The notes under the pieces are model-generated. The model searched no databases and was not told the DNA's origin. It worked only from the letters and a program-made list of their open reading frames with translations. From contig OX442314.1 in assembly GCA_949358305.1 (NCBI GenBank), forward strand, positions 16,733,060 through 16,797,059: a stretch of DNA of 64,000 nucleotides, in the 5' to 3' direction. Shown piece by piece: positions 1 to 64,000 of the stretch. The DNA comes from Strigamia acuminata. Its lineage: Eukaryota; Arthropoda; Chilopoda; Geophilomorpha; Linotaeniidae. The stretch's first letter is position 1. Every line of letters begins with the position of its first letter. Made by a program: the position numbers and the translations under genes.

Positions 1-651
1 AATTTGATATTAATAAATCCCAACCTGATTCTTGATAATTCTCATGTGTCGGCTCTTTATTTTTGTTTAATTTAAAATTGTTTATTCGATGATTTTTATA
101 CAGAAAGCAGAAGTTTGTTTATACAAAAAAGTAAAAGTGTTTAAAATTTTTTATTTCATAAATTGTTTGGGTAAAGTGTATAGACTCTCGTCCGTCCTAG
201 GTATTGTCGGCCCCTTTAGGTTTAGCGTTCGCCCTCCTTGTGTCGTCCCTGTTCGTCTTGTGATTTCGAGTAGAATGATTTAAAATTTACCATTGTGACT
301 TTCCAAAAATCTTAGTTTAAATTTATTTTCAAAAGCCATGGTGATTTATTAATTCTTTGTTTTTAATAATTTAATTGATTTTTGATATTTAACCTAGTAT
401 TGTTTAACTTTTGTTTATTATTTTGACAAGGTTGTTAAATCTTTGCACCACGTGCATCCTTTTAGACAGAGTTATTAAGTCTTTGCGCAGACGCGCATCA
501 TTTTTTTTGTTGTTTAATTTATTTAATTTATTTTTTGAGAATTTGTATAGTTTTTGCGCATAGCGCATTATTATTGTATGACTTTCCTTGTCTCTTATCC
601 TTTTATTCTCTTCGATAAATCTCGAATAATAAAAGCCTAAGGGGGGAGGGA
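1..651. other. AT-rich sequence before a probable LTR, possibly the 3' end of a retroelement
   Basis: No coding region is convincing here. The last bases before position 652 are a purine run (about 636-651, rich in A and G), the expected position of a polypurine tract just upstream of a 3' LTR. If so, this is the 3' end of an LTR-retrotransposon interior whose 5' part lies outside the window. No protease, reverse transcriptase or integrase motif is visible. Confidence 0.35.
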
Positions 652-1323
652 TGTCACGGGCAGGTTACCCACCCTTCTTTTTTATTCATTTCTAACTTAG
701 ACTGACCCAATCTTAAGTTTTCTTATTTTTTCCCAATCTTTCTTTTCATCTAACATTGATGAATCATCTCTAAATATATGCGCAGCCTCATTGCGCGCAT
801 CTTATTATTTCCAACAATTAACCTTATTTTATACCTTCCACCCCCTCACCCACTCCAATCGACCTGGTCACATGACTCATGTTTACCTGGTCGCTACTTT
901 TATCCATAATCCACACTTCTCATACCTCTTTCAACGAGTTAACACCTCTTAGATTGAATTGAGTTTGTCAATCTTTATTTTGCGCTTTAACACGCGCCCC
1001 TTCTAATTTAACACTTAATAGCGCCTCTTTTTGCCCACCTTTTATCCCTTCGCATGCCTGTGACATCCTATGCCCACCCGCATACGAATATCACTGCGCA
1101 TACTCATTCTTTTTAAACGTAAAGACCCACAACGTGAGATTGAGCCCGTCGAATATAAATAATGTGTGTTACAGCGAGTTAGGTTTATTCACCGTCCGAT
1201 ATCCGCATATGACGATGGCACAAACAGAGTGAATCTACGAACTTTGCCCGCTGATTTGCGCTAACATCACCTTGCGCGTAAATTCAGATCAAATCAATTA
1301 AACATCTAAGTTGATTCGTAACA
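652..1323 (+). mobile_element. probable solo or 3' LTR of an LTR retrotransposon
   Basis: The block begins TGTCACG right after a purine-rich tract and ends in ACA at 1321-1323, the TG...CA ends expected of an LTR of about 670 bp. A TATAAAT box lies at 1154-1160, suitably placed for a promoter inside the LTR. A second LTR copy is not in the window, so neither the boundaries nor a target-site duplication can be confirmed. Confidence 0.45.
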
Positions 1324-1560
1324 GTTTTTTCTATTGTTTGATCAGGCCAGTGTGTTACCAGTAATAACCCACTTTATAGTGCCAATTAACATTCCAATAA
1401 AAAAACTGGATCAATATCAAAATAAAAACAAATTTATTTATGCAAAAATGAAGTTACTTTATTACATATTTACAAAATAAATAAGAAAAATTAAAAAAGG
1501 TTAGTTCTAGAAGCTCTGGTTTCCTGGAAATACAAAATCATGTTATTAGAGAACGAGAGA

Positions 1561-1834
1561 GTATATGTAATTTCGACCTTATTCATGATAATTTTCCATG
1601 AGAATCTCGAATGGAAAATTATCATGAATAAGGTCGAAATTACATATACTGAAATGACTAGGGTCGAAATGACTAAGGTCGAAATCCTATTTCGATCTTA
1701 TTCATGAATAAGGTCGAAATGACTAAGGTCGAAATGCTGTTTTGATCTTATTCATGAATAAGGTCGAAATTACATATACAGAAATGACTAGGGTCGAAAT
1801 GACTAAGGTCGAAATCCCGTTTCGACCTTATTCA
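1561..1834. repeat. palindromic foldback array built on AAGGTCGAAAT
   Basis: Positions 1561-1599 and 1611-1649 are perfect 39-bp inverted arms around an 11-bp loop. They are followed by several further direct and inverted copies of GACTAAGGTCGAAAT and its complement up to 1834. The array abuts, and seems to have replaced, the left end of the transposon at 1834-2589. Confidence 0.8.
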
Positions 1835-2589
1835 AATTACATGATTGTTTAGTTTGTTAAATTTATCGGTTGCTTTCTCCAGCTGGTTTTCAAATGTAAG
1901 ATTGATTGTTATGTCTGGACACAAAATTGAACGTTTGGAGCAGAGGGAAGTGGCGCAAATTCGACGTGTGTCGAGTGTGGAAGCGCAATTCGGGCGCCGT
2001 GTCGCCGACACGGACGTAATAGCGACGTTGTCGCGAACGAGACGAGTGCGCGCGGCCAAATACCGCTTATGTGCGCCCAAAAAGCACAGAAGGTGCTCTA
2101 AATTAAAGTGAAATACTCTAAAAACATAAACATTTAATGGAAATAATAAATATCTTACAAATAGAGTCCTTTTCTAATGTTGAAAAGCAATGAGAGCACA
2201 TATTCATGTGCGCGTCCATCTTGGATGGAAAAAACAACATAAGCAACGACACCTTGTGTCGGAATTATGCATTACATAAAACATGTGATAACATAAAAAT
2301 ATAGCTAGGGAATGCATGATGCTTCATGCTTAAATGCATAAAGCAAACATAATACCAAAGTAAATAAACATGTGAATTAATACATCGAGATAATTAAATT
2401 AAACAATAAAAATGTGATTCTATATCACATCGACATAAAACATTTGGGTTTCTCAAAACCAACAAAAATGGCTTCCCGTAACTCAAGCGTTTGTATTTTG
2501 GCCTACTTTTATGTAGCCCTACACCAGTGAATAGGCGGCCAATAGGAACTGGTGTTAGTGGTGTGTCTCTTAAGGTGGGTCAGAGTATA
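1834..2589. mobile_element. TATACTC-family element, left end missing, with an extra internal segment
   Basis: Positions 1834-1926 and about 2463-2589 match 16982-17195 almost base for base, including the right terminal repeat ending GAGTATA. The 540 bp between (about 1927-2462) are absent from that sister copy. That segment is more GC-rich than its surroundings and carries an arginine-rich open frame of 88 codons (1845-2111). The left terminal repeat is lost at the junction with the foldback array. Confidence 0.75.
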
Positions 2590-4095
2590 CCTGGTAACTA
2601 GATGCTAAATTCAAACTGCGCATCATACTGAATGTTTAAACGACAAATGAAAAATGCGATGTTAAATTATTCGCTGCTGGTCATGTTCACTCATTATTAA
2701 AACATCAAAGTGATACGCATTTGAAATTAGAAAAGTTTTATTCAAACAGTTAACATTTTTGATTTTTTTTTCCATTTCCTTAATTCATTTTATTAATAAA
2801 GTTGTTGATTTTCTGTGTTTTATGCGTAGTTCACATTTGAACCACTTTTGTAGAAGTTGCTACTTTTAGAAACTTTAATTTGTAGAAGCTAAGAAGTTGA
2901 TGTTCACATTAGTGGGGAATGTTTTGTCATTTTTTTAAAAAAAGAAAGCTTGTTTCATTCTCCATCTTTTGATGTATTTTATAATTTTTTCATGCCATTA
3001 AAAGTACTTTATTTTAATGCCTAAAGTAGCCTTTAAAGTTGGATTGGCATCCATCTTTTATTTGGAATTTACCCAAGATCAGTCACGTGACAGAATGGAG
3101 ACGGGTCACGTCAGCTTAAAAGTTGTAGAAGCTTCACCATTTTGTCCTGAGTTGTAGAAAACTAGAACAAGTGTGAACACAAGAGTTTCTAAAAGTTAGG
3201 TAGTTATGTAGGGTTACCCTCAAGTGTGAACACAACATTAAACTTAGTCGTATTAAAGTCTTGTAGATTAAGCCTAATACTGAAAGACCAACAAGGAATT
3301 TGTCAGAATGAAATGCGCAGTTGAATTTAGTTTCAAGATATACTTAGATACCAGTCACAAACTGAAGAATGCACTTCTATTTTCATAGATAAAATGCAAT
3401 CATTAGATAAATTAAACAAAGATTCCAATTAACTTGACGAGGGCACTATTGATCGACATCTCTATTTGATTAAACATTGTCCCAAGTAATACAATGAACG
3501 ATTAAACATCGCATCTAGATAGATGCAATGTTTAATATCGTATCTACGTAGATGCAATGTTAAATCGATCATCCATGCTACTGAGTGGACATATGAAGTA
3601 CATGCATTTTATTTTTGTTTGCTTTGCACTCCAAAACTTAAAGTTGCTGAAAAATGAAAGATCATAAATAAAATATGAAACAAATCCAGAAGGATTTCCA
3701 GATTAGTTTTGTCGTAGAAATTCCTAACAAAATGACAGATTAAGACACCAAATCAGCAGTTGCGATTGCAAGTTTCTGATGAGTTTATTCCTTATACCCT
3801 GTCAGCACTACACAGGCTAGGCAGTATTTGAGCTAGCTAATCTGTAATCTCAAGCTAGACTAGCCTAGCCTATGTTGCTGAGCCAGACCATTCGCACAAT
3901 TAGCATATTTTAAGGCTTATCCTGACACTACTCAGCAATAAGTCCATACATTACCAGGAATAGTTAATGCAAACAAATTAAATTTTATTTTATTTATTTT
4001 TTTTATTTTATTTAATTTGGGAATCTCCAATTTAAAAAATCAAATAAAAAATTGTGCAAATTCACTTAAATTCAGAAGCAAAATTATTTTCAGAG
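2590..4095. other. non-coding stretch, no gene seen
   Basis: AT-rich sequence without a supported exon. Around 2825-3240 there are loosely inverted tracts (TAGTTCACATTTG near the left, CAAGTGTGAACAC near the right) suggesting an old MITE. ACCCTGT near 3797 and its complement near 5630 may be the ends of a further outer element. Missing 5' exons of the cyclase alpha gene could lie here, but I could not recognise them. Confidence 0.4.
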
Positions 4096-4480
4096 TACCG
4101 TATATCCTTGGGTATAAGCCAAGAAATTTATTTGAAAATCTGGACCTCTGTTTGGAGATGTCGACTTACACACGCATATTAAAAAAAAAGAAAAAAAAGT
4201 GTAACATAAGTACTATGTTCGTACGTAGTAAGTTACATTTTGTATTCGTTACATTTTGTATATAAGACCAACCATCCAACAATCAAACCATCCAACGACA
4301 ATCCAACAATCCGACAATACAATAATGCAAGAATGCAAGAATCCAAGAATTCAACCAATCGTGAAAACTATCCAAGCGAAACAAAAGCGTTTTTCGTTTG
4401 AAGCGAGATTTAAATTACGTGTCGTGATATTTGCAGAAAATAATAACTTTACAACTATCGTACTATACTCTGGCCGAGTA

Positions 4481-4924
4481 CACAGATTAGAAGAATACAT
4501 TAGGTGCGTTCAATCTGGGGTAGAAGAAGTGACTTTCACTTTCCTTCCTTTCCTCAAAGTCACTTTTCATTGAATGCACTTACTTTAGCACCAGACTTCA
4601 TTTACTTAGCACCAGCCTTCGCATGCCACACGTGTGAATTTACCGTGTGGCAAACGTCCGAATTTACCGTGTGGCACACGTCCGAATTTACCGTGTGGCA
4701 CACGTCCGAATTTACCGTGTGCCACACATCCGAATTTACCGTGTGACTTTTAAAAGGTGGAAAAGAAACTTTTCAGTTACTTTCCTGAAAGTCACTTAAG
4801 TGACTTTACTTGGTCAAAATGTGACCTAATTTTCGTCACTTCCGCCCTCTGAAAGGCAGTTAAGTCAGTTAAGTGACTTTCTGCTAGCAGATTGAACGCA
4901 CCTAGTGTATTCCTCTAATCTGTG
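4481..4924. mobile_element. hAT-like MITE with 8-bp target duplication GCCGAGTA
   Basis: The 444-bp element has inverted ends starting CACAGATTAGA and continuing through TAGGTGCGTTCAATCTG on both sides (about 37 bp, few mismatches). It is flanked by GCCGAGTA at 4473-4480 and 4925-4932. An 8-bp target duplication is the hAT superfamily signature. No transposase is encoded. Confidence 0.85.
4632..4745 (+). repeat. 24-bp tandem repeat, about 4.5 copies
   Basis: The unit CCGAATTTACCGTGTGGCAC plus ACGT repeats with a few substitutions. Because 24 is a multiple of three it reads open as an eight-residue repeat, which explains the open frame here; I do not think it is a gene. It lies inside the innermost MITE. 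Confidence 0.9.
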
Positions 4925-5426
4925 GCCGAGTATAAGAGTGCGCTAATTTTTCATTGGTCCAGCCATTTCACTAGTGTAGTGATACCAAAAAATAGATTAA
5001 ACCACTGGCTGACATTTTGAATACAGGCAAAACAACCAATAAAAAAATTCAAAAATTGCTTGCTTTACTGATAAAGCAACCAATAAGCTGAACCAACCAA
5101 ACAAACATGTATTTTGACAGCATAAAACATTATTTTTTGAATTGAATAAACATTTTATTATAAAAAAAATAATAAACTTACATTATTTCACTCATTATAA
5201 TAATCTAGCAAATTAAAAACAACAAAACTACCTTTCCTGGTGGTAGTACACAGTCCACAGTCAGGAGTAATCAGGCTGGACCAATGAGAAATAGCGCACT
5301 CTTATACTCGGCCAGAGTATAAACTCAAAATTGCTAACTCGGCTTATACACGCATACACCATTTAAGCTATTAGAAAAATGGTGCCTTGAAATGGGGGGT
5401 TGGCTTATACCTGAGAATATACGGTA

Positions 5427-5813
5427 TTTATTTATTATTCTCCACGTGGTTGACATGGTAGCTATGATGGTTTGCCCGGCAATGGCTATGCATTATGCTA
5501 GTAAATCTAGCTTATAACTAGCTTATCCAGTTTCCAAAACTACATAATCATATTAAGTTTCAAAACTGATAAGCTACATTTATAAAACTAGTTTTAAAGA
5601 GTTAAGCTAGCTTAACTCTCTCGTGCGAACAGGGTATTTACTAAACTGCCAATGCTAAAAAAATAGGATCTTGACAACTTTAATTAAAATTCAATTGCTC
5701 ATCACTAAGTAGCAGTGCCTTCAATATCAAAACCTTAATTGCAAAAATTAATTGAACATTTAGCTTTCTTTTAAAGCTGACAAATGAATTTCTGTGTAAC
5801 TTTTTTTGAACAG
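5427..5813. other. non-coding sequence upstream of the first recognised cyclase alpha exon
   Basis: It ends with a T-rich tract and the acceptor TTTTTTTGAACAG at 5801-5813. No start codon or upstream coding exon was identified. The rest is AT-rich with inverted AGCTAGCTTA-type tracts around 5500-5620. Confidence 0.5.
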
Positions 5814-8800
5814 ATAATGAGAAAGAAGAGTTCATACAGCACGTGGGTAAAGAATTTTTCAAATCAGTCTCCCAAAAATTTACAAATGCCCTTCGATGTG
5901 TTGGTGAAACGCTTCAAGACTTCCTCACCAGCATGGACAATCTGCACCAAGATTTATTGCCACATGGAGTGATTACGCCAGCGTTTCAAGTGCAAATCCT
6001 TAATTGTGGATTCGACAACAAATCCATTCTGCAATATCGATATTTTGGCAATCCCGAGCACATTTTCTTTTTCCGAGGTTTGATTGAGCAATTATCACTC
6101 GACATTTTTGGCACAAAAATCAGCGCAATCCGCGTTCAACCAAAGGATAATCCACACACGAAAGGAAACGTTTACGAATGCTTGAGAATATCTGGTCAAG
6201 AACCACGAGTGTGCAACAGTCGAAACCAATTGTCTCCACACGTGAGAGATTCTTTAATCAGCAACCATTTAATGTGTCGGGCATTGCCTTGGCATTTTGT
6301 GTGCAACTCTGGCTTCTCCTTTGTCCAACTGGGTGCAGGATTTGTGCGCATGTTCGGCTCACTGCTGAAAACACACGGCTTAAGTGCAGCAACTTATTTT
6401 AAAGTACTCTCTCCCCAAGTTGAAATGGATTTGGCACAAATCCAAGCTAATCTGAATGCAACGTACCGTGTTCAAGTGAAATGCATGACGGCTAACTGTA
6501 GGTACAGCAAGGTAAGAAATTGTTACATGTAGTAATAAAACACATCCTAGTACAGTTTAACCCAAACTCATTACAAAATACTTTGCGTGGACAACAAAAT
6601 TTGTTTACTGTAATTACCATAAATGTTCTAAAAGAATGCAGGATGCCCAAAGTGGTATCTATTACAACGCGGGTCTAAATGGACAAAAACGACTGAATTA
6701 AACCAAATCACTAAATTGAAGAAAACGACCAAATTAAATGTCTGAGTTGATCAACTACACTAAACAAACTGAGAGGAAAATCTAGGTTTTATCAATAGAA
6801 CACCCGCGTTCTATTAGAGCATTTAGGTTTTTGCATTAAGCAATTTGTAATGGGTCTGCCAGTGTTGTGTCAAACGCGAACTAAGTTCGTTAGTTCGCGA
6901 ACTAAGATCGCGAACTAGTTCACGCAAAAAATAAACTTAGTTCACTTTTAAGAGTGAACTTAAACGAAGTTCGCGTTTACCATGTTTGATGATGAAAACG
7001 TAACTTTTTGCATCTGTTTTAAACGTTTTGATGACTTTTTCATCATCAAAACATTCATTTTGATCACTTTTTACAACAAAAACGACGAAATCAGCCATTT
7101 TCGTCATTAAAAAACAATAAAAACGACTGCTTTACTAAAAAAAACCATCTGCAAAAACCATCTGCAAACCACAAAACAAAAAAAACATTTCAATTTTTTT
7201 AAAAAAAAATTGGAAAAGTGAACTGAACTATTGGTTCACTTAAAGAAAAATTTTAGTGAACGTGAACGTGAACTAGTTCATACAGTGATGAACGCGAACT
7301 TGAACTAGTTCGCGATTTGATGAACAAGATACAACACTGGGGTCTGCACTGTACAGCAAATTGCATTGCATGTATAGTTTGCACTTCAATGTACAGGAGA
7401 TGAATTCACAGGATGACACAGATCAACATTATAGCGCACATGCCCTTGTTTTGATCCCGCAGAAATCCCTTGGTGTCAACATAACAACCGCTTCATAATC
7501 TCGTGTGGGTCGAAGTGCACATGAGGGCAAGAAGTGAGTTGCAGGCCTTCAAGTGGGATTACGGTTAAAGCAAAGCGACAGGTTCTCTTTCATCTCCCCT
7601 GTGGGTTGTGCGCACTTTTCTGCACAAAAGAAAATGCGCCTTTAGAACGTCACACGAACACACAACCTTTTGAAAAGCTTAAAACAAACTTAGCATTGAT
7701 CTGCAAAGATCTTAGAACTGTGGAAAGTTCCACCACTGATGATTGTTCTCACTTCGACTTAGGAAGAAGATGAAAAATGGCTAAACAGTAGAGCATCGAT
7801 TATCCAGACTAAATAAGTGGGAGACGTGGGTGTTCATAAAACCGATCGAACTGATCGAACATTCGGTTTATACTGTAGTGCATATAAAAATACAAAATTG
7901 TTTAAAGAAGCGTTAAAAACCGATTAAAAATGCATAAAACTCGCTGAAAAGCATTAAAAACCGATTAAAAATGCATAAAACTCGCTGAAAAGCATTAAAA
8001 TCCGATTAAAAATGCATAAAACTCGTTAAAAAGCATTAAAAACGGATAAAAAAAATCAACTACCGCTATTCGAATAACCGATCGTTCGTATAACCGGTGT
8101 TCCAATAATCGATGCGCTACTGTATTTGTTCAATAAATTAAATGACATGTGGACAAGAATGATTGCCAATTCATACAGTTCTAATTCAAATTCTCTCACG
8201 CTAAATTATTCAAATAACTTTTTCAATAACTCTTTTATGTCTAAATGTTCAAAGTGCACTTCTCAGTACTTGTATTATTATAAGCAGTAAGAAAATATAC
8301 TAGCTACATTTGTGTTGATTTAGGATATCGAATTCAAAGGCCAAATGATTCCATGCTTCGAAAGTGGAGGAATTGTGTTCCTAGGATCTCCCGATGTTTG
8401 CGGACTGGAGTCATTACTCTGCAGTGGTCTATACATTTGTGATATCCCAATACACGATGCTTCCAGAGACGTTGTACTAGTAGGAGAACACTCAAAGGCA
8501 CAAGACACACTCAGGCGCCAAATGAACAAGCTTCGAACTTCGATAGAAGATGCCAATACGGCAGTAGAAGAAGAGCGACAGAAGAATGTTCAATTACTTC
8601 ACCTCATCTTTCCACCCAAAATTGCCAAAAAACTTTGGTTAGGTACAACAGAAAGCATTTCCCACTGACTTCCACAAATCGTTAATTCTTTTATCAATTT
8701 TGCAGGGTTGCAAATCGAAGCGGAAACTCACTCGAACGTAACGATGCTCTTTTCCGACATTGTCGGTTTCACATCTATTTGCTCAACAGCCACGCCAATG

Positions 8801-9771
8801 ATGGTGATTGAAATGCTCAATAAATTGTACAGTCGTTTTGATGATTTCTGCGGCCAATTGGATGTTTACAAGGTACAAAACTCGTTTTATTTAACTTGTA
8901 TCGACACCAATATATCAATATTCTGCATATAACGCAATTTTCCATTAGGAAGGTTTCATTTGTATTGATATCATTTTCTTCCTCGCTTTGTGTGTCAGAA
9001 GCTCTACAACTTGTCTTTAATTAATTTAGATGTACAAATGCAAATGTTTTCAGGTAGAAACAATTGGAGATGCATATTGCGTAGCTAGCGGATTACACAA
9101 AGAAATAGCAATTCATGCCCAACAGTGCGCTTGGATGGCACTCAAGATGATTATTGCTACGAAGCACGAGGTCGCACCTGATGGAAATGTGATTCAGGTA
9201 TGACTAAAAATACCAGCTCGGTAAAGCAGTTTCTTCGAATTAAAACCTCTTTGTAGATGCGAATCGGTTTGCATTCGGGGTGTGTGTTAGCGGGCGTCGT
9301 TGGCAGACAAATGCCCCGTTATTGTCTGTTCGGTCACAACGTTACTTTGGCAAACAAGTTCGAATCTCTAAGTGAATCCATGCGAATAAACATCAGTCCA
9401 ACAACATATCGGTAAGCAATGAACCATTTCATGTTATTTTTTGTCTTGTTTATTTAGAAAATAATGGGGGCTCGGGTAATGTGGTCAGCGCCTTTGCTCT
9501 GGTGCGCAATGGCCCTGTAGCATTCTACTCTTCTTCCTTTGTTGTTCTTAATCCATTATCATTATTTGAAAGGCTATTGTCAGAAACATCTGGATTCTCA
9601 TTCACCTCGAGAGATCCGAAGTGTTTACCAACTAACTTTCCAACTGATATCCCGGGAACTTGTTATTTTCTTAATGCCTACAAGCATTCTGACATTGACA
9701 ACCCAATGGATTTGGACGCAAGTATTGAAAAGGCTATGACAGAATTTGAAAATAGTGATAATAATGTATAA
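5814..9771 (+). CDS. GUCY1A: soluble guanylyl cyclase alpha subunit (5'-partial)
   Basis: The alpha half of the NO-receptor cyclase, which makes cGMP from GTP as a cytosolic heterodimer with beta. Six exons join in frame: 5814-6511, 8324-8642, 8706-8872, 9054-9197, 9257-9411, 9573-9771. Exon 1 encodes the H-NOX and PAS-like regions; exon 2 ends the PAS region and holds a coiled-coil signalling helix ([20 protein letters not shown], then a heptad-rich stretch); exons 3-6 encode the catalytic domain. FSDIVGF and IGDAYC carry the two metal-binding aspartates typical of alpha, and [13 protein letters not shown] is the alpha version of the motif in which beta has TSRTE. The first exon starts inside a codon, so N-terminal exon(s) are missing. 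Odd: a histidine sits at the position of the beta heme ligand (DNLHQDL), but the YxSxR motif is absent. AATAAA lies at 9841-9846. Confidence 0.92.
6860..7339. mobile_element. hAT MITE in cyclase alpha intron 1, 8-bp duplication GGGTCTGC
   Basis: Ends are CAGTGTTGTGTC and its near complement GATACAACACTG. The 480-bp element is flanked by perfect GGGTCTGC duplications at 6852-6859 and 7340-7347. The interior is full of inverted GAACTAGTTC-like motifs. The element at 41237-41707 belongs to the same family. Confidence 0.9.
7786..8122. mobile_element. pogo/mariner-like MITE with internal tandem repeat, in cyclase alpha intron 1
   Basis: Inverted ends CAGTAGAGCATCGATTAT (left) and ATAATCGATGCGCTACTG (right). 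Inside, 7912-8050 is a tandem array of a roughly 41-bp unit (GCATTAAAAACCGATTAAAA and following) in slightly more than three copies. The CAGTA-type end and the TA after the right end fit the Tc1/mariner/pogo group. Confidence 0.75.
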
Positions 9772-12700
9772 TAAAATCATTTTTGCTTTATGTCCCATAT
9801 GATCGTTCATGTATAATAATGATAATAAATGTTTGTAAACAATAAAATATTTTCTTCAAGAAATTCTTGTTTTTCTATATGAACCAAAAATCGGAATAAC
9901 AACACGTTTTAGAGTTTGTTTTCACGTGTTTTTAGCACGTTTTCACAAATCCAAAATAAACACTACGAAATCCAAACAAATTCAATAAATTTTACCTTAA
10001 AAAGCAAAAAAATCTGCTTCATAAATCAATCATATAAATTCGAAAGTAAAAACCACAATTAGATTGAATTTCCCGATTATGTAAGATGTAGACTATAAAA
10101 TTTAAAAAACGATATAAAATCCAAGAAATTTTTCCAAAACTGTTTGTAGTGTGTAAGTACACACAACAAACAGTTTGTTCACTTGGTTAATAGACTGCTT
10201 GACGTGTGACATGTGAGATCATAACTACTCATAATTCATAATTTAATATTCACGATATCACATGTCACAGTTTTCTGCCCAGTTTTTTTTTCTGCTATGA
10301 CGTTAATTTGATCGCTCAAATGCAGCTAAAAAGTGCTTAGTTTTCCATGGAAACTAAGCACAGGTAATTGGCCGAACACCGGGCGCATTTAAGCGCACCT
10401 AGGACGATCAGTACAGGACTTATCATCCACCATTTTTTTGAAATCCAAGTTGTCCCGCATTGTTAAAAATTTTTGCGGACAAATGGAGGACAACTGACAT
10501 CCCGTATTTACATTTTTGGCGGACATTATAACTATAGTTCAATTTTATTTAACGTTTGATTTAAAAATAATGCCCAATACTTTCTTTCCAGATGGGAACC
10601 AACAACAGAAATGATGAAGTTTCTGCACTGAAAGTTTTCTGCTCAGAAACTTTTCTGCTGACTGAATTCAGTCAAGTGGGAAGCCAGCATAATATTGAAT
10701 AATATTCATTAGCACACAAGCTTTTTGCCCTGATGGCAAACCACAATATTGAACTTAACCTCCCAAATTGATAAGAGAGTTATGGGCAAACCAAAGAATG
10801 TTTCCTTCTCACTGCAAACCATTGAAACCAACTCTTCCAGACTTAATTGAAAAAGCAAAATCAAATTTTGGAGCAAATTCATAATTAATCAACATACAAG
10901 TTTCAAGTTTTTTAACTGCAGTAATAAAACTTGACAATCCGAGTCTTATTTCTATTTTTAGAATGAATAATTAACACTCACTGCACCCTGATCCTTTTAT
11001 GAGACTTTTCATTAATTCCGCAGACATGCAAGATAAAAGGATTAGCAGACACCTTACGTTTAATGCAAATTTCCTCTCGCCAAATTAGATTATCACCAGT
11101 AAATACCACAAGAAACAATAAAAATTATCAATAATTTTTGTTGTCATGACAGATCACCCGTAAGATTAGCTGAAATGCTGCTACACTCAGCAAATGAAAT
11201 ACCAATAATAATAAAAAATTATTAATAAAATTTTAATTGGAACCTACAAGGCATTTGCAGAGGAACTCATAACATAAGGAATAAAACTTTTTAATTGCCC
11301 AGACAATAATTGCTGTAGTAATGACTGATCACTAATCACTGGTAATATGAATTTTAAATTTAAAAAAATGGAATGTTTAAACCAGAACACCCAAAGTTAT
11401 CTTCTTAAAGAAATAATAATAAACTTTGGGTGTTTCGGTCCAAAAATTCCATTTTTTAAATTTTTTATTTTTTGTTTTAAAATAATTTACATGAAGAAAA
11501 ATCAAGGAATTCAAAAAAATTGATATAAAAAATTAAAATAAATGTAAAAAACAGCAAAGCTCACCACAGACCTACTCCACTTGTCCTTTCTGATATTGAA
11601 AAAATTAAATCACTTCAAATTAAATTTTAAATTTTTGTTTTATTGATGAATCGATATTGAACTCAAGGATGTCATACTTCAAAAAATCTACTGCGTTTGG
11701 TAATTAAAAGATTTAAAATATCAAATAAATAAATCAATAAATAGAATTTCAGTCGAATACCACCGTGTTGCTGTGTTGTTGTTGTGGCTTATGCCACTCA
11801 TTTGCATTACGCGCATGCGCAACGCCTGGCGGAAAACGAAAAGCCTTATTCTAATTAAACATCGAAAAACAAACTGTGACTTTAAATCGATCGAATGAAA
11901 AAGACATCTATCTGTATTTTTCTCCCCTCTATTATATTCTTAAATTATATTTCTGGAAGGAATGTTTCCCTAAGGTGCCATTTCAAAATAAAAAATAAAA
12001 AAACACCGAAGATGGAAAATGAAAGTGGGTGAAAAACCTTTTCATGTCTCCTACAAATCATCCACGAGACATTTATATGAAAAAATATTTTAGAGCAAGT
12101 AGACGTGCATTCACAAATGCAGTGCGAGATGAATTCCTGTTCAAATGCCAATAAACTGCAGTCAGAACATCGTACTCTGCGTAAGAATCATAACAAAATT
12201 CAACCACACCCTTCCTCTGATTGTAGTCTGTAATTCCATTTAATGAATATCATTATTATGCACTAAGCGCCTATTAATGTTGGCACTAAGCGGATAATTT
12301 TGCAATTTTAAGATTCTAAACGATAGCATCATTAACATTTAAACTATACCCAACACAAAAGAGATTAAGGTCTTTCAAATTATCGTGGTCCGATAAAATT
12401 GAATTTTCTGCAGCAAATTCAATTTTTTTTTTAAAAAAAATAACATGTTTCTCTTTAAACCAAGTTATCCAATAACTTTTCTCTTCAATCCACATTTTGC
12501 GAATTCCGATTCGATTTAAGATTGTGGACACTTGCAACGTCTCAAGAAAACAAAATTCTACTAAAAAAAAAAATTTTATATAATGCAATGTGTGTAAAAA
12601 CAATCACAAAACCCACAGAATTCAACGCAAAAACACAATTTGGGCGTTGGCCAAACTGCAAGCACTAACAGTTTACAATTGTTATTTTTCTCATTTAGTA

Positions 12701-13990
12701 CCAAAACAAATGTCTAAATGCAAGATAATTTGAGAGCAAAGTTAAAAGTAGTGTCCAAACATCAAAGCATTTGATAAATGGAAAAAGGAGCAGTGTTCTT
12801 GTTTTCTTCAGACTCGATCTCATGTGAATAAAGGTCAGAAATGATGAATAGTCACGTGAAATAGCATTCATCTTAATATTAACTAATTCTAGATATAAAT
12901 CAAACACCTACAACAGCGAAAAACAAATCAGTATATGACCTTAACGACAGCAAAAAATAATTGAAAAAAACGATCAATATTGCTACTTGATCCTGCGTGT
13001 ACTGAAAAAGCAAGACAGTTGTTACATTGAGAAAAGACAGATTCTTTTGTTTGTTACATTAGCTTTAAAAGCTGGGTACAATGATAGATATCTTGCTTGC
13101 TTTTTGCATTGTTGGCCCAGCACAAGAAAGAAAAGTTCCAGCAAGTTTCAAAATCTGAACTTTTTGTATTTAATACTCAGAAAATTCTTGCATATCAACC
13201 AATAGAAAATTGATTGCAACTGGTTACAACTGAGCATAACAATTCACAGGCATATTAAAATCAGAATGTTGGGGGAAAAAAAGGTGGAAAAAAGTTACAC
13301 GATAAAAATGTCACGCTTTATCAGATTTTAAGGATATAGAATTAAGTTTTTTAGTTAAAAAAGGGCCAAGTTCTTGTTCACAAAAGCCGTACAAATACAA
13401 AAATAAAATAAGAAATGCAACTATTTGCAAATAACATCATCCACGCACGGAAATTAAATTTCCCTGTAGCAACTCATGCACAGAAAAATAAAGCATTCTT
13501 TTTGAAGTGGTGCAGTTCCAATGAAATATTTCGTATATTTCGTATATAAGATACAGTATGATTTAATTCTTTCAGACGTGCTTAGACAACTTCCTAAAAG
13601 TGTACCATTTCCTCTTCTTTTCCATTAAACATAGGAATTTCTACACCTTTAAAGTTACACGATAAGAATTTGACTGACTCGCTAGCATGGATCGTCTGAC
13701 ATTCTGAAACTGACTAAAAATTCCTCCAAGATCCTCAAACGATAAGACTGAAAGCCAAATGCCATACGTGCACGTACACGTAGCGTCAATGTTAGAATGG
13801 TCAGTCTGAGTGGGGGCACGTATCCTGCGCATCTCGATGCACCGCGTCCTCACTTTAGCGCGACCAAATTCTTTTTTCGTTTCGTTCTCGATATATCGCG
13901 ACCAAATTTATCGCGCCTCGGATTACAGCAACGCGAATTATCGCGTCCACCGCGAAATGCCAAATATATATAATTTTTTTTTTTTACTTT
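9772..13990. other. about 4.2 kb without a recognised gene
   Basis: After the alpha gene's polyadenylation signal I find only short random open frames. Noteworthy pieces are an imperfect foldback at about 11350-11470 (arms around AACACCCAAAGTT and AACTTTGGGTGTT) and a GCGCATGCGC palindrome near 11812, which resembles an NRF1 site but has no gene beside it. Nothing else is supported. Confidence 0.5.
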
Positions 13991-13992
13991 CA

Positions 13993-14468
13993 GATTTGTG
14001 TGTTTTTTAAAAAAATGTTTTACACCACAAATGGCCCCGAAAATAATCATGTCCGATTATGAACGTGCGATCCAAAATGCAGCGCAATGAGGATTTCCAC
14101 GGGCAAGAATTTCAGGGTGTTTCTTCCACTTCACTCAAGCTGTATGGCAGCAAGTGCAAGAATTGGGTTTGGTTCTTTTTTTTCGTTCTAATGAGGATGT
14201 GCATGGCTCTTGCATTCTACCAGCGCCTAGAATTGTTGAAGGGTTAGAAGCTATTCGAAATTTTGTCACCACCGCTGGATTCGATCTGCCTGAATTAAAC
14301 CGCTTATTTATTAGCATACATGGACCAGTTTTGGATGAACTGCTGGAGTTGTTATACGATACTCCAGAAGTCTTTTCAGTATATTCCTTAACTAGACGCA
14401 CGAACAATAAGTTGGAAAGTTTCCACAGTGATTTGCAAAATCGCAGTGGATTTCATAAATATGAATGA
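13993..14468 (+). pseudogene. MULE (Mutator-like) transposase remnant
   Basis: Frame 3 around 14000-14468 reads like the middle and end of a MULE-type transposase: KIIMSDYERAI, then GCFFHFTQAVWQQVQELGL, then SVYSLTRRTNNKLESFH. The last corresponds to the family's conserved RTNN..E.(W/F)H motif. A TGA interrupts the frame at 14090-14092, and upstream and downstream catalytic portions are missing, so it is a dead fragment. No terminal repeats were found. Confidence 0.75.
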
Positions 14469-15460
14469 ATATTCACATTTACATTAGCAAAGAAAGATAA
14501 GTTAACTCCCCCTCCCCCTTGCCTACAAAATTACAATGAATTCACTGTACATTGAGTTGCAGTTGTTCAGTTTGCTATTGTTTGATTTGCGGTATTACGT
14601 TTTCCCGCTAAATCGAGTTGCGGATTCGGTTTACACTCTATGGCACGCCCCAACTTCCCAAAATGAATCAACTAAATTCATTTCTTAATACGTACGTACA
14701 TTAATTAGCTTCCTTGGCAACAACCGCCCAGCAGCAACTCGGAATTGTTGACATCGTCAATACATCCTCAAATACTGAACTAAATAAATAACAAATAAAG
14801 TTATACATCTAAAATTTATGAAACAGACAGCGCTTGTGTATGTCCAAAAACCACAAACTTTACATTTCCCAGACGTAAATCAAAAATTTGCATCGATACA
14901 TGTACGACTTGTATGTCGGTTGACTTTCAGACCTCATCTCCATGGCAACTGCAGAGTAATTTAGAATATTAGATTATTTAGGAGTGATTCTGTCATCCGC
15001 AGAAATGGTTTTAGGTCAAGATTCCATAAGCCAACTATAAGTCCCAAGAAATGTTTAGACCCTGCAGCGAAAGATGAGGATATTTTTTTAAAAAAATAAA
15101 AAATATTTTCTTTAAAAAATAAGGAATAAAAGATTTTGAGACAAAAAGATAATGCAACTACAACGTCACAATTATATTTAAAATAAAAAATAATAATTTC
15201 ACACCCAGGTTACAGAGACTTAGAACTTTTCCTTTAAAACAGGAGTTCTCAAACTTTTTAACACCATAACACTTTTTTTAAAAGGCAATCTGTGAAAACT
15301 GGAGTGTGTAGATCGTACGAAATCGAGTGGGACAGCACAGTGTTGGGCAGTGAAGCCGACTTGAGGGGGGTGTTTTTGTGCGATATTAGATGACGCGTGA
15401 CCGGAAGTGCTGTAATAGTGTCATAAATTATCTAGAATAACCCTTTGTTCCTTTGTTCTT
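14469..15460. other. non-coding stretch between transposon remnants
   Basis: AT-rich sequence with no exon, RNA gene or clear repeat that I can support. Confidence 0.4.
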
Positions 15461-15462
15461 GT

Positions 15463-16733
15463 AAGGTGCGTCCAAAAAGTCTGTGGAATGAGAAAAAATT
15501 TGAAAAATTTTTCCTTCCAATATTTTGATTTAATTTTTCTTTTAAGATTACTAAATATACCACTTAAGTAATGTCTGATTAAATTTTCAGACTGATTCAA
15601 TAAAATTTATTCAAAATATCAACAATAAATGAAAAAACAGGTGTCCAAAAAGTCTGTGGAATTTATGTTTATTCTTTCCCACAGTAGTGAGGTTATATTT
15701 AGAGTCAATAATAGAGCATTTCTATGTTATTATACCTTTATTACAATGCTTTTTTGAATTTTGAAACATTTGGTAATTGTTTCATCAACAATGCCAAACA
15801 ACAAAGAATTCACTGCTGATGAAGTGATAAAAATATGGAAAATTAAAGATGGAAGACTTACTACTCATGAAATTGCTAAGCTAATTGATACATATTATCA
15901 GTAAAAAGAAAACTAGCAACTTAAACCTCGATCAGGAAGACCAATAGTAACTACAAATAAAGCTCATTGCAGAGTTCTAAATTTGGTAACAAACTGTTCA
16001 TACTCAGTTCAAAAAATCTGTGATGTCTTTGAAGGAAACATTTGTAAAAGTACTGTTCATAATCACCTTCAAACTTTCCCAATGATAGTTTATAAAATAA
16101 ATGGCTGAACAACCAACTTTGAAACCTCAACATACTCAAGCCAAATTATACTGGGCAAGGGTTCAAATGACCTGGAACAATGAGTGGTACACAGTGATTT
16201 TAGTGATGAGAAGAAGTTGAATCTTGATAGTCATGATGGTTTAGCTTACTATTGGCATGAAATTCGAAAGGAACCACACCTTTTTCAGAGCCCAACAGGG
16301 TGGAGAGTCAGTGAAGGTGTGGAGAGTTTTTGCCTTCAAGGGAAGAACTTATGTAGCAGGAAATATACTCAGGCTCATCATAAGAGTATGACCTCTTCTT
16401 ACTGGTCGAGCCTATTTTCTGGTGTAGGGCTACATAAAAGTAGGCCAACATTCCATAAATACAATTACAAAACTACTTCTCCTTGTGAAAGTATACAGAT
16501 AACAGTAATGAGTAAATAGGCTCGACCAGTAAGAAGAGGTCATACTCTTATGATGAGCCAGAGTATACTTCATGAATTTTTGTTCCTGTTGGGCAATTAA
16601 TTTGGGAATACCTAATGGATACTTCAGCAGGATAATGCACTATTCACTTCATTTTAATTACGAGAATTCAAACAATCTATTACGACTCATTTCAACCCTA
16701 GCGCATTGAATTTTTTCAGTGATACTTATTGAC
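15463..16733 (+). pseudogene. decayed Tc1-like transposon with IR/DR-type left end
   Basis: The left end carries two direct repeats, GTCCAAAAAGTCTGTGGAAT at about 15470 and again at about 15642, the spacing seen in IR/DR Tc1 elements. A transposase frame starts at ATG 15791 and shows an N-terminal DNA-binding region, then SDEKKLNLD and YYWHEIRKEPH, then a QQDNA-like segment near 16630; these are Tc1-family catalytic-domain motifs. Several stops and frameshifts break it. It is split by the MITE at 16364-16567 and apparently cut short on the right by the one at 16734-17195. Confidence 0.85.
16364..16567. mobile_element. TATACTC-family MITE, member 2, inserted in the Tc1 transposase
   Basis: A 204-bp element with 54-bp terminal inverted repeats that differ at one base, starting TATACTCAGGCTCATCATAA. 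It splits the Tc1 transposase frame after the region reading GRTYVAGK-like. The interior keeps the family motif GGTGTAGGGCTACATAAAAG. Confidence 0.9.
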
Positions 16734-17195
16734 TATACTCTGACCCACCTTAAGAGACACACCACTAACACCAGTTCCTATTGGCCGAGCCCACAGGAAA
16801 CTGTGGCCGAGCCTATTTACTCCTTACTGTTGCCTGTATTATTCTACCAGGAAAAGTAGGTTTGTTGTGATTTTTATTACTTTGATTATTTCCGGTATTT
16901 GAAATGATGTAAGTTGACTTATATGTAGTAATAAAATATTTTAAAAAGTCTGAAAGCAATGTGTTATGTTTTAACTTCTTCAAATTACATGATTGTTTAG
17001 TTCGTTAAATTTATCGGTTGCTTTCTCCAGCTGGTTTTCAAATGTAAGATTGATTGTTATGTCAGGACACAAAATGGCTTCCCGTAACTCAAGCATTTGT
17101 ATTTTGGCCTACTTTTATGTAGCCCTACACCAGTGAATAGGCGGCCAATAGGAACTGGTGTTAGTGGTGTGTCTCTTAAGGTGGGTCAGAGTATA
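16734..17195. mobile_element. TATACTC-family MITE, member 3
   Basis: Terminal repeats start TATACTCTGACCCACCTTAA and match for about 54 bp. Member 3 shares its right half and the segment from 16982 with 1834-2589 but lacks the 540-bp cargo. The breakpoint lies at ACAAAAT, a short sequence present at both cargo borders. Subterminal motifs include CTACCAGGAAAAGTAGG and GGTGTAGGGCTACATAAAAG (in inverse order). Confidence 0.9.
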
Positions 17196-19621
17196 CAACT
17201 ATATCATCTTATAACCTTCTCTATAAGTTAGATGGAAGTAAGCTTATATTTCTATTACACCTTGTTTTGTCTTAACTTTGGCAATTCCCCTTAATTTTTA
17301 TATCTTAAAAATTAAAACACATTCAATATGTTTTTTGCGACTCACCAGGAATCGGCTGCTTTAAAACATGTGGTCCCTGAACACGAATCAATTTAAAAGC
17401 AAAACCACAGAAAACTGTACTTTTATAAAAAAAAAATTATACCCGCCTCCAACGACGAATGTTTAAGCAATGCGCAATTTATTGCTCCCAAAGGTAAAGT
17501 GATGAAACTGCAGGAGTTGCTTCAACCCCATTTAGAAGATCGTTCTCATTGTATATTCATGTTGATCTTGCCCCCCTACAATCTAGGATCAAAGTACTAC
17601 TTTTTTTTATTACATCTTGGTGAATTTTGTATTGTAGACTTAACCATGAGAACTCGAATAAAACTTCACTATTTTTAACGCAAAACAAAATGCAACAAAT
17701 GAAAACTAGGAAAGGCTAGAAAATTCATAACAATTGTTGCGTGGCAACCGACCATGGTAACGAAGGTAACTAATTAGATCATGCACAACGCTCCCCCCCC
17801 CCCCCCCACACACACACACACATTTTGAAAAATGCAAAATACTTTTGACTACATGAAAACTTTTCAACGTGTTTTAATTTACCACAATAAATTTAAATAA
17901 CGCAAAACTTCGATAAAATTTAAAGTACGGTAAATTTCTAAAACTCTATGCTTATCTAGAAAAATGTTGATAACTTTCTGAAAAATATCCAATATTGCAG
18001 TACGGTGAAGCGTGATGTTTTTATTACCGCCAGAAATGATGTTGTTGCAAGTTATTTTTTTATTCCTTCTTTCTTGAAGTTGAAATTGATTTTATGGATT
18101 GACAACGTCTCTTTTACAATATTATCATCTATTTTTTAGTAGTAGGACTTAACATGGCAATGCATAGCAGATTATGTCTAAAATATTTATGCGGTTGGTA
18201 GAGATATTTCCCTATGGAGATAACTGGGACAATCAAATTAACATTTAATAAAATAAACTTTCAGTAAATGATATTACAGTGCTAACCTACAGTGTAGTGC
18301 AATAACTAATAAAATCAAAATGTTTGAGACACATATTGGTGCCATTCAAATTTCTTTCCATATTATTTAGGGTTCGCTAGAGGCACGTATCAGTCAGTTT
18401 CCTGCACATGGCCTACCAGCTGAAATAGATTATGTTTGTTTTAACTTGAATAGAAATATAAAATATATTTATATTTAATATAAAATATATATATATATAT
18501 AAAATATATATATATATAAAATAAATTAATAATAACATCTGCTAGGAATTTGCAGAAAATAATAATATTTAATCTTAAAAATCATGTTATTGTATTAATT
18601 TTTTAGTCACTTGAGATAAAATGTTCGCGTATAGCTAAAATAAAACCACTTTAAAGCTAACTGTTTACACTTCATTTAAATAATGCTAGTTATATATTCA
18701 CTCAATCGTGATGTTCAGACTACTAATGTAATCGATACCACTAGAAAACGCTTGAAAGAAAATAAAATAACACGGCACAGTACCCCCGAATTAAAACTCC
18801 GTTGTCAAAATGATAAAATGTCTTGTCAAAATTAATTAATTTTGGCACCCACTTTTTAGTAAAGTCACACGACTTCAGTTTCGTTTTCTCTCATACTTCT
18901 TCAACAGTAAGTTGTCTTAACGAAAAAGTGCCCACATCACGTAATGTAAAAGTGGTATTGATCAATGAAGAGTTAGAAATTGAAACTTTAATGTTAAATG
19001 ATGTTGATTAAAAATATATTAATTTGATGATGTTACATCCAAACATATGCACCTGTGACTCGTTATTAGATTGCAATTTACCTCACTCATTATTTACTCG
19101 AACTATATTGTCAGTTTATAATAATACATTGGTTGTCAGGGCAGAAACCTAACAACCAAGTCATTCGGAAATAAACGGTTCAGTCTTGACTCGAAATTCA
19201 TAAGTAAACATCGTCATTTATTTGCCCCTTCACCACACATTTGGAATTTGAACATAAGCCCAAATTGATGTGTGCTAAACCCGCATAAGTTCGCCCGTTC
19301 AACGCGGTTATTTCTTGATGGACTAATCAGACTAAATCGAATTCTACATCACACATGTTTGAACATCGTGTATTTCACAGATGATGTAGTTTTAACTTGC
19401 AAGTAAGACGAGTACTTTTGTTTGTCTAAATTAAATTGCATGTTGTAAGTTCTATTGTTGACGATTGAATTATTTATTGCAATCTGAATGCGAAGTAAGT
19501 CTCAGAGGATTAAATACTCCATGCAACAATCTTGAGCATCTTGATTGGATGTTGGATGCCGTATGCATATACATCCAATCTCCCCAATTAGTGCCCTCCA
19601 AGCTTACATGATTACAGATGC
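17196..19621. other. 2.4 kb without a gene; microsatellites and a dispersed repeat
   Basis: Positions 17541-17620 share a block (TATTCATGTTGATCTTG, then CAATCTAGGATCA) with 30989-31067, so this is a dispersed repeat. There is a poly-C plus CA microsatellite at about 17793-17821 and TA-rich microsatellite tracts at about 18470-18530. A 62-codon open frame at 18823-19011 has no recognisable domain and no clear splice context. Confidence 0.45.
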
Positions 19622-20046
19622 TATACTCTGATCAACTACAAAGTAGGCCAATTACCCATTGGTCGAGCCTTTTCACTTGTGTATTGATACCAAAAAAAGA
19701 CCAAAACACCAGAATTGCACTTGATGTACAGACATTGTAATTGAAAAAAGAAAATTCAAAAATTGTTTTATTTCCTGACAAAGCAACCAATAAACTGAAC
19801 AAACATGTATGATGAATTAAAAACAACTTAAAACTTAATTTTATGAATGAAAAAAACATTTCATTATAAAATACAATTAAAATTAAATCAAGTTAATCAT
19901 TAGAATAATCACAAAAATTAAAAAATATATATATACAACTACTTTTCCTGGTGGTAGTACACAGTCTACAGTTAGGAGTGAAATGGCTCGACCAATGGGT
20001 AATTGGTAATTGGCCCACTTTGTAGTTGATCAATGATCAGAGTATA
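19622..20046. mobile_element. TATACTC-family MITE, member 4
   Basis: Ends start TATACTCTGATCA; inverted arms cover CAACTACAAAGT and CCATTGGTCGAGCC, with a small duplication in the right arm. The interior has the TTTCACTTGTGTATTGATAC motif near the left end and CCTGGTGGTAGTACACAGTC near the right, as in member 1. Confidence 0.85.
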
Positions 20047-20141
20047 AATGCATTACCACCAAATTAAGACGATAATAAAATGAGAAAACACAATCAGATA
20101 TTTGCTTTGGTTATCTCCCAACATCATGTTGCGTAGGTGAC

Positions 20142-20542
20142 TATACTCCAAACAGCCCCAACGTTGTCCTAACTCCTATTGTTTGAGTCAGATTACTCCT
20201 AACTGTGGATTGTGCTCTTCTATGCAGAAAAGTAGTTCTGTTTATTTTCAATGAATTTCAGTGTAAAAAGTTATTAGAATGATTGATTTTATTTATTTGG
20301 TAATAAAATATTCATTTCATTTGCTAAAATAAGCGTTTTTCCCTTTTAGTCAATCAATCAATGTTAGCATAGTTTGTTGGTTTCTTTTGGCAAGTAAAGA
20401 AAGGTTTAGTTTTATATTGTTTTTTTTTGCCTAGTTAGATTACAATTCTGGTGTTATGGGCTACTTTTTTGTGCCATCACTACCCCAGTGAGATGACTCA
20501 ACAAATAAGAGTTAGGACAACGTTGGCGCGATTTGGAGTATA
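20142..20542. mobile_element. TATACTC-family MITE, member 5
   Basis: Arms start TATACTCCAAA and share CCAACGTTGTCCTAACTC. The interior has CTAACTGTGGATTGTGCTC and GTGCCATCACTACCCCAGTG, the degenerate family core. Members 4 and 5 lie about 95 bp apart. Confidence 0.8.
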
Positions 20543-22132
20543 GAGATTTCTTTACAATTCCAAGAAAATTGGTTGCTATATAGCATGAAATTCTCATGGG
20601 AGTTGCCGTGTTACCACAGAATAGCTGATGATTAGGTACTAATGCAATACAGTAAGTGCATCAATGTGCTTAAAATGTTTGTTCGCCGAAAATGGTTAAT
20701 ACATTTTATCAAAAAAAATGTATCAAATACTTGTAAAAGTAATTAATAACAAAATTTTAAAAAAGTAAATAAAAATCTGCACTATTGTTCGGTTCAATTT
20801 ATGTTCAGAAAGATCGAGAATATTTTGATTTTGTCGTAAAACTGCATCAAACCGACAATCAAAAGAAAAAAAATATTAATTACAGAAAACTCTAATAGTT
20901 TAAATCACAACTTAAAATAAGAAGCTCTATTGATTTGCTTATTCTAAAATTGACGAAAAATCTTTTCCATTTTCAAATCCGAGCATGGTGTCACACCATG
21001 CTCGGATTTGAAAATGGAAAAGCTGAACTCAGCACCTTGTGGTGCAAAATGTCTTGGAATCCTGTCCTTTTCAGAATCTAAAGCTGTGGTTAGAAAGAAC
21101 GCAATTGTCGAGACGTTTCCTCTAATGCCATCGTTTTGTATTTTTATAATGATAAAAATAAAAAATAAAAACTAGAAATATATACCATAATTTGGGACAG
21201 AAGAAGTACAATTTTAATTTCAAACTAAAAACATTTTATAGAGCTTGAAATGCCATTTTAAGTTTGAAAATTATTTCACTCGGATGCTTTCCTTGTGAGC
21301 CAGAGACCTGAACGTTTTTGTTTGCTCATTTCTTGCCGAACATTTTGACTAAAGTAGTGATTGTAGGGGAAAGCAATACCTACTATTCTAGTCTTTCAGT
21401 CGTCATGGAGCAATGGGGCAATGGAGGGCGCATCATTGTGCATTTACTATTGAAATTTTTTTTAAAAAAAATGGCGATTCCGTGATTGCAACTCAACAGC
21501 TATTTTCCAGACTTAAAATGGTTTTAGTTTCAAATAAACATTTTAATTAGTTACAGAGTAATTAAATTTTCAAAATCGTCAGGTCTATGGTTAACCCCGT
21601 ATCAATACAATTCGTATATTCCAATGAAGCTGCCCTTCACATTTCCAATTCACCTTTCATTTGAAGCTTTAAAAGATTATTCGTTTAGTGTTTTTCTTTT
21701 ATTTTCCTTTAAAAGAATTTTAGAAAACTGCAATACTCAAGTTGACGTAACATTAACGGCTTAAGAATTAAGATCTTGCAAAGTAAAAACTTTGATTAAT
21801 TCATAAAAAATGTATAATTTAGGTTTGTTTACAACTGCAGCGTACGACCTCCATCCCAATCACACAAATCTTGAACATGCAGCATCAATAAAACTTCAAG
21901 CTGTTGTTTTTCCGATCCTAACATCAAAACAAATAATTGAAAAACAAAACTTACCAGCAATGGAAATTTAAATTTCTTATTCGTTGCTGCATTTTAAAAT
22001 AATTTAAAAGCATTTAAAATTCAGTTCACGGCTATTTTTTAAAGAACGGTACCTGAATTGAATTTTAATAGTCAAATTAATGTATATATATTGTGACTTA
22101 TTTAAGCTCTCGGTTGATACATTCTAGAACAA
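20543..22132. other. non-coding upstream region of the first cyclase beta gene
   Basis: No supported exon. The region contains the perfect hairpin at 20962-21022 and otherwise AT-rich sequence. Confidence 0.4.
20962..21022. repeat. perfect 29-bp inverted repeat with 3-base loop
   Basis: Arms at 20962-20990 and 20994-21022 are exact complements around TCA. The arms contain a central GAGCATGGTG. The sequence could fold as a cruciform or an RNA hairpin. Perfect pairing and the lack of bulges argue against an ordinary microRNA precursor; a very young foldback element is as likely. Confidence 0.85.
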
Positions 22133-22135
22133 AGC

Positions 22136-22316
22136 TAGTTCTTATCTCTGACACTAGATATCACACTTTTGCACAACCATTTTAAATCGATACTAGCAAA
22201 GAGTTAAGAGGCTACTGCACGGAAACGGGTCTCACTGTGGCTTGAAACCAATCGCCTACCACTTGCATCTTACTAACACAAATTCTTGTTTTGAAGTACA
22301 TTGAAGCGTGAATAAG
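22136..22316 (+). promoter_or_regulatory. promoter and 5' untranslated exon of GUCY1B1 copy 1
   Basis: A block of about 78 bp (22136-22213) is nearly identical to 34717-34794 upstream of the second beta gene, although the surrounding sequences differ. It includes TAGTTCTTATC (a GATA-like core on the minus strand), TTTTAAATCGATA and AGCAAAGAGTTAAGAGGC. Both copies then run to a strong donor, AAG|GTAAGTCG, here after 22316. I infer a core promoter plus non-coding first exon, spliced about 2 kb downstream to the exon that ends in the ATG. The transcription start is not determined. Confidence 0.6.
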
Positions 22317-22604
22317 GTAAGTCGGTATCGTAAGAAAGCCAACTTTTCAAACCTTACTTTTCCTGCTACTTTCGAGCTTACTATTTAACTAAGTTAAAAT
22401 TTTGATTTGATAAACTAAACTAGGTTGTGAATAACGTTGGGAAAAGAATGAAATTGTTTTTTTTGAACTCATTTCATTTCCAGCCATTACGAATTGAAGT
22501 CGATGTGCATAGTTAACAAATAATTTCCTTGTATGTCGAATTCGACAACTACGCTGTAGTATGTACACAACTATAGATATCCCAATTTACATTTTCTTCT
22601 ATTT

Positions 22605-22737
22605 ATGAAAAACTGATGTGAAATATAATTTATTCTTAAACAATTTATAAAAAAAACTAATGTGAAATATAATTTATTCTTAAACAATTTAAGAAAAACT
22701 AATGTGAAATATAAGTTATTCTTAAACAATTTATGAA
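22605..22737 (+). repeat. tandem repeat of about 43-48 bp, three copies
   Basis: Three successive copies of AATGTGAAATATAATTTATT followed by CTTAAACAATTTA, with small changes, in the first intron of the first cyclase beta gene. No function is suggested. Confidence 0.85.
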
Positions 22738-23382
22738 TATACATGTTGACAGCAGTTACAAATAGTAATTGTTTTTTGATAATGTCTTAAAACATATTTT
22801 TTTTCGATTCAGATCGAATAAAGAAATGTTCAACACGTTATCGAAATTTTTAAATTTATTTCAGCTGAATAAAAGAATGGATTTTCGTCTCGATTTAATA
22901 CTGAGTACCATTTTATAAAATTCCATACCTAACTCGAGCGAAAACGAGTCTGTGTCCCAGATATCTCGACCTCCCACGCGCTCCCATCGCTTGACTGTTA
23001 CATAATTGCAACATTTTATTTCAGCACTCACTTATATTATGACTAGAGATATAAAAATTCCTGTACTTTACAATAAAATCTACATACGATAGATTACACT
23101 TGTGAGCTTAAATCGACTTTCAAAAAGTCCTTATTAACAGAATATAAAAACAAAGCTCATTCTTGAGTCATTATAACTAACTTGTAAGTGTTGGACACTC
23201 ATCAATCCCACAACATTAAAAACTATATAGAGGAGGGGTCTCAAAGATCAGGTCTTAAAGGGGAATAGCAAAGGTTTTTGAAAGGTCAAACTTTTGTGCT
23301 TTTCTTACTTACATTGCTCAACCCTACTACCAAATAAAATTTTATTACATTTGACGTATTACTACTAGATCAGAAATTCAAA

Positions 23383-23532
23383 ATGTCAGGGTCACGACCG
23401 AAAGTAAGAGATTTTATACGAGATTTACGAGAGATTTTTTGGGGTAGCACGCAGAGTGAAGCAATTTGGCAGATCGCACCCGATATCGGGAATAACAGTG
23501 TACCAGAAGTGACCAATGAGCCAACAGCTTGA
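23383..23532 (+). other. short open frame in beta copy 1 intron, unrecognised
   Basis: ATG at 23383 opens a 49-codon frame (start MSGSRPKVRDFIRDL). It has better-than-random composition for this AT-rich region and is followed by Asn-rich open stretches to 23907. There is no known domain and no splice or expression evidence. It lies within the long 5' intron of the cyclase gene. Confidence 0.2.
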
Positions 23533-24000
23533 AAATCACCATCCCCGTCACACAAATGTGTACACCATCCATACAGCAGAAGTAACAACAATAACAACCA
23601 TGCCAAGATGGAAAACAATTCCCAGACAACAATAACAATGCTACGATGGAAAACAATTCCCATCAAGAGATGGTGCTGGAACAACACCCTCCCTATGCCG
23701 AGTGTGAGCCGATAAGTAAACACAATGAGTCAACACAAGCCTGTCAAGGTGTTAACCAGTCGAAATGAAAATAACAATAAAAACAACAAACAATCCCCTC
23801 CCTCTAAGTTGCAGTTGCAGTTGCACACAAGTAAACTCTCACTCATTAGAACCAACTCTTACTCACTTGTTTATTCACATTTTCATGACAACATCATACA
23901 AAACTGAAACAATTCACAACTCAAATCATTATTATGAATCTTAATTGAAGTACACAACACTACTGTGCCCCTCTGAATATATTTTTTAAATCTCATATAC

Positions 24001-24290
24001 CATGTTTACATGCATGGAATATTTCGAGTGAGGCGAAATATTCCGTGTGCACAACTGGCATGTAAACAGGATTATCCGGATTATTCGAGGATTATTCGAG
24101 TAAGTGAATAATCCCTCGCAGAAGGTTGTTTAATTATTTTTATTGCGCATGCGCGCATTGCTTCCGGCACTTCCCCATTGGTCGAAAACTGAAAATGATC
24201 ATTGATCATGAATTATTTTCTGCATGTAAATGCAACAATTGGATTATTTCAACACACGGATTATTCACCACTCGAATTATAGTTTAATGA
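24001..24290. repeat. probable MITE with GTTTACATGCA-type inverted tracts
   Basis: Inverted tracts ACATGCATGGAATATTTCG and CGAAATATTCC, a TGTAAACAGG motif and a distal TGCATGTAAATGCA suggest an old foldback element. It sits just upstream of the start-codon exon of GUCY1B1 copy 1. The boundaries are not defined. Confidence 0.4.
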
Positions 24291-24359
24291 TACTTCTTTA
24301 CCTTTTTAAGATTACATAATACACCGTGCAGATACCACCAGTTCAAACATTTGTATAAA

Positions 24360-27300
24360 ATGGTAATAACTTTTTTTAAATACTAATACAATGAGTAACT
24401 AATAAAAATTGTTACTGTTGTTATTGTAGTATGGCTTTGTTAATCATGCCCTGGAATTGCTTGTATTAAGAACATATGGCCCAGAAGTTTGGGAAGAAAT
24501 TAAGTAAGTAAACCATAATAAATAAGAAAAATTAAATTATTGAGACAGTCGGACCTCGTTGTAACAAATCGCAAGGGACCCAAGAAATCGGTTCGTTATA
24601 ACGACAGTTCGTTATGACAAACGAGCTAAAAAAATTCAATTTCATCATAAAAAAATCATTAATTATGTCATGTACAGTGTGATTTTTGTACGAATGGAAG
24701 TTTTTCCAGTAGCTGCATTCCAGAAGTCATGTTTCAAGTGTATATATGTTTGTGTTTTTGCTTTGTATTGTTAAAAAATTCCAAAACATAAACACAGACA
24801 CCGAAAACACTCTACACAAAAGTTTTTGCATGCAGCTAGTATTTTAATAATGAAATTGTTTGCCTCTAAGTCGCTTTCAGGTTAAGCAGCTTAAATAAGG
24901 ACATCAGTTTTGATTCATGTGATCAAAATTCGTTATAACAAGGGGTTGTGGGTATTAAAGTGTTTCAGAAAATTGTTTGTTATAACGAATAATTCGTTAT
25001 ATTAAAATTCATTATACAGTATCAAATATTTTAACATGGTCTTGGTCTTCTATGGCTGGCCAACCAAGTCATTTTAACAATTCGTATACCGTATTAAAAA
25101 TTCGTTATAACGCAATTAATTATAACGAGGTTCGTATTATACAATATCGGCCGATAGCCGATAGTCTAATAGAAATCCGATAATCTTTTAACTGACCTGA
25201 CCACTAACCTTGTTTTCAAATTCTGACAGAAAAGACTTACAATCTGTTTGGTTTATGCTTCTTGGTATTTGACCAAAGTTTACATTATTTCCGTTATTTC
25301 ATCCTTGCATGTAAACATCAAATCAATAAGCGCGCTCTAGCACATGTTTATTTCACTTCAAAGGAGTTCTAAAACAAAAGAGAACAAAAACACATTAGTT
25401 GTGCAATTCAATCATCAAATTCAAAATTAATTTTGGCTAGATTTGGCTACGTCAACGAATACTGAAGCAGCCATTTTTGTTTTACCCGGTAGCATACATG
25501 ACATGATTCAATCTGCGCATGCTCGAAAGAGTGTCACTACTAAATGAAAAATATACCCAAAAAAGTACTGCAAATCATTAAACTAATTCGTTTTAAAACA
25601 TTTTAACATGAATGAATTAAATTATTTAAGGTACTATTTCTAGATATTAAAATAGGTGTATAGTGACACCTAAATAATGCAAATAATTACGATTTTTTTC
25701 AACAAAATACAGTCGAAACTCTTTATAACGAATCGCAAGGAAACCGAAAAATAAATTCGTTATAATGAGAATTCGTTATATCAAAATTTTTTAACATGGT
25801 GTTCTATGGCCAGCCAACCAAACCAGCCATTTTTAGGTATTCGTTATATCGATAATTCGTTATATCGCGATTCGTTATAAAGAGTTTCGACTGTACCTAC
25901 AATTTAGAATGCAATTTTAGATGCAAATGTTGAAAATCGTCTAAAAATTTCCTGGACTATTATACTGTATATGACCATATGATTGACAAGTCCAGAAACC
26001 ACCCTCGAATCTCCCGGCAACTTGCGGATGGCTTATCCCTTCGTACAGATGCTTGAATACGGAGTACCGAGTCGTCCGGGGTCCTTTATCAGCCGATATT
26101 GGCTTCATATAAGTTATTGCAACATTAAAAACATACGACATAATAGAAAAATCAAAATCAAAATCAAGGACCGACAAAAACGGATTCGATGATAAGAATT
26201 TTCAGATAACATGAACATGACAGTTGAAAATTAAATGAAATAAAATTCCAATAAAAAATACTTTCAATCATTTCAGGAAAGAGGCAGAAGTAAGGATGGA
26301 AGGACAGTTTTTAGTGCGCTTAATTTACGATGATGAAATAACATACAATCTCGTCGCAGCTGCAGAAGTTGTTTTAAGTAAGTAATAAACTCGAAATAAT
26401 TACATTTTCTTTTAACTCAGAAATGCAAATTTAGAATTATCAGCCGAGGAGATATTGGAAATGTTTGGTGTCATGTTTTTTGAATTTTGCAAGGAGTCTG
26501 GCTATGACAAAATTATGCAAGTGTTGGGTGGAACTCCGAGAGATTTCCTTCAAAATTTAGATGCTCTCCACGACCACTTGGGAACTATTTATCCTGGAAT
26601 GCGCGCACCTTCATTTCGATGCAGTGAAAGACCGGAAGACGGCGCTTTAATTCTACATTACTATTCCGAGAGAGAGGGACTTGAGCCCATTGTGATTGGA
26701 ATAGTCAAGGTGAGCACATTTGGTGCATCACAATTTAAATTTCAAAGAAAAATGTTGAACAATTATTTCTTGTTTCCAGTCTGTCGCGAAACAATTACAC
26801 AATACGGAAATTGACATGAAAATTCTTCGAACTAAAGAAGCATCAGATCATGCTCAGTTCATAATAATCGAAAAGAATAAACAAGAACGAATTAAAAATT
26901 ATGACTATGAAGAATTCGATACTTTGTCTAAAGGTTTTTCATATTTTTTTTTATTTTTTTTTTTATTTTTATTTTTTCTAAATTTTTTTTTCATTGCAGA
27001 ACCAAAAATTAGTCCTGCGACATTTAGCCGAGCATTTCCTTTTCACATAATATTTGGGCGTGATATGATCGTTCGTCAGGCTGGACTTTCCATCGCCCGC
27101 GTTTTGCCTCAATTAATCGAAGAAAATTGCAACATTACAAATATCATGGACATGGCTCGTCCTCACCTTGCCTTCACATTTAACAATATACTATCTCACA
27201 TCAATACAATTTATGTTTTAGTAACCAAAGAAGGAATCTCGGACACGCATGTTGATAATAAATATGCTCCTCCTAATGAAACCTCACCAATGAGATTAAA

Positions 27301-28669
27301 AGCGAGTTTATTTTCAATAAATGTTGATATTTTCATTTTTTAAATTTCATTTTACAAAATCTTTTCGTTTAGGGACAAATGTTGTTTGTATCAGAAACCG
27401 ACGTTATTTTATTTCTTTGTTCACCAAGTGTTCTTAATTTGGAAGATCTCAACAAGTAAGTTATTTGAACGCAACGACATCGATCGTGGAAACTTGCAAA
27501 TTAATATTGCTTTTTTTTAGACGTGGGCTCTTTTTATCTGACATTCCTTTGCACGATGCAACTAGAGATTTAGTTCTGCTATCCGAACAATTTGAAGCCG
27601 AGTATAAATTAACACAAAACCTGGAGATCTTAACTGATAAATTGCAACAGACCTACAGAGATCTAGAAGATGAAAAAAAGAAAACTGACAGGTTTTTAAT
27701 TCAAATACTATACTGTACTATACTATGAACAGTTAATTTTTTAAATTTTTTTATAGATTACTCTACTCCATTCTACCGGCATCTGTTGCCAATGAACTCC
27801 GTCACAAACGACCAGTACCAGCGAGACGATACGATTCAGTAACACTTTTATTCAGTGGAGTTGTCGGCTTTAGTGACTACTGTGCTCGGAATTCCGATGC
27901 CCAAGGAGCCATGAAAATAGTTCAGTTGCTCAACGACATATATACAACTTTCGATGTATTAACCGAGCCCAAAAAAAATCCAAATGTCTATAAAGTAAGA
28001 CAATACTAAAACATGAATTGAATTGAATTTAAAAACGGTATGCTTTTCTTTGAGGTTGAAACTATAGGTGATAAATATATGGCCGTCAGTGGATTGCCCG
28101 AACCTTGTGACTTTCACGCTAAATGCATCGCTAATTTAGCATTGGATATGATGAGTCTTTCGCATAAGATTAAAACTGTCGAAGGAGATTCAATGGTAAC
28201 TAGAATCAAAATATCTTGTAACCAATGGGCACCCAAAGTCGGGTTAATAATAAACTCAAAAGGCCCAAAGGCTGCAAGAAACCATAACCTTAATGCGTTA
28301 ATATTATATTCTACATTGTTCAACAGCAAATCACTATTGGTATACATTCTGGTGAAGTGGTGACGGGAGTAATAGGCCAACGAATGCCACGATACTGCCT
28401 GTTTGGAAACACAGTGAACTTAACCAGTAGAACTGAAACAACTGGTCAAAAGGGAAGAATTAATGTATCGGATGATGCATACAAGTAAATAAAACAATTA
28501 TAATTATAGTTGAGTTTATCCATATTTGACTTCACCCATTTGTAGACATTTGCAAGAACCTCAGAATCATGATCCAACATTTAAATTTTCCTACCGTGGT
28601 GAGATAACCATGAAAGGCAAGAAAGAGCCGATGAAGGTTTGGTTTTTGGAAAGAAAGCAACCGGAATAA
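24360..28669 (+). CDS. GUCY1B1: soluble guanylyl cyclase beta-1 subunit, copy 1
   Basis: Twelve coding exons join in frame to 607 residues (human is 619): 24360-24362 (ATG only), 24430-24503, 26277-26377, 26435-26709, 26780-26933, 27000-27301, 27373-27455, 27521-27691, 27757-27994, 28055-28195, 28327-28484, 28546-28669. The H-NOX domain (1 to about 190) has the proximal heme histidine at 105 (LDALHDHL), Cys122 and YxSxR at 135-139 (YYSER), so it should bind heme and NO. PAS-like (about 205-345) and coiled-coil regions follow. The catalytic domain has the beta-type FSGVVGF lacking the metal aspartate, [10 protein letters not shown] (guanine-selecting Glu) and [17 protein letters not shown]. 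It should pair with alpha. Intron 6 (27302-27372) is GC-AG. An upstream non-coding exon is inferred at 22136-22316. Confidence 0.95.
24546..25135. mobile_element. pogo/Tigger-like element in GUCY1B1 copy 1 intron 2
   Basis: It begins CAGTCGGACCTCGTTGTAAC, with many internal TTCGTTATAACG motifs. The right side reads TATAACGAGGTTCG, a degraded complement of the left end. A further inverted pair (GTAGCTGCATTC near 24712 and GCATGCAGCTAG near 24831) suggests a smaller nested element. No transposase is visible. Confidence 0.7.
25710..25893. mobile_element. pogo/Tigger-like MITE, 184 bp, TA duplication
   Basis: Ends CAGTCGAAACTCTTTATAAC and its complement GTTATAAAGAGTTTCGACTG are perfect over about 20 bp and flanked by TA at 25708-25709 and 25894-25895. 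The rest of GUCY1B1 copy 1 intron 2 holds no exon. Confidence 0.9.
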
Positions 28670-30071
28670 ATAAAAATTTGATCCAAACTTCATATATTTT
28701 TCCTCACACTATAGAAGTAGAATAATTCACTGACCAATAAATGTGTATAATTTCTTTAATAAAATCTATTTGCGCACGACTTAACAAACCATTACATCTA
28801 CAATCTACAATAACAAAACAAAGCCATTCCTGTCTGCAGTGAATTCTATTCATATGTAAATTATCACTACCGTACTTGAACTAAGCATTTACCGCTAATG
28901 GTTTGTAAATATCCATATTTACCAACCATCCCAAAAACTGCTCAACTGTTGAGGAGCACTTAGTAAGCACTAAGTAAACAACTCACCTATGTAACAAACC
29001 AATGCCTTACTAAGCCCTCACTTCATTATTCCAACAGTGTTTTGAGTCCTCGGGTTTGTCGTAGTGACAAGCCCCGTTGCAGGCTTACTTGGCAGACTGT
29101 TACAGCCCTCAGTAGTCAATATTTAATCTGTGCAAGTATTTGTTGTGAGAGCAACTCATTTTGACTCACTAAAGGTATTCACTCTTACTTGTTAGATTTG
29201 ATGGAATAACGTTCACAACACACATTGATGATGAATAAACAAGTATAATGTTCCATACAGTTGTTAAATTACACAGATTGAGTACACACGAATTTAAGCT
29301 TCATTACATCATTCCAAGCAACACAATATAATCTCGAACACAGTATAATTATACATAAAAAACTCTAACATTACTAACTGTTCATTTTCAAACATTATTC
29401 TACTGCTCCAGCTGTTTCTAATGATGGTGCCACCTAATCAGTAATGCATTATCACATGGGCACTCATCTAGAGCACAATATTTATTATTTTTATTGATTT
29501 ATTTATTCGGTATTCATAATCATAATGCTATGGTTGGAGAATTCGGCCAAGCAATGAGCGTTTTGTGCTATTCATCACTGAATGCCCAAAATAATAGTGA
29601 ATGTAGGTTGGTACTTTTATTTCAGGAGCACTTCTAAACTTTCAAATGATCATTAAAATGGGGCACTTGTAATCGATTATAAAGACTGCTGCTTCATTAA
29701 TTTCATCCTAAAAACGACTATGAATTAAAAAAAAAACTTGCCCCTGCTATTTGAGATGTTCGTTCCAGTTTCTAAACAACTTTAATTTGTACAAGCAACA
29801 AGTGGTACCCAGTCAATTAAATTAGACATGTGCAGTCATTACAGGCAATGTAATGTGGAATGAAAAGATGTGCAAGGTCAGTTAATTACACCAAGGATAT
29901 AGACAAGAAAAGAATAACGGAGACTTAGCCGGCAATCTTAATTAACCTGTGTTTCAGTCCACTACTTGTTCCTTTGTAAACTGTCAGGTCGATTATCCAA
30001 TTCACATCCCTTTTTCAATAGAAACAATGTATTGGTAGTCGGTGCGTTGACGTTGTTTTCTAATTACATAA
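28670..30071. other. 3' flank of GUCY1B1 copy 1, no gene
   Basis: AATAAATAAA overlaps the stop codon region (28664-28673) and CAATAAATG follows near 28736, so transcription probably ends here. The rest is AT-rich without a supported feature. Confidence 0.45.
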
Positions 30072-30337
30072 TACCGTATTTTATCGATTAAGAGCCGCGG
30101 ATCTTATTCAAAACTGCCATATTTGTCAGCAATTACAATTTCGGTTTTTTTGTTTGTTTAATGTAACAAACGAAGTCTGAACATCACGAACGAAGCTTCC
30201 GTTCATCGTTCGTGAGGTTAAATACGGAAACAATACCGTACTTTTGCAAAAATACGATATTCTTGGTGTCTCAGCCGCGGCTACTATTCGAGGGCTGTTA
30301 CAATTCGAGGGCGACTCTTAATCAGTAAAATACGGTA
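30072..30337. mobile_element. MITE with TACCGTATTTTA ends
   Basis: The left end TACCGTATTTTATCGATTAA and the complement of the right end TACCGTATTTTACTGATTAA are inverted repeats, with TA as a possible target duplication. The interior contains two CCGCGGCT/CCGCGGAT motifs and an inverted CGAACGA tract. Confidence 0.8.
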
Positions 30338-30555
30338 ATCACAAAAATAATAATTGTAATTTCATCATTTCAAACATTTACTCCCTAACCTTTTTATAAT
30401 AGCAATTACGTAGTTTCGCTCGTCCTCTGCCAGCTTTTCCAACGTGCCCTTTGCTTTACGGATATCCAATAATTCCAAACGGTGAAATAATAAATAATTT
30501 CCAGTAAGTAAAATTAAATTGCAAATAACCCTAATTGGTAAGCACAATCTACGTA

Positions 30556-30750
30556 CAGTGGTGGGCAAAAAAAACTTCCCTTCAGTTTAGCTGTTTTAAG
30601 TTTATCTATCATTATTTGCCAGGTCTATCTTTTAATACTGTTGTTTAGGGTAAGACGAGAGACCGAGTCAAGATTGATGGATTTTTATGCCACCTGGTAG
30701 ATAAACTTAAAACAGCTAAACTGAAGGAAAGTTTTTTTTGTCCACCACTG
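30556..30750. mobile_element. mariner-like MITE, 195 bp, TA duplication
   Basis: Inverted ends of about 51 bp start CAGTGGTGGGCAAAAAAAAC and differ at two or three positions between the arms. TA flanks both sides (30554-30555, 30751-30752). No coding capacity. Confidence 0.9.
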
Positions 30751-30827
30751 TACATAAGTAACAAGCAAATAAATTATACAAAGTGACTATAGGTAAATCG
30801 ATACATCAAGTGTCAGTTGCTTTTAAC

Positions 30828-30899
30828 CAAATTTCCCACAAAACACTTATTATATTAAAAGCTTTTGCTTTTAATATAATAGGTGTTTTGTGAGAAATT
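30828..30899. repeat. foldback repeat
   Basis: Inverted arms around CACAAAACACTTATTATATT and AATATAATAGGTGTTTTGTG, with a central GCTTTTGC. This is a short palindrome of unknown origin. Confidence 0.75.
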
Positions 30900-31419
30900 T
30901 CAGCTGTTATAAAATAAATTAAATCTGTTTACGAAGATAAATGTTTAAAACATGTGCATTTTAATACGCCCAAAGGAATCTTCACAGCTCGTTCCCATTT
31001 TATATTCATGTTGAACTTGCTCCCCTATTCAATCTAGGATCATGTACTATTTTTTATTTCACCTGGTAACCAACTAATGAATCGAAAATGTAGTTCATTA
31101 TACCATTACCACATAACACAACGACTGCAGCGTTTCTGTCTAATAAAATTGTTCTTTATTTTGTGTCACCTCGATCCAATTATGCAAATCCCGACTGAGG
31201 GTCTCCACCACCGGAAAAAGTTGTCTCTAATTTTGCGAACCCAGAACGTAACTGGCGACATCCGGTTGACCAAGAACGGGTGCAAATTGTGCTTTCAATT
31301 TGCGAATGCAATAAACGTTATTCAACTTAACCGAAAGACGAGTAATCCTCCCAATCGATTTACAACAAAAATGAGCAACTCAAATGAGATGTTAAGTCGT
31401 GGAAGGACAGTGCTAATAA

Positions 31420-31604
31420 GTGCATTCAAAAACTCTAAAACATATGCAAAACTCGTTTCGTGTTGAATAACATGAATAACATTGAATAACATGTTATTCA
31501 ATGAAATAATATGAATAACATTGAATAACATGTTATTCAATAGGAATGACGTCACGTACAAACACGAAACGAGTTTTGCATACGTTTTAGAGTTTTTGAA
31601 TGCA
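31420..31604. mobile_element. GTGCATTCA-ended MITE with palindromic core
   Basis: Arms of about 45 bp begin GTGCATTCAAAAACTCTAAA and differ by one base. The core is a repeated ATTGAATAACATGTTATTC palindrome. Related ends occur at 36697-36800 and 63509-63614 and, more distantly, in the element at 4481-4924 (GGTGCGTTCA). Confidence 0.85.
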
Positions 31605-32240
31605 CCTACTGAATCGAATTTTTGACACTTGGATCACCGTTAAAAAAAGGAATTGAACATTTAATATTAAATGATATTTAATAGAATAATTTCTCTGCGA
31701 AATCAGGTAGTGTAGTTAAAGTTAAAAAAAAATTTTCTACAATTACCGGTATGTTTCATAAAAACAATTCAAGAGAATTAAGATTGAAAAGAAATTAATG
31801 ACTAATGTCAAACTGAAAAATCCACATTGACACAATTGCACTTTAGCTGTTTTAAAAAGATTAGACACAACAGCAAACTCCTGTCAATTATTGTGGCTGA
31901 AAAAGAGAAAGTTTAAATCCAGAAAAAAATTAAAACGTCAATGAAAACTTTTCACTTTAATTTTTGTCAGAGATTTACTCTAAATTTTATGATCCACATT
32001 TAAATGCCTAAAGAAAATAAAACGTGATTAAATGATATCCACAAGCAAAGTAAATAAAGTGAACAATAACATGCAAACATATTTGAATAAACTTCTAGCC
32101 AATGCATAATCAACTGTTTACATTTGCTGTCGCCCATGTTGATGAGATGGGTAGAGACTTCTTGGCAACACCATGAATATCTGTTCCTACAAAACACAAT
32201 TTTCTTGAAAATGTTGCCACAATCTCAAAAAATATTAGGT
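31605..32240. other. non-coding stretch
   Basis: No gene or repeat that I can support. Confidence 0.4.
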
Positions 32241-32600
32241 TCCGATGCCATACAATTCGAATGGCTCACCACACTCGTCACCTGTTCCCATTAGAAAACA
32301 GAAGTTAAGCAGTACCGGTATTGGGCCTTCAGTACTTGGATGGGTCACCAACTGAGAATTTCTGTTGTTTCTCATCCTTATCTGACTAAAGTACTGTTTC
32401 AAGAGCAAGAACATCTGCCACTTATCTCCAACTGGATTTTCTATGGTTTCTTAGCTCACGGTGCAAACGTGAGAAAGTCGTCCTTCAGATCAGCGGCTTG
32501 CATGGCTTAATCCCCTCATAGGCACTCGTCAAGAAAGTGATTACCACCATTACCACGCATAATGTCAATAATACAATTCAATACAATACAATACAATATC
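32241..32600 (+). mobile_element. 5S-rRNA-derived SINE (SINE3-like)
   Basis: The head (32241-32370) resembles 5S rRNA: GATGCCATAC near the start, AGAAGTTAAGCAG in the position of the A-box/intermediate region, then AGTACTTGGATGGGTCACC, the internal control region of 5S genes, diverged at several positions. It is followed by an unrelated body (to about 32560) and a tail of TACAA/CAATA short repeats (32570-32597). That architecture marks a pol III retroposon rather than a functional 5S gene. Confidence 0.8.
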
Positions 32601-34716
32601 TACCCAATGTTATACAATGGCTGCTACATCACTGTAAACGTCTTAAAACAAAGTTGGTTTTCAATTGTTTAATGCAACTAATGCATCTAGTGGAAATGGA
32701 GTAAGATAAAAGTAAAGTGGTTATGGGGGTTTTCAAAAGCCAATATTTCTTTCCTTTGAAGAACACCAACAAAGCTTTTATGACCTCTGTCCACCCTCTG
32801 GCTGTGAATGTTCAAATATCACTAATCAAAAATGAAAGAAGGCAAACATTTACAGCCTGAAGACGTCCAGATACTAGATCAAAAAGCTTTTAGTATTTCT
32901 TATACAGTATTTGCTTAGTTTGAACAAAATAAATTAATTTTTTTTTTCACGTAAACAAACACTGGCGTAGAATTGTGCTTTTTATTCGAGTCTGGCAAAA
33001 GCTACCTGCTAGCTAGACGATTCAAAGACGAGATTTTATGAACATCATAAAAACAAGTTTAATGCAAAATGAAAGCAGACTAATTCCCTAACAACAGAAA
33101 GCTTGGTTACTGTTGGCCAGCAACCAACAGCCACAATACTAAAAAAAAATCAACTACTATGCCCAATCAACAATAATTAGCCGGTTTTACAATAGGAATG
33201 CAAATCCGAACAACGTTTCTTTCAGAACCTCTGACGAACTTGGTTTTTCATTTCAATCCCAACATACAACTTCTCGACCATGGGGTATATTGTGCATGTC
33301 TAAACATTGGAATAATCCATGTTTAAAAATGTATCAGTCGTTTGATTGAAATGCAGGAAAAAAACATCTCGGCTGAATGGAATTTTAAAAACATTTACGT
33401 GGACTTAAAGTTACTAAACACTCATCTATTTCCACTAAAGAAGATTTTAAAATAATAATTAAATAAAAAGTTACAACCATATTGCTTTTGCCAAAATAAT
33501 AGAATAAAGACATTTTAGTGCCAAAATCTTGGAATATTTTAGAAATAGCTCTCTATACGAGTTTAAATCACAGCTGTGTGCGCGAAAAAACATTGTTGGC
33601 TCTTCTTTTTACTATATTGATCGTTTCTAATCTTTGAACCATCAATCAAAACCGCACAACTTTGGCATCCTGATGCAATTACACAAATTTGTGGCCTGAG
33701 AGAAGTTTGAGAGAAGTTTGGCTACAAATTTTTCACCAAAACGGCTTTTTATACTTCTCTTTACATAATTTCTTTAGTAAAATGTAGATTCCCACACCCT
33801 GACTAGTCGGTAAACTTCATCCCAAAATTTGGCCTCCATTTTGAACAGCACAATAAACCCAGTGGGTTTACAATGGTGTTTTTTTTTTTACTTTAGCTGA
33901 TTTATGATGCTTACATCATAAATCAGCAAACGTGAAATTTTTATTAAAAACAAATTTTAAATAAAGAGAGAATTAACCCAGAACGACCGAAACCGGTCAA
34001 AATGACCAGTCGAAATAGCATGAACAATACGCGCACAATACGTGCATACAATGTTTTGGCGTCAAATTGGTTTGTTTTAAATTCAGAAACACGCAAAACA
34101 TGTGAATAAAATACTAAAACAAAAATTGATGGATTTTATAAAATCTGATAAATTTAAAACGGAAATTTTAATTTTAGACACGTGCAATTCAATTTTGGAT
34201 AGATCTGGTTCCCCGGTATAGATGATTAAACTATATCTATTAAATTATTATTTTCTCAATGGGTGTTATGATCGGTTTTGACCATTCTAGTGTTAATACA
34301 CCACAAGACATACCGAGCACCAAAAATGTAAATACCGATACAAATTTACAGTATAATAAAAAAAAAAAATTTTCATGCATGAAATATAGATGTCCAGTTT
34401 GGGACTCTATCGTTGCACTGAGCTAGGACTCCGCTAGGCAAATGGACAATTTGTTAACCAATTAATATAGAAGTCAAAGCTGGAATTAGGCCTTAGGCAA
34501 GCTATTCAAAGCATTTAACCTAACCCAGCCGGGTTAACCTGGATCTAACAGTTCCCCGCCCCCGTCTGTATAAACTTAACCTGCAATTAGATTGTTTTAT
34601 TAAAAAGTATTTCTTGGTTAATTCTTGTTAAAATACCGTTGTGTCGTCAGATTCCGTATTGATATGCGTGAATATTTATTTTATTTTGTTTTGTGGTTTG
34701 ATATATTCAAAAAAGG
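32601..34716. other. 2.1 kb without a gene
   Basis: No exon is supported. A hairpin at 33895-33926 (arms GCTGATTTATGATG and its complement, 4-base loop) is the only clear structure. The 3' end adjoins the inferred promoter of GUCY1B1 copy 2. Confidence 0.4.
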
Positions 34717-34917
34717 TAGTTCTTATCTTTGACACTAGACCTCACACTTTAGCATATCCCATTTTAAATCGATAATAGCAAAGAGTTAAGAGGCAACAGC
34801 AACAGCACGTGAACGGGACTCATAGTAGCTGCCAACCAATCAACCGGTTAACATAAATTATTATTTTGAAATCCACTAAAGAGCAACAGAATACAAATGA
34901 TTTGCTTTAACCACAAG
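34717..34917 (+). promoter_or_regulatory. promoter and 5' untranslated exon of GUCY1B1 copy 2
   Basis: The 78-bp block at 34717-34794 is the counterpart of 22136-22213, with a handful of substitutions and one indel. The exon continues to the donor AAG|GTAAGTCGAC after 34917. CACGTG, absent from copy 1, lies near 34805. The inferred 5' intron reaches to about 38.2 kb. Beyond this block and the roughly 35 bp before each ATG, the two upstream regions are not recognisably similar, which argues for selection on the block. Confidence 0.6.
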
Positions 34918-35301
34918 GTAAGTCGACATTCGATATTCGCTGCAAACTAACTTTTTTCTACTTCACAACTTCATTTTTCGATAAATGAACATTTTGATTT
35001 AACTACATTGATTAAATCTGCAAGTAAAATCTACGATATATAATTGCATTTTCTGACACATGGAAAGTAGTTTTTGAATAATCTTTAAGCTTACGTCCCA
35101 CTTTTCATTTCCTTCCGCTTACCAAACTTTTGAGTTCCTCAGGTGTTTTTACGCTTTGTCACCAAAAAATTAGATGATAAATATTTATGGTAAAAAGAAT
35201 GCATTTTTGATTATTTTATCAAAGTTTGGATTTTCACATTTACGTTCCATCCAAGTTCCATGCATACTCCATTCTATATCCAAGCAGCAATATTTATGAC
35301 A

Positions 35302-35613
35302 GCAAAATGCCCAAAGGAAAAAAAATTTTTTTAACCAAACTCGGATGACAGATCAACACAAAACGTGGACCATTTGAAGGCAAGCTTGTCTTCATTCCAA
35401 GGATTCCATTGGTTCCAACTGATTTGCCGTTTTCATTCAAACGATTACAATTCCCTTTTCGGCTTGCATTTGCATTCACTATTAATAAATCGCAGGGACA
35501 TTCACTTAAAGTAACATGCTTCATTTGACAGACGAATGCTTCTCACATGGACAGCTGTATGTTGGAATGTCAAGAGTAAATGGCGGTTTTCAGGGATGCT
35601 TGGAGGCATAAGG
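35302..35613 (+). pseudogene. Helitron PIF1-like helicase C-terminal remnant
   Basis: The frame around 35360-35520 reads [20 protein letters not shown], then [20 protein letters not shown], then GHSL. A second frame after about 35530 reads ECFSHGQLYVGMSRVNGGF. These are the last conserved motifs of the Helitron-type PIF1 helicase. A TGA plus frameshift near 35524-35535 and the missing N-terminal part show it is dead. It lies in the 5' intron of GUCY1B1 copy 2. Confidence 0.85.
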
Positions 35614-36696
35614 CTATACGGATTTATGGACAAGCTCTTTCTTGAATAGGAAAATTTTTTTTCCTATCCATTTTTTTTGCTGAAAATTTGCAATTTTGTT
35701 TATATCATAGTAAATCTTAACTCGGGTGAAATTTTAAGTCATTGGTCATTTATTTAATTAGTTATGCTAAATGCAAATTTTCTGCCCCTTAAACTCTAGC
35801 AAAACTATTATGCTGGCTTTGCTGCCTAAGAAACAGCGTTTCAGTTAACAGCTTTTCGCATACACCAGTAGTGTTTAAACCAACCACTAGTTGGTAAAAA
35901 AAATATAATTTTTCACTGTTCATAACTACGCCTTCTATAAAATAAGTTGTGAACTTCAAAAATCGAAACGGCGCTTTAACTACCGTAATTGACCTGAAAA
36001 CTGTCCATAAATCCGTAGTGCCTTATACCAGAACGGCACATGTACCAAGCTCAGTATACTTTAATTCTTGTTTACAGTTAATTTAATTTTAATTTCTTCT
36101 TATTTAATTTTTCGCCTTTATCAATTTCGGACTTTCTCATTTCAACCTGAATGTCACTTCGTTCAAAATTAATTTCTGGAATTTCATTAATTTCTTAAAT
36201 TTCACGAATATGGAGTTTTGACTCACTTCATTTCCGTCTTTGTACGCCACCCAATTGTTGAGCTTAGCTTAGTATATATATATATAGTCAGATTTGTCTG
36301 CTGAAGATAAATACAACTGAAGTTCCCTTGAAAAAAATCAATATCCAATCTGACCCTTGACAAATGTAATCTTTCAGTTCCAAATTGCAGATACAAAATT
36401 ATGGTAAACCACTTGTCCAGCAAACGGGAGATTTGGGTTCAACTCCTGACTGTAGACTTCATGGAGTCTGAGTCAATTGGTTTTTTAAACCACAAATTTG
36501 AAAGCAGGAGGTAGACCATAAACTTTCTCCAAATACAAATGATGTTTCCTGCATTGAAATATCATCTAAAGTTTCATATTTCAAATTGCTGCTCTTGGCC
36601 ACGGGTACTAGTCGAGGGCGGCTCTTTGTCGAGGAAAAACTGCATGTTTTTGTTATCAATTGATTGTAATATTGTGTACTCCACAAATAAACAACA

Positions 36697-36800
36697 GGTG
36701 CATTCAAAGTTTCTGTTTGTGTTAATATTAGTGTTTGCAAAAACAAAAACAGCCGTAAACTAACATCAAAACGACGTAAACAGAAACTTTTAATGCAGCT
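36697..36800. mobile_element. short GGTGCATTCA-ended MITE
   Basis: The left GGTGCATTCAAAGTTTCTGT and the complement of the right end AGCTGCATTAAAAGTTTCTG are inverted arms of about 25 bp. The element is 104 bp and lies in the 5' intron of GUCY1B1 copy 2. The rest of that intron (34918-38224) shows only the Helitron remnant and AT-rich sequence. Confidence 0.7.
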
Positions 36801-38224
36801 AATGTTGTAATGAGTTACGGAGTATTTCTCAATTTTTGCATGGTGTGGCAAATTGCACTCATTCACCAGATTTTGATTTCACCTCATTGAAAAATAGGTT
36901 GCCCACCTCATGTCTAAGTTTTTATTTTCCATAATCCTAATGCCTTTCATTTTGTATCACCATAACTTCAGCAATAAGCATTCTTTCCAGTGATAATTAC
37001 AGTGATACATCTCTAATTTTTGGCCTTCAATTTATTTATTTCTGGTTTCTCCGCAATTTTGAAGTAGCAGTTCTGTTTGAATTGAGTTTTATTAGATTTA
37101 CTTTTATTTACGGTATTATAACTCGTGAGCCGGACTTATCCCATTTGCAACAACCAAGAAATTATTACAGACTATTTCCGATTCACCGATTTATCTTCAG
37201 TTATTAAATTTCAAATTGTATTATTCTCAAACAACTGGTCTGTGACACTAGTAATTTACTTAAAAGCAAAAATTTCTTTCTAGAATGGTAATTGGATCTT
37301 ATGTTTACCGACCGGTTCATGCATTTGTTAAATTAAAATTAACATTTGATGCATAAAATTCGTCTGATCATACAAATTTGTACAGAAGCTCTTACGTTTA
37401 TACGATCAGCCGCATATTTGTGACGAAAATTGAACACATCAAACCATATTAGCGATTTCAAACACCAATTCTGTTTTAATTTAATACAAATAATTTATGT
37501 CGCCGTTTTGTTCACAATAGAAAATTGCGTTAGTAATTGCATTAAAATTACTTGAACTTCCAATTCACTTTTACCACTAACTTATTTAGACCCCAGCTTA
37601 CCGCTAAGTGTCTCTTTACACAGTCCTGAAATGCTGACTTGCTTATAAATTCCTCCCTATTCATGCAAGAGAATCAAACTTTTTATGAAAGTACATTTAA
37701 ACATTTGAAGAAGCCAGTCACCTGATTTCGAAATATTCCTATCATACATTAATTTGATTTCATACACTTATGATAAATTCAATTTACTTTTCTTTTACTA
37801 TTTTTATAACTACTTGAATTGTTAGGTTTACAAAACATTAGTTAACTGCGGAACTGTAAATTTATGGTAAATGTATTATCCTTTATATGATAAACTTAAA
37901 TTTACACAGAATTTTTAGTCACTTCGTTTTGTTTTCCAAAAATCATTTGAATGTAAATTTCCTGTAAATACACTCAACCCAATAGATAGACATCAAAACA
38001 TAACTTAAATTCTCTTATACATTTTTAGTTCAGGAATGCTAAATATTTCATTTAATAATAATCTTTTTAAATTTATGGTTCTGTAAATCCAATAGTTCAA
38101 CCAGTGATAATGATACACTAATACTGTAGTGTGTGTGTATTGATAAAAAATATGTATTATAGCTTACCGATTGACGCTGTAGCAATTAATCACGTGCAGA
38201 CATCAGTTCAAACACTTGAGTAAC

Positions 38225-41200
38225 ATGGTAATATATATTCAACTCTGTAATAAATAAAAAAAAATGCATCAATAATTCCTAATTGAATTCGTAGTACGGG
38301 TTTGTGATTTATGCTCTGGAGTTACTTCTAGTACGAAAGTATGGCCCTGATACCTGGGAAAAAATTAAGTAAGTAAAACTTACATATATAGAAAAGTAAT
38401 AGAGGTTATTGATGTTGTGCTAAACTGTGTGAACACAAACTTAATTTTGCTTACAGTATTTTATGTTAGTCCTATTAATTATCAATTAAATTTGTATTCG
38501 CAAAGCGAAATTATGTCGGTTAAATTAGCAATATAGAAATTGTTTTAAATTCAAACAGAATGATTAATCATCTGCCATGCCTGACCACTAGATTATGTTT
38601 ACATTTTATTTTAATTTTAATAAAACATTTCTCTTTACTTAACATAGTTAATTGGTGATTTCCGTATAATTACGAGACCTCATCCTCGACCTCGACTTGT
38701 TGTTTCAATCTATACGTCGCAGCACACATGCCTTCATTTCAGACAAATTCTAAAATAAAATAACAACAAATTAGCTGAATAATTGAATCATCGATTCGAA
38801 TCAAATAAATGGTTTTAGTGCTTTCTTTGTTCACCATGGATCTCGCAGCCATTTTGTTTCACTCGTAGGCTTTTCGTGCGTCGATCTGCGCATGCTGTAA
38901 TGATTATTTCCGGTGTAAAGAAAACGAAAATTTACAAATGACTGCAAAAAAATAATCCCAATGATAATTGCCGACGAAAGATATAAAAACTTAATGTTTC
39001 CCTCATTTCAGGAAAGAAGCGGCAGTAATAATGGAAGGACATTTCATACTGCGCCTAAATTACGACGATGAAATAATGTACAATCTAGTAGCGGCTGCTG
39101 CAGTTGTTTTACGTAATTAATAAAATCAAAATCTTTACCTTTCTTTTAATTCAGATTAATGCAAATGTAGAAATACCAGCCGAGGAGATATTGGAAATGT
39201 TTGGTGGCATGTTTTTTGAATTCTGCATGGAGACCGGTTATTATAAACTTATGAAAGCATTGGGTGGAACTCCGAGAGATTTCCTACAGAATCTAGATGC
39301 ACTTCACGACCACTTGAAGAGCATTTGTCCGGGAATGCGAGGGCCATCGTTTCGAGTCAGCGAAAGAGTCGAAGACGGTGCGCTAATTCTGCATTACTAT
39401 TCAGAAAGAGAGGGGCTTGAGCCAATTGTGATCGGAATAGTTAAGGCGAGTACACTTAGTGCATCACAATTTACGTAAACTTCAACCAAAAATGCTAACC
39501 ATTTATTTAATTTTTTTAGTCTGTTGCAGAACACTTACACAATACTGAAATTGATATGAAAATTCTCCGGACTGAAGAAGCTACAGATCACACACAATTT
39601 GTGATAATAGAAAAGAATAAACAGGAGCAAACTTCCAGTTTTGAATATGAAGAATTCGATACTTTGCCTAAAGGTTTATTTTTATTTTTATTTTTTATTT
39701 GATTATTCTTTTTATTCTTCTTTTTCGCTTAATAGAATTGTGCATCAGTCCTGCTACATTTGGTCGAGCATTTCCCTTTCACATAATATTTGATCGTGAT
39801 ATGATCGTTTGTCAGGCTGGAATTTCCATTGCCCGCGTTTTGCCTCAATTAGTTGGAGGAAATTGCAACATTACAAATATCATGGACATGACTCGTCCTC
39901 GTCTGGCCTTCACATTTAAGAATATACTTTCTCATATCAATACAATTTACGCTTTAGTAACGAAGGAAGAGATTTCTGTTTCACATGTCGATAAAAATAC
40001 ATCCACACCATTGAAATTAAAAGCGAGTTAATTTTTAAAAATATTTGCAATTTGCAATTTCGAATGACAAAATCTTTTAATTTAGGGGCAAATGTTGTTT
40101 GTGCAAGAAACAAATGTTATTTTGTTTCTTGGATCCCCCAGTGTTGTTAACTTGGAAGATCTCAACAAGTAAGTTTTTAATAAAAAAAAAAGTCTTCGTC
40201 CTTACTTTGAATGCAGAGACATCTATCTAGTAAACTTAAAAGCTGCAAATATCAAAATCAATAACCTTTTTTTTAGATGTGGGCTCTTTTTATCTGATAT
40301 TCCTTTACACGATGCAACGAGAGATTTAGTTCAAAAATCCGAACAATTCGAAGCTGGCTATAAATTAGCACAAAATCTGGAGATCCTAACCGACGAATTG
40401 CAACAAACTTACAGAGATCTAGAAGATGAAAAAAAGAAAACTGACAGGTTATAATACAAGTAGTACAAATTTAAATGGAATATCATTTTTTTAAATTCTT
40501 TACAGATTACTCTACTCCATTCTACCGGCAACTGTTGCCAATGAACTCCGTCACAAACGACCAGTACCAGCGAAACGTTACGATGAAGTGACATTGTTAT
40601 TCAGTGGAGTTGTTGGCTTTAGCGAATACTGTGCTCGGAATTCGGATGCTCAAGGAGCCATGAAAATAGTTCAGTTACTTAACGACATATATACAACTTT
40701 TGATGTATTAACCGATCCCAAAAAAAATCCAAATGTCTATAAAGTAAGACAATACTAAAGCATGAATTGAATTGAATTTAAAAACGATATGCTTTCCTTT
40801 GAGGTTGAAACTATAGGTGATAAATATATGGCTGTCAGTGGATTGCCCGAGCCTTGTGACTTTCACGCTAAATGCATCGCTAATTTAGCATTGGATATGA
40901 TGAGTCTTTCGCATAAGATTAAAACTGTCGAAGGAGATTCAATGGTAATTAGAATCAAAATATCTTGTAACCAATAGGTACCCAAAGTCGGGTTAATAAT
41001 AAACTCCTAAGCATAAACTTAATGCGTTAATATAATATTTTAAATTGTTCAATAGCAAATCACTATTGGTATGCATTCTGGTGAAGTGGTGACGGGAGTA
41101 ATAGGCCAACGAATGCCACGATACTGCCTGTTTGGAAACACAGTGAACCTAACCAGTAGAACTGAAACAACTGGCCAAAAGGGAAGAATTAATGTATCAG

Positions 41201-41877
41201 ATGAAGCTTACATGTAAATAAAACTGATATAATTACCAGTGTTGTATCAAACGTGAGCTATTAGTTCTTGTTCGTGAACGCGTTCACTTTTTAAAGTGAA
41301 TGAAAATTGAGAACTTCGTTCACTTTTAATGGTGAACGTTGCAAAAACGTTAATTTTCGTTCGAAAAATCATAATTTTAAAGGTTTCGATGATGTTTTTA
41401 TCATCAAAACGTTCATTTCCAATTGAAAAAAAGCTGTTTTCGTCATAAAGAGACATGAAAGCAACTGCTTTTTCTAAAAAAAAAAAAAAAAAAAAGTCGT
41501 TTTTTCCACCTGCAAAGCACAAAATGGAACAAAAAAGTATCAATTTTTAAAAAAAACAATTGAAAAGTGAACGTGAACTATTGGTTCAAATTCGTGAACT
41601 TGAACTAACTTGTAAGTTCACCTTGAAAAAAATTGCAGTGAACGTGAACACGATGACGAACGTGAACTTGAACGCATTCACATTTAAGTGAACGAGACAC
41701 AACACTAATAATTATAGTTGAGTTTATCCATATTCAACTTTATCCATTTGTAGACATTTACAAGAGCCTCAGAATCATGATCCAACATTTAAATTTTCCT
41801 ACCGTGGTGAAGTGACCATGAAAGGCAAGACAGAGCCGATGAAGGTTTGGTTTTTGGATAGAAAGCAACCGGAATAA
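38225..41877 (+). CDS. GUCY1B1: soluble guanylyl cyclase beta-1 subunit, copy 2
   Basis: Twelve coding exons with the same phases as copy 1: 38225-38227 (ATG only), 38295-38368, 39012-39112, 39171-39445, 39520-39673, 39736-40022, 40086-40168, 40277-40447, 40506-40743, 40804-40944, 41056-41213, 41754-41877; predicted 602 residues, no disabling change. Heme His105 and YxSxR are kept; the residue corresponding to Cys122 is Val (SFRVSER). The catalytic domain again has [17 protein letters not shown] and the PRYCLFGN segment. Introns 4 (39446-39519) and 6 (40023-40085) start with GC. Intron 6 must be spliced there, because reading through meets TAA two codons later. Exons 10-11 and introns 9-10 are nearly identical to copy 1, while exons 2-6 are much more diverged. 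Intron 11 holds a hAT MITE missing from copy 1. Confidence 0.95.
41237..41707. mobile_element. hAT MITE in the last intron of GUCY1B1 copy 2
   Basis: A 471-bp element with ends CAGTGTTGTATC and GACACAACACTA, flanked by ATAATTAC (41229-41236) and ATAATTAT (41708-41715), an 8-bp duplication with one change. The homologous intron of copy 1 (28485-28545) reads straight through ATAATTATAG with no insert, giving a natural empty site. Same family as 6860-7339. Confidence 0.92.
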
Positions 41878-42796
41878 AAAAAATTGACACAAACTTCATA
41901 TGATATTCGAGTATATTTCACCTCGCTGTATAGAGTAGCATAATTCAATGTATAGGCTACAATGTATATCGTTCTGTACTTTAAAAGAAAGTAACATATT
42001 TAAAATACAATCTAATTACGCAAGACCTAACTTTATTTTTTCTAAAACAAACCGTAACATCTACAATGACAAAAACAAAACCATTTCATTCTGGAATGCG
42101 TTCTATTCATGTGCAACTTTTAAACTAAAGAAAAAAATGTTTAAAAATATGAACGAAAAATAATGAACGAAAAATAATGAACGAAAAATTAATTAAAAAA
42201 AAATAAAAATCACCTTCAACCCACTATTCAATATTTAAACAGCGCAAGCTTTTGCTGTGACTTCAATTTCATTACGCCTCACTGATAGAAAACATCCTTT
42301 CATCATTCAAGTTCAGCTGTTTTTGTCAAAATAATAACCATGAATTAAATTTCTCACTCAACTTGTATCAAATGATCGTGCTACCTAGTCATAAACCCCC
42401 CAAAAAATTTAACATTTTAAATAATTGCAATAGTTTGTCGCAACAAATCACCACAAAGTCAGAGGAACCTTGGATACACTCACAAACGGAACATAAAAAC
42501 ATTACATTTAAATCATGTTGCGTGATGTGGAGTCAAGTCAGTAGTAAACAAACTGAGATTTAACAAATTGTTCGTATAAATTATGAAACGTGTGGCCAAA
42601 AGGAAACAGATTTAGCACAGATTCTAAAGTTTGCTCACGTCTTCGTTTTAGTAGTCGTCATTTTCGAACCGGTTGACTAGATCATTCCTCAAAAACCAGC
42701 TTGTTTCTTTGCAAAGACGATTTCCCACAACATGTGGAGTAAGATTTAATGCCAAAACTGTCCATTTCGTTGCCATGTTTATCCGTTATTTATGGA
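41878..42796. other. region between GUCY1B1 copy 2 and GTF2A1 (convergent 3' flanks)
   Basis: AATAAA overlaps the stop of GUCY1B1 copy 2 at about 41873. AT-rich, with a short tandem AATGAACGAAAAAT repeat near 42150-42190. No exon is supported; the lower part is probably the 3' UTR of the minus-strand GTF2A1 gene. Confidence 0.45.
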
Positions 42797-45769
42797 TTAC
42801 CACTCCGCATCACCGGAAGCACGTTGAAATACAAAGTCCTTTCCTTGCAAATTCATGATCCCATCTTTCAAATGAAATTTCCACTTGTTTCTACTCCGCG
42901 TAATCTAAAATCCAACATCAACAATCACATAAAATCCAACAAAAACATAATCAAACCCAAACAACTGACTAACCTTATCATACTGGCATACAATAACGTT
43001 ATCCGTGTCGAATAATTCCGACGGATCTTCATCGCTGACATCATCCTCGGAGTTCAAAGGTTCCTAAACAATTTCCATTTAAACTCATTATTATATCATG
43101 CACCGCCTCGTATCCCCAATTACAAATTCCACCTCCTCTTCACCGGCACCGTCGTTTTCTTCGTCATTGGCTTCATCGTCATTATCCATATCATCATCGT
43201 CTTTAAAATCATCGTCGTCGTCTTCATCGCTCGTGTCATCAGCCCCATCTAACTGAATGACACCGCCACTCTGCAACAACTAAAACTAATTAATTTCCTT
43301 TACTCCACAGGTTCAAATTCAAAACAACCAACATTTTGCAACTGCACTTGCTGAACCTGAGATGTTGTTTGCGCACCAGGCGCCTGCGGTACATTTATTG
43401 TGTAGCCCTGTTTGGCCAATTGCTCAGTATTCACAGTTTGATATTGTACCGTACCATCTCCTGTGGTGCAGGCATTTAACAATACATATGAACCATCTCG
43501 TTTGGCCATTATCCTGCCTAATTCTTTACCTGAATTAGGATGCGCAATTAAATTTGCAGCATTTATCGTAGCGATACCAGGCTGTAATATGCCAGCTGTA
43601 ATACCGTGTGGCAATGCCGAAGCAGCAGCAGCTGCCGACGCACTCTAAAAACACAGATAATAAAAATATTGTATCATTTCAACGTCGCATTCAAATATCA
43701 GCGGACAACTTACCATGACTATTCCACCGCCTTGCTGCATGAGTGCAGTGGCAGGTAGGGATATAGTAACTGGCTTTTGAGATCCTGCTATAGTCTGTGG
43801 TAATGTAATGGTCACAGTTTTCGATCCATCAGGCTAGAAATTAAACAAATGTTAGTTTTGTGGAATTTAAATCCAATTTAACTGGTGCCTCACCATTTCG
43901 CCTTGTGCATATTGGTATTGTAGAGTTGGTTGAACGATACTGCCAGCTGGTAATTGCTGCTGAACAGCGGTAGCTGGAAAATTGTTAATAAATCAATGTT
44001 AGGTTGAGTTGAATGCTTTACGTTGTGTTTGATTATACCATATTTATATTGAATTCCTCTTGCGGTTTTCACTGCGACTGGTGTGTTTCCAGCCGATGTC
44101 GTTTGTGGAGGTTGAGTTTGTATGGTGAAGGGTGTTGGCATGATTCTTTCTTCTGCTTGAACGCCTTCTGGTGGAACAGCTTTAGATTGCAATAATTTGT
44201 TCTCCCAACACTGTAACGAAAGTTTCAAAATTACTTACGGTATATTTTTATTAGAATAAAAAAATTAATATTTTTTTTATTATTGACATTCAGTATCATA
44301 GTGTTTGTCGAAATGTCATGATAGTATGTGGTGACAAATACTGTACATTTAATCAAAACGTGCGAAACAACAACTGGTACGTGTTATTCTTATCCATAAA
44401 ACAAATTAGATAAAATATATATATATATATACGGCATATATTTATTTTTTAATATTATAGTATTAAATCCAATAAGATGTAAGATAACTTAATTTAATTT
44501 TTTACCTTCCCTCGAAAAAGTTAGCTATATTTTTAGCTATATTTTTAGATACATTAAAATTAAAGTTTACGATCCTTCTGGATACGCACATGTGAAAACT
44601 GTATGCAAACTACTTGCTTACAAGCAAATTAAATACAAACACTATTAGAAACTGCTTGTCATTTTATTTCCCTCATTTTAATCAGTAGACTGATTCGTTT
44701 TATCTTTAATTTGCTGATAATTTTAATGGTTTGAAAAAAAATTGCCTAATTGATCCTATTAATTTGCTATTCACACAATTTAAAATTCATTCATTTTATT
44801 TCTAATCAATGAATTAGAATGGGACCATGACATACCAATAGTCTATAATTAAAGAAAAATTTAATCATTTTACTATTAAACTACAACTTTATTTTTTAAT
44901 ATTTATTATAGTCATTCAAAATTCAAATAATTTAAAATTGACATCAGAAATTTTTATGTAGGCCTATTTTTATTTTTATTTTTTTATTTCTGCAATATCA
45001 TCACTAAATTTAGCAAATTTTCCCATAAAACAAACAAAAAGGCAATTAAACATTTGCAAATGACAATATTGCTTCAATTTGTAACTAACAAATTTAAATA
45101 TACTTTAAAATAAAAAATTAAAACGAGTTACAAACTTCAAAACAATAGCGACTTTCGCAATGCAGTTTATCGTCTTGTCTTTCCGTAATTTCGAAATTTA
45201 CCTGCTTTAATTCCTGCAATATATGTTCATCTAAACTTTCGTCCAGAAAGACTTCACGCACGTTGTTTATGACATCGTCGATGACACTTTTGTACAGTTG
45301 CGACTGCAATTATAAATTGGAAAATTCCGATTTATTAATGTTTTTTATTTCGGTATATATTGTCTTAAAATTTAGCAATACAGTTCATATTTCTGCAAAT
45401 AAATAAGAATTCCCAAAACTTTTTTTTTGTTCGGCAAATTATTATTTTTTCTTCTAACCATAAATAATGAACACCATTTTATAAATTAATTACGTCACTA
45501 CATTTCGTAAATGTTAAGACAATGAAAATCAAAACTTGCATGAATTTATTTATTCAATAGCACACACTGCATACATATTTTCATGTTTTATTTTCGCACT
45601 TTATTCGGAAATTGGTATTTTGGGAAACAAAAATGAACGTCAACTACGGCCACTGATCGCCATTTTCAATGTTGGTGCTTTAAAAATTGCGTTGAGATCT
45701 TTTCATTTTTCTTTCATTCTTAGTAAACAATTCAACATGATATTCGTGACTTACCACGCCGGACGACAT
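42797..45769 (-). CDS. GTF2A1: TFIIA alpha/beta precursor (general transcription factor IIA subunit 1)
   Basis: TFIIA stabilises TBP on the TATA box. Exons in coding order: 45755-45769 (MSSGV), 45202-45303, 44039-44210, 43894-43973, 43714-43833, 43644 to about 43315, about 43270-43124, 43063-42974, 42904-42797. The N-terminal helical domain is clear (SQLYKSVIDDVINNVREVFL, CWENKLLQSKAV); then a Gln/Ala-rich spacer; an acidic run (DDTSDEDDDDDFKDDDDMDN); and the C-terminal beta-barrel part (NVIVCQYDK, RNKWKFHLKDGIMNL, ending SGDAEW), which contacts TBP and DNA. QLDGADD just before the acidic run fits the Taspase1 site Q-(F/I/L/V)-D-G that splits alpha from beta in other animals. The donor of exon 6 (AAT|GTTGG or CAG|GTTCAG) is not settled; the exon 7 acceptor could also be nine bases upstream (43279). 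Confidence 0.95.
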
Positions 45770-45855
45770 TTTCAATAATTAAACTTTTAAAATTACAATG
45801 ATTTTTCCCACTTTCCGGGCTTCGTAGAAGCCAACGCCGGTGGAGAAGTTCTCGC

Positions 45856-45862
45856 TTTTATA
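45856..45862 (-). promoter_or_regulatory. TATA box of GTF2A1
   Basis: TATAAAA on the minus strand, 87 bp upstream of the GTF2A1 start codon and followed by a GC-richer leader. Spacing suits transcription starting about 25-30 bp downstream, giving a 5' UTR of roughly 60 bp. Confidence 0.6.
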
Positions 45863-45869
45863 CTTGCAG

Positions 45870-46860
45870 CTCTGCTTCCAATTCCCTTTAGAGGGGATTC
45901 GCCAATTGCAAACGTTTGACATCATCTCAGCAAACGCCACACTTGTTGTAATGACGTCATCACATTCATCATTACCATGACGTTTGTGATATTTAATGAC
46001 GTTTCAGAGCAGATTTCGTTCAGGTCTCATGCAAACAAACACTGTCGTTTCTGATTGGTTAGCCGCATGTTTTTTGCAGTGTGTTGCTTTGAACCAAGGC
46101 AATAGGTGAGTAAAATAATGTGATTCAAGCGTGAACCCATCCCCATTATTTTTTTTGTTATTTCCAGCAATATGGAGTATACAACTAATAATAATAATCC
46201 CAAGCTCCAGCGTCAATGTTGCATCATCATTCATCCATGATTCATCATTAATCAAGCGGCCACCACTAATTTATGCAGTGGCGTAGCAAGAAGTCAATGC
46301 GCCCGTGTTCAAATTGGGTAGATGGGTCTTTAGCTGAGCTGTAGCTAGAATTATCTTGGCTCATCCTCCATGACCACCCCTTGTGGGCCCGTGTCAGGAC
46401 CGGCTCAAGGCATGACCGAGCGGTGCAACTGCACAGGGCGCTAAGCTTTGAGGGATGCATTAATGCGCCCAAAATTCGCCGACTAGCATTCAAGCAAAAA
46501 ATATACGCAGCCTTGGCCCATGTCAACCACATGCACTGCAACTGCACCCATATTTGCTATGCTTTTGAAAATATTATCCGAAAATATATAGAAATGTGGG
46601 TCAGATGAGTAGGAATTTCGCCTAAGTAATTGTAATCATATTCGTCGATTTGAAAAATACCAATATCAATCCCTTTAGTTTGGTCAAAAGTTGTTAAAAT
46701 GTGGGTACCAATTGGTAAGGTATTTGATGAGTGGCTGGCATTGAATGCGTTGTGATCTATTCAAGGTTTAGAATCTAAACTTTAGATTGATATAGATTCC
46801 ATAAAGCGAATTAGAAAAATCGAGGCGAGATAAAAACAACAAAAGTGATTTCATCCCTCC
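45870..46860. other. intergenic region with a possible hAT end
   Basis: CAGTGGCGTAGCAAG at about 46275 is a typical hAT terminus, and the following about 300 bp are GC-richer and repeat-like, but the matching right end was not found. No coding region is supported. Confidence 0.4.
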
Positions 46861-47141
46861 ATAAACTGTTCACTTCAGTCCAGATGAACTTCTTTGGCTA
46901 CAGATTCCTGGCCGATGAAAAACATACTGTTGAAAGTAATGGACACAGTACGAACATGCGCATAGATTCAAGTATTAAAGATGCTTTATTTGGCTTTATT
47001 CTAAAACAAACAATATTTTTTTATTTCACAAACGAAGGAACAGCAAATGGATTCTGGTTATTCGGAAAAGTGATTAATACAAATACTACACAATCACAAT
47101 ACCTAGGATCCACTGTAGGTTCTCTAGTTCAGACAATTTAA
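46861..47141 (+). CDS. orphan exon of unknown product
   Basis: After the acceptor-like TTCACTTCAG (46868-46877), an open frame runs to TAA at 47139-47141. It reads QMNFFGYRFLADEKHTVES and later FGFILKQTIFFYFTNEGTAN, then GFWLFGKVINTNTT. Composition looks protein-like rather than random, and AATAAA follows at 47278-47283. I recognise no family and found no upstream exon. It may be the last exon of an unidentified gene or a dead transposon piece. A hairpin with arms ACCACGGTGT/ACACCGTGGT lies at 47203-47229. Confidence 0.3.
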
Positions 47142-47283
47142 AAGACAGTAAAAGATCCAGCAGTCAGAAGAGAATGGTTCAGGTTTTTTTTCTTTAGTTT
47201 AGACCACGGTGTTTCTCTTACACCGTGGTTTAGACCTAGTTTTGGATTTCTCTCGATTTTTGTCGTGTATTTGATCAATAAAA

Positions 47284-47935
47284 GCTTTTTCTCGAGTTTC
47301 TGACATTTTCAACTAATTTTACATTTTTGTTTCAACATTTCATCTCAAATTCAACACCAAAATGTACAAATACTCTCGCAAACACTGCACCTTTGGCCCG
47401 TACTGTGTTTATATTTGTAGTCATAGTTATGCATTTTGTCACCAGGGCAGCTACGCAGTCAATGTTTTATTTTGTTTATCGTAAGTTCAACTGATTGTTT
47501 GTGCTTGGACGTCCAAGGTTTGTGTACACATACACGAAAAGTTAAAAGGGAAAAAAAGCAAAGGGGCAAATCATGGTCTTGAACAGTTGAATAAAATTAG
47601 TACTCAAAGGACCTTGTTTCCCCCCGCCCCACGACAAGGTCGGATTTAAGGTAGGGCAAGCGGGTCACAACTCCCAGACGTCCGGTAGGAGGAGACAAAC
47701 GTTTCCCCCTGGAATACCCCCGCATTCTTTGGCCTTTTTATCGTTTCCCGCTCGGACCACCAGCTCTAATTAATTGACTAAATTTGCATTGCAAAAACAA
47801 AGAAAACACGCTGCGAGAATGATTATCTTTAATCTTGATACGATTCATGAAAATTTAAATTTAAATCCCCGCCTACTTGTAATGTTACTATTTTTAAACA
47901 TTACATCTTCTCATTCAACCAATAACACGCTACTA
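47284..47935. other. intergenic region upstream of DUSP10
   Basis: No gene is seen. A locally GC-rich stretch at 47615-47760 has no recognisable coding or RNA feature. Confidence 0.4.
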
Positions 47936-47939
47936 CTGA

Positions 47940-48117
47940 AATGACGTAAGCGCATGCGCACGAGAGGCGTCCGGCTGTTCGATTGGGTACAAAGACGTGA
48001 GTCACCGCTACCGCTTCAGTTAACGTCTGGTCTGTTCTTGGGAGTGTATACCTGTTGCTTGGAAAATTCACCATTCATCAAACAAGCTTCACTTTAATGT
48101 TTTAAAATAATAAACCA
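47940..48117 (+). promoter_or_regulatory. promoter and non-coding first exon of DUSP10
   Basis: The block is GC-richer than its surroundings and contains ATGACGTAAG (CREB/ATF-like) at 47940 followed at once by GCGCATGCGCA (NRF1-like palindrome). A good donor, ACCAG|GTATGT, follows at 48117. The first coding exon opens at 49275 after TTTGTAG, so I infer that the transcript starts about 48.0 kb. A second candidate non-coding exon lies around 48885-48984 (donor near CTGGTGAGTT). CRE-driven transcription would suit an inducible MAPK phosphatase; this is inference. Confidence 0.5.
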
Positions 48118-49354
48118 GGTATGTTTATCTTTTTTTTCTTCTTCCCTATCTTGAACAATTCAAACACTGGAGCGCCGTAAGTTTGAATTTTTGTCGTCTG
48201 CTATTCAAACCCGGAAAACTCGCCTTTTATTTTATCGCACTAAAAAAAAGAAAAAAGATATTTCTAATTTCTAATTGTTGTCTGCCTGACAGTACACACA
48301 AACAACAAAATAGAACTGAAAAAAAGCGAAAAAAAAAAATATTACACAACCCCGTATAATTTATTTATTATTGTTGTTGTTAATATTCTTTTAAAAAAAA
48401 CGCCATTATATAACAGGAAAAAGTTGTTTTTTAATCTATAAGGAAAATATACTTTCTACATAATAAGTATTAATGATTCTTAAGAGAATATCAACTAAAA
48501 CTCCTAAGTAAATGTTAAATCTGACATTTGTAAACAAGGATAATATTTTTATCTTTACTGCTCTATACAAACTAAGACGTATGACGTCATTCTTGACCTC
48601 CTCCAATACATTGCAATAACTGGTGGGATGGATTTGTATTCTTACACAATGTTTTGTAATAAAAATTAATTACAAAATTAAAAAATAAAAAATATCAATA
48701 ATTTGAAATATTAATTTTATTTTAATTACTTAATTTTTATTGTAGAAATAACCTTAAAAAGAAAGATATTTTCTTTAAAAAAAAATCGTCTTGAACACAT
48801 TTCAATCTAGGCCTCAGTTGTTTGGGTGAGTTAAAAATACCTCCCGCATTACGTCACAGGGCATATCTGTTAGTGGTATATCAGAGCAGGATGGGGATGG
48901 GAGCTCATTCGAGCCCGAGGCTTGCATGAGTTCACACTCGGACCCTGCGAGACTGGAGTTGCACAGGACCCAAGTGAGTCACTGGTGAGTTGTGTGGTAC
49001 AAAGTATTAAGTCTCCTCGTCATTATTTGATTCATAATGTTGGGAAAGTTTATCCATGAGTCCATTTCATTTCATACCCAGCCCAGTGTTTGACAGGCAA
49101 TTTTTAGCTCCAAAAAAATGAGGGAAAAGTGGAGTACGTAATTTATTTAAAGTTATTGTGGTTGAATTTAGATCCAGTTGACAGTGCCAAAAAAAACTGA
49201 AGGATTTTTTAATTTTTTTTTCTTTTTTAAATTTTTTTTTTTGGTATTAATTTTGAATTAATTTCTATTTGTAGTAAAAGCGCCTTCGAATGTCCGGTGT
49301 CGAAGTGGAGTGTTGAAGTTCGGCGGTAGAAGATTGGCCTTGCGTCCACTCGTC

Positions 49355-50104
49355 ATGCTTAGCGTGAGTGAAAGTCGTCGTGAAAGCCTTAAGCTGCCTT
49401 TGAGTCGAAGCCTGAGTGAACCAGGACCGACGAATGTAATCGTGGTGACCAGCACTTCAGCTCCGAGCAAGAAATGTAAACTGGAAGAAACCGTGTCGTT
49501 GCCAGCATCGCCCAATTCCGACCCTGCCATCAATTTCCGAAGCGTGATCAAAGCGAGCCGAGTGATGGAAGTGGGCGAACTGTCGAGACGAATCGTGGAG
49601 AACGGACACACGCAGAGCAGATCGTTTTTAATACTAGATTGCCGTCCTTTTCTGGCGTTCAACTGCGGTCACATCGCCGGTTCGATCAACGTGAATTGCA
49701 GCGATCGATTCAACCGGAAGAGATTGCAAGTCGGAAGGGCAACGTTGGCCGATTTGGCTCCCTGCAAAGAGGCAAAGGACCTAATCAGACGTCGAACGTG
49801 TCGTGAGGTCATCGTGTGTGATGACTCCACTGCTGATTTGGACAACCTGCATCAGAATCATCCATTGTTTCTTGTGTTGAGTGCATTGTGTGAAGACCAG
49901 AGGGATGCTGTCGTCCTTAAAGGTGATTGTTTTTGCTATTTCTTTTATCCGACCTCAAGTGTAATAAAATGGTGTAATAAAAGAGCGATTTGAGCCAAAT
50001 TTAGGGTCTGCTCTAAATTTGGGATCATCTTGGATCGCTGCCCTACGCCGTTTAAAACTGATGAATAGTTTTGCATTTTATTTTCAATTAGAGATCATCT
50101 TTTT

Positions 50105-50135
<31 letters not shown>

Positions 50136-53100
50136 TCGATAGTCTGATACGGATGAGATCAATTTTGAGTCATTTTCAGCTGTTTCCAATTCGGCTGACT
50201 CATTTGAAGAACTTTTTACAGTATTTCAGTTTTGACTCATTTACGGCATTCGTTAAAGCAGCAGTTTTCTTCAAAACAAAAAGAAAATTATTTCTATTTT
50301 ATTTTTAATTTTTTTTTTTGATTTTGATTTTTTTTTTGGATTTTAAGGAATGGGTTATTGACCTAATGCCCTACAGCCTTCAGTGAAAATAGTCTGAGAT
50401 GCTTTTTGACCTGACTTTGACCCATTTTTTGGTATTTGGGAAGGACATTTTTGAGAAAAGAACCTCCAAAAATGTTTGCCTTGACTGATTAATACGGTCA
50501 GGGATTGTGGTTTCACAGCTTTATTGCAAGTATCGGGCAATTTGGATGTTGCGGAATAAAGGTCTAATCAAATAACGTATATTGCCTCGATTTAGCGCCC
50601 CAGTAAATGCGCGCTAATTGGATTAATCTGGGCACAAATTTTGGCAGCTAATCTGAAAATGGACAGTATTTTTCCATTGTGTTATGAGATAACCAAATGG
50701 AGTCGTTACTATGTACTATTGAGCCCTGAATGAGTATGGATGTGAAAAAAATGGCTATTTGTGTAAATCCGATCCTGAAATAGCCAACTTTACTTGCTAC
50801 CACCCATTTAAACCTATGACTAGGAGGAAAAGTATTGAGTTTGGAATCTGCTTTAGTGTTTTTGGCACGGGGGATCTAAAAACATTTGTTTTGATGGTGA
50901 ATCATCAGACTGGGCATGCAAAACAAGACTGCAAGAATTTTTGCTTTAAAGTTCATGGGTCTAATACGCTAAACTAGGGGAGGCGAAGAAGAAATCTTTT
51001 CTGAATCATATTCATACCTTTGTTAGACATAAGTCCAAATTTAGCAGATGATCTAAACTGTGAAGGAATGACGATTGTTGAACTTCAAACTTTTTTATGA
51101 GGAATTATTTTATTTTTGTTTGTTTTTTATTGATTAATCGATTTGGATTAAAGAGGTAAAAATAGAAAAATCAGGTCTGGGCTATTTACCGCAGATATTG
51201 CCCATTTAACCCGTTCTAGTCAATCATGGAGTTGGTCTATTCATTGATTCGCCATCTGCTGCCAATCAAATTAGGAAATAATGGCGAATTTAATTTACAA
51301 CCCTTCGTGACTCATCATTATTCACACTTTGTGACGTCACTAAACGACAATGATATTTTGTCAAAAGTGCAAAAGGTAGACAAAGTTGTTCTCTTGAAAA
51401 ATTAGCATTATAATGAAAGGATTTTTTTTTTCTCAACTGGTCGGCAAGGTTATTTATATTTTTATTTATTTATTTATTTATACTTTCTACATCTGATGTC
51501 ATTTTTGAGTGGTGAGTGTTAGATCAAAGGATTTCCTAAAAGTGCAATGAACACGACCGTATAAGTCGAAAGTCGTTTGAGACTGCGTGGAGCCTCGTGT
51601 CATCTAACTTAAAAGACAAATTACCTCTTTAAATAAAAATTATTTTTTTTCTAAAATTATTATTTAATTGATTTATTTTTATTTTTTATTTAAGGTGGGT
51701 GGCGTGAATTCAACAAACACTACGCACATTTATGCGAATCAAATACTGTTCAATCTCCGACGATACTTTGTTGCGATACGATGTCGTGCGACCCGTCACT
51801 AAACGAACCGGACATTGAAAACACACCAGCAACTCGCGTGCTTCCATTTCTCTTCTTGGGCAATGAAAGAGATGCGGCAGATTTGAAGGGGTTGTTGGAT
51901 CTGCGAATTACGTGTATTCTTAATGTAACAGCTCATTTGCCCGGCTATCACGAAGAACAGGGGATCAAGTATAAACGATTACCAGCTTCTGACAGTGGTC
52001 ATCAGAATCTCAAACAGTACTTCGATGAAGCTTTCGAATTTATTGGTAAGTCAACTTTATTTATTTAGTATTAGTAATTTGTTGCAATTCTTTCCATAGA
52101 AAGAGACATTTCATTGACATGTCCAAATTGCACAGCTGCGAGTGCATAGCCGAACATTAATTATGTTTACGCCGCTTGTTTCCGGGTATCCGAAACCGAG
52201 TACATGCACGGGACCAATCCCTATGGGCATCTTGCAGGTTTCAGATACTTTTACAGCGAAATCTAGCAGGGGGAATCCATGCAACTGAGGATATAGCTGG
52301 AATTAACGGTTTCGGTTCCGTCCTTGCACACCTCTCTGCCCTATTTTTCTGTAGCAATGACTCGATTACAGATTTATCGCTGTATTTTTTATTTATTTCT
52401 GTTTCCTCATACACGTTTTTGAAGGTTAATGAATGGGTTTCGCAAGATTGGTTCGGTTGGGAAACCCTTTTTTGGGTTTCTAGTGTGTACTGTATGTGGT
52501 AATATAGTATACAGACCGATAAACAATTAAAACTAATCATTGCAGCTGTTGTCATCCATTCATTTTCCGGCAGATGTTAGTTTCGAAAGTTGCTTTCAAA
52601 CTCCGTCATTATGACGTCAGGTAATTGATGCGGTATAAAAAAAATTCATAGACAACAATTTTAGATTCGGAGAAAGTTTTTTTCTCTCGCTCTCTTTACG
52701 GCCGAGTTGTCTTTTGCTTCGGTTTAGAACAGAGTTCAATGTCCCCTAAAATAAAATAAAAAAAAGTTTACGTTTGATGCAACCGCAGTGAGGTAGCCTT
52801 CCAATCCAAGCGAAGAAATGAATAAATGAAATTTATTTAAATTGATTTTTATATTTCTTTTTTAATTTTTCAATGAGGAAGCTTTTAATTCGAATTGGGA
52901 TTAGTGAATGGTCAGTTGATGAATGGAAGCTGTTGAATGGCAATGACAAGGTTTGTGCTGCTCGAATTTCCGGTGCATTTGTGCGCGGGCTAGAAGAAGG
53001 CTTCGAGTTTGAATGGACCGGAAACAGTAGCAATGATACCGTCGAAAGGCGACCGGTCCAGAAGTGGCAACAGATGGTTATGAAGGGGGAAAGGTGTAGT

Positions 53101-56100
53101 TCGCATGATAAAGCGGTTCCTGAATAGGGGGCTCGGCAAACTAGACTCGGGTCGGCTTTTCAGTTTGCATTTGGCTTTTGTTCTGTGTCCATTGAAAGTT
53201 GCACGCGTACCGCGGAACAAAAGTAATATGACATCATCGCAGATTAGGTGACGTAGTTGTGAATTGTAATTGGCTTGATGGGGGTCTACCGATGAAGGGG
53301 GTGCTGGCTGACTCATACCCACAAAAAAGAAAGCAAAATTTGTTTTGGGTCGAGTCGTGACAGTTGACAATTAGTTGCATTTTGCTTGTTTGTTTGGTTA
53401 TTTCGGAGGTTTCGTGCGGCCGGAAGTGTCCGTCGTTGACCGGAACAGTGGATTTCCTCTTACGATTGGGTGTGGTTAACGCGAGAGGTTCCTCAGCCGT
53501 AAACAAGATTCTTAATTTGTGGAATTAGACACCCATCCTTGTGAGTCAGCCACTTAAGTTGAAAAAGTGAGCTAATAAGATTCTTCGTTTTTAATTTGTC
53601 TCGCTAAAAATTGTTTACAGCAAATTTTAAGTTTGAAAATTTGATTACGGGAAATTTTGTTGCGAGTTGTTTTCGGCTTTATTATTATTTTGAAGTATTA
53701 TTATTATTTATTATTATTATTGGTTTTTATGGAGGCCTAAAATGCACAATTTATCTTATCGTAAGTTGATAAGATGGCGACAAGGTGGCGGCGATATTTT
53801 TTTTTGTTATTTGTGCCATGTAAACAGACCGAGTGCATTATGAGGCAGATTTGATCCATCACCTGTAACACGATGATTCAATCAGTGAGTCACTACACGT
53901 GTGCAACAAGTGAAAAAAAGTTGATAGCAACAAGTCCTCGGTATCCTCCTATCGCGTGTATTTTGATTGATATATTTGAATGTATAAACAATATATTTTG
54001 AAGAAGTAAAAAATGAATTTGGTGATTAAATTTCTGAATATTAATTTCAAGTAGATTACACCGAGTATGCTTTGACCAAACAGTTATCAATAATTCTAAA
54101 TTCGCTTTTATATTCGCACTACGTAATTTCGTGAGTCATGCGCTAATCTCGTCATGCATGACCTTCACAAAGTCGCCATTTTTAATTTTTTGCATGATAA
54201 TTGAGTGCGAAAAAATTAGTAAATCAGTGGGTGTAGTGAGATTGTGAGGGGTGTGCATTGATATCAATGAGATTAGAAACAAGAGTGGGGGTGTTCTCAG
54301 GGCTGATGTTGTGCAATTGGCCAGTTAATGGAGCAGAACTTTTTAATTTATCTTGATTTCCGTTGTGAGAGGTTTTTAGGTCATAGAAATGAGCAAATCT
54401 ATGTTCATGACCTCACATGAATTATAATTCAATCTGGGATTTTTGTCAGGAGATGAAGATAGAATTTTTCTTTATTTTTTTTTATTATTTTTTTTTTTTA
54501 CTAAAGAAAATAAAATAAAAATAAAAATATATAAAAAAAAGCAATAAAAACGGGCGGTAATGAAATAAGTTTGTACTTTTTATGACCTTGACTGGTGGTA
54601 ATCTTATGAAAAGTGAGTCATTCTGTACTGTAAAACCTTCAAATAATAACAAGGAAAATGGTTGAGAGCAAAAAAAAGAAATTGTTTACTTTTGTTCTGA
54701 AAAATGTTGTGTAATTGGCGTTGGATTGTAAAGTGATATTATTGTTGACTACTGATTGGGTTTGGTTATTTTTAGTTTGAGATTTTTCGAAGAACGAAAG
54801 CAAAAAATTGTAAACAAATAATAGTTTTATGTTGATGGTTCGTTAGATTCTGGTATGATGTTGTGGTTTCGAATTGTATGGCTGCTTCCTGTGGGCTGCG
54901 GGTCACCCAGGAATGGTAGAATGAGTCATAGTGAGTATGGCGGACAGATGGTTGCCATGCAACTTATAAAAGAAATGAACAGCTGGCTTTTTTCCAACTT
55001 AGCCCTTCCCTCTACATCAATTTCCATGGTGTGAAGTTTTTATTTACAAATTAACTTTATTTTTGCCTATTAAAATTTAAAAAAAGTGGGCGGATAAATT
55101 GAAATAAATTCCATCAAATATGTGAATGTGTCTGTTGTAACCTTTTGTGGACATGCATGCTAAATAATGGCGTGTTGACTAATCAATAAAGAGGGGAAAA
55201 ACAAACATGTTAAAGTGCAACTAAAATTTTTTTTTGTTTTTACCATAAAAATGTAACAAAAAAATGTAAATTTAGATTTAAAAATTCTATTTAATTGTGA
55301 AATACCTTTTTAACAATTTGTTTTTGGTAGCAAAAAATGCTCCATCTTGATTTCCTGCATGATTCATTCCAGTTTTTTTCCCCAATAATTTTTCAATATC
55401 TTTTTCCTGATTCATAAATATCCCCTTGGTACTAATTTATTTTTTATGAAAAAAATAACCGTCACTAAATGACTAAGGAAATTAATGAAAATAAAAAGGG
55501 GTGCTGGGAGGAGGTATATTATCAACTGGACTTGATTAGGAGGTGAGGGTAACTTTTTTTATTCCCCCAACTCATTTTTTTAAATCCAATATTCGAACCC
55601 CTAACCCATTGGGTATAAATAAAAAGCGCAATAAATATATCGCCGCAGCCAAAGGGGTCGATTTAATACGCCAAAGTTTATTCGCAGAGGTGGAATTTTT
55701 TATTTTTTCATTTGTTTAGGTAACTGGAAATTATTAGGAACCTCAGCAGGGATGTGAACGTACACTTTAACGTGGCTTTGATTTAATCTGTGATGTCAGC
55801 ACCTTCAGACCCATGAGTCAACCTATTCACCATCTGCCCGAGATGAAGTACTGACGTCATTTTATGTACAATAACAGCGAGTGCATGAGAGACATAATAC
55901 TGGCCAATAATGAAGAAGTGGATTAGGGGTTGGTCATCTCGTTGTGTCAATTTGACGACCCTCCCATGCCGTGATCAAAAGCTAGTTTAGCACTAAATGG
56001 CAAAGTTTGTTGCAAACATGGCCGGCAGTCGTTGTTTTTACGGCGCTTTGGGCAAATATTACGTCAAAATGTTAAGAGATGTCGTTAAGTAGGAAGTTGT

Positions 56101-57171
56101 TTGGGCTTTGGGTTAGTTTTATTTGACTTCCGCTCGGTTTGATTCTGATTAGGAAAATGTGTTGAGTGGTTGGCATAGAATTTGGGTAATTTAAAATTAT
56201 AAAAAAAAAATTGTAGGTTTTGTAAATCATGGAAAAAATGTGTAGGAAATCAAATGGATTTAATCTTCCGGGTGACTGGGAACGTTTAAAATGAGGTCAG
56301 AAATGTATTTCTTGCATGAGTTGCTACACTTCCTTGAGTTTTGGAAATGTTTTTCCTAATTGATCAATATCCTACGAAAGGATCATTCCCCTTGAATCAA
56401 AATCGTCGCAAATTTTAGCGGTATTACGTTAAGAAATGTCCGAAATATTGCGTGATGTAAACTTACACGACGGTTAAACGTGGGGAATATTTCCTGCTTA
56501 TTGTGAATTTGTTGCTCACGTAGAAAACAAAAAAACCCGGTAGGAATTCCTGTTGTATGAGTTAGAAAACTCCTGAAAATCGGAAAAATCTTTGACTGCA
56601 TGCGTGTAGTTGCCAGCTTCCTGTTTGTTAGATTCATTTGCGTCTGTTTTGTGTGCATTTTTGAGTTTTAATGACTTCTTTTCGTGTTAGGGTAATGGCT
56701 TTTTGGCCCTTTAGCTCGTGTTCGCGTGCTAATTGCTTAAACCAGGTTGGTTGAATGAGTTTTCTTGGGGTCTTGCAGTTGTCATTAAAGTTGAGATGTG
56801 TTGTTTTGTGTCTGATTTGTGTTGAAACGAATTTTAATGTTTGTTTCAATGTATTTGCAGATGAGGCCCGACGAAATGAAAACAACGTGCTTATACATTG
56901 CCAGGCGGGCATTTCCCGTTCACCCACCATAACCATTGCCTACATCATGAAACACACATTAATGAACATGGTAGACGCGTACCGAATGGTGAAAAACAAA
57001 CGTCCAATCATATCACCTAATTTCAACTTCATGGGCCAATTGTTGGAGTTCGAACAGAATCTTCGCAGCAGCCAAGATGATCCTGAGTGCAAACCTTGTC
57101 GTCAGTGTGTGTGGACAGACTCGAATTCAGTTACTGACTTGTCGCAGTGTGGTAAAACGTGCAGTGTTTGA
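49355..57171 (+). CDS. DUSP10: dual-specificity MAP kinase phosphatase, DUSP10/MKP-5 type
   Basis: Three coding exons, 49355-49922, 51695-52045 and 56861-57171, give 409 residues (human DUSP10 is 482; the N-terminal tail is shorter). The start is the first in-frame ATG after the acceptor at 49274. Residues about 70-195 form a rhodanese-like kinase-docking domain ([20 protein letters not shown]) with the basic stretch [15 protein letters not shown], equivalent to the p38/JNK docking segment of DUSP10. Residues about 228-385 are the phosphatase domain: [20 protein letters not shown] is characteristic of DUSP10, Asp289 in LPASDS is the general acid, and HCQAGISRS holds catalytic Cys320. [18 protein letters not shown] is the usual end of the domain. 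Both introns are phase 1, the second 4.8 kb. Expected role: switching off stress MAP kinases (p38/JNK). The Cys-rich C-terminal tail (CKPCRQC) differs from the human one. Confidence 0.95.
52046..56860. other. large second coding intron of DUSP10
   Basis: A 4.8-kb GT-AG intron. Short open frames occur on both strands (for example 52873-53127), but none has a recognisable domain or splice context. T-rich and A-rich simple tracts are frequent. No nested gene or clear transposon is visible. Confidence 0.5.
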
Positions 57172-58139
57172 GTGTGTTGTATAGTAAATGCCCGAGCAGT
57201 CGAGTATTGTCTTCCTCCTATTATCAGCTTTAGCATCTACCAGTCGATGTTTTTGTTTTTCCAAAGGCCCTAGTCCACTTTTTATTTAATTTTATTGTTT
57301 CTTTTAAATTTCTATTATTGTAATTGTTGGCCAATGTATACAAAGATCCACAAACGGTCGCTTTTAGGTTACTAGAAGTTTAGATCGACTGGCTTTCATT
57401 AGCGCTCATTGCCGACATGTTGGATGAGCGTGGGAAATATCACGTGATGTATACGTTTTAACTGAGCTTACAAGTCGGACATGAACTAGTCGACTAGCGT
57501 TGAAACGGAGTTTCCCGTAGTCAATTTTTTAAATATTGTTATTAGGCCTAATGTAATGGAAATTTAAAAGTCGAAATGTCAGTAAGCAGCATTCAATGGC
57601 CTTTATCAATTACGACTGCAGAATTTGCAGAGAAATAACTGAAAAGAATCAGTATTTTCCAATATTTTTTTGTGACAACTTCCTTATTATATCACTAGGG
57701 CTTCCTTTTTTTATTACATTTGTCAGAGCAGTACTTAATTCTGTGCCTTAAGTTGGGCAAATGTTATTACTACTGATGTGCATATCTGGTGAAAATAAGA
57801 AAGACTTAACAAAATGAATAACCTTCTCTGAAAAAGTGCTCACATTTATGGGGTTTCTTTTGTTTATTTCTAGTCTGGTTACAACTAAAGTGCCTGTGAA
57901 AGGATAAAACAAAAACCTCGAGTCATTTAATATTTTTATTGTATTTTTTTTTTATCCTGGCACATTTTTCAATGAAAAGTTGTATTTTTAGATTTATTTT
58001 TCGTGTTTGTCTGAAAGAAAAAAGTACAAAGCTATTCTGTAATGTGTATGCAAGGAATACTTTGAACACTTGTATGCTGATTGTAGTGTGTTTGAAAAAT
58101 GAGAACTTTATACACCAATATATTATTAAATTATGAACA
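57172..58139 (+). other. DUSP10 3' untranslated region (inferred)
   Basis: AT-rich sequence downstream of the stop codon. About 57225-57415 has a diverged copy at 62866-63067. DUSP10 and the DEG/ENaC gene converge here, with their stop codons about 1.1 kb apart. No canonical AATAAA was pinned for the plus strand. Confidence 0.45.
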
Positions 58140-58162
58140 TTTCTGTATACTACTCGTGTTCA

Positions 58163-58168
58163 TTTATT
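58163..58168 (-). terminator. polyadenylation signal of the DEG/ENaC gene
   Basis: AATAAA on the minus strand, 62 bases after the stop codon at 58230-58232; the nearest canonical signal. Confidence 0.6.
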
Positions 58169-58229
58169 ACATTGACTTATGGAAACGTTTAAATTACAGC
58201 AATACGATGAATGTTATTTTGCTGACCTG

Positions 58230-61200
58230 CTAAAAAGAAAACTTAAGGATCAACACATTGTATCGTGGGTATAATGGTAAGTTGGATGCATACCAGTGAG
58301 ATGCAATGTTAAACACGGAGAGAATCGACAAGCCTAACCCAATTCCCAAAATGCTTCCTATGTCACTGATGAGTGCATGGCCCGTGTATTTTTGGATTTC
58401 CAAAAGATGTTCAATATAATTGGTTAGAAGAAAGTTTGAGACAATGGTTATTACTTTGGTGGGGTGTTCTTCTGTCACGACACTAGACGTGACAATAGTT
58501 TTAGTACAACTCGGTAAACAATGGCACGACTTGTACGCGTCACTTCTCATATAAATGTCAACATATTTGTGCTGCGATTGCAATGATGAACTGAAGTTGG
58601 TACACATTGGAATGTAGATGTCAAAATTAGTCATATAAGGTAAGCTGTAGGTACATGAAAAGAAAGTGCGCTGTAGAACAATATGATTGCTGATTGGTTC
58701 TAAAGAAAATATTTGGATTTTTTTGCCTTGTGTTGGAGAAATTGGTTCTGAAATGGGGCAAGGTGTTCTAAATTTATAAGGCTCTAGCTAGGAATTTTTG
58801 TTACATTGTTTCAACCAATTTGGTCATGGATGACCATTTTAGAAATTCTAAATGCTTAATTTGTGCCTGGAATTTTATTACTTCGAATTCAAACTGCATC
58901 ATTACTGTACATGCTCAAAAATTAAAGAGAGTTAGTGTGTTTTGTTTCTGATTATAAACGTTGAGTGCAGCTAGTGTCTGCTGTTTCTTGAACACATTAA
59001 TTATTTATTGTGTTGACGTGTCCAGGCTAGAATGTACAATTTGAATTTAGCATCAAATTAGGACTACTAGTTTGTGTTCACCAGTATAGAACCATTTTTA
59101 ATAATAGGTTGGTGTCTTTGTCTACTATTTTCCATCATTCCCAGCAGAGAAGAGAGGTTCAACTATTAGGGAAAACTATAGGAAAAGTATCTGTTGGGTA
59201 GTTCCTTTAATTTATAAGAGATACTGATAGTCTGTAAAATCAGTTTAGCATTCAAAAATTGAATTCAGCTAATGTTTACATTTGGTAACCAAAAGATACT
59301 TTTGAGATATATTAAGTTCTTTTAATTTTGAAGCTTGGATGCTCTCACTGGAGCAGATTCCAGGTAACAACAGTTTTATTTATACTTGGCGATACTGTAC
59401 GGAAGCTTACCGACAAGATAATTGTTCCTGTAATTTTTGTTTTAGACATTGTTGAAGGCAATTTAAATGTATCTTTTTATCCGTGCATCTATACCGAGTG
59501 ATATTTAGTTGAGTCATCTGAAAAATTTCCAGATAATGTACAAATTTAAACATTTTCGCGATTCTCGTGCGACTCGGTTACTGCTTTCCGATAAGAAACA
59601 AACACAATCTGACAAATTAAGCGGATACACCACTGTTTGGTTCCACTGCAGCCTCCAATACAGCACTTGAGTTTATTTATTTTCAACATTGAATCAAGAA
59701 GCTTAAAAAAATACCTTTTTTATTCGTATGTATACGATACTTCGGGTGGCTCCCTGCACGTCTGTTGCCGTTGACAAATCTATATTTTCATCAGGTGAAT
59801 TTAAGATGTACTAATAAAGTTAAAAAGATAATTTTAAAATTTTTGCCTCTTCTGGCGCAGATTTTCTTAATTTTACCCAAAACGTATGTTTATCGCAAAA
59901 AAAATACTTTGGAAATGGAAGCAACTGCAATGACAATCCTGTGGTTGCACCTGTATAGTTAACCGGTGTTGTATGTAGTTGAGTACACTTGCCGTATAAC
60001 AGCATTGCCGTTGTTTTGGTTGCATTGAAATCTACAGGTGTTCCTCCTGTATAATGCTAAAATTACAATAATGTGATGAATATGTGTATTATCACTGTGA
60101 CACTTGTTTACTTTAAATGTATCGCTAACGCTGACCGCTGAATGAATAGAAAGATCATTCCAGATACGATCTGCTGGATTGATGTCGTCAATAAGTTGCA
60201 GATGATTAATTTGTTCACATCCCAATACTTTGTTGCCATTAGCTTTACGCTTTAGTTTATGTATACGTGAAGATTCGCCACATATAGTTACTATAGGAAA
60301 CTGGACCTTTGAAAGTCGAAGTATGTCAACTGACGATGTCGTCGGTTCATTCATGTAGTACTTAGTGCGCCAATACAACATGTAGACAGTCAAACCAATT
60401 AGCAAACTGATAGTTATTATTTTTACTGCATGTAAAATGGATTTGTTATTTTGCTGAGATAGTTTTCTTCTAATTTTACCAATCTTTTTTACTAAACGCA
60501 ACTGTCTGGTCGTTCTCCAATATTTTCGTTGTTTACGTATGATTCTCACAATCATAAAACATTCTATTACAGACAGCAATGATAGACCCATCGTAAGGCC
60601 TAAAGTTCCTCCAATTTCCGAAAGCAAAGAGATTATATCAAATGACAAATGTTGAATATAAGCAGTGATTTCTTTATCTCGAAAGTAAAAATTGAAAATC
60701 AGTTCGTGTCCAGCTATACGAGTGCTCTCTATAGTTGGTTCATAAGAATATTCAACACATTTTTTTATGCATCCACAATCACGTTCTGGGTATTTTTTTG
60801 TGTGAAAAATTGACAGTAACTTTAAGAACAATTCGGAAATCTCGGGATTACTGAGCGTGCACTCGGGTAAATTAGATGTAGCGAATGGAAACCTTTTAAA
60901 TATTCACAGATATTAAAGAAGAAGTATGTAACTAATGATGCACAATTGTTTTAAAATAATACTTACTTGCAATTAAGTTTTCTATGCATCCTGTCAATAC
61001 AATCTTTGAAACATTTTGCATGGTCTTTAAAACTAACACAGTGTGACTTTGGAGTATCAATTAATGAGTACTAAAGTAGTAAGTTGCAAAGGAAAATATA
61101 TTTTCAGGATAAAATGCATTAAAAACGAAAAAAACAACTTAATTTACACAGCTTACTTTTAAATAAGTAAAGGTAACTCTTTTTTCAGAGCCTGAAGCCA

Positions 61201-61666
61201 CCGGATATGAAATTTTGGCAATAGTTGCATCTCCGATTTGTTTTACATAAATCTATAAAATTATGTTGGTTCAAAATGTTAAGATGTTAAACCTAATTAT
61301 GAGAACCCACCACATAGCTGTGTTCATTACAGAAATCTTTATTCTTCTTTGCATACATTACTTCAAATGAACTGCCTTGATAAGACGGCATCCAAGGATT
61401 AACTGTATGCAAGTTTAGAAATAAATTTAATGCACAATACCAAAACGACACTCGCGTGTTTAATACCAAAGCGAAATCGTGTTGTGATTCCCAAGTCAGC
61501 AGCTAGGACTTCATCTTGAACTATTTTCAAATGTGAAATTTTCTGTTTCTGTAAGAATAAAAAGAAACGTAAATTATAACTCAAACTGGGCTATTGTACA
61601 TACGTATACAGGGGCGGATCTAGCTTTTCGGGGGCCCTGGGCTCGAGGTCTTTTCGGGGCCCCTTT

Positions 61667-61706
<40 letters not shown>

Positions 61707-62342
61707 TACATTGTCTTGTTTCTTGGGGCCCTCCTAGGATTTGGAGGCCCTGGGCTCAAGCCCTAGTAGCCCTTATGTAGATCCGCCCCTGTACGTATAT
61801 ACAATATTCTGCAAGCTTACTTTTCTAACTTTAAATGATTGCATTGCTGTTGTAATGTTAGTTGCGTTCCATATTTCCTTTAAAGTTACATCTGGAGGAA
61901 TGGTTTTTGCCTTCATTAAACTAAGTAGTGGGTTAACGCAGTTAATATTAACCAAATCTGCAGGCCGGACATCTAAATTTGACCTGTTCCATAAGTCAAA
62001 CATTGCATCTGTGTCGTATGCCGCAATGTCAAATGCTGGATGATCAAACTCTTCTGATGTTTGAATAACATCGACAACTGTATGGTAATCGAAGTAATAA
62101 CTTGTTCTGACGAACGTTTGATATCCAAAAAATAAAATACAAACGCACAATGTAGCAACGAAAATACATTTTAAAGGAACAGGAACTTTCTTCTGAGTGA
62201 GTAAACTCAATCCAGAAATAGGAAAATCTGCCAAACTTATTTCTTTTTGAGATTGAGTTACAATTCGTCGGATTAAGGCTTTCGAACGAAGTTTTTTGTC
62301 TAAACAGTTTGGTTTAAAAGGTTGAAATACATATTTCTGCAT
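58230..62342 (-). CDS. two-module (tandem-fused) DEG/ENaC cation channel
   Basis: Ten GT-AG exons give 824 residues: 62342-61821, 61548-61467, 61402-61311, 61252-61157, 61070-60967, 60892-60112, 60056-59877, 59810-59715, 59517-59411, 58644-58230. Module 1: cytosolic N-terminus, TM1 about 59-79, compact Cys-containing ectodomain, CGCIKKC, TM2 with EIGGTLGLTMGLSLLSVIE (about 391-409). A basic linker (about 415-452) leads into module 2: TM1 about 455-473, canonical FPIVTIC, YGKC...GLSL segment, CHCLPSC, TM2 with DIGSILGIGLGLSILSV (780-797). Exon 60892-60112 alone spans TM2, linker and second TM1, so the fusion does not rest on a splice guess. GLS replaces the GAS selectivity motif in both modules, and the N-terminal HG gating motif is SG and HA. 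The family forms amiloride-sensitive or ligand/proton-gated Na+ channels; the ligand here is unknown. The first Met is a choice: the frame stays open somewhat upstream. Confidence 0.9.
61609..61791. mobile_element. hAT MITE in DEG/ENaC intron 1, 8-bp duplication TACGTATA
   Basis: A 183-bp element with ends CAGGGGCGGATCTA and TAGATCCGCCCCTG, flanked by TACGTATA at 61601-61608 and 61792-61799. The arms also share GGGCCCTGGGCTC-like tracts. A poly-T run of about 35 bases (61670-61704) sits in the middle. Confidence 0.95.
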
Positions 62343-62860
62343 TTTTCTACATATAGCCAGAAGACAACTCAGACAATTATCGTGTGGTATGAGCTTATAA
62401 ATGCAAAAACAATGATAAATATTTAATTTTATTTCAAATTGAAAAAAGTGCTCACAAATTTTAGATCAAAGTTTTGATAACAAATTTTTGCTAAACTTCT
62501 GTGTGGGTGTTAATACATAAGTAGCTTGACTAAAAAAAAGAAACATCATGTTGATATAAACAGTATTAACCGTAGAAAGAATTATACCCATAAATTTTTT
62601 AAAAGAAAGATCTTATTTTGTTGCCTCTTTAGTTCCCATCAGTTCGCATATTCTTTAATAAACCAGAATAACAAAAACGAAGGAATTTACGCATTATGCA
62701 CATTATCGTTTTTAATAACGATTAGTTTCAAAGCACAATCTTTTTAAAAATCTCTTATGGACAAGATTGCAAGTTACGATTTCAGTTGTGTATCGTTATG
62801 TGAATACAGGTGCATTAGATTATGGTTCGGATAACACTGGTCAATATTAATTGACAATTT
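62343..62860. other. upstream flank of the DEG/ENaC gene
   Basis: No promoter element is convincing. The reading frame upstream of the chosen ATG remains open for roughly 60 bases, so a longer N-terminus or an upstream exon is possible. Confidence 0.35.
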
Positions 62861-62865
62861 AACCC

Positions 62866-63067
62866 TTTTAATTATTGCTTCAGCATCTAACTAGTGGATG
62901 TTTTTGTCTTTCTAACATCTTTAGTTCAATTTTTATTTTACTTTATGTTTTCTTTTAAATGTATATCACAGGTAGCTTAACCTGTGTTTAAGTTTAATCA
63001 CAAAAACGGTCGCTTGCAAGTTAGTGGGAGTAAGAACGACTGGTTTTCATGCGCGCTCATGCCGACA
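62866..63067 (+). repeat. diverged copy of the DUSP10 3' UTR segment
   Basis: CAGCATCTAACTAGTGGATG, then TTTTTGTCTTTC, AAACGGTCGCTT and GCGCTCATGCCGACA occur in the same order and spacing as in 57232-57415. The DEG/ENaC gene lies between the two copies. It is either a segmental duplication remnant or two copies of an unrecognised dispersed repeat. Confidence 0.7.
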
Positions 63068-63508
63068 GTAAAATAACAAAGCATAAAAATCAGCGAGACG
63101 CCCATACGAAAATTTGCTGGTATTTGAGTATAAATATGGTGACTCAGCCCCACGACTATTTTCCCTTAGGCTAGTGGAGGTCAATGATGAGGAAAAAAAG
63201 GGGCGAACCCTTTTTTATGGTGATGATAGTCATTGCTTTTAACCTAATCTATCGAGAGGAAAAAACCTTTCCATTTTCACCAAAATGGCCCATAAAAGCA
63301 TTCTTAAAATATTAATGTGTTAAAACTATTTATTCTCATTGATCTACTATACATCAATTTCCAAATAAATGTTTAAAATACAATTTATTGCTCTTTTTTG
63401 GTTTGGTTTCGCCCTACATGGAAATATCCGTGGTGTTATATTTGATTTTCAGCAAATGTCTATGGAATGGATTGCTGTGATTTCAAAACCAACACTGCAT
63501 TTCGGCTA

Positions 63509-63614
63509 TAGCTGCATTCAGTCGTGTTTTTGGTGTTGTGCTTTTGGTTTGTGATTTTAAAAAATACAAAAAACAAAGAAAAAACACTTAAAACTCGGCT
63601 TTATGAATGCAGCT
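63509..63614. mobile_element. short AGCTGCATTCA-ended MITE
   Basis: TAGCTGCATTCA at the left and TGAATGCAGCTG at the right frame about 105 bp with further inverted AAAACAC-like tracts. It belongs with the GTGCATTCA-ended group. Confidence 0.55.
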
Positions 63615-64000
63615 GCTGATAAAAGAGTTTTTGATACATGAAAGGTGTGCTTTATGTTAGGTATTTTTGAGTATTTTTGTCAATTCTAATATGCGTGCAA
63701 ATACTCTTCACATGTGAATCCCACTTTTAGATCCTGATCCTGTGGGGGGAAAAGAGGGGGAACTGAGTACTCTAGAGGGGATAAACGAAGGATATGAGTA
63801 CAGGGAATAAATGATCCGTGCAGGGCGACAATCCACGTTTGCGTTCCATCAGTGTTGGGAGAACCAACTGTTGGTAAAATCAATGACTGGGGCAGCGGCC
63901 TTGGTGCTGTAATGAGGTCCATGATGTGTCATAGCTTGGCGCTGAGTCATCCTAGTGTTGAGAGATTGCTAGATCTGACCTATTTTTGAAAATTCTTAGG
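63615..64000. other. window end, no gene recognised
   Basis: A GC-richer stretch (63710-63960) with a 78-codon open frame on the minus strand. It looks like part of a repeat, but I recognise neither a domain nor terminal repeats. Confidence 0.3.

What the first reader, a model, noticed from the sequence alone, without database searches (positions are those of the whole stretch)
58230..62342. One gene encodes two DEG/ENaC channel modules in a single polypeptide
Seen: ten exons join in frame on the minus strand to 824 codons containing TM1-ectodomain-TM2 twice. Exon 60892-60112 (781 bp, open throughout) runs from the end of ectodomain 1 through TM2, a basic linker and the next TM1 into FPIVTIC of module 2. 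Known: DEG/ENaC/ASIC subunits are two-helix proteins that assemble as trimers. Inference: a covalent tandem subunit would force adjacency of unlike modules and cannot fill a trimer with whole subunits, so it may pair with a single-module partner, leave a module out of the pore, or form a six-module assembly. I know of no described natural DEG/ENaC concatemer, but could not search.
Basis: partly seen in the sequence, partly recalled or inferred. Interest (0 to 1): 0.92.

Follow-up and report, generated by a model that had tools for sequence, protein, structure and literature searches.

The report
Two sodium-channel subunits fused in one
A centipede gene encodes one protein holding two complete sodium-channel subunits end to end, and the same genome holds hundreds of copies of the exon that joins them, although these channels are usually built from three separate single subunits.

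Summary
Exon 60892-60112 runs open through the first module's TM2, a 39-residue basic linker and the next TM1. The window matches chromosome 1 of the centipede Strigamia acuminata.

It is no oddity. Two searches of that genome gave 243 distinct stop-free copies of the fused TM2-linker-TM1 exon, a lower bound. In the best-sampled clade 66 of 85 lie between a first and a last exon and none neighbours another, so these genes carry two modules. A modelled paralogue has intron phases 0,1,0,0,2 in each module. In a tree of 50 TM2 exons the 22 module-1 exons form one clade and the 5 module-2 exons another, which fits one fusion followed by mass duplication. Linkers are under purifying selection (pooled dN/dS 0.47). 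At least two single-module genes coexist.

Most likely each chain is a pre-linked unlike pair filling two of three pore positions, with a single-module subunit or a second chain supplying the third. Assembly, expression and stimulus are untested. Eight open-access paper searches listed no natural DEG/ENaC concatemer.

The parts
61821..62342 (-). exon 1: start codon, N-terminus, TM1 of module 1, start of ectodomain 1
   Evidence: GT donor, phase 0; hydrophobic segment aa 53-71; S-G at aa 43-44 where an H-G motif would stand
61467..61548 (-). exon 2 (ectodomain 1)
   Evidence: exit phase 1
61311..61402 (-). exon 3 (ectodomain 1)
   Evidence: exit phase 0
61157..61252 (-). exon 4 (ectodomain 1), 96 nt, counterpart of exon 8
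60967..61070 (-). exon 5 (ectodomain 1), exit phase 2, counterpart of exon 9
60112..60892 (-). exon 6, the fused exon: end of ectodomain 1, TM2 of module 1 (G-L-S filter), basic linker, TM1 of module 2, FPIVTIC
   Evidence: at least 243 stop-free paralogous places in the genome, itself included
60430..60546 (-). 39-residue linker between TM2 of module 1 and TM1 of module 2 (aa 415-453; 15 K/R, 0 D/E)
   Evidence: pooled linker dN/dS 0.47 among 19 fused exons
59877..60056 (-). exon 7 (ectodomain 2), counterpart of exons 2+3; the phase-1 intron seen here in two modelled paralogues is absent
59715..59810 (-). exon 8 (ectodomain 2), 96 nt
59411..59517 (-). exon 9 (ectodomain 2), exit phase 2
58230..58644 (-). 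exon 10: end of ectodomain 2, TM2 of module 2 (G-L-S filter), stop
58163..58168 (-). AATAAA, about 60 nt after the stop codon; no AATAAA or ATTAAA on this strand inside exon 6

Best explanation
This is a member of a large centipede family of natural two-module DEG/ENaC subunits. Shown by sequence: two ASC modules in one open spliced frame; one exon carrying the end of module 1 and the start of module 2 without a stop; the same exon at hundreds of places; the same intron phases in both modules of paralogues; module 1s and module 2s as separate clades in a sampled tree. Inferred: two neighbouring paralogous single-module genes were joined in frame, last exon of one to first exon of the next, once, before the family expanded. 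Inferred: the protein crosses the membrane four times with both ectodomains outside and the basic linker in the cytosol, and works as a pre-linked unlike pair filling two neighbouring positions of a three-fold pore. The third position is supplied by a separate single-module subunit of the same genome, or by one module of a second tandem chain. The linkage fixes order, so that many variable tandem chains can be combined with few partners, as a receptor repertoire would need. Chance that it is a real translated tandem: about 0.95; that two-plus-one assembly is right: about 0.4 (lowered from 0.45 on checking, because a published claim of tetrameric ASIC1a had been left out of the rivals).
For: Exact ten-exon model, two ASC domains. 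243 stop-free fused exons. In one clade 66 of 85 fused exons lie between a first and a last exon, 0 next to another of the 85. Modelled paralogue of 812 aa with phases 0,1,0,0,2 in each module (splice sites chosen by score, no transcripts). Two introns fall in the same alignment column and phase in both modules of the window gene, a third within one column. Tree of 50 TM2 exons: 22 module-1 exons one clade (96/96), 5 module-2 exons one clade (100/98). Pooled dN/dS 0.40 overall, TM2 0.18, linker 0.47. G-x-S kept in both modules of the window gene and of two modelled paralogues. Two single-module genes, by exon content, on C11. Engineered ASIC trimers joined by 19-residue linkers form functional channels (PMC10329638, passages).
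Against: No transcript or protein evidence. No multimer prediction was possible; the model of exon 6 alone had mean pLDDT 37 and was set aside. The closest paralogue pairs have dN/dS near 1 (L034/L041 1.02, L034/L048 0.97), so young copies evolve under relaxed or diversifying selection. Module 1 of the window gene lacks FPxVTxC, so it may not fold or gate like a usual subunit. No partner has been identified. One study reports mainly tetrameric ASIC1a at the cell surface (PMC4529235, passages), against the trimer premise. Whether modules 1 and 2 are each other's closest kin is open (p-AU 0.45). Searches of 5.8 billion proteins with this protein found no relative; a control shows the collection holds animals, so these negatives say little either way.
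Confidence: 0.57

Rival explanations
1. Three tandem chains assemble into six modules: a module-1 trimer and a module-2 trimer side by side, held by three linkers, a double-barrelled channel.
For: Modules 1 and 2 are separate clades in the sampled tree and keep G-x-S where examined, so each could form a like-with-like pore; the closest solved relatives, BRTNaC1 and PDPNaC1, have three chains per entry, and the PDPNaC1 abstract reports a homotrimer (listing).
Against: The linker is short: 36 residues here and 32-34 in 18 paralogues by the same landmarks. Whether it can bridge two pores was not modelled. No known DEG/ENaC channel does this (recalled).
Confidence: 0.2
2. Two tandem chains share one trimeric pore and one module is left out, or module 1 has become a non-pore regulatory part.
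For: Module 1 of the window gene has lost FPxVTxC; the aligned paralogues show no clear x-G motif before the TM1 of module 2.
Against: TM2 of module 1, the pore helix, is the most constrained part measured (dN/dS 0.18), and G-L-S is kept in 18 of 19 aligned fused exons (L047 has G-L-L).
Confidence: 0.17
3. Two tandem chains complete a four-module pore, as two-pore-domain potassium channels do.
For: Two chains of two would fit evenly; one study of ASIC1a concatemers and cross-linking reports a predominant tetramer at the cell surface (PMC4529235, passages).
Against: Chicken ASIC1 and ENaC structures are trimers (PMC10148893, passages) and the closest solved relatives have three chains per entry.
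Confidence: 0.1
4. Two independent neighbouring genes share an exon; the fused reading is never translated as one chain.
For: In ten of 18 paralogous linkers an in-frame Met occurs, so internal starts are conceivable there.
Against: No stop and no in-frame Met in the window linker, no AATAAA/ATTAAA in exon 6; 143 of 147 matches stop-free, against 14% of random 34-codon stretches of the window being open; linker dN/dS 0.47.
Confidence: 0.04
5. Misassembly or a pseudogene.
For: 4 of 147 matches and several contain stops, so some copies are decayed.
Against: The same architecture at 243 or more places on several chromosomes, with intact GT-AG splice sites in the modelled window gene and gene B.
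Confidence: 0.01

Closest known systems
BRTNaC1 (broad-range thermal receptor 1, centipede; PDB 8ymr and others)
   Same: Best solved match to both modules (module 2 E 1.8e-15, module 1 3.6e-14); compact DEG/ENaC chain of 431 residues, alike in the late cysteine region and TM2
   Different: One module per chain; has the cysteine of the VTxC motif that module 1 of the window gene has lost
PDPNaC1 (centipede antennal proton-dependent sodium channel; PDB 9jf7; PMC12714832)
   Same: Second-best solved match; compact 421-residue subunit
   Different: Single module, homotrimer (abstract, listing); gene of nine exons (passage)
ASIC, ENaC, FaNaC and pickpocket channels
   Same: ASC domain, two helices per module, CxCxxxC before TM2, G-x-S filter (details of these families partly recalled)
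   Different: Single module per chain; assemble from separate chains; H-G motif highly conserved (PMC10148893, passages)
Engineered ASIC concatemers (PMC8871370, PMC10329638, PMC4899722, PMC4529235; passages read)
   Same: C-terminus of one subunit joined to the N-terminus of the next
   Different: Man-made, with three or four subunits in the constructs described in the passages; here two unlike modules, natural, in a large gene family
Two-pore-domain potassium channels (recalled, no call)
   Same: Two pore modules of a known channel type in one chain
   Different: Two such chains complete a four-fold pore exactly; two modules do not divide a three-fold pore evenly

Membership tests
DEG/ENaC superfamily | ASC domain (PF00858) over the curated cut-off | tested here: met
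   Module 1 64.2 bits, module 2 78.3 bits, cut-off 23.6; the TM1-side half of module 1 alone only 14 bits
DEG/ENaC superfamily | Two membrane helices flanking a large ectodomain, per module | tested here: met
   Hydropathy: residues 53-71, 396-414, 450-468, 782-800
DEG/ENaC superfamily | Conserved cysteine series ending CxCxxxC before TM2 | tested here: met
   Cys 275,284,288,298,310,338,340,344 and 662,671,675,686,701,727,729,733; the ASIC disulfide pairing is recalled
DEG/ENaC superfamily | G-x-S selectivity filter in TM2 | tested here: met
   G-L-S in both modules
DEG/ENaC superfamily | FPxVTxC after TM1 (common, not universal; recalled) | tested here: inconclusive
   Module 2 FPIVTIC; module 1 HPAFDIAA
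DEG/ENaC superfamily | H-G motif before TM1 (highly conserved, not universal) | tested here: not met
   Module 1 S-G; module 2 I-G at a plausible place in the window gene, nothing clear in the aligned paralogues; the two single-module genes of L054 read P-G. I do not treat it as defining; membership rests on the ASC domain
DEG/ENaC superfamily | Assembly as a trimer and sodium conductance | not testable with these tools
   No multimer prediction or recording available
Single-module DEG/ENaC subunit | One ASC domain per chain, stop shortly after TM2 | tested here: not met
   Of 32 TM2 exons listed, 28 stop 19-32 residues after the motif; the 4 fused ones run 166-208 residues further. Exon 6 of the window is of the fused kind

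The most novel reading that the evidence does not exclude
A centipede lineage turned a three-part channel into a two-part one: hundreds of tandem chains each fill two thirds of a pore and share a small set of single-module partners, a receptor repertoire in which pore order is written into the gene; or, more radically, the chains build four-module or six-module double-pore channels.
Probability: 0.35. Interest if true: 0.95.

Novelty: new variant of a known kind. Interest (0 to 1): 0.88.

Why it matters
The make-up of heteromeric DEG/ENaC channels has been studied with engineered concatemers. Here the linkage seems to have been made by evolution, kept, and multiplied to at least 243 stop-free copies of the fused exon in one animal. 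It offers a natural test of how two linked modules serve a pore thought to be three-fold, whether the order of unlike subunits matters, and how a channel family becomes a receptor repertoire. It may also bear on a remark in print: the Strigamia maritima genome paper lists sodium transport among functions enriched in genes duplicated in the myriapod lineage (passage), while ENaC, pickpocket, degenerin and sodium channel do not occur in its main text.

Tried and rejected
Chance open frame: rejected. Two genes merged by over-joining: rejected for lack of stop, in-frame Met in the linker or polyadenylation signal in exon 6, and because the fused exon recurs. Three or more modules per gene: looked for in the main clade; no two of the 85 fused exons are neighbours. 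The 85 leave out 58 of the 143 rows (partial, broken or weaker ones, many on other contigs). Going through the partial and broken C1 and C8 rows by eye, two places show two fused pieces in a row (C1:7297393/7309999 and C1:5518220/5511581), each with a piece that is broken by stops. Not tested in the C6, C9, C11 and other clades. First attempts at the gene model failed on wrong splice choices; one search was in the wrong frame. Protein searches with the tandem protein gave nothing (7997 candidates; 68 candidates); a control with a neighbouring phosphatase gave 1276 hits, those named being animals, so those negatives mean low sensitivity. Viral contigs and genome contigs gave no relative of exon 6. 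AlphaFold on exon 6 alone was meaningless. The TM1-side half of module 1 alone has a weak ASC match and no DEG/ENaC match in the PDB; a TraD_N match (below cut-off) and channelrhodopsin matches (E 0.08 to 0.4) are taken as chance.

Long result lists were seen only in part (15 to 30 titles shown). The library is open-access PMC only. Supplements could not be read.
Full report
What is there. All nine introns are GT-AG and the only stop is the last codon. Pfam ASC matches each half above its cut-off. Hydrophobic segments stand where two TM1/TM2 pairs should be. Exon 6 (60892-60112) is open throughout in its coding frame and has 23 and 22 stops in the other two. Between TM2 of module 1 and TM1 of module 2 lie 39 residues with 15 K/R and no D/E, no stop and no Met.

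Where it is. The held genome has 237,517,015 bases in 157 contigs; the window's contig is 66,985,994 bases long and contig C11 is 9,836,499. The genome note for the centipede Strigamia acuminata gives a longest scaffold of 66,985,994 bp, an N90 of 9,836,499 bp and 237,534,282 bp in 158 scaffolds (PMC10556566, passages). The small difference in total is not explained here. The window therefore lies on chromosome 1 of that species. The best solved relatives of both modules are centipede channels too, BRTNaC1 and then PDPNaC1.

The two modules compared. They are 24% identical. In their alignment two introns fall at the same column and phase (column 273 phase 0, column 308 phase 2) and a third within one column (240/241, phase 0). 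In a simulation with randomly placed introns, two or more exact coincidences had probability 0.00013. So both halves descend from one kind of gene. Eight late cysteines and the G-L-S filter are kept in both. Module 1 has lost the FPxVTxC motif that module 2 keeps, and also lacks a cysteine aligned with C583 of module 2; in BRTNaC1 cysteines align with both positions. If these two form a disulfide, as I recall for ASIC1, the pair was lost together.

A family of fused exons. A search of the genome with exon 6 scored 147 matches (of 1562 first-look candidates). 143 are stop-free, and apart from the window itself they are 24-35% identical. A second search with a distant member on C6 scored 142, of which I kept 128 after dropping 14 that had stops or were partial. 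The union is 243 distinct stop-free places, on C1, C3, C4, C6, C8, C9, C11, C30 and C32. This is a lower bound, since each search scored only about 150 candidates. Some entries are near-identical copies, and the C32 entry has the same score as one on C1 and may be an alternative haplotype. For comparison, 14% of random 34-codon stretches of the window are open.

Two modules, not three. I compared positions of 85 fused exons (the 83 strongest rows, two of them with a stop, plus two weaker), 101 of the 150 first-exon matches and 102 of the 150 last-exon matches. Within 15 kb on the same strand, 66 of 85 have a first exon directly upstream and a last exon directly downstream. The others: 9 first exon only, 5 last exon only, 2 between two first exons, 1 with nothing near, 1 followed by a first exon, 1 between two last exons. 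None of the 85 neighbours another. Among partial and broken rows left out, two places show two fused pieces in a row, each with a piece broken by stops (by eye). Of 32 TM2 exons listed, 28 stop 19-32 residues after the motif and 4 run on for 166-208; 24 of the 30 Pfam loci gave the motif at all.

Full paralogues. On C1:15945001-15957000 lie two sister genes. Gene B gives 812 aa in 11 exons, with phases 0,1,0,0,2 for module 1 and 0,1,0,0,2 for module 2 and the fused exon between them (splice sites chosen by score, no transcripts). Gene A gives the same phases, but its third exon was probably cut short by the automatic choice (790 aa). The window gene differs in lacking the phase-1 intron of module 2. 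On C11 two genes look single-module by exon content: a TM1 exon, then a TM2 exon with its own stop, then the next TM1 exon (full models not built). One of them has the same phase-2 intron before its TM2 exon. The fusion thus looks like an in-frame joining of the last exon of one gene to the first exon of the next.

Single origin. In a tree of 50 TM2 exons (53 collected, 3 duplicates dropped) the 22 module-1 exons form one side of a branch (96/96) and the 5 module-2 exons another (100/98). The other 23 last exons lie outside; apart from those of the two C11 genes they were not assigned to single-module or tandem genes. Module 1 plus module 2 as one clade is neither shown nor rejected (p-AU 0.45). 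The window rows have long branches, so their places are less sure. Only a small part of the family was sampled.

Selection. Among 19 fused exons (L038 dropped for an internal stop), 93 of 171 pairs have dS under 1. Pooled dN/dS is 0.40 overall, 0.18 in TM2, 0.47 in the linker, 0.44 in TM1, 0.48 in the ectodomain tail and 0.38 after TM1. Pairs are not independent. The linker is constrained much like the other coding parts. The closest pairs have values up to 1.02, so young copies evolve under relaxed or diversifying selection, as receptor families often do (inference).

How it may work. ASIC and ENaC structures are trimers (PMC10148893, passages), though one study reports mainly tetrameric ASIC1a at the cell surface (PMC4529235, passages). 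In a trimer two linked modules leave one place open. Engineered ASIC trimers joined C-terminus to N-terminus with 19-residue linkers are functional (PMC10329638, passages), so the polarity of the natural linkage and its linker length look compatible with neighbouring places in one pore; this was not modelled. Both modules keep the filter where examined, and module 1's pore helix is the most constrained part measured. The simplest reading is two places by the tandem and one by a single-module subunit, of which at least two are in the genome. Four-module, six-module and left-over-module assemblies are not excluded. What the channels sense is unknown; the solved relatives are described as heat-activated and proton-gated (titles and abstracts).

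Novelty. Eight searches of open-access papers bearing on the question (listed in Tried and rejected) listed engineered concatemers and no natural one. In the Strigamia maritima genome paper sodium transport is among the functions enriched in myriapod-lineage duplicates (passage), with no mention of ENaC, pickpocket, degenerin or sodium channel in the main text. The millipede genome paper has none of these terms either. Supplements were not read. Databases of domain architecture could not be searched, and predicted proteins with two ASC domains may already be listed there. The kind of channel is known; the architecture, as a conserved and hugely multiplied family, appears undescribed.

Noticed in passing
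window 61609-61791: A 183-bp element in intron 1 with perfect terminal inverted repeats (CAGGGGCGGATCTA) and an 8-bp flanking duplication TACGTATA, like a short non-autonomous hAT transposon (family name recalled).
   Followed up: partly
window 5810-39478, plus strand: Five open frames matching haem-NO-binding, HNOBA or guanylate cyclase domains: probably an array of soluble guanylate cyclase genes.
   Followed up: partly
window 49262-57171, plus strand: Exons of a dual-specificity phosphatase 10-like gene (rhodanese and DSPc domains; one DSPc match below cut-off), up to 76% identical to proteins in the large collection.
   Followed up: partly
G000 C4:3023090, 3036455, 3049804; C6:2863751 and 2938076 with C3:11014293: Fused exons with identical scores within C4, and across C6 and C3: probably very recent copies, one set between chromosomes.
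   Followed up: no
L054 (C11:5265001-5271000), about 1690-2600: A repeat array open in all three plus-strand frames, coding repeats like FSGPKIHFPDRKFIFRTEN, between the TM1 and TM2 exons of the first single-module gene.
   Followed up: no
L034, L041, L048 (C1, 6.0-6.7 Mb): Closest paralogues have dN/dS of 0.81-1.02 in the fused exon, which would fit diversifying or relaxed evolution of a receptor repertoire.
   Followed up: partly
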